Positions 1 to 23,786 of a stretch of 23,786 nt of DNA are shown piece by piece. The position numbers and the translations under genes were made by a program. The notes under the pieces were generated by a model. The model was not told the DNA's origin. It searched no databases and saw only the letters and a list, made by a program, of their open reading frames with translations. Source of the DNA: a virus; IMG/VR virus record IMGVR_UViG_3300035182_000635, positions 1-23,786 of that record, one strand, 5' to 3'. Within the stretch, counting starts at the first letter, position 1. Every line of letters begins with the position of its first letter.

Positions 1-2
1 GT

Positions 3-197
3 GAACCAAGTCCACCGAGCTATATCTACATAAAGAACGGTATAAAGCTTTCACGTTATCAAGCTCAAAAACATAAACTGCCCAAGCTGTTAGGTGAGAA
101 ATTTTCAGAAGCGTTAACTGAAAGTGAAAATATGAGTAAGGCTGGTTATCATAAGCTTTATGATTGTGGGCAACACGTATATACGATGACACTATAA
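3..197 (+). CDS. C-terminal fragment of a Vsr-like (EDxHD-type) homing endonuclease
   Basis: An open frame enters at the left edge and ends at TAA 195-197, giving 64 visible residues. Visible features are a PSYIYIKNG stretch, an SRYQAQKHKL stretch, then LTESENMSKAGYHKLYDCGQ. The order 'Tyr-rich strand, R-Y/K-H-K-L helix, E-x-M-x-x-x-G-Y, Y-D-C-G' is how I remember the C-terminus of phage homing endonucleases related to very-short-patch-repair nucleases, a family reported with split-intein 'fractured' genes. The catalytic part lies outside the window, so function is inferred. It could instead be an unrelated phage protein with a similar tail. It is not overlapped by the next gene, which starts at 220 behind its own late promoter box. 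Confidence 0.5.
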   Translation, partial: EPSPPSYIYIKNGIKLSRYQAQKHKLPKLLGEKFSEALTESENMSKAGYHKLYDCGQHVYTMTL

Positions 198-206
198 AGC
201 ATCTAT

Positions 207-214
207 CGTAAATA
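207..214 (+). promoter_or_regulatory. Late promoter box CGTAAATA
   Basis: The box matches the T4 late consensus TATAAATA at 6 of 8 positions. It ends five bases before ATG 220. In T4 the box spans about -13 to -6, which would place transcription start on or beside the A of the ATG. No Shine-Dalgarno site lies between. Confidence 0.55.
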
Positions 215-219
215 CTTGC

Positions 220-1122
220 ATGAAACTCTCAGAAGCATTAGAACCGTTGCACATGCGTCAAAAAGCAGGCTATGTCAAGCCTAGCAAGGATGTCATCGCT
301 GTAGCTCGCGCAGCGGCTCTTAAGAGCCCAGAGTATGCAAAGATAGCAGCTCTTCCTGGGTTCAAAGATACGTCAACGCCCATACAGGTGGCTAACGGGA
401 CTATTAACTTTTTAATACATGGGCATGTTTATACTCAATGCACAGCTGCGCTGATCTGTCGTTTTCAAGGGCCAGGTGATCATGTAGCGCAAAAAATCCC
501 TGTTCCTGATCGTGTAGCTGAGCTGCCGTTAGCTGAGGCTTATGTAGAGATGCTTAAGATCATCTACGACAAGTTTAAAGGCTTTGCACGTGACGAGTAT
601 GACATTACAGAAGCGCCTGGATATCCTAAGAAGGTTAAGCCCGATCGAGATCTTTCTATCAAGTACCAAGGCATTACATCATTAGCAGGCCTCTCCGGCA
701 GCTTTAATTATGTTAACGTGTCAGGAAATAAGCTAGTAAACCTAGAATGCAATGCGTCAATTCAGACGTTAATTGCCCCTTACAATAAAATCACCACGTT
801 AAAGAATATGCCAACGTGTTGGCTGGACATCAAAGGCAACACAGAAGTGCTCGATTGGGCCGTTGAATACTCTCACGCGCGCATTAGGCGTGGACTGACT
901 ATAAGCGCCAAGAACTCAAAAAATATCTACATGGCATTTATGTGCCAAGGGCTTGAACAGATCTCAATTGATTGGGTTACTAGAGACATTAAGCCGTCTC
1001 AGGCTGCTGAAGTTAACCGATGGATTAGGGACGTGCTAGCGCATCCTAACCGTAAAACAGGAATGTTTGAGTTTCAGCAGCGCATCATCGATGCCGGCCT
1101 TGACCACATCTTTGACGTATGA
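220..1122 (+). CDS. Hypothetical protein with short leucine-rich-repeat-like region
   Basis: 300 residues, family not recognised. Residues about 145-215 have repeating strand-turn units typical of leucine-rich repeats: ITSLAGLSGSF, VNVSGNKLVNLEC, IQTLIAPYNKITTLKNMP, LDIKGNTEV. The N-terminus MKLSEALEPL resembles those of several neighbouring proteins and has an A-L-E site of the kind cut by T4 prohead protease, so a head-packaged protein is possible (inference). The start is ATG 220, directly behind a late promoter box and with no Shine-Dalgarno site. The stop TGA overlaps the ATG of the next gene (ATGA at 1119-1122), so the two are probably translationally coupled. Confidence 0.7.
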   Translation: MKLSEALEPLHMRQKAGYVKPSKDVIAVARAAALKSPEYAKIAALPGFKDTSTPIQVANGTINFLIHGHVYTQCTAALICRFQGPGDHVAQKIPVPDRVAELPLAEAYVEMLKIIYDKFKGFARDEYDITEAPGYPKKVKPDRDLSIKYQGITSLAGLSGSFNYVNVSGNKLVNLECNASIQTLIAPYNKITTLKNMPTCWLDIKGNTEVLDWAVEYSHARIRRGLTISAKNSKNIYMAFMCQGLEQISIDWVTRDIKPSQAAEVNRWIRDVLAHPNRKTGMFEFQQRIIDAGLDHIFDV

Positions 1123-1916
1123 TCTTAACTGAGCTGCATGGGTACAAGCAGTACCTCGACAAGGACTTCTACGAACTGATGAACCTGCTTAAAACACACG
1201 CAGACATCAATGACAATGGCCGCTTCAGCACCATTGTCATTCCTAGAAGCGGTGAGCACGTCTATAAAATCTGGACCAATGACGAAGATTACGAGACCTA
1301 CTACAACATTGCTAAGCGTCTACAGGGTAACAAGTTTGTGCCTAAGCTTGGGCTGATTCGAAAGCTGCCCATCTTCTTCAAGCGGCCTGACACGGTTGAC
1401 GGCTACTTGAAAATTGTAAAGCTCGAGAAGCTTAAGCCGTTCAATGACCGTGGATTAGGGATAGCTTTAGCAGAGTTCATCCGCTTCTTTGTAAGTGAAA
1501 AGATCGAGCTTACGAGCTTCAAGCAAGAGCATGCTGGTAACGACGTGAAGCGCTTCGTAGACGGCCGTCGAGCATACAAGAGCGCGCCCAACCTATACAA
1601 ATTTGAGGTTGATGACCTTGAAACTAGCTCTGATGACCTCTTTGAGCTGGCGCACGCTCTTAGGTCAGCTATGATCAATAATGAAGACCTGTGCTTCGAC
1701 ATGCATAGCGGAAACATTATGCTTCGAGGTTCACAGCCTGTAATTACTGACCCGTTTTGTCTTACTGGAGATTCAGAAGATCACCAACGCCACAAGGGTG
1801 TGCTCTTCATGAATCATTTGGGCACTAATATCGACGCTATCGCTGATGCATTTCAGCGTGGTAAGTATGCAACAGCAGCAACAAAAACGGGCAACCGCCC
1901 ACGAGTCAAGCCATGA
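1119..1916 (+). CDS. Protein-kinase-like fold protein (paralogue of 9198-9977)
   Basis: 265 residues. The pattern fits a small protein kinase or aminoglycoside-phosphotransferase-type fold: candidate ATP lysine K50 in VYKIW, a hinge-like segment IVKLEKL at about 99-105, a catalytic-loop motif FDMHSGNIML with D194 and N199 (compare D-L-H-x-x-N of APH/RIO kinases), and a metal-binding ITDPF with D211. All core residues look present, so activity is possible; the substrate is unknown. No clear glycine-rich loop is visible. The N-terminus MILTELHGYK resembles that of the T4 injected ADP-ribosyltransferase Alt as I recall it, and contains L-T-E. ATGA overlaps join it to both neighbours. It would be a late, possibly injected, protein (inference). 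Confidence 0.6.
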   Translation: MILTELHGYKQYLDKDFYELMNLLKTHADINDNGRFSTIVIPRSGEHVYKIWTNDEDYETYYNIAKRLQGNKFVPKLGLIRKLPIFFKRPDTVDGYLKIVKLEKLKPFNDRGLGIALAEFIRFFVSEKIELTSFKQEHAGNDVKRFVDGRRAYKSAPNLYKFEVDDLETSSDDLFELAHALRSAMINNEDLCFDMHSGNIMLRGSQPVITDPFCLTGDSEDHQRHKGVLFMNHLGTNIDAIADAFQRGKYATAATKTGNRPRVKP

Positions 1917-2866
1917 GCTTTACCCTCCTCAATGAGCTCATCGAGCCAAAGAACAAAGCCGTAGAAGAGATGCGGCCCTTCCTTGAGAAGATCTGCAAGC
2001 TGATCTTCATGCAGGCAGGCTCGTATTCGTCAGGTACCCACTTCGGCGTCATTAATCAAAAATCACAGATCACTGATCCTAAGGGTAACTATCTCGACCT
2101 AACATTTGACAACAGCAATGCCCAAGGCGAGTACGAGCTGAACTCCCTCACAGCCTTATGCATCGAGAAAGACAGCCCGACGGTTGACGAGCTTGTCAAG
2201 ATGTACAAGGAACACGAAGTCAAGTCAGCTGCGAAGCTCAAGTTCATCACGAAGCAAGGGCAAACGCTTCTTCGCGGAATCAACTTCGGCACTGTCATTG
2301 ACGAGAAGGTGCTTCGCATGATTCAAGACGTGATGGTCATGCTGTCACATGACTTCAAGCGCGAAATGAAAGGGCTCTCACTGCTTGAGACCTCTAAGAG
2401 CGAAGCGTTCAGAGTTCAGCAGGAACTAATTGAAAACCTTCCTGATGAGATGGACGTTCAGCTTGAAGGTGGTCGTTTTGGTCCTAAAGTTGTTGTCACG
2501 TGTGAGAATTCGGCAGCCGATCCCTATAAATGCTTCACTGATGAGTTTCCTTCAATTAACAGCCAGAGCATAAAATCTCGTTGTAAAGCAATCATGCTGC
2601 ATTTCATGGCAGAGATTTTAAAAAACGAAGGCTTTTCAAGAAAACCTGGAAACCAGTTCGGTTTAACTGAGTCTGATCGTCATTATACGGCAGCCCAGGT
2701 GAACAACCTTGACGCGCCGTTACGCATCATCCTCCGATCGATTACTATCATCAGGCATATCATCATAATCGCTGACGTATACACCTGTACTGGTTTGAAG
2801 CGCGCTCTAAATGAGCTTGCACAGCTTGACCCAAATACTAAAAATGAAATTCGGACATACGAGTAA
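1913..2866 (+). CDS. Hypothetical late protein, possible head-packaged protein
   Basis: 317 residues, family not recognised. The N-terminus MSFTLLNELIEP holds L-N-E and L-I-E sites like T4 capsid-targeting peptides. Residues about 75-145 are mixed charged helices; the C-terminal third has an Ile-rich segment (RSITIIRHIIIIADVY, about 275-290) that could be a buried strand or helix. There is no signal peptide, and the Ile-rich stretch contains R and H, so a membrane span is doubtful. The start overlaps the previous stop (ATGA), which implies translational coupling. Its own stop TAA (2864-2866) is part of the late promoter box for the next gene. Confidence 0.6.
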   Translation: MSFTLLNELIEPKNKAVEEMRPFLEKICKLIFMQAGSYSSGTHFGVINQKSQITDPKGNYLDLTFDNSNAQGEYELNSLTALCIEKDSPTVDELVKMYKEHEVKSAAKLKFITKQGQTLLRGINFGTVIDEKVLRMIQDVMVMLSHDFKREMKGLSLLETSKSEAFRVQQELIENLPDEMDVQLEGGRFGPKVVVTCENSAADPYKCFTDEFPSINSQSIKSRCKAIMLHFMAEILKNEGFSRKPGNQFGLTESDRHYTAAQVNNLDAPLRIILRSITIIRHIIIIADVYTCTGLKRALNELAQLDPNTKNEIRTYE

Positions 2867-2869
2867 ATA
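2862..2869 (+). promoter_or_regulatory. Late promoter box AGTAAATA
   Basis: T4-type late box overlapping the stop codon of the preceding gene. It ends four bases before ATG 2874, so the predicted transcript would begin at or within a base of the start codon. No convincing Shine-Dalgarno site is present. Confidence 0.6.
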
Positions 2870-2873
2870 GAGC

Positions 2874-4409
2874 ATGTCCTCATTGCTTGAAACTGCCCTA
2901 AGTCGAGTCGGCGTTACTCCAGATGCTAACGGCGCTATTGGCGCCGCTCTTGGGCTCACAAAGGCTCTTACTGACTTCGGTTCAGCTAACAATGGGCTTC
3001 CAACTACCGGCGTTGGCGGACAGCTTCGGAACATTATCGAGAGCAACATCCCTCCGATATTCCGAACCAATCCAGTGCCTGGCGGTACGAGCTTTGCGCC
3101 AAAGTCAGGTGAGTGGACAGCGTTGCATTATGCTGATGACTTGGTGGCTCACCATCCGAAGTTCAAGTTCATCTTTAAGGTGAAGTTCGAAGGCTTTGAT
3201 GGCATCGGTAATGACCACTCTTACCACTACGTGCATCGGTGTGATAAGCCTAACGTGACACTTAATCACACGGATGTTAACTACTATAACTTCCGAACTC
3301 GTGTTCTCACATCAGTAGTTTTCCAGCCAATTTCAATGACGTTCTTGGATGAAATCGGCAACTCAGTCAATGACTTCTTCGTGAAGTATATGGCTGGGAT
3401 CTCGGGTCAAGGTGCCGGCTCACACGGCATTCAAAACGGCTTTGGAGCGTCTACGAGCTCAAAGCCTTATAAGCACGGTTACTCGTCAGGTAAAGCGATC
3501 ATTATCAACCAAATCTTTGCAAACGGGCTTTACACTAACCAGTTTAAGTTTGTCAACCCGCGCATTGAAAATTTCTCATTTGACGAGTTGAACATGGAGG
3601 ATAACGCAGGCTCGCTCGTGACGTTGCAGTTCTCTTATGACAGCTTAGTCATGAACACGTATGCTGTCGGCGAGGATAATGACAGCGGCATCTATACTTG
3701 GGGCAATACGGACATTCTCAGAGGTGGCGGCACGTCCGGCCTCCCAAACGCAGGCGCGACTTCGCTCAATGAAGCTGGTAAGCAAGCAGCATCTTCAGCT
3801 AGTGGCGGCTCGTTAATTGCAGGCCTAGGCTTGCAGAAGTACACGGATGCAGCAGCAAACCTGATCAAGTCTGGCTTGTCACAGCTGAATAGCTTGCCTA
3901 ACACGCTTAAAGACTTAGTTACCCCTAATAACCCAGGCACTGCCATTGGCAAGCTGTTCTTGAACAACTCGTCAAGCGCAGGTAATGACATTGGCAAGCT
4001 GTTCTTGAACAACTCGTCAAGCGCCGGGAATGATATCAGTAAGCTGTTCTTAGACTCTAAAGCATCTACAGTCGACATAAACACGGCCATTACGTTAAGC
4101 TCGATTCAAGACGGTTCGAACTTCAGCACCGTGTCGCTAACAGACGCCCAAAGATTGCTGCCAGACATTAATGCAGAGCCACAAGCACCTACACAGCAAT
4201 TCTTCGCTGGTGACATTTCAGGTGGACCGAGCTTTGCTGCGTTATCAGCTAACACAGACTCTGCTTTTATCACTACAACCCCACCTCCAAAAATTACATC
4301 CGGGGGCGGTGGTGATTTTGCTGGCGGCGGTGCAACAGGCTCATGGGCGCCAGCATCATCGACGCTCATTCCGCTCGATTGGAACTGGAACACAGCGACC
4401 GGATCATAA
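2874..4409 (+). CDS. Tail-tube-fold baseplate protein (gp54/gp19-like)
   Basis: 511 residues. Residues about 85-265 show the tail-tube pattern: CDKPNVTLNHTDVNYYNFRTRV, then SVVFQPISMTFLDEIGNSV, and later KFVNPRIENFSFDELNMEDN with SLVTLQFSYDSLVMNTYAVG. In tube-fold proteins of contractile phages such segments form the beta-barrel that stacks into the tube or initiates it. The length well exceeds a T4 tube subunit (163 residues) or gp54 (320), because of a low-complexity Ser/Ala/Gly/Pro-rich C-terminal half. That half holds a 15-residue tandem repeat (IGKLFLNNSSSAGND) and ends in Gly/Pro-rich sequence. I cannot decide between gp54, gp48 and a tube-related accessory protein. It sits next to gp4 and has its own late box. 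Confidence 0.55.
   Translation: MSSLLETALSRVGVTPDANGAIGAALGLTKALTDFGSANNGLPTTGVGGQLRNIIESNIPPIFRTNPVPGGTSFAPKSGEWTALHYADDLVAHHPKFKFIFKVKFEGFDGIGNDHSYHYVHRCDKPNVTLNHTDVNYYNFRTRVLTSVVFQPISMTFLDEIGNSVNDFFVKYMAGISGQGAGSHGIQNGFGASTSSKPYKHGYSSGKAIIINQIFANGLYTNQFKFVNPRIENFSFDELNMEDNAGSLVTLQFSYDSLVMNTYAVGEDNDSGIYTWGNTDILRGGGTSGLPNAGATSLNEAGKQAASSASGGSLIAGLGLQKYTDAAANLIKSGLSQLNSLPNTLKDLVTPNNPGTAIGKLFLNNSSSAGNDIGKLFLNNSSSAGNDISKLFLDSKASTVDINTAITLSSIQDGSNFSTVSLTDAQRLLPDINAEPQAPTQQFFAGDISGGPSFAALSANTDSAFITTTPPPKITSGGGGDFAGGGATGSWAPASSTLIPLDWNWNTATGS
3945..4052 (+). repeat. 45-bp in-frame tandem repeat, 2.4 copies
   Basis: Copies run 3945-3989 and 3990-4034, with a partial third copy at 4035-4052. They encode two units of IGKLFLNNSSSAGND and then ISKLFLD. 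The near-identity at the DNA level points to a recent duplication or slippage. It lies in the low-complexity part of the tube-like protein. Confidence 0.9.
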
Positions 4410-4423
4410 AAGCTTATGGTGCA

Positions 4424-4431
4424 TGTAAATA
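4424..4431 (+). promoter_or_regulatory. Late promoter box TGTAAATA
   Basis: Late-type box in the 26-base gap before gp4. It ends four bases before ATG 4436; no Shine-Dalgarno site lies in the gap. Confidence 0.6.
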
Positions 4432-4435
4432 GCTC

Positions 4436-4852
4436 ATGGCCAAAGGCATTTACACACCGAAGAACGTCGAGAAGTACTTAGGGGATCCGAGAAAGATCCG
4501 CTTCCTCTCATCGTGGGAGCTTAGGTTCATGCAAGTCTGCGACATGAACCCAAATATCATTCAGTGGGGCTCTGAAGAGTTTCGAGTCAAGTACTTCAAC
4601 CCGATCAAGAAGAAGGTCTGCGACTACATCCCTGACTTCATCATCAAGTACAAGGATAGAAACGGCAATATCATCACTGAGGTGATTGAGATCAAGCCGT
4701 TAAAGCAGACTGTTCCTGACAAGCGCGCTTCGCTTTATGACCAAGTTGCATTAGCAGTCAATCATGCTAAGTGGGCCGCAGCAAAGATGGTATGCGAGAG
4801 CCACGGCATTAGATTTCGCATCGCGACTGAGAAAGATCTGTTCCGAAATTGA
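4436..4852 (+). CDS. 4: Head completion protein gp4
   Basis: 138 residues, close to T4 gp4 (150). The order of motifs follows the T4 protein: an N-terminal YTPKNVEKYLGDPRKIRFLS with a basic patch, SSWELRFMQVCDMNPNIIQWGSE, a conserved Y-x-P-D-F strand (DYIPDFIIKY), an E-x-K strand (EVIEIKPLKQT), and NHAKWAAAKMVCESHGIRFR near the end. The W-E, P-D and E-x-K arrangement is that of a small nuclease-like fold. In T4, gp4 acts on the filled head before the neck joins and is needed for infectious particles. It follows a tail gene and is cut off from gp16 by the inserted GIY-YIG gene. Confidence 0.85.
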   Translation: MAKGIYTPKNVEKYLGDPRKIRFLSSWELRFMQVCDMNPNIIQWGSEEFRVKYFNPIKKKVCDYIPDFIIKYKDRNGNIITEVIEIKPLKQTVPDKRASLYDQVALAVNHAKWAAAKMVCESHGIRFRIATEKDLFRN

Positions 4853-4860
4853 CATAAATA
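4853..4860 (+). promoter_or_regulatory. Late promoter box CATAAATA
   Basis: Seven of eight bases match the T4 late consensus. The box lies immediately after the gp4 stop and ends five bases before ATG 4866, again placing the predicted start of transcription on the ATG. Confidence 0.65.
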
Positions 4861-4865
4861 AGTGT

Positions 4866-5753
4866 ATGCAATCATCACACTTATCACGCCGAAAATATCA
4901 CTACATTTATAAAACCGTTTGTTTAATTACGACACGTTTTTATTACGGTCGTCATTCAACAGATAATTTATATGACGGCTATATGGGTAGTGGTAAACAT
5001 CTTACAAGATCATTAAAGAAATATGGTAAAAAGAATCATATTTGCACTATAATTGAGCATTGCTTATCATTTGATCTTTTAGTAAAACGAGAAGCAGAAA
5101 TTGTTAATCAGACATTAGTAGAAGATCCTATGTGTATGAATATGAAGCTTGGTGGTGCTGGTGGTAATTGTTATGCTACGAAAGAAGAAACCAAAAAACG
5201 ACAACAAGCTGCAATGAAAGCTTTTTGGAGCTCTGAAGAAGGTCTTAAAGTTCGTGAGCAATATCGTGCAGCTTCGCGACCATTCCCTGAAGCTTCGAAG
5301 CCACTCGCTTCAGAGAAAGCTAAAGAACGCATGGCTCGCATGAAAGCCGACGGTTCATGGTCGCTCGTTATCGAAAAGAATCGAGCTGCGCATACCGGTA
5401 AAGTTCTTTCAGCTGAACATCGTAAAAGTTTAGGTGATGCAAATCGGCGCTACAAAGCAGAGCATGGTAAAAAAGTATTCAGCGAACAAGCAATTGCAAA
5501 TATCTCAGCATCACTTAAAGGGAATGACAGGAATAAGAAGCAGTGGACCTTGGTTCACTTAAATACAAGAGAGGAGCTGATTGTGCATAATTTAAGAAAA
5601 TGGCTTAGGGACAATAACCTAACAGCTCCTACACATTATGTAAAAGCCGGCTCTGAAAATGTGTATCTTATCAAAGAAGAGCATGAAAAATTCTTGGCAC
5701 AGCGAGAAGCTCGTAATGAACAGCGTCGTCTTAAAAGAGCAGCAATGAAATGA
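4866..5753 (+). CDS. GIY-YIG homing endonuclease, free-standing
   Basis: 295 residues when started at ATG 4866. The open frame extends upstream, but that would overlap gp4 by almost 90 bases and lies before the late box. Near the N-terminus, YHYIYKTVC and FYYGRHST form the GIY-YIG core (Y-I-Y ... Y-Y-G), followed by DGYMGSGK, a conserved 'Y-x-G-S-G' strand, and the helix with catalytic Glu (REAEIVNQ). Residues about 110-260 are rich in basic helices with NUMOD-like repeats (KPLASEKAKERMARMK, GKVLSAEHRKSLGDANR, KKVFSEQAIANISASLKG) that probably bind DNA. Such genes cleave intron-less or gene-less alleles and spread into them. It is more AT-rich than its neighbours at the 5' end, as expected for a mobile insert. 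ATGA overlaps the next gene. Confidence 0.88.
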   Translation: MQSSHLSRRKYHYIYKTVCLITTRFYYGRHSTDNLYDGYMGSGKHLTRSLKKYGKKNHICTIIEHCLSFDLLVKREAEIVNQTLVEDPMCMNMKLGGAGGNCYATKEETKKRQQAAMKAFWSSEEGLKVREQYRAASRPFPEASKPLASEKAKERMARMKADGSWSLVIEKNRAAHTGKVLSAEHRKSLGDANRRYKAEHGKKVFSEQAIANISASLKGNDRNKKQWTLVHLNTREELIVHNLRKWLRDNNLTAPTHYVKAGSENVYLIKEEHEKFLAQREARNEQRRLKRAAMK

Positions 5754-6364
5754 AGCTACTTCGCTTGCTTGAAGCAGATCAGCTGAAGCCTACTGTCATG
5801 AGGCTTCAGCGAGAGCTGCTTGAAGTTTTTCACCCGCTGATTGAAGACATCACGCTTGAGATCGGCAAGGATAGGGCTAACATCTACGATCGTGCGGTTA
5901 GCATGAAGCTAGAAGGTCCGCTAGTCGAGTTCTTCATCGACATTTATCATCATCATAATGATGATTACTATACGCTTGCAGCAAGAACTGATCAGGATGA
6001 GATCGGTGATAGCTTAGTTGTCATTCATGATTATAATGTAAGCAAGTTTACACATGAACGCGTAATCAAGTTAATTTCCAACCTCAACAATTCATCCTTC
6101 GGTGATGTTGTCAGGTACAAGCATCTTTGGTTTGACAAGATCTCTCGCTCGCTGCCTTCAAATTATAAGCTCTTAATCAAGACGCAACCGTTAGCAGCAG
6201 CGCAAATCATTAAAACCCAAATTTATAATACCGACCGTCAAAATGACGAGTATGTGTCGTTAGTGCTTTGGCATTTGCATAATGCCAAGTATGAGATTAC
6301 GGTAAATGACGAGCATGTAGATACTATGGAGAACGTGCTTGACGCGTTAAGGAAAAATGGCTAA
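5750..6364 (+). CDS. Hypothetical protein with capsid-targeting-like N-terminus
   Basis: 204 residues, family not recognised. The N-terminus MKLLRLLEADQL ends a short hydrophobic helix with L-L-E followed by Ala, the type of site cleaved by T4 prohead protease. The remainder is alpha/beta with no catalytic motif I can identify; one segment (IDIYHHHNDDYYTLA, about 64-78) is His/Asp-rich and could bind metal. It starts inside the stop of the GIY-YIG gene (ATGA) and overlaps gp16 by eight bases, so translation is probably coupled. Length and composition resemble the other unknowns at 6897 and 8610, which suggests a paralogous or functionally related set. Confidence 0.6.
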   Translation: MKLLRLLEADQLKPTVMRLQRELLEVFHPLIEDITLEIGKDRANIYDRAVSMKLEGPLVEFFIDIYHHHNDDYYTLAARTDQDEIGDSLVVIHDYNVSKFTHERVIKLISNLNNSSFGDVVRYKHLWFDKISRSLPSNYKLLIKTQPLAAAQIIKTQIYNTDRQNDEYVSLVLWHLHNAKYEITVNDEHVDTMENVLDALRKNG

Positions 6365-6890
6365 CCCAATTGAAGACTTTTTAGACATTGCACCTGGCTC
6401 TACACCCGAGCTCGCAGATACACCACAGCCGACTAGCGCTTTGATCGACCCTGAAACAGGTGAGCTGGTCGAGCGTAAGACCTCTGAGCTCACGGTCGCT
6501 GACTTCGAGAAAGAGGAGCGCATCGAGGATATTCACGTTGACGCTCAGCTAAGCGAGATCCACGGAGCTGCAATGCAAGCATTCTATCAGCAACACACTC
6601 TGTCGCAGCAGGTAGACCCAAAGTTTTCAGCTCGCAACTCTGAAGTCGCTGCACAGTTCTTGACAGCTGCACTTAATGCCGTTAACACGCGTATTGATGC
6701 AAAGTACAAACGACAGAAGATCCGCCTTGAGAAGGCAAAGGCTCTCGATATGACGCCGAGCTCTGTGCAAAATAACATCATCGTTGCTGACAGAAACAGC
6801 TTGATGCAGTCGTTGTTTGCTAACGGCGGTTTTGCACAGCCGTTTGTTGACCAGCTCAACAATCAAGCCGCAGACGAGAAGAAGCAATGA
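6357..6890 (+). CDS. 16: Terminase small subunit gp16
   Basis: 177 residues versus 164 in T4. An acidic N-terminal part (MANPIEDFLDIAPG) is followed by a coiled-coil central region at about 60-130, with ARNSEVAAQFLTAALNAVNTRI corresponding to the T4 stretch that includes 'RHMEVFATLMGQM'. A C-terminal segment VQNNIIVADRNSLMQSLF matches the T4 pattern 'N-I-Q-N-A-T-V-F-x-G-x-x-x-E-L-M'. gp16 forms a ring, recognises phage DNA and stimulates the gp17 ATPase. It starts behind an AAGGA site at 6347-6351. Unlike in T4, where genes 16 and 17 are adjacent, here five genes lie between it and gp17. Confidence 0.75.
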   Translation: MANPIEDFLDIAPGSTPELADTPQPTSALIDPETGELVERKTSELTVADFEKEERIEDIHVDAQLSEIHGAAMQAFYQQHTLSQQVDPKFSARNSEVAAQFLTAALNAVNTRIDAKYKRQKIRLEKAKALDMTPSSVQNNIIVADRNSLMQSLFANGGFAQPFVDQLNNQAADEKKQ

Positions 6891-6896
6891 GGATCT

Positions 6897-7475
6897 ATGC
6901 TGCTTACTGAAATTATCAATAACAAGAGCCAAGCTAAGCAGAAGCTGCTTAAGATTCAGGAACTCTTGCTTAATGCTCATCCTACCTTTGAAACAAAACT
7001 AGGCTACCTGACAGATGCTAATGACTTCACGGACAATGGCATCACGCTTACACAGTCCTTGGCTCATAATGCTGATCATGAGTATGCAGTAATGTCCGTC
7101 ACGGTGCTTGACATGAAGCCAAAGGTCGAGCTCTACATCGATACACATTCATTAGAAGTCGTGGTATACAATGACACGATCGGGAGAATGATAAACAATA
7201 GCTTTGCTGAGAATGATGTGTACGAGCTTATGTGGCGAGAGTTTGCTAACCAATGCAAGCTTGAACGCTCATCAGATCGTGACATCGAGGCTGTCTTCAG
7301 AGCCGATGTTGAGACAGGCAACGTCCGATCCATTCATGATGTCATTGAAGTTGTGATAGATAAAGATGACGAAGAGGGTTTCAACAACTTGGAAAAGAAG
7401 TATAATGGAACTGTTTACGGAACGCAATACATTAGCGGTAATAAGCAAGCGATGCTAATCGTTAAAGGTGTCTGA
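6897..7475 (+). CDS. Hypothetical protein with capsid-targeting-like N-terminus
   Basis: 192 residues, not recognised. The N-terminus MLLTEIINNK includes L-T-E, like other possible head-packaged proteins here. The rest has alternating strands and acidic helices (ELYIDTHSLEVVVYND at about 80-95), with no clear motif. A GAGG site sits just before ATG 6897. The last codons (VKGV then stop) also carry the AAAGG ribosome-binding site of the next gene. Confidence 0.55.
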   Translation: MLLTEIINNKSQAKQKLLKIQELLLNAHPTFETKLGYLTDANDFTDNGITLTQSLAHNADHEYAVMSVTVLDMKPKVELYIDTHSLEVVVYNDTIGRMINNSFAENDVYELMWREFANQCKLERSSDRDIEAVFRADVETGNVRSIHDVIEVVIDKDDEEGFNNLEKKYNGTVYGTQYISGNKQAMLIVKGV

Positions 7476-7476
7476 C

Positions 7477-8613
7477 ATGGCAACGTTCAAACAGTTCATC
7501 GCCGAAAATGCTTATCAAGGCTTTGACCTGATTAGCAAGCTGAAGACGGTCGAAGACCTGCTCAACATGAAGCGCGTTGAGCGCTCAGAGCCGCAGTTCG
7601 TCGCCTTTCAAGACGCCGTCGCTGCGGACACGATCTACAACGTCACGCTGACTGAAGCAAAGGACGCCGCCAATTACGTCTTCCAGAATGCATTCGAAAA
7701 GCTGCACGGCTCGGTTGAGTGGACCTACTACAAGCATCCTGTACAAGTTGAGCTCAACACGCTTGACCTTCCGTTTCATCTCGATGGCGGCAATTACAAG
7801 AAGGTAATTCGGTCATATACCGAAGCTCAAAAGATCGTCACTGATGCCAAGGCGCTGACCGATTTTGCGAAGCTGATCAGGCTCGCCGAGGCATATTCTT
7901 ACTTCATGGAGGCCTTCAAAGCGGTGCAAAGCAAGGTTATCAAAGGACGTAAGCCAGCGGCGGTTGACCCTAACGCCTTCCACACGAAGATGGGCTCAGC
8001 GCACTCTGTTGCTACCGTGCGCACGCACTTGCTCAAGTCAATCTCGCTGCCGCTCGATGACTTTGAAGCTCAGCTGAAAAAGTACTTTGAGGACGAGCTG
8101 AAGCACATCGTAAAGGTTGTCAAGGATCAGACTGAAATCAAGCCGTTTAACGGCATGCTCGCAATGATCTTTCAAGCGTGCTACGACTATCGCTCCAAGG
8201 GCTGGAATGATAAGCGCGCATACTATGACATCAAGCTCCGGCCTACCGCTGAGCACTATCCTGCCAAAGAGGCATCGAGCGCTCGCAAGACAATCGAAGA
8301 GACCTTCTTGCATAAGAACGCCTTGAAGCTGAGTGCCCTGCTCGACAAGAAGGGTAACCTGACCAGCATCGACGTGTTGCCTGGAGTCCCAGTCAAGCTG
8401 CACAACGGCGCAGGTACGCTGACTAGCATCATGAAGGTGAGCTTCGCTGATGGCTCTGAGTTCACCGTGCGCAACAAGGTCATCACCAACACCTCGAGCG
8501 CTGGCAAGTGGTTCTACCAGTATCCGACAACCTTCCATGACGTGAAGCTGGCTGACGGCTCGAAGCTTGAAGCACCGTCTGAAGAGAAGATGATTAAGGT
8601 GTTCGGCGAATGA
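7477..8613 (+). CDS. Putative internal head protein with T4-type capsid-targeting sequence
   Basis: 378 residues from ATG 7477. An earlier GTG at 7468 is in frame, but ATG 7477 has AAAGG at 7464-7468 with good spacing and gives the N-terminus MATFKQFIAENAY. That is very like the capsid-targeting peptide of T4 internal proteins (MKTYQEFIAEA as I recall it), including the I-A-E prohead-protease site at residues 8-10. T4 proteins with this peptide enter the prohead core, are trimmed and are injected with the DNA. The rest of the protein is basic and helical (about 40-270), with a beta-rich C-terminus containing V-K-L-H-N-G-A-G-T-L and 'V-K-L-A-D-G-S' turns. No enzyme motif recognised. The DNA here is more GC-rich than the flanking genes. 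Confidence 0.6.
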   Translation: MATFKQFIAENAYQGFDLISKLKTVEDLLNMKRVERSEPQFVAFQDAVAADTIYNVTLTEAKDAANYVFQNAFEKLHGSVEWTYYKHPVQVELNTLDLPFHLDGGNYKKVIRSYTEAQKIVTDAKALTDFAKLIRLAEAYSYFMEAFKAVQSKVIKGRKPAAVDPNAFHTKMGSAHSVATVRTHLLKSISLPLDDFEAQLKKYFEDELKHIVKVVKDQTEIKPFNGMLAMIFQACYDYRSKGWNDKRAYYDIKLRPTAEHYPAKEASSARKTIEETFLHKNALKLSALLDKKGNLTSIDVLPGVPVKLHNGAGTLTSIMKVSFADGSEFTVRNKVITNTSSAGKWFYQYPTTFHDVKLADGSKLEAPSEEKMIKVFGE

Positions 8614-9197
8614 AGCTCGTTAACATCCTAGAAGATGCACCTGTTGACATGAGCGCTAAGCAGAGGTTGCTAGCACTTCAATCGAAGTTCGTCGAGAGCT
8701 ATCGGGACGATGTCATTGACACCGAGCTTGGGATGGTCGATGGTCATCCTTGCTTAACTGTCACTGTGGATGTTGGGTATTGGAAGCAAGCCATTAACAT
8801 CTTCTATAAGCCGTATCATCAGGCTTCCCAGTTTTGGCTCTGTAAGCCAGGATTTACTCATGCAACGTATAACGTAAACAAAGTACTGTCTTTCTTTATT
8901 GACATTGCGCTAGAGCAAGATTCAACTAACTTTCTAAGAGCGTTTCAGAAGCGCTTTCACATTTTAAAGTTTCCACTTAACTTGAGCGCGACCCAGCTGC
9001 TCGAGGCAGAGCTAGAACATGGAGTTGAGGTTGAGCATATCACAGCTCTAACACTGCCGAATCGCGCTGAGCTAGATGATAAGCCGATGTTTAAGACGCA
9101 TAAGCCTTTGCAATGTGGATTTAACCTATCATCGTCAGGTGGCGCAGTCTTTCGTGACGATGAGCCCAACGCTTACATCATCTGGGTCAAGCGATAA
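8610..9197 (+). CDS. Hypothetical protein with capsid-targeting-like N-terminus
   Basis: 195 residues, not recognised. MKLVNILEDAPV resembles the start of the 5750 protein (hydrophobic positions 3, 6, 7; I-L-E at 6-8). The body is alpha/beta with aromatic-rich strands (DVGYWKQAINIFYKPYHQ at about 52-69). It overlaps the upstream stop by ATGA and is directly followed by the GTG of the kinase-like gene, so these are one translational unit. Confidence 0.55.
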   Translation: MKLVNILEDAPVDMSAKQRLLALQSKFVESYRDDVIDTELGMVDGHPCLTVTVDVGYWKQAINIFYKPYHQASQFWLCKPGFTHATYNVNKVLSFFIDIALEQDSTNFLRAFQKRFHILKFPLNLSATQLLEAELEHGVEVEHITALTLPNRAELDDKPMFKTHKPLQCGFNLSSSGGAVFRDDEPNAYIIWVKR

Positions 9198-9977
9198 GTG
9201 AGCCTGCTTGGAGTTAAGCGGTATCAGCATCTTGATACCCAACAGCTGATTGACGTGTTCACAGAGCAGGGTGGCTATGAGTACCTTGCACGTGGACGGA
9301 TGTCATACGTGTTCAAAGCGCCTGACAAGGATGAGGTGCTGAAGGTTTGGGTCAGCGATACAGCATATGAAAAATTCGTGCTTGACGCTCGTGCTGGTTG
9401 GCACAGAAACAAGCATATCCCTCGCTTCTACACGCCGATTAAAGAGCTCACGCTCTTTCATAAGCGCACAAGCATCATGCCACGCACGTTAAAGTGGCTT
9501 CGCATGGAGCGCCTGCACGTAGCGGACATGTTTACGTTTGACGGTCATGAGTATCCTGTTGAGCTCCTAACAGAGGAGCTTAGCTCTTGCTTTAGCTTCG
9601 ATGAAGATAACCTCATCGCTGACATCGAGACCTTCCTCAAAGAGACGAGATGGACGACGGGAAAGACCGCAGGGCCAGAGCTTCAGTTCTTTGTGCAAAC
9701 CGCGATGACCTTGCTTCGAGACATGGACATGTACGGCGCTCAGCCTGACCTGCATTACAAGAACCTGATGAAGCGCGCTGACGGGACAGCTGTGATCATT
9801 GACCCAGGCGGCTTTGGCGAAGAGCTCACTATGGCCGGCGTGATCAAAGACCTTGAGGCAAAGCACACCTTTGACGCCGTGGGTTCGATGCATGAGACTC
9901 GACAAACAGCCTACACGATCGTATCAGGCCCTGTTCAGCAAACGACTTATTATGTTGTCGCAGATAGCTTTTGCTAA
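9198..9977 (+). CDS. Protein-kinase-like fold protein (paralogue of 1119-1916)
   Basis: 259 residues from GTG 9198, which abuts the previous stop. The kinase core is clearer than in the 1119 gene: a nucleotide-loop segment YLARGRMSYVFKA at 29-41, K49 in VLKVW, a hinge WLRMERL near 100-106, the catalytic loop PDLHYKNLMK with D184 and N189, and D202 in IIDPGG. The motif spacing suggests an aminoglycoside-phosphotransferase/RIO-like catalytic fold rather than a eukaryotic Ser/Thr kinase. The substrate is unknown; T7 gp0.7 shows that phages use kinases on host proteins, but no homology is claimed. The stop codon TAA is inside the next late box. Confidence 0.65.
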   Translation: MSLLGVKRYQHLDTQQLIDVFTEQGGYEYLARGRMSYVFKAPDKDEVLKVWVSDTAYEKFVLDARAGWHRNKHIPRFYTPIKELTLFHKRTSIMPRTLKWLRMERLHVADMFTFDGHEYPVELLTEELSSCFSFDEDNLIADIETFLKETRWTTGKTAGPELQFFVQTAMTLLRDMDMYGAQPDLHYKNLMKRADGTAVIIDPGGFGEELTMAGVIKDLEAKHTFDAVGSMHETRQTAYTIVSGPVQQTTYYVVADSFC

Positions 9978-9980
9978 ATA
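9973..9980 (+). promoter_or_regulatory. Late promoter box GCTAAATA
   Basis: Late-type box overlapping the stop of the kinase-like gene. Here the next start (ATG 10001) is 20 bases further on and has a good AAGGA site, so this transcript would have a normal short leader. Confidence 0.6.
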
Positions 9981-10000
9981 AAGCATCTAAGGACGCTATT

Positions 10001-10699
10001 ATGCCGGTACCATACCTCAAAAAGCTGCAAGCCCAAACTGGCAAGACAATGTCAGAGCTCGAAACCATGTGGGACGAGTGCAAGGCCGCAGCAACTAAAG
10101 CAAATAAAGACCAGAAGCATTACTGGGGCTTTGTGGTCTACCTACTGAAGCAAAAGCTCGGTATCAAGGAAAGCCTCTTTCAAGAGTTTGTTGACCTTGA
10201 ATTTGGTGACTTCGAGGATCATCCTGAAGTTCACATGCCTGACGTCGCTTCGCTGGCAATGCCAGCAGTTGAGCTGCCGCCCGAACCAGTGCCTGAGCCT
10301 CAACCTGTTATGGCGCCTCACGACGCAGCGACAACGGCATGCACCCCACGGAACCTAGTGTCAGAGCTGTTTAGCGCTCGTGACAAAGCTCATCAGCTCC
10401 ACCTGCGTGCGAAATCTTTTTCACAGCACATGACGCTGGGCGACTTCTATGAAGGTATAATTGATCTAGCTGATCAAATTGCTGAAACGGTGCAAGGTAA
10501 GTATGGCGTTATGGAGCCTGTTGTCGCAACGTCAGTTCCGGGTGAGGATGCAAACGCCTTCATCGCTGGCTTAGCTACTTGGCTTGATCACGTAGCGCAT
10601 GCATGTGTTCCACCAGAAGACACGTTCTTGCATAACCTCATCGACGAAGTGCAAGCCCTAACCTACCGTACTAAGTACAAGCTCGATAACTTACAATGA
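10001..10699 (+). CDS. Fusion: small helical phage domain plus ferritin-like (DUF5856-type) domain
   Basis: 232 residues from ATG 10001, chosen over the upstream TTG 9971 because AAGGA (9989-9993) precedes it and TTG lies before the late box. Residues about 5-53 form a helical module (YLKKLQAQTGKTMSELETMW ... VVYLLKQKLG) that reappears at the C-terminus of the transglycosylase on the minus strand. A Pro/Glu-rich linker at about 80-105 follows. Residues about 118-225 (SELFSARDKAHQLHLRAKSF, FYEGIIDLADQIAETVQGKYG) have the four-helix pattern, including 'H-L-R-A-K-S', of the ferritin-like DUF5856 family common in large phages; its function is unknown. A virion or head-associated role is inferred from the late promoter. 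Confidence 0.6.
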   Translation: MPVPYLKKLQAQTGKTMSELETMWDECKAAATKANKDQKHYWGFVVYLLKQKLGIKESLFQEFVDLEFGDFEDHPEVHMPDVASLAMPAVELPPEPVPEPQPVMAPHDAATTACTPRNLVSELFSARDKAHQLHLRAKSFSQHMTLGDFYEGIIDLADQIAETVQGKYGVMEPVVATSVPGEDANAFIAGLATWLDHVAHACVPPEDTFLHNLIDEVQALTYRTKYKLDNLQ

Positions 10700-11172
10700 A
10701 ATCTCTCGTTCTCACTTTAGCTCTTATCTCATCCTCAGCATTCGCGGTTGACGCGCCGGATCCGACTCTTACACCGGGCGCTGCACGTACCACTGAAGCA
10801 ACCGAAGTGTGCTCTACACCTGAGCGCAAGATCAAGACCAGCACCTTTCGGAATGTCACGCCGACAACTAAGCGTCAAGCCTTTGCAAACTATGGCCTGA
10901 CAGGCAATAATGTAGGCTACTGCTCAGTCGCTCGTGGCTGCGAAGTTGACCACCTGATTAGCCTCGAGCTAGGAGGCTCGAATGACATCAAGAACTTGTG
11001 GCCGCAGCCGTATACCGGCGAGTGGAATGCCTCGATGAAGGACGCGCTTGAGAACAAGCTGCATATGCTTGTCTGTACAGGAAAGCTCACGCTTCCTGAA
11101 GCACAGCATGCAATTGCTTCTGACTGGAAGAGCGCTTGGGTCCAGTACGTCAACCACGGCAAGACAAAGTAG
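10696..11172 (+). CDS. Exported HNH-type nuclease with signal peptide
   Basis: 158 residues. The N-terminus has K at position 3, a hydrophobic core (LVLTLALISSS) and A-F-A before Val18, a typical signal peptidase I site. The mature part carries GCEVDHLISLELGGSNDIKN, with D85-H86 and N100 as HNH (beta-beta-alpha metal) residues, then WNASMKDALENKLHMLVC. Four cysteines in the mature part (C39, C76, C82, C127) fit disulfides in the periplasm. Secreted bacterial proteins with the same 'E-V-D-H-L-x-x-L-E-L-G-G-S-N' signature exist and are presumed nucleases. In a phage it could degrade incoming DNA in the periplasm (superinfection exclusion) or host DNA at lysis; both are inference. It overlaps the upstream gene by ATGA and ends before a strong terminator. 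Confidence 0.75.
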   Translation: MKSLVLTLALISSSAFAVDAPDPTLTPGAARTTEATEVCSTPERKIKTSTFRNVTPTTKRQAFANYGLTGNNVGYCSVARGCEVDHLISLELGGSNDIKNLWPQPYTGEWNASMKDALENKLHMLVCTGKLTLPEAQHAIASDWKSAWVQYVNHGKTK

Positions 11173-11192
11173 AAAGTGTATTTACTCGCTCA

Positions 11193-11220
11193 AGAGGGAC
11201 CTTCGGGTCCCTTTTCTTTT
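11193..11220 (+). terminator. Rho-independent terminator
   Basis: The stem AGGGACC (11195-11201) pairs with GGTCCCT (11206-11212) around a TTCG tetraloop, extended by flanking A/T pairs and followed by TTTTCTTTT. It separates the 10001-11172 unit from the terminase. Confidence 0.92.
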
Positions 11221-11224
11221 GCGT

Positions 11225-11232
11225 GCTAAATA
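11225..11232 (+). promoter_or_regulatory. Late promoter box GCTAAATA for gp17
   Basis: Located right after the terminator and ending six bases before ATG 11239. With no Shine-Dalgarno site present, the terminase transcript would be leaderless or nearly so. Confidence 0.65.
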
Positions 11233-11238
11233 ACTACT

Positions 11239-11928
11239 ATGTCCAAAAGCGAGTTCATCAAACGGCCCAACTTGGTTGAAAATTACACGCAAGAGCAAGT
11301 TGTCGAAATTGCTCGATGCATGAATGATCCCATCTATTTCATGAAAACTTTCATGAAAGTTCAACACCCTGTAAAGGGTTCAATTCCGTTTATCTTATAT
11401 GAGTATCAAGAAACTGCTGTTAGGGCATTTTTGAATAATACTTATGTGTGCGTTAAAATCGGCCGACAGCAGGGCAAGACGGCTGTGATTGCTGGATATC
11501 TGCTTTGGTTTGCATGCTTTCGTGCTGAAAAATACGTGCTTGTCGCGTCAAAGGACAATGACGCTGCTATGGACGTGCTTAATAGAATTCGGTTCTCCTA
11601 TGAAGAGCTACCAATGTGGTTAAAGCCGGGTTGTGTGTATTTTAATCGGCATGAGATTAGCTTTGACAATGGCTCGACTATTAAGTCATCTGCTACAACA
11701 GAAAATACAGGTCGAGGTAGGTCAATTTCATGTGTTAGCGGTTCCACTAGAGTCGTGCTTAGATCTAAAGAAACAGGCCAAATCTTTATGTCTACGCTAA
11801 GAGCCATTTATAATGCCAGCTCGTCTAAGATGAATACAGTTCATGGAACTAAAATTCTTCAACAGCTCGAGATCACTGACGAGATATCTCAAAATTGTCA
11901 ATTTCAGATTAGCATTACTGCATTATGA
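11239..11928 (+). CDS. 17: Terminase large subunit gp17, N-terminal part fused to an N-intein
   Basis: 229 residues. Residues 1-164 are the N-extein: the start of the packaging ATPase with YEYQETAVRAFLNNTYVCVKIGRQQGKT, where GRQQGKT (75-81) is the Walker A loop, and SSATTENTGRGRSIS just before the splice site. C165 begins an N-intein that runs to the stop at 11926-11928. The rest of the ATPase and the nuclease are encoded in the ORF at 12017. Protein trans-splicing would join the parts into an enzyme of about 525 residues (T4 gp17 is 610). The break is not a simple frameshift: the downstream frame has a stop at 11984-11986, beyond this ORF's own stop. The region is more AT-rich than most neighbours. 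Confidence 0.9.
   Translation: MSKSEFIKRPNLVENYTQEQVVEIARCMNDPIYFMKTFMKVQHPVKGSIPFILYEYQETAVRAFLNNTYVCVKIGRQQGKTAVIAGYLLWFACFRAEKYVLVASKDNDAAMDVLNRIRFSYEELPMWLKPGCVYFNRHEISFDNGSTIKSSATTENTGRGRSISCVSGSTRVVLRSKETGQIFMSTLRAIYNASSSKMNTVHGTKILQQLEITDEISQNCQFQISITAL
11731..11925 (+). other. N-intein of a split intein in gp17
   Basis: 65 residues starting at Cys165 (CVSGSTRVVLRSKETGQIF). The first residues fit intein block A (C-x-x-G-x-T-x-V). Block B is missing here and is found in the partner ORF, so the break lies between blocks A and B, close to the N-terminus. This is the atypical arrangement known from the AceL-TerL intein, which also interrupts a phage large terminase. Confidence 0.85.
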
Positions 11929-12020
11929 AACCGCTTATTAAGCTTGCTGCTGATATTACACCGCTAATCGATTATGTTAAAGGTGACCCCAGCTTAAAAG
12001 GCAGAAGAAAATCAAAATGA
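11925..12020 (+). CDS. 31-residue ORF between the two split-intein halves
   Basis: ATG 11925 overlaps the stop of the N-terminal gp17 ORF (ATGA) and its own TGA (12018-12020) overlaps the ATG of the C-terminal ORF (ATGA). The peptide starts MKPLIKLAADITPLIDYVKG and has a basic tail (KGRRKSK). It has no recognisable family. It may be a remnant of a homing endonuclease that once sat in the break, or simply a ribosome relay that couples translation of the two halves. The neat double overlap is visible; any protein function is unproven. Confidence 0.45.
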   Translation: MKPLIKLAADITPLIDYVKGDPSLKGRRKSK

Positions 12021-12346
12021 AGTGCTATAATCCAATTTACGGCTTTGAAGTTCTAACAGCTGAAGGGTTTAAAGATTTTGACGGCGTGCTGATGTCTAAC
12101 GAGCAGCAATGCGTAACATTATCATTTAATGACAATTCTGAGCTAACTTGTACTGCTGATCATAAGCTGCAGCTTTCAGATGGCTCGTACATTGAAGCGA
12201 TTAATGTTTCGTGCTCTGATGTGTTAACGACAGTTAATTCAAAAAAGCTAAGCTCGATTAAAGCGAGTCACGAGCAAGAAGTTTTTGACTTGCTCAATGT
12301 TAAAGATACAAGCTCTTACTTAACAAACGGCATTGTTTCGCATAAT
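12017..12346 (+). other. C-intein of the split intein in gp17
   Basis: 110 residues, carrying block B (ELTCTADHKLQLSDGSYIEA with T-x-x-H), block F (HEQEVFDLLNVKDTSSYLTN) and block G (NGIVSHN followed by Cys). A segment FEVLTAEGFKDFDGV resembles AceL-TerL C-intein KILSPNGFSNFNGI as I remember it. All residues for the standard Cys pathway (block B His, penultimate His, terminal Asn, +1 Cys) are present, so it should splice. No endonuclease domain is left. Confidence 0.88.
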
Positions 12347-13432
12347 TGCTTAATGATTGACGAGTTGGCATTTGTAAATCCGACAATTCAAGAAGCGATG
12401 TGGGCGTCATTGGCTCCTACATTAGCTACTGGTGGTCAGTGTATCATCTCGTCGACGCCAAACGGCGATCAAGAGCTATTTTCTAAGCTTTGGCGTGCTG
12501 CAGAAGCAGCTGAAGACGGATCATTTTACCCAGTAGCTGCTTTTTGGTATCAGCATCCAGAACGCGGTAACGGCGATCCTACCTCACCCGCTGCGCTTGC
12601 TTATAAGCAAGGCATGATTGCTAAAGTTGGCGAGCTGGTTTGGCGTCAAGAATACGAAGCTGAGTTCCTCTCATCTGACCCGCTGCTGATCAGCTCGCTT
12701 GTCTCAAATAGCTGGAAAGCTGAAGAACCGCTCTTCAAAGACAGCGGCTTCTCATTCTGGGAGCGCATCGACCCTAAGAAGGAGTACCTGGTAGGCGCCG
12801 ACGTTGCTGAAGGCCTTGAGAAGGACTACTCATCCATCGAGGTCTTTGACACGAAGCTGGTTCAGATAGCCGAGTTCAGGTCAAACAAGATCAGCGAGTC
12901 CGAGCTGTATGACAAGATCAAGTGGATTATCAACTACATCATAAGCTCCAAGGATCAAACAGGCGCAGGCCGTCACGCTAAGCTGATGTGGTCATATGAG
13001 AACAACTCATGCGGCAAGGTGATCTCGTCGCTCTACTACAAGGACGAGAAGTTCCCTGATGACGGTGAGCTCATCTCAGTCGGTGAGAAGCTAGGCATGA
13101 ACACCAATGCAAGCACGAAGAAAGAAGCGTCCAAAAATCTTAAACGCTTGCTTGAGTCAAGCGCTATGAAGATCAAGTCAAAGGACCTCATCAATGAGTT
13201 CAAGAACTACGCTCAAGTGGGTAGGTCCGACGGCATCTACAACGCCAAGCCCGGCGCCACTGATGACTCGATCTCTGCTACGCTGATCGTGACACGGCTC
13301 TTCACATATGTCACGTCATATGACGATGACGCCTTTGACCGGCTCTACAAGAGCAAGATTGGCACAGGCGAGGAGCGTGAGCTTGATGGAGGCGGTGGCG
13401 ACATCGAGCCGATGCCTATGGCCATCCTATAG
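12017..13432 (+). CDS. 17: Terminase large subunit gp17, C-intein fused to C-terminal part
   Basis: 471 residues. Residues 1-110 are the C-intein and C111 is the +1 residue of the C-extein. After splicing, SIS joins CLMIDELAFVN, whose LMIDE is the Walker B strand and catalytic Glu of the packaging motor. IISSTPNGDQELFSKLW matches the coupling motif region. The C-terminal RNase-H-like nuclease begins at YLVGADVAEGLEKDYSSIEV (acidic D in GADVAEG), followed by later acidic residues (DDSISATLIV). gp17 pumps DNA into the prohead and cuts the concatemer. The C-terminal half has a more GC-rich composition than the intein. Its start relies on coupling (ATGA with the 31-residue ORF). Confidence 0.9.
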   Translation: MKCYNPIYGFEVLTAEGFKDFDGVLMSNEQQCVTLSFNDNSELTCTADHKLQLSDGSYIEAINVSCSDVLTTVNSKKLSSIKASHEQEVFDLLNVKDTSSYLTNGIVSHNCLMIDELAFVNPTIQEAMWASLAPTLATGGQCIISSTPNGDQELFSKLWRAAEAAEDGSFYPVAAFWYQHPERGNGDPTSPAALAYKQGMIAKVGELVWRQEYEAEFLSSDPLLISSLVSNSWKAEEPLFKDSGFSFWERIDPKKEYLVGADVAEGLEKDYSSIEVFDTKLVQIAEFRSNKISESELYDKIKWIINYIISSKDQTGAGRHAKLMWSYENNSCGKVISSLYYKDEKFPDDGELISVGEKLGMNTNASTKKEASKNLKRLLESSAMKIKSKDLINEFKNYAQVGRSDGIYNAKPGATDDSISATLIVTRLFTYVTSYDDDAFDRLYKSKIGTGEERELDGGGGDIEPMPMAIL

Positions 13433-13438
13433 TCTGTG

Positions 13439-13474
13439 CTTTAAATGGGCCAGCTTTTGTGCTTTTGGTATAAT
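13439..13474 (+). promoter_or_regulatory. Candidate promoter 1 upstream of gp32 region
   Basis: Extended -10 element TGGTATAAT (TATAAT at 13469-13474) without a good -35. CTTTAAATGG (13439-13448) lies 20 bases upstream and recurs at the second candidate promoter, so it may be an activator box of a middle promoter (compare T4 MotA-dependent promoters). TGTGCTTT is also repeated at 13435 and 13459. Confidence 0.5.
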
Positions 13475-13494
13475 GCAGTTTGTACCTACACCCC

Positions 13495-13510
13495 CAATCG
13501 AAATCGATTG
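13495..13510. repeat. Perfect inverted repeat CAATCG-AAAT-CGATTG
   Basis: Six-base arms around a four-base loop, between the two candidate promoters. There is no T-run after it, so it is not a terminator; an operator or an RNA hairpin in the transcript from promoter 1 are both possible. Confidence 0.6.
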
Positions 13511-13522
13511 ACTGAACTCGGT

Positions 13523-13557
13523 CTTTAAATGGTTTTAGAAGAGTTCTGAGGTACAAT
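13523..13557 (+). promoter_or_regulatory. Candidate promoter 2 upstream of the small membrane protein
   Basis: CTTTAAATGG at 13523-13532 is followed after 19 bases by the -10-like TACAAT (13552-13557), almost the same geometry as promoter 1. The predicted start is about 20 bases before ATG 13584, leaving room for its AAGGA site. Confidence 0.4.
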
Positions 13558-13583
13558 CATTCCGTCATCTAAGGAATTGCTAT

Positions 13584-13706
13584 ATGTTGGTTTTTGTTAT
13601 CATTGCTGGTGGAATCATACTGTCGATCGGCGTGCTTGTTACGCTTGCCATTGACAAGATGGTGGGTGAAGACCCTGACACCGAAATTGGTAACCTCAAC
13701 GAGTAA
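13584..13706 (+). CDS. Small 40-residue single-span membrane protein
   Basis: ATG 13584 follows AAGGA at 13571-13575 with eight bases spacing and reads to TAA 13704-13706. The first 24 residues (MLVFVIIAGGIILSIGVLVT and LAID) form one hydrophobic transmembrane segment; the remaining 16 are acidic (GEDPDTEIGNLNE). No family recognised. It fills what would otherwise be a long gap between gp17 and gp32. Small membrane proteins in such positions sometimes affect lysis timing or superinfection, but nothing in this sequence shows which. Confidence 0.65.
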   Translation: MLVFVIIAGGIILSIGVLVTLAIDKMVGEDPDTEIGNLNE

Positions 13707-13736
13707 TTTCTTTTCACCGAATAGTCGAAAAACGAC

Positions 13737-13744
13737 TATAAATA
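13737..13744 (+). promoter_or_regulatory. Perfect late promoter TATAAATA for gp32
   Basis: Exact match to the T4 late consensus, 54 bases before ATG 13799. Its last bases are preceded by a hairpin (ATAGTCG 13721-13727 with CGACTAT 13733-13739) whose 3' arm overlaps the box. Confidence 0.85.
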
Positions 13745-13748
13745 GGAC

Positions 13749-13778
13749 TGTGGTAGTTAAGCCACATCGTTCATAACT
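13749..13778 (+). promoter_or_regulatory. Predicted H-type pseudoknot, gp32 autoregulatory operator
   Basis: Stem 1 is TGTGG (13749-13753) with CCACA (13762-13766). The loop AGTTA (13755-13759) can pair with TAACT (13774-13778) as stem 2. Loop lengths are 1, 2 and 7 bases, close to the T4 gene 32 leader pseudoknot. It is followed by an unstructured AT-rich stretch with AAGGA (13784-13788) and ATG 13799. In T4, gp32 binds cooperatively from such a pseudoknot across its own start site to repress translation. Confidence 0.65.
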
Positions 13779-13798
13779 TTCATAAGGACATTTCATTC

Positions 13799-14692
13799 AT
13801 GGCATTATCATTTGAACAGCTCAAGGCCGCATTCGGCAAGCGGACTACCGGTAGCTCTAACGAGAATACCGGCTTCTGGGACAAGTTCTACCCATTCTAC
13901 AAGATGGACTTCTCTGAAACGGCGCTCTTCCGTTTCCTGCCTGACGCTGATGAGGAAAATCCTCTCGGTTTCATCATCGAAAATAAGTACCACGAGTTCA
14001 CCGTCAACGGCAAGCGTAAGCGCATCGCCTGCTTGAAGATGCACGACGGTGCTGATGCTCACTGCCCGGCTTGCGCTGCTTCAGCCAAGTACTACAACGA
14101 GCTCGGCGATGAGAAGATGGGTAAGCTCTTCTGGCGTAAGATTGACTACATCGGCGCCGGCCTGGTGATGCATTCGCCGTTTGACTACCCGATCAGGGCC
14201 GATGAGAACCCGGTTCGCCTGATCTCGCTCGGCCCGAAGCTGTTTAAGCGGATCGAGACCTCGATTGCGAGCGGTGACTTTGACGTTGCTCCGTATGACC
14301 TCGACGAAGGCTTTGACTTCAAGATCATGAAGACGAAGCAAGGCGAGTACGCTGACTACTCGAGCTCCGAGTTCGTGCGTAAGTCAACGGCCATCAGCGC
14401 TGCCCTCCGCAGCCAACTCGAGCTCGTTGACCTGAAGAAGTTCCGCTTCGCTCGTGTTGACGCTGATGCGATGCAGGCTCAAATCGAAGCCTTCATCACA
14501 GGCAAGTCCTATGAGGACGAGAAGGCGAGCTCTACTCCCGCTTCTGAGCCGGACACAAGCCTGAAGCAAACGCCGGTGCTGTCGGCTGCTGCTCCCGCTG
14601 GTGACAGCGCTCCCGCTGGTGACGGTGGTTCTGCATCTGATCGCGCTCGCGCTCTGCTGGCACGCATCAACAAGGACCGCGCCGCTAAGTAA
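13799..14692 (+). CDS. 32: Single-stranded DNA-binding protein gp32
   Basis: 297 residues (T4: 301). N-terminal MALSFEQLKAAFGKRTTGSS contains the basic cooperative-binding segment (KRTTGSS, compare the T4 LAST motif). The core has the zinc site with H65, C78, C89 and C92, matching the T4 ligands H64, C77, C87, C90, and the OB-fold stretch KLFWRKIDYIGAGLVMHSPF. The C-terminal domain is Ala/Pro/Gly-rich with repeated PAGD units (residues about 263-275) and ends basic (DRARALLARINKDRAAK), whereas T4 ends in an acidic protein-interaction tail; acidic residues here sit earlier. gp32 coats single-stranded DNA in replication and recombination and works with UvsX/UvsY encoded just downstream. Leader features suggest late transcription and translational self-control. 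Confidence 0.93.
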   Translation: MALSFEQLKAAFGKRTTGSSNENTGFWDKFYPFYKMDFSETALFRFLPDADEENPLGFIIENKYHEFTVNGKRKRIACLKMHDGADAHCPACAASAKYYNELGDEKMGKLFWRKIDYIGAGLVMHSPFDYPIRADENPVRLISLGPKLFKRIETSIASGDFDVAPYDLDEGFDFKIMKTKQGEYADYSSSEFVRKSTAISAALRSQLELVDLKKFRFARVDADAMQAQIEAFITGKSYEDEKASSTPASEPDTSLKQTPVLSAAAPAGDSAPAGDGGSASDRARALLARINKDRAAK

Positions 14693-14698
14693 GCGGTG

Positions 14699-14736
14699 AA
14701 GAGGGTGGCTTCGGTCACCCTTCTCTCTTTTCTTTC
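14699..14736 (+). terminator. Rho-independent terminator after gp32
   Basis: GAGGGTGGC (14701-14709) pairs with GTCACCCTT (14714-14722, with G-T wobbles) around TTCG, followed by a pyrimidine/T-rich run. As in T4, gp32 would thus be made from a mostly separate transcript. Confidence 0.85.
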
Positions 14737-14747
14737 AAGGCTTTCAA

Positions 14748-15200
14748 ATGAAAGTATTTCTTGGTGGTACTTGTAATGGATCCACATGGCGTGATCAGCT
14801 CATGCCGCTGCTTGAAGTCGAGTACTTCAATCCTGTAGTTCCCGACTGGACGCCTGAGTGCGCAGCTGAAGAGCTGCTGCAACGTGAGAGCTGTGACGTT
14901 TGCCTTTACGTGATCACGCCCGAGATGACTGGCGTGTACTCCATCGCTGAAATGGTTGATGACAGTAATAAGCGGCCTGAGAAGACCGTGTTTGCTGTGC
15001 TCAATCCAGATGAAACCATTGGGTCATTTACTTACATGGCCAAAACATTTACGCCGCCTCAGTTGAAGTCGCTCGAAGCAACTTCGAAGCTGGTCGCTGC
15101 GAACGGCGCAACCTCGCTCGGCATCCTATATCAAGGCTTGCATGGCGTTGAAAACCTGGCCGCTTACCTTAACATGAGAGGTGCAGGCGATGTCGCTTAA
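14748..15200 (+). CDS. Nucleoside 2-deoxyribosyltransferase-like protein
   Basis: 150 residues. The start MKVFLGGTCNGSTWRDQLMP and the later YFNPVVPDWTPE and DVCLYVITPEMTGVYSIAEM fit the nucleoside 2-deoxyribosyltransferase-like family: a Rossmann-like fold with an N-terminal G-G-T strand, D/E in the centre (candidate nucleophile near E71-E76 or E100) and the 'S-x-A-E' helix. These enzymes swap bases between deoxynucleosides or hydrolyse them. In a phage this could serve base salvage, base modification or depletion of nucleotide-based defence signals (inference). CAAGG before ATG 14748; its end overlaps uvsX by 11 bases, which ties it to the recombination operon. Confidence 0.7.
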   Translation: MKVFLGGTCNGSTWRDQLMPLLEVEYFNPVVPDWTPECAAEELLQRESCDVCLYVITPEMTGVYSIAEMVDDSNKRPEKTVFAVLNPDETIGSFTYMAKTFTPPQLKSLEATSKLVAANGATSLGILYQGLHGVENLAAYLNMRGAGDVA

Positions 15201-16260
15201 ATTTCTAGCAGAGTTCAGAAAAAACGCGGCCAAATTAGAGAACGTCAACCTTGACGCTAAGCCTCCTGCATTCTGGTACAGCACAGGCAACTATGCGCTC
15301 AACCGCATCATCTCAGGTAGCTATCGGTACGGCTTTCCCCAAGGTCGTGTCACGGCTTTAGCAGGCCCATCTGACTCAGGTAAGTCCTTCTTGCTGACCA
15401 ACGGTATGATGCAAGCGCAAGCTGAAGGCGCTTACGTGCTCGCAATTGACACCGAAAACGCGCTCGACTACAACTACCTCAAGCGGGTGGGTGTCAACGT
15501 GTCACCTGACAAGTTCCAGCCTGTGCAGGTTGTGACGGTGCAGGACGTGGTTGACGTGCTGTCTGACTTTGTCGGTCTGTACCTCAAAGACTATGGCAAG
15601 TACAATCCTGAAGCACCGAAGGTCTTTGTCGGCATCGACTCGCTCAGCATGCTGCTGACTGAGGCCGAAAATGAGAACTTCAACAAGGGTGATCAGAAGG
15701 GCGACCAAGGTCAGCAAGCGAAGCAGATCAAGCACTTCCTGAAGACCATGGTTTCGCGGATGAAAATGACCAACATGACGTTGGTCACGACTGCGCACGT
15801 CTACTCAGCTGACCCACTGAAGGGTGAAGGCATGTACTCAGTGACGCCGTCGCTGCGGTACGCTTGCAGCCAGATCCCGATCATTACGAAGCTGAAGCTG
15901 AATGACGAGGACGCCAAGGGCAAGAAGACCACGATCGGCATTCGGTTGCGCGCTGAGACCTTCAAGTCGCGCTTCTCGTTGATCGGCTCAAAGGTCGAGC
16001 TAGAAGTCCCGTATGACAGAGGCTTAGACCCGCTGTCAGGCATCGTTGACCGATTGGTTGATGATGACGTGCTGCTGAAGGGCGCTTCAGGTTGGTATAC
16101 CCTCGAGTATGAAGGTGTGCCGGCTAAGAAGTTCCAAGAGAAGCAGCTTACCCCAGAGCTTGTTGAGCTCTGCCTTAACCACCCGAAGCTCAAAGAGGTT
16201 GACGAGCGCTTCAGCTCGCTTACCCTCGATGACGCTGAAGAAGAGAAACACACATCATAA
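15190..16260 (+). CDS. uvsX: UvsX RecA-like recombinase
   Basis: 356 residues from ATG 15190 (a GTG at 15181 is in frame, but GAGAGG at 15176-15181 is well placed for the ATG); T4 UvsX has 391. Walker A GPSDSGKS at 59-66, a Walker-B-like strand KVFVGIDSLSML, and a loop with basic/Gln-rich residues (FNKGDQKGDQGQQAKQ), then MTLVTTAHVY. A short acidic C-terminus (LDDAEEEKH) resembles the regulatory acidic tail of RecA-family proteins. UvsX forms filaments on single-stranded DNA and carries out strand exchange, loaded by UvsY against gp32. It carries no intein, unlike gp17 and UvsW here. Confidence 0.93.
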   Translation: MSLKFLAEFRKNAAKLENVNLDAKPPAFWYSTGNYALNRIISGSYRYGFPQGRVTALAGPSDSGKSFLLTNGMMQAQAEGAYVLAIDTENALDYNYLKRVGVNVSPDKFQPVQVVTVQDVVDVLSDFVGLYLKDYGKYNPEAPKVFVGIDSLSMLLTEAENENFNKGDQKGDQGQQAKQIKHFLKTMVSRMKMTNMTLVTTAHVYSADPLKGEGMYSVTPSLRYACSQIPIITKLKLNDEDAKGKKTTIGIRLRAETFKSRFSLIGSKVELEVPYDRGLDPLSGIVDRLVDDDVLLKGASGWYTLEYEGVPAKKFQEKQLTPELVELCLNHPKLKEVDERFSSLTLDDAEEEKHTS

Positions 16261-16269
16261 AGGATAATC

Positions 16270-16467
16270 ATGTCAACTCATGTCATGATCGTTAAGAAGC
16301 CAAGCGGTCACAATCTCAAGGTGACTGTCATGAACCCAGGCGATGCTGAAGCACGAGTGCATCTGCTGACAGACAACCAGGCCGTTGAGGTCATGGTCTA
16401 CGGCGGTGACGCTGCCATCGGCGGTGGTACCATTCAGCTTCACGAAGTGGACAAGCCTGCAGCATGA
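16270..16467 (+). CDS. Small hypothetical protein
   Basis: 65 residues behind a clear TAAAGGA site (16258-16264). Predominantly beta (HVMIVKKPSGHNLKVTVMN, VHLLTDNQAVEVMVYGGDAA), possibly a single small barrel. No family recognised. ATGA overlap with the GroES-like gene suggests coupled translation. Confidence 0.6.
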   Translation: MSTHVMIVKKPSGHNLKVTVMNPGDAEARVHLLTDNQAVEVMVYGGDAAIGGGTIQLHEVDKPAA

Positions 16468-16787
16468 CCACAACTATCAAGCCCCTTGGCGATTTCATTT
16501 GGGTCTCGCCGCTCGCTGATGACTCAAATGAGCCATATGTCGACAACGTCATCTCAAAGCAAGGCCTGCTGATGGTCGTGCAGAAGCAGAAGGCAGCGTC
16601 ACGTGGTTACGTGCGAGCCATCGGTCCTGGCAAGCGTGACGCCAACGGTGATTACGTCAAGATGCCGCCCATCCTCTTGGGTGACCTTGTGCGCTGGACC
16701 CAAGGTTCGGCGCAGCGTATCGAGCTGAGCGGTGAGAAGATGTACATCGTCTCAGCCTCGGCATTGATCGGTGTCGAGAGGCCGTAA
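16464..16787 (+). CDS. groES: GroES-like co-chaperonin (T4 gp31 counterpart)
   Basis: 107 residues (T4 gp31: 111; GroES: 97). IKPLGDFIWVSPL is the typical N-terminal strand 'I-x-P-L-x-D-x-I-x-V'. A mobile-loop region follows at about 28-40 (VISKQGLLMVVQKQ), then SRGYVRAIGPGKRDANGDYV, and LLGDLVRWTQGSAQRIELSG with the C-terminal MYIVSASALIGV, which correspond to GroES 'V-x-x-V-G-x-G' and 'V-x-x-G-D-x-V-x-F'. Such proteins cap host GroEL, in T4 to fold the large major capsid protein gp23. Placement between uvsX and uvsY is unlike T4, where gene 31 is elsewhere. Confidence 0.85.
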   Translation: MTTTIKPLGDFIWVSPLADDSNEPYVDNVISKQGLLMVVQKQKAASRGYVRAIGPGKRDANGDYVKMPPILLGDLVRWTQGSAQRIELSGEKMYIVSASALIGVERP

Positions 16788-16789
16788 GC

Positions 16790-17251
16790 ATGTCCTTTAC
16801 TGGAGGGCTCAAGCGCGAGCCTCTGGCTAAGATCGCTGACAGGCTCGCTAACTACGAGCTTGTCATTACGAGCTCAGCGCCGGTGTTTGAGATGAGCGGC
16901 AAGAAGCTCGAAGAGCTTTGCAAGCAGCATCCGCAAGATCTGTCGATGTATGCCCTGCTATTGCAAGAGTGCAAGACCATCGAGCAGTATGTTGCCGTAA
17001 AGGCTGAAGAGCAAGAAGGCCTGCTCTACCGCAAGTACATCGAGTCAGGCGCTCGTGCGCTTGGGGCGTCAGAGCTTAAGCAGTATGTCAAGAGCGACCC
17101 GCTCTACGTTGAGATCAAGACTATCATGGTTGAAGTTGACCATGTGAAGCGAAGTCTTGAAGCAATTGTAGGCGCGCTTGAAACTATGGGGTGGACTTTG
17201 TCGAACATCACCAAGCTTCGTGTCGCCCAAATGGATCATGTAATTCTATGA
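16790..17251 (+). CDS. uvsY: UvsY recombination mediator
   Basis: 153 residues (T4: 137). Helical throughout. A central LRKYIES-like motif (EQEGLLYRKYIESGARALGA) parallels the T4 'K-x-A-L-K-A-R-L-D-Y-Y-S-G-R' DNA-binding helix, and the end EAIVGALETMGWTLSNITKLR parallels T4 'C-S-G-A-L-D-A-I-K-S-R-G-F-A-I-K-H-I-Q-D-M-R'. UvsY removes gp32 from single-stranded DNA and loads UvsX. The position after uvsX and the GroES-like gene supports the call. GAGAGG precedes ATG 16790. Confidence 0.75.
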   Translation: MSFTGGLKREPLAKIADRLANYELVITSSAPVFEMSGKKLEELCKQHPQDLSMYALLLQECKTIEQYVAVKAEEQEGLLYRKYIESGARALGASELKQYVKSDPLYVEIKTIMVEVDHVKRSLEAIVGALETMGWTLSNITKLRVAQMDHVIL

Positions 17252-17273
17252 TAGCTGCACCTTTTTTCAATCT

Positions 17274-17471
17274 ATGACTAGCACACAAGCTGCCAATGCA
17301 TCACAAACGGCTGAGGAAGCCGTCAGGAAGATCATTGAAGACATAGAGGCGTCGGTTTACATGGGCTCGATGTTTTTATGCCTCTCGGCGCCGCAACGAG
17401 AGCGCCTACGCAAGCGCTGGATCAAGCTGATTGAAGGCGACGAGGTTGAGCATGACTGGGCTAACTACTAA
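17274..17471 (+). CDS. Small hypothetical protein
   Basis: 65 residues, helical and charged (TAEEAVRKIIEDIEASVY, ERLRKRWIKLIEGDE). It has no Shine-Dalgarno site; a T-run (17262-17267) lies before the start. Its 3' end overlaps the 3' end of the converging transglycosylase gene by 11 bases, a pattern that supports both ends being real. No family recognised. Confidence 0.45.
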   Translation: MTSTQAANASQTAEEAVRKIIEDIEASVYMGSMFLCLSAPQRERLRKRWIKLIEGDEVEHDWANY

Positions 17472-18336
17472 GGCCGAGCCGTTGCTTAAGCCGGTTCATG
17501 ACAACCCCGAACCTATTGGGATGCTTAGGATCAATTTTTGCAACTTCTTCTCGCCACATCGCTTCTATGTCAGCTAACGGCTTGTGAGCTTTATCAGCTA
17601 AAGCTTGCAACCGTTTAGCATAAGCTGACACTTTCTTAGCAGGAGGCCTTGGGCCTTCTCGCTCGCCACTGATATATGGGTCAGAGCGCTTCATCATTCC
17701 CTCATACATGTCTCGTTCATCATCGAATTTAGGCACGTAGCGAGGGTTCAAACCCTTCTTCTTCATGTAGTTTGTGAGCCCTACGTTGTAGGCTTGTAAC
17801 GCTGCTTCTTTGCTCTTCAGCTTTTGATAGTAGTCATGCAGGATCTTCGAGCCTACTTTGATCTGCTCTTCGGCGCTCGCCTTGAGCTTGTTAGGGTCTA
17901 GCCCCCACACGCCAGGTCTTACCTGCATTAACCCTACAGCTGGGTCTTTTGCTAGCTTCGAAGCGGCGTGCGGCTTAAATGAGCTTTCGATTCCTACTAC
18001 AGCAAGGATGTCCTCAGCTTTCGGGAACGTAGCTGCCTCGTGCTTAATAGCCAGCTTGGCGACTTTGACAGCAAAGTCGGTACCTACGGCATACTTGTCT
18101 GTAATCGCTGTAGCTAACGTGCGAGCACGTGCGTCAACCTTTGCTGCAAAACTCTTGAAGCTTTGACGTTTGATCTCTGATTGCTGTTCACCCTTGTCGA
18201 CGTAGTGTGGGTTACCTGTGGTCGAACCACCTGTCAAAGCGGCAGCAGCAACTGAGCCCGCAGCAACGATGTGCTTTAGCTTGAGCTCAGATAACTCTTG
18301 TGCAGTCTCAGGTGTTATTGCTTGGTCGAGCTTCAT
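17461..18336 (-). CDS. Lytic transglycosylase (SLT domain) with phage helical C-terminal domain
   Basis: 291 residues, read on the minus strand. Residues about 105-210 form a soluble-lytic-transglycosylase domain: ILAVVGIESSFKPHAAS with the catalytic Glu in G-I-E-S-S-F, VGLMQVRPGVWGL (the G-L-M-Q-V motif), and ALQAYNVGLTNY (A-Y-N-x-G). Residues about 235-288 (YAKRLQALADKAHKPLADIE through RLKQRLGLSS) are the same helical module as the N-terminus of the 10001 protein. The N-terminus MKLDQAITPETAQELSEL resembles the capsid-targeting-like starts of other genes and there is no signal peptide, although residues 23-36 are Ala/Val-rich. A virion enzyme that thins peptidoglycan during DNA entry is more likely than a lysis enzyme (inference). 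It is the only supported minus-strand gene. Confidence 0.85.
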   Translation of the reverse strand: MKLDQAITPETAQELSELKLKHIVAAGSVAAAALTGGSTTGNPHYVDKGEQQSEIKRQSFKSFAAKVDARARTLATAITDKYAVGTDFAVKVAKLAIKHEAATFPKAEDILAVVGIESSFKPHAASKLAKDPAVGLMQVRPGVWGLDPNKLKASAEEQIKVGSKILHDYYQKLKSKEAALQAYNVGLTNYMKKKGLNPRYVPKFDDERDMYEGMMKRSDPYISGEREGPRPPAKKVSAYAKRLQALADKAHKPLADIEAMWREEVAKIDPKHPNRFGVVMNRLKQRLGLSS

Positions 18337-18355
18337 TGGTCGCTTTTAATAGCCT

Positions 18356-18363
18356 GCTAAATA
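18356..18363 (+). promoter_or_regulatory. Late promoter box GCTAAATA for uvsW
   Basis: Late-type box 36 bases before ATG 18400, the same 8-mer as before gp17 and the 10001 gene. T4 uvsW is also a late gene. Confidence 0.6.
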
Positions 18364-18376
18364 ATGCATTGTTGAC

Positions 18377-18384
18377 TATTTATG
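18377..18384 (-). promoter_or_regulatory. Late promoter box CATAAATA for the transglycosylase
   Basis: On the minus strand the sequence reads CATAAATA, 40 bases before the transglycosylase ATG. The predicted start point lies within a few bases of that of the opposing uvsW late promoter. Confidence 0.6.
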
Positions 18385-18399
18385 AGATACTATTAAGTT

Positions 18400-19377
18400 A
18401 TGACTAAGAAGTGTACGGTGACTATTGAGGACGAGGTTAAATGCCGGATTGGTGGCCTACATCCGAGTGATCTGGGCGTGCTTTGGGAGAAGTTCGGTAT
18501 TTACGTTGAAGGCTACCGTTACATGCCTCAGTTCCAGCTGCGTAGGTGGGACGGCAAAACGCACTACTTCGACAAAGAAGGTAGGACCTACACGAAGCTG
18601 CTTGATGAGATTCTTCCGTACCTGATCGCTTGGGACTACGACATCGACATCGATGACCGTAGGCTGCCCGCTGCCCAAATCACAGATACGATTGACGCTG
18701 ACTTCTTTAAACTCGGCGCCGAGTTTCAGTTTCGTGACTACCAACTCAATGTTGTCAACCAGCTGCTAGCGGCAGGCTCGGGCTTTGGCATCTGCGCAAC
18801 GGGCAGCGGCAAGACCTCGATGTGCGCCGCGATCTGCTACATGCTAGCTAAGCACGGCTACCAAACTGTTGTGATCGTGCCAGGACAAGACCTGGTAGCT
18901 CAGACTGTGACTGAGTTTCATGACAGGCTTCGGAACGTTGCTGATGGCATTACTATCGGGTCATATTCTGGCAGCGAGAAGCAGATTGACAACAACATCG
19001 TAGTCGCTACGTGGCAATCCCTGCAGAACGCACCGCACTACATGACCTACTTTCAAGCATTTATAGTAGATGAATGTTTTGCTGCGGGTTCGCAAGTGTT
19101 AACACCTGATGGCTATATGCCAATAGAGACCTTGACAGCAGGTTCTAAAGTTATTTCTTATGATGAGTTAGTCGGTGAGTTTGTTATTGATCAAGTAATT
19201 AAGCTGTATAAATCTTTATCAAAGTCAAAAACTGAAAAAATGTATCGCTTGTTGTTTGATGATGAAACTGTGATAGAAGTAACAGGTAATCATAAATTTT
19301 TAACAGCGAGAGGTTATGTTAGGGCTGATGAATTAGGCCCTGATGATGAAATTGTAAATACAAGGACACACAGCTAA
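18400..19377 (+). CDS. uvsW: UvsW helicase, N-terminal part fused to an N-intein
   Basis: 325 residues. Residues 1-225 are N-extein: an N-terminal DNA-binding domain as in T4 UvsW (YRYMPQFQLRRWDGKTHYF), a Q-motif-like FQFRDYQLNVVNQLL, Walker A ATGSGKT (133-139), motif Ia VVIVPGQDLVAQT and motif Ib VVATWQSLQN, ending FIVDE, the first half of the DExH box. C226 begins a 100-residue N-intein up to the stop at 19375. The remaining helicase motifs are in the ORF at 19433. UvsW is the T4 superfamily 2 helicase that moves Holliday junctions and R-loops and switches off origin-dependent replication. Joined, the product would be about 482 residues, close to T4 (about 500). Confidence 0.9.
   Translation: MTKKCTVTIEDEVKCRIGGLHPSDLGVLWEKFGIYVEGYRYMPQFQLRRWDGKTHYFDKEGRTYTKLLDEILPYLIAWDYDIDIDDRRLPAAQITDTIDADFFKLGAEFQFRDYQLNVVNQLLAAGSGFGICATGSGKTSMCAAICYMLAKHGYQTVVIVPGQDLVAQTVTEFHDRLRNVADGITIGSYSGSEKQIDNNIVVATWQSLQNAPHYMTYFQAFIVDECFAAGSQVLTPDGYMPIETLTAGSKVISYDELVGEFVIDQVIKLYKSLSKSKTEKMYRLLFDDETVIEVTGNHKFLTARGYVRADELGPDDEIVNTRTHS
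19075..19374 (+). other. N-intein of the split intein in UvsW
   Basis: 100 residues from Cys226: block A CFAAGSQVLTPDGYMPIETL, then block B TVIEVTGNHKFLTARGYVRA with G-N-H-K-F, and ADELGPDDEIV. This is a full conventional N-intein, so the break is at the usual site before block F. The DNA becomes markedly AT-rich at the intein border, in line with horizontal arrival. Confidence 0.9.
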
Positions 19378-19389
19378 AGCGGATTTATT

Positions 19390-19425
19390 ATGCCAAGACC
19401 AGGATGGCGAACCGTAATAGCTTAA
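19390..19425 (+). other. 11-residue open frame in the intein gap
   Basis: MPRPGWRTVIA then TAA, between the two UvsW ORFs. It could be an endonuclease remnant or a chance frame. Without coupling overlaps the case is weak. Confidence 0.15.
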
Positions 19426-19432
19426 AAAGCAT

Positions 19433-19537
19433 ATGAAGCTTATACAAAGAATAGAGATTGATAAACCTAGCGAGGTCTATAATCTTCATGTTGAAAAAAA
19501 TCACAATTATGTCGTTAATGGGGCGGTGGTTTCTAAT
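19433..19537 (+). other. C-intein of the split intein in UvsW
   Basis: 35 residues: block F EVYNLHVEKNHNYVVNG and block G AVVSN followed by Cys. The terminal Asn and +1 Cys are intact, but the penultimate residue is Ser instead of the usual His, a change known to be tolerated in some inteins. Size fits canonical split C-inteins (35-40 residues). Confidence 0.9.
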
Positions 19538-20311
19538 TGTCACGGCGCAAAAGCTGAAGTCATCCGTGACCTGATCAACAACCACGGCAAGCATATCGCC
19601 TTCCGTTACGGCGTGACAGGCACGTTTCCGAAAGTTGAGACCGATCAGTATGCGCTAAAGTGCTCGATTGGCCAGATCATCGCACAAGTTGACGCGGCTT
19701 GGCTGATTCAGCAAGGCTACCTCTCGAGCATTGACATCACGGCTATCGAAACGCAGGATATCGTTGAGGATGAGTTCCCGGATTACCAGTCCGAGAAGGC
19801 TTACCTAGGGCGTAGCGAAGAGCGCCTCGAGCTGTTAGCAAAGATGATCATTGAGAAGCGTGACGAGCTAGGTAATACGCTGGTGCTCGTCAACTCGATC
19901 TCGCAAGGACAAGCTCTTGAAGAGCTGATCCCTGGGTCAGTGTTCCTCTTCGGCGAGTCTGAGAAGGACCTTCGCGCTCAGAACTATGCCGAATATGCTG
20001 ACCGAGATGATATTATCCTGATTGCCACGGTAGGGATCGCGTCAACGGGAATTAGCATCGATCGAATCTTCTGCCAATGGTTGATAGATATTGGCAAGTC
20101 ATTTACTCGTTGCATTCAGTCGGTAGGCCGTGGCCTCCGTAAGAAGGGCGACAAGAACCACATCTTCGTCTTTGACTTTCACTCGAAGCTGAAGTTTAGC
20201 AAGAAGCACTTTAAAAAGCGCAAGGACTACTACACTGAAGCCGGCTACCCAATTTCAAAGCCAGTTAAAGTCAAGTACACAGCAAACGTCAAACCAGGAC
20301 TAATTTCATGA
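19433..20311 (+). CDS. uvsW: UvsW helicase, C-intein fused to C-terminal part
   Basis: 292 residues. Residues 1-35 are the C-intein and C36 is the +1 residue; after splicing, DE joins CHGAK to restore the DECH box (motif II). Downstream are motif III region VTGTFPK, a RecA-like domain 2 with TLVLVNSISQGQALEELI, motif V ATVGIASTGISIDRI, and motif VI QSVGRGLRKKG. It ends with basic segments (FSKKHFKKRKDYY). The start ATG 19433 has only a weak A-rich upstream region. The frame upstream has a stop at 19418, past the other ORF's stop, so a single-base error could not merge them. Confidence 0.9.
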   Translation: MKLIQRIEIDKPSEVYNLHVEKNHNYVVNGAVVSNCHGAKAEVIRDLINNHGKHIAFRYGVTGTFPKVETDQYALKCSIGQIIAQVDAAWLIQQGYLSSIDITAIETQDIVEDEFPDYQSEKAYLGRSEERLELLAKMIIEKRDELGNTLVLVNSISQGQALEELIPGSVFLFGESEKDLRAQNYAEYADRDDIILIATVGIASTGISIDRIFCQWLIDIGKSFTRCIQSVGRGLRKKGDKNHIFVFDFHSKLKFSKKHFKKRKDYYTEAGYPISKPVKVKYTANVKPGLIS

Positions 20312-20610
20312 GCGTCATTCTTAACCTCTCTCAACTTCGCCAAGCCGTCACCCTCCTAGAAGGCGCCGAAGATTCTACCCTTACCATCAAGGAGCTGCAA
20401 GACGGCGTCTACGCATGGTCAACCGACTATCCCGAAGAAGGCTCCGTTCGGCTGTCAGCTGAGCCGACCTTGTCATTTGAAGATAAGGTTCTCGAAGACG
20501 CTTTTACTTCGATGATCAACCTGCTCGAGCACTATGACAAGGAAGATGAAGAGGATGTTCAACTGTCGCTGTTTGACGACGATGACAACTTTGTCGTCAA
20601 AGGTGTCTGA
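20308..20610 (+). CDS. Small acidic protein with clamp-binding-like motif
   Basis: 100 residues, strongly acidic toward the end (HYDKEDEEDVQLSLFDDDD). QLSLF at about residues 85-89 exactly fits the bacterial sliding-clamp-binding consensus Q-L-[SD]-L-F. This suggests docking on the host beta clamp or on a phage clamp; the protein could act in replication or, like T4 gp33, in clamp-coupled late transcription, but sequence similarity to gp33 was not seen. It overlaps uvsW by ATGA and the Nudix gene by one base, so is in one translational unit. Confidence 0.55.
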   Translation: MSVILNLSQLRQAVTLLEGAEDSTLTIKELQDGVYAWSTDYPEEGSVRLSAEPTLSFEDKVLEDAFTSMINLLEHYDKEDEEDVQLSLFDDDDNFVVKGV

Positions 20611-21080
20611 TGGTCACGTACACCCTTGCATTCATCTTTGACCCGCAAGGCAATGTAGCGCTGGTCCGTAAGAATCGGCCTGCTAACTTAGCAAGTAAGT
20701 GGAACGGCATTGGCGGCAAGATCGAGCCAGATGATATCAACCACTTCATCGCTGCTGCGCGCAAGCTGAAAGAGGAAGCTGACATCGACATCGAACCTAC
20801 GCTGCTTAAGTTAGTGGGCGTCTACGGCGGTGACGGCTATGAGATCCGCGTGATGGGCGCAATCATTCCGTCCTTGGCTAACGTCAAGACGATGACGGAT
20901 GAGGAGGTTAGGGTCATCGAGTACAACTTCCTCTTTGAGAACGGTGACGGTTTGCTGCTTGATAAGCACGCTCTCATGTTCTTGCAAGCCGCATACATTG
21001 CGGTGCACACCGATAGGAACTTCCTCGCGGTGATCACAGACAAGACGGGCAGTTTGCAAGACGGCCAAGTCGAGTTATAA
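20610..21080 (+). CDS. Nudix-family protein with imperfect Nudix box
   Basis: 156 residues. The fold markers are good: LAFIFDPQGNVALVRKNRP, then WNGIGGKIEPDD and ARKLKEEADIDI. The Nudix box (consensus G-x5-E-x7-R-E-U-x-E-E-x-G-U) is degenerate: Asp replaces the first Glu, there is one extra residue before the Arg, R-K replaces R-E, and the Gly near the end is Asp. The E-E pair (55-56) that binds metal is kept. It could hydrolyse nucleoside diphosphate derivatives with altered efficiency or bind a nucleotide only. AAAGG lies before ATG 20610. Confidence 0.75.
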   Translation: MVTYTLAFIFDPQGNVALVRKNRPANLASKWNGIGGKIEPDDINHFIAAARKLKEEADIDIEPTLLKLVGVYGGDGYEIRVMGAIIPSLANVKTMTDEEVRVIEYNFLFENGDGLLLDKHALMFLQAAYIAVHTDRNFLAVITDKTGSLQDGQVEL

Positions 21081-21081
21081 T
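21054..21081 (+). promoter_or_regulatory. Candidate sigma70-type promoter
   Basis: TTGCAA (21054-21059), a 16-base spacer and TATAAT (21076-21081), overlapping the end of the Nudix gene. The predicted start (about 21088) is only a few bases before ATG 21094, which has no Shine-Dalgarno site. Confidence 0.35.
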
Positions 21082-21086
21082 CATAT

Positions 21087-21094
21087 TATTTATA
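21087..21094 (-). promoter_or_regulatory. Perfect late box TATAAATA on the minus strand
   Basis: The + strand reads TATTTATA. A minus-strand transcript from here would run antisense through the Nudix-like gene. No minus-strand gene lies nearby, so it is either an antisense RNA promoter or chance in an AT-rich gap. Confidence 0.3.
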
Positions 21095-21603
21095 TGACAC
21101 AAGTGTTACCTTGTTATGGCCATGCGTACTCTATCGATGATGTTACTAGCGTAGTCATTCCGCGGCATGCATGGTTCTATGACGTGCAGGTTAATGACTT
21201 CCTCCTCAAGCCGATTCACATGCTTGAGGAGACCACCGGACCCACGGTGACCGCACGGATCAATGGCACGGTCATCAATGTACCTGCAAGCTGGTACATC
21301 TTGATCGTCGATGATGAAACAAAGACCGTTGATACGGTGCTCATTACCCAGTGCGCGAGCTCTGCATTCAAAGCTTACTTGATGCACCCTAGCCTCAATC
21401 GTTACGAAGCTGTGAATGTCGAGCTGCTCGACCTCTCGCTAGACAAAGCTGTTGTGCACCTAACCATCCCGCGCTTGACGATGATCTGCCACCCAGTAGG
21501 CACGACCGTTACAAGCAAGGACTTACCCATGAACGTGCTGATTGGGCCTCAGGACATCGGGAAGCACATGGTTAACATGAGCGCTCAAGAGCTGCTGATT
21601 TGA
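21094..21603 (+). CDS. Hypothetical beta-rich phage protein
   Basis: 169 residues, not recognised. It has alternating strands: INGTVINVPASWYILIVDDE, TKTVDTVLITQCASSAF, VVHLTIPRLTMICHPVGTT, and a conserved-looking C-terminus MNVLIGPQDIGKHMVNMSAQ. The combination 'V-P-x-x-W-x-I-L-I-x-D' and 'M-x-C-H-P-V-G' gives the impression of a conserved family of T4-like phages of unknown role, but I cannot name it. There is no ribosome-binding site before ATG 21094. Confidence 0.55.
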   Translation: MTQVLPCYGHAYSIDDVTSVVIPRHAWFYDVQVNDFLLKPIHMLEETTGPTVTARINGTVINVPASWYILIVDDETKTVDTVLITQCASSAFKAYLMHPSLNRYEAVNVELLDLSLDKAVVHLTIPRLTMICHPVGTTVTSKDLPMNVLIGPQDIGKHMVNMSAQELLI

Positions 21604-21680
21604 CACACTGGATTAACGGACTACTTACATGCAACCCGTGTAATAGCTTTATGCGGCTTAGCTGTACATGCAAAGACAAT

Positions 21681-22256
21681 ATGACAGACAATATCCTTTC
21701 CACTTTAAGCGCTAGCGCTGATGCTCCTACTGGCACGTACGTAGGAGCAAATGTCTCCCCGTTCACAGCTGATCACCGCGAGCTCTTCTCCGCCATCAAG
21801 GGTCTATCAGGCTCTAAGATCGGCTCGAGCAAGCTGCACACTACGGTAATCTACAGCAAGCAGTATGTTGATCCTGCTCTGCTCGAACCTGCAATTGGGC
21901 TCTACAAGACGCCGATCAGGGCGAAGCTCATAGGCGCTGCAGCATTTGACGCGTTGCCTGATCCTGACGACTCGCGAGCTGCTGACGTAGCAGCTTTAGT
22001 CATCAAGCTCGAATGTCCTGAGCTTATGCAGCTGCACGCTGCTTGCAAGGATCTAGGCTGTACGCACACTTATCCTGAGCTTTCGCCGCACGTCTCGCTC
22101 TTCTACGGCGTGCCGAAGGCTGATTGTCATGCGGCTGTTGACAAGTTAAATGCTGCAATCACTGCGCTGCAAGAGCCTGTATACGTCGAGCTCACAAAGC
22201 TGTACGTTGAACCGATCAAGCCTGATTGGGCGGTGAAGAACACTACCGCGAAGTGA
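21681..22256 (+). CDS. acb1: Acb1-like anti-CBASS 2H phosphoesterase
   Basis: 191 residues from ATG 21681. The frame opens further upstream at TTG 21600 and ATG 21651, but those give a Cys-rich lead that does not fit the family. The opening PTGTYVGANVSPF matches the T4 57B/Acb1 style; two His motifs define a 2H phosphoesterase: SSKLHTTVIYSK (H-x-T) and ELSPHVSLFYG (H-x-S). Acb1 cleaves cyclic oligonucleotide signals and so blocks CBASS-mediated abortive infection. It is longer than the T4 protein (152) because of insertions in the middle. Other 2H enzymes (RNA ligase/CPDase type) cannot be excluded, but the phage context favours Acb1. Confidence 0.72.
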   Translation: MTDNILSTLSASADAPTGTYVGANVSPFTADHRELFSAIKGLSGSKIGSSKLHTTVIYSKQYVDPALLEPAIGLYKTPIRAKLIGAAAFDALPDPDDSRAADVAALVIKLECPELMQLHAACKDLGCTHTYPELSPHVSLFYGVPKADCHAAVDKLNAAITALQEPVYVELTKLYVEPIKPDWAVKNTTAK

Positions 22257-22337
22257 GCAATGCATGCATATGTTATTAGATTCACAATTGGTTGCATTTA
22301 AAGCCTTTGTAGTTTCAACCTCATTAGAGGAATAAGC
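22257..22337. other. Short intergenic gap with AT-rich leader
   Basis: 81 bases between the Acb1-like and UDG-like genes. It holds CATTTAAAG at 22295-22303, the inverse of the CTTTAAATG box seen before gp32, and the ribosome-binding site of the next gene. No clear -10/-35 pair or late box was found. Confidence 0.4.
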
Positions 22338-23072
22338 ATGGACGTTGAGCTGATTCATGACGTTGATGACGTTCCTGAGTGCACGGTCCTGCATAATGTT
22401 GAAGACCTAGGAGCGATCTACTCTGGCTTGTGGACCTCCATGCGAGGTAGCTACATCATCGAGGTTCCTAAGTCAGCTTGTAAACCGTATGAGCCAAAGC
22501 CAGACATGATCAAAGAGATGGCTGAGATTGCTTCAGAGCTTGACATGATAGGCACTACGGCCGATAAAAAGCACTTTGATCTTGTTGACTCAGAGGACGT
22601 GCGTAATCGCGCACTCGAGCGTTTCTACCTAGGGCGCAAGACCAAAGCGCCTGTAGGTGCAGGCAACTACGTGCCAGGCGTGAGGATAATGTTAGTAGGT
22701 GAACGGACAAGTCATCCTGAGAAGTGCAAGTACCATGCGCCGTTTTGCTCAGTAAAAGCCTCCTCCGGTTGGCTCAATAAGCTGCTGTGTGAAGCTAGCA
22801 TTGATGAGCGGGACCTCTTCTGGGTCAACGCCCTTGACAATGACGGGACGCCTGTTGACTTGGGCACGATGCATGCATATTTGAAACCTGGTGTAACTTT
22901 CGCTCTTGGGAAAGTTGCAGAACGGCAACTTGCTAGTTACAATCTAGCCTATGAAGCGTTTGCGCACCCGCAATATTGGAAACGCTTCAAGAGCAAGCAC
23001 CCCTACCCACTGATCAATGCACTAAAGCAACATGCACACCAGACACTATATTTTGAGGCATTGAATAAATGA
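22338..23072 (+). CDS. Uracil-DNA glycosylase superfamily-like protein
   Basis: 244 residues behind GAGGA (22327-22331). The N-terminal third (1-100) is acidic and not recognised. From about 112 it follows the UDG fold: GVRIMLVGERTSHPEK (motif 1, G-E), the APFC segment, SSGWLNKLLCEA, LFWVNALDNDGTPVD (strand W-V-N-A), VTFALGKVAERQL (A-L-G-K), and EAFAHPQYWKRF (motif 2, H-P-Q). This resembles family 4/mug-like enzymes and phage relatives, some of which are thought to act on modified bases. Whether it excises uracil is not known. The stop overlaps the next ATG (ATGA). Confidence 0.6.
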   Translation: MDVELIHDVDDVPECTVLHNVEDLGAIYSGLWTSMRGSYIIEVPKSACKPYEPKPDMIKEMAEIASELDMIGTTADKKHFDLVDSEDVRNRALERFYLGRKTKAPVGAGNYVPGVRIMLVGERTSHPEKCKYHAPFCSVKASSGWLNKLLCEASIDERDLFWVNALDNDGTPVDLGTMHAYLKPGVTFALGKVAERQLASYNLAYEAFAHPQYWKRFKSKHPYPLINALKQHAHQTLYFEALNK

Positions 23073-23786
23073 GCGATAACATTTTGTCTTTAGCAGATCT
23101 TCAAGGAAAGAAGACAGGCATTGACTTGTTACAACGTCGTTTGACGGATGATGAGCATTCACATGTTACGTCATGGGCTATGCTCCGAATGAATCAGCTT
23201 CGGAATTTAGGAATTGACTGTGAAACTATTCACGAGTCAATTAAACCTGAAGCCGAGTATGATGCTTGGCAAAAGTATGATGTCATTTATTGCTATCAAG
23301 ACATGGCCATGCTTAACTTCGTGAAGAGCAACATCGTCAACGTCTATGACATTGGCTTTGACAAGTCAGCGTGGTATTTCCAACGCATCATCTGGGACAA
23401 GCACAAGGATATCAAGATTGTGTCGCTTGACTGGCCTATGCTCGACTATGGTAAGCGTGGCAAGTACAAGTCAACGAGGCCTGTATGCTCGACGGCCTGG
23501 CGCAACACAGACTGGGGCCTGTATCAGCGTAAGTGTGACTCGATTACAGAGTGGATCTTAGATCCTGGCTTCACATACGCTAAAGGCAAGGTCAGGCACA
23601 TGGTCATGGGTGACTCACACGCTCACTCTGCTTACAAAGCTGGCTCGATGGTCATCCGCAAGGACGGTCGAACGCTCGCGGGCGTGATCAAGAAAGGCCT
23701 GCTTGCTGAGATCACCGATCATGGCTTTGACTTGGCTGACATCGACACGCTTACTTGCTACTACGGCAACATTGACATCCGACATC
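23069..23786 (+). CDS. GDSH-motif protein, possible SGNH-like hydrolase (cut at window end)
   Basis: 239 residues are visible and the frame is open at the right edge. Motifs: VIYCYQDMAMLNFVKSNIVN, a Trp-rich central part (STAWRNTDWGLYQRKCDSIT), and RHMVMGDSHAHSAYKAGSMV with G-D-S-H at 181-184 followed by RKDGRTLAGVIKKGL and YYGNIDIRH. The G-D-S at a strand-helix turn and the later N-I-D-x-R-H are like the catalytic Ser/His pattern of SGNH hydrolases, but the fold is not certain and I have not seen this family given a function. It is translationally coupled to the UDG-like gene, so the two may act in one nucleic-acid process. Confidence 0.5.
   Translation, partial: MSDNILSLADLQGKKTGIDLLQRRLTDDEHSHVTSWAMLRMNQLRNLGIDCETIHESIKPEAEYDAWQKYDVIYCYQDMAMLNFVKSNIVNVYDIGFDKSAWYFQRIIWDKHKDIKIVSLDWPMLDYGKRGKYKSTRPVCSTAWRNTDWGLYQRKCDSITEWILDPGFTYAKGKVRHMVMGDSHAHSAYKAGSMVIRKDGRTLAGVIKKGLLAEITDHGFDLADIDTLTCYYGNIDIRH

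What the first reader, a model, noticed from the sequence alone, without database searches (positions are those of the whole stretch)
18400..20311. Second, conventionally split intein in UvsW
UvsW is broken exactly inside the DExH box (DE | CH). The N-intein (100 residues) and C-intein (35 residues) have the canonical split size. Stops at 19375 and 19418 rule out a single frameshift. The penultimate residue is Ser, not His, so its splicing chemistry may be slower or compensated elsewhere. A UvsW split intein is, to my knowledge, rarely or not described.
Basis: partly seen in the sequence, partly recalled or inferred. Interest (0 to 1): 0.8.

Follow-up and report, generated by a model that had tools for sequence, protein, structure and literature searches.

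The report
Split intein breaking phage UvsW helicase
A phage repair helicase gene (uvsW) is broken in two inside its ATP-burning motif, each half carries half of a self-splicing protein (intein) that should rejoin them, and the short gap between the halves still holds a scrap of the DNA-cutting gene that once sat there.

Summary
UvsW is encoded by two ORFs (18400-19377 and 19433-20311) that break between DE and CH of the DExH box. They carry a 100-residue N-intein and a 35-residue C-intein, both above NCBIfam intein cut-offs. No single frameshift can join them.

It is not isolated. The same intein at the same DE|CH site occurs in 64 distinct phage alleles, including Salmonella phage S16 and Proteus phage PM2, where it is not annotated as an intein. 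Most alleles (48) hold a homing-endonuclease (HEN) ORF between the halves: the "fractured gene" arrangement. Twelve, the window included, have no HEN; one HEN is truncated; three inteins are contiguous.

The window's 55-nt gap keeps a recognisable HEN leader and start (0 of 500 shuffles score as high). So it is best read as a fractured uvsW that lost its HEN by deletion and must still trans-splice. Penultimate Ser is the family norm (39 of 63), not a defect. The closest host relative (75% identical) has an empty DEAH site.

This is a new host gene for a known kind of element. Splicing itself is inferred, not shown.

The parts
18400..19074 (+). UvsW N-extein (225 codons): UvsW N-terminal domain and helicase domain 1 up to ...VDE of motif II
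   Evidence: PF04851 ResIII 65.2 bits, UvsW_N weak; phrog_16259 DNA helicase E 3e-61; aligns to T4 UvsW 2-237
19075..19374 (+). N-intein (Cys1; block B TGNH), stop TAA 19375-19377
   Evidence: TIGR01445 29.9 bits; 52% identical to the IntN of Salmonella phage S16; AlphaFold model of the N half matches the Npu DnaE split intein 4qfq_A
19366..19399 (+). remnant of the homing-endonuclease leader and start (overlaps the IntN tail; degenerate late-promoter-like TGTAAATA just upstream)
   Evidence: best score 39 against HEN leaders; 0 of 500 dinucleotide shuffles reach it
19390..19425 (+). vestigial mini-ORF MPRPGWRTVIA*, starting where HENs of relatives start (MPK/MAK...)
   Evidence: sequence; alignment to L108/L140/L113 leaders
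19433..19537 (+). C-intein, 35 codons MKLIQ...NHNYVVNGAVVSN, ATG start
   Evidence: TIGR01443 28.9 bits; alignment A1
19538..20311 (+). UvsW C-extein beginning with +1 Cys (CHGAK...), helicase domain 2, stop
   Evidence: phrog_9690 and phrog_16 DNA helicase; aligns to T4 UvsW 229-502

Best explanation
The two ORFs are translated separately. Each carries half of one class-1 intein; the halves associate, excise themselves and ligate the last Glu of the N-extein to the Cys of the C-extein (protein trans-splicing), giving a full-length 482-aa UvsW helicase with a DECH motif II. UvsW should be inactive before splicing, because motif II is interrupted. The split arose as a fractured gene: a mobile element made of a split intein with a free-standing homing-endonuclease gene between its halves invaded uvsW. 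In the window lineage the endonuclease gene was later deleted, leaving its leader and start as a scar and leaving the split intein as an immobile, obligate trans-splicer. Shown: gene layout, intein homology, conserved catalytic residues, HEN-leader scar, empty and HEN-bearing relatives. Inferred: trans-splicing activity, direction of evolution, immobility.
For: Intein N and C domains above curated cut-offs. 64 alleles at the identical DE|CH site, with Cys1 in 64 of 64, block-B TxxH in 63 of 64 by script and the last by eye, and terminal Asn, +1 Cys and +2 His in 63 of 63. 48 alleles with a HEN ORF, usually in a gap of about 920 nt; the HEN carries NUMOD3 and a TnsA-like nuclease domain. Window gap matches HEN leaders, 0 of 500 shuffles; HEN scars at one or both ends also in L070, L095, L121, L123, L032, L010, L025, L026. 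HEN-less alleles are scattered on the intein tree, 12 changes, at least 10 forced by supported branches. Intein 51-57% identical to S16 while the exteins are 25-26%, and nearest host L006 (75%) is empty: horizontal acquisition. GC of intein 0.33-0.36 against 0.50-0.52 in the exteins. Predicted folds: window N half matches T4 UvsW and the Npu DnaE split intein; contiguous relative L131 contains a HINT domain, Z 17.8 to the DnaB mini-intein.
Against: No experiment shows splicing. The window intein sits on a long branch (1.07). Only the 5' end of the gap is recognisable as HEN; the 3' end is not. The second contig stops exactly at 19434, so the junction into the C-intein rests on the window's assembly alone, and the population may be mixed there.
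Confidence: 0.87

Rival explanations
1. Decaying intein: uvsW is inactivated, or the halves no longer splice, and the virus tolerates it.
For: HEN lost; long intein branch.
Against: Both exteins are full length and 71-80% identical to the intact relative; all splicing residues intact; no internal stops.
Confidence: 0.07
2. The halves work as a two-subunit helicase without splicing (genes in pieces, as reported for a phage ribonucleotide reductase).
For: Precedent of a reductase gene split by a homing endonuclease into two working peptides (cited in PMC10448857).
Against: The break lies inside the catalytic DExH motif, and intein catalytic residues are conserved in every allele, which splicing best explains.
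Confidence: 0.03
3. Assembly or sequencing artefact of a contiguous intein.
For: Three contiguous alleles exist; the second contig ends at 19434.
Against: Stops in two frames, a 55-nt gap with recognisable HEN leader, a second contig identical across the gap, and 11 other HEN-less split alleles.
Confidence: 0.03

Closest known systems
Fractured genes with split inteins and an inserted homing endonuclease (Dassa et al. 2009, doi 10.1093/nar/gkp095; not readable here, known from citing papers and memory)
   Same: Host gene of DNA metabolism, mainly in phages, broken by a split intein; most relatives carry a free-standing HEN between the halves
   Different: Host gene is uvsW; the window copy has lost the HEN and keeps only its leader. 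Pfam reads the HEN of relatives as NUMOD3 + TnsA-like nuclease; whether it equals the reported Vsr-like family was not tested
Salmonella phage S16 gp114/gp114.1/gp115 and Proteus phage PM2 helicase/hypothetical/helicase
   Same: Same intein family, same DE|CH site, same two halves
   Different: They keep the HEN (291 aa) between the halves; extein only 25-26% identical (S16)
Npu DnaE split intein
   Same: About 100 + 35 residue split; N-half fold match; C-intein ends Ser-Asn (from memory)
   Different: Cyanobacterial DNA polymerase host; halves at distant loci (from memory)
Contiguous UvsW inteins L019, L128, L131
   Same: Same site and intein family
   Different: One ORF, no split

Membership tests
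Class 1 intein | Cys/Ser1, block B TxxH, terminal Asn, +1 Cys/Ser/Thr | tested here: met
   C1, TGNH, N, C+1 in the window; conserved throughout the family
Class 1 intein | Intein N and C profile matches above cut-off | tested here: met
   TIGR01445 and TIGR01443; Pfam PF14890 is below its cut-off for each half alone
Class 1 intein | Protein splicing activity | not testable with these tools
   needs expression
Naturally split intein (canonical split) | Two ORFs, split at the HEN position, about 100 + 35 residues | tested here: met
Fractured gene | Split intein in a conserved enzyme gene of a phage | tested here: met
   uvsW
Fractured gene | Free-standing endonuclease gene between the halves | tested here: not met
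   absent in the window; only its leader and start remain; present in 48 of 64 alleles
UvsW helicase | UvsW N domain plus two helicase domains, DExH motif II | tested here: met
   2oca alignment; T4 UvsW itself has DECH

The most novel reading that the evidence does not exclude
At one insertion site all stages of split-intein life are visible: empty, split with HEN, HEN deleted but still split (window), and HEN deleted with the two halves fused again into one ORF (L128 keeps a HEN-leader-like scar). A contiguous intein can thus be regenerated from a split one, and HEN loss repeatedly leaves phages dependent on trans-splicing through the ATPase motif of a repair helicase.
Probability: 0.55. Interest if true: 0.62.

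Novelty: new member of a known kind. Interest (0 to 1): 0.5.

Why it matters
Judging from the literature held, it adds uvsW as a host gene of fractured-gene split inteins, with about 60 new natural split pairs that could serve as protein-ligation tools. In one metagenome (3300037010) empty, HEN-bearing and HEN-less alleles co-occur.

Tried and rejected
Single frameshift or readthrough: rejected, stops in both frames. Unusual penultimate residue as a sign of slow splicing: rejected by the family survey. HEN 3' end in the window gap: no signal. Covariation of the HEN leader hairpin: the arms are nearly invariant, so uninformative. Bacterial genome collection with the N-half alignment: no relatives; the combined alignment could not be used. 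Exact search for another allele joined after 19434: only L064 found upstream, nothing downstream. The 2009 fractured-genes paper is not held, so I could not check whether uvsW is among its eight enzyme types (number from memory).

Full report
What is there. The window is a 23.8-kb virus record from IMG/VR, probably a fragment, with T4-like genes (gp32, UvsX, UvsY, UvsW, TerL). UvsW is encoded in two ORFs, 18400-19377 and 19433-20311. The N half ends its extein at ...FIVDE and continues with CFAAGSQVLTPDG...VTGNHKFLT...; the C half starts MKLIQRIEIDKPSEVYNLHVEKNHNYVVNGAVVSN and continues CHGAKAEV.... Both intein halves pass NCBIfam cut-offs. The N frame stops at 19375 and the C frame is closed at 19418, so neither one frameshift nor one readthrough joins them. 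The two exteins cover T4 UvsW residues 2-237 and 229-502. T4 UvsW has DECH at the same place, so the expected product has a natural motif II.

How common it is. tblastn found the N half, intein included, in Salmonella phages (S16, STP4-a and others) and Proteus phage PM2. There the two helicase halves flank a hypothetical protein. Bacillus phage G gp221/gp223 shows a divergent intein at the same DE|CH site. Two scans of IMG/VR returned 54 loci (C half) and the best 80 of 159 (N half). Profiles built from five of the sequences gave 106 loci with both intein halves, 66 distinct. Leaving out L063 (another gene) and L004 (phage G), 64 remain at this site: 48 with a HEN ORF (in L072 fused in frame to the N-intein; shortened or broken in a few, such as L008), 1 with a truncated HEN (L026), 12 with none (window included), and 3 contiguous (L019, L128, L131).

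Selection on splicing. Cys1 is present in 64 of 64, TxxH in 63 of 64 by script (L031 reads LTGNH by eye), and terminal Asn, +1 Cys and +2 His in all 63 readable ends. The penultimate residue is Ser 39, Ala 15, His 4, Lys 3, Thr 1, Gln 1. A review lists penultimate His as the usual residue (PMC7765530). Ser is thus atypical for inteins at large but normal in this family, and Npu DnaE also ends Ser-Asn (from memory). I do not expect a special defect.

The gap as a scar. HENs of relatives mostly start about 30 nt after the N-intein with a leader of the form CATAAATACAT...AAAGgAGatGTATTTATG. NATAAATA, which resembles the T4 late promoter -10 box (from memory), is present in 40 of 43 leaders examined. 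The window reads GTAAATACAAGGACACACAGCTAAAGCGGATTTATTATGCCAAGA. Aligned to 46 HEN leaders, its best score is 39 and its mean 22.2; none of 500 dinucleotide shuffles reached either. The 3' side shows no signal. Other short-gap alleles keep the HEN's C-terminus instead (L121, L123, L095), its start (L032, L026) or both ends (L010, L025). On a tree of 62 inteins the HEN-less alleles need 12 changes, at least 10 of them forced by supported branches, and their sisters are mostly HEN-bearing. Repeated HEN loss is the simplest reading. L128, contiguous, lies inside a supported clade of 10 alleles of which 8 carry the HEN, and keeps a leader-like sequence (1 of 200 shuffles as good). This suggests refusion, though less firmly.

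Mobility. Window against S16: intein 51% (N) and 57% (C), exteins 25% and 26%. The nearest exteins with an intein (L010, L014, L008; 48-52%) have less similar inteins (45-50%) than more distant hosts (L116: intein 60%, extein 40%). The closest host, L006/L007 (75%), has an intact, empty site with DEAH. Among 34 HEN-bearing alleles, intein identity exceeds extein identity by 10 points or more in 259 of 561 pairs, against 12 the other way, and intein and HEN similarities correlate (r 0.70; partial 0.55 given the extein). The intein is AT-rich (GC 0.33-0.36 against 0.50-0.52).

Structure. AlphaFold2 on the window N half (pLDDT 84) matches T4 UvsW (1rif, E 1.6e-12) and the native Npu DnaE split intein (4qfq_A, E 3.9e-4). 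The contiguous relative L131, modelled with both sets of halves in the alignment, contains a HINT domain at residues 249-380 (DnaB mini-intein 1mi8, Z 17.8, rmsd 1.7 over 127; NrdJ-1 split intein, Z 16.7) inside a UvsW fold (Z 24.9). This model is of a relative, not of the window protein; part of its intein (residues 241-300) has pLDDT near 50-68.

Assembly. A contig from metagenome 3300037010 is identical over window 14400-19434 and ends there. It confirms the gap but not the last junction. Searches for other contigs on either side found nothing else. The same metagenome holds an empty allele (L006) and a HEN-bearing allele (L011).

Literature. Seven held papers contain both uvsW and intein; in the four searched none describes a uvsW intein, and no held paper has uvsW with trans-splicing. 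The key paper on fractured genes (gkp095) is not held, so uvsW could already be on its list. A similar HEN-bearing split intein in a phage PolB is described in PMC6892783.

Verdict. A real, canonically split UvsW intein, a HEN-deleted member of the fractured-gene kind. Splicing is very likely but untested.

Noticed in passing
window 11239-11928 and 12017-13432: Terminase large subunit (TerL) is also split, with a short N-intein (from Cys of SIS|CVSGSTRV) and a long C-intein ending SHN|C; resembles the atypical AceL-TerL split (from memory).
   Followed up: partly
window 4764-5753: Homing-endonuclease-like ORF (phrog_314, E 1.8e-38) overlapping the end of the head-closure gene 4436-4852.
   Followed up: no
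HEN leaders, e.g. L113:4983-5027, L140:2595-2639: Late-promoter-like CATAAATA forms one arm of an inverted repeat whose other arm ends at the HEN start codon (CATAAATAC...GTATTTATG); could keep the HEN silent except from the late promoter, as described for T4 I-TevI (from memory). Arms nearly invariant, so no covariation evidence.
   Followed up: partly
L128:86-1966: Contiguous UvsW intein nested among split HEN-bearing alleles with a leader-like scar: possible refusion of a split intein.
   Followed up: partly
L072: N-intein ORF runs on in frame into the HEN, making an IntN-HEN fusion.
   Followed up: no
L018, L025, L026, L028: Match to the UvsW N half falls in two pieces about 0.4 to 1.1 kb apart, suggesting a second insertion in the gene.
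   Followed up: no
L064 end (window 19434): Contig of the same virus ends exactly at the C-intein start codon; possible mixed population at the junction.
   Followed up: partly
L004 (Bacillus phage G gp221/gp222/gp223): Divergent split intein at the same DE|CH position of an XPB/UvsW-like helicase, annotated as separate genes.
   Followed up: partly
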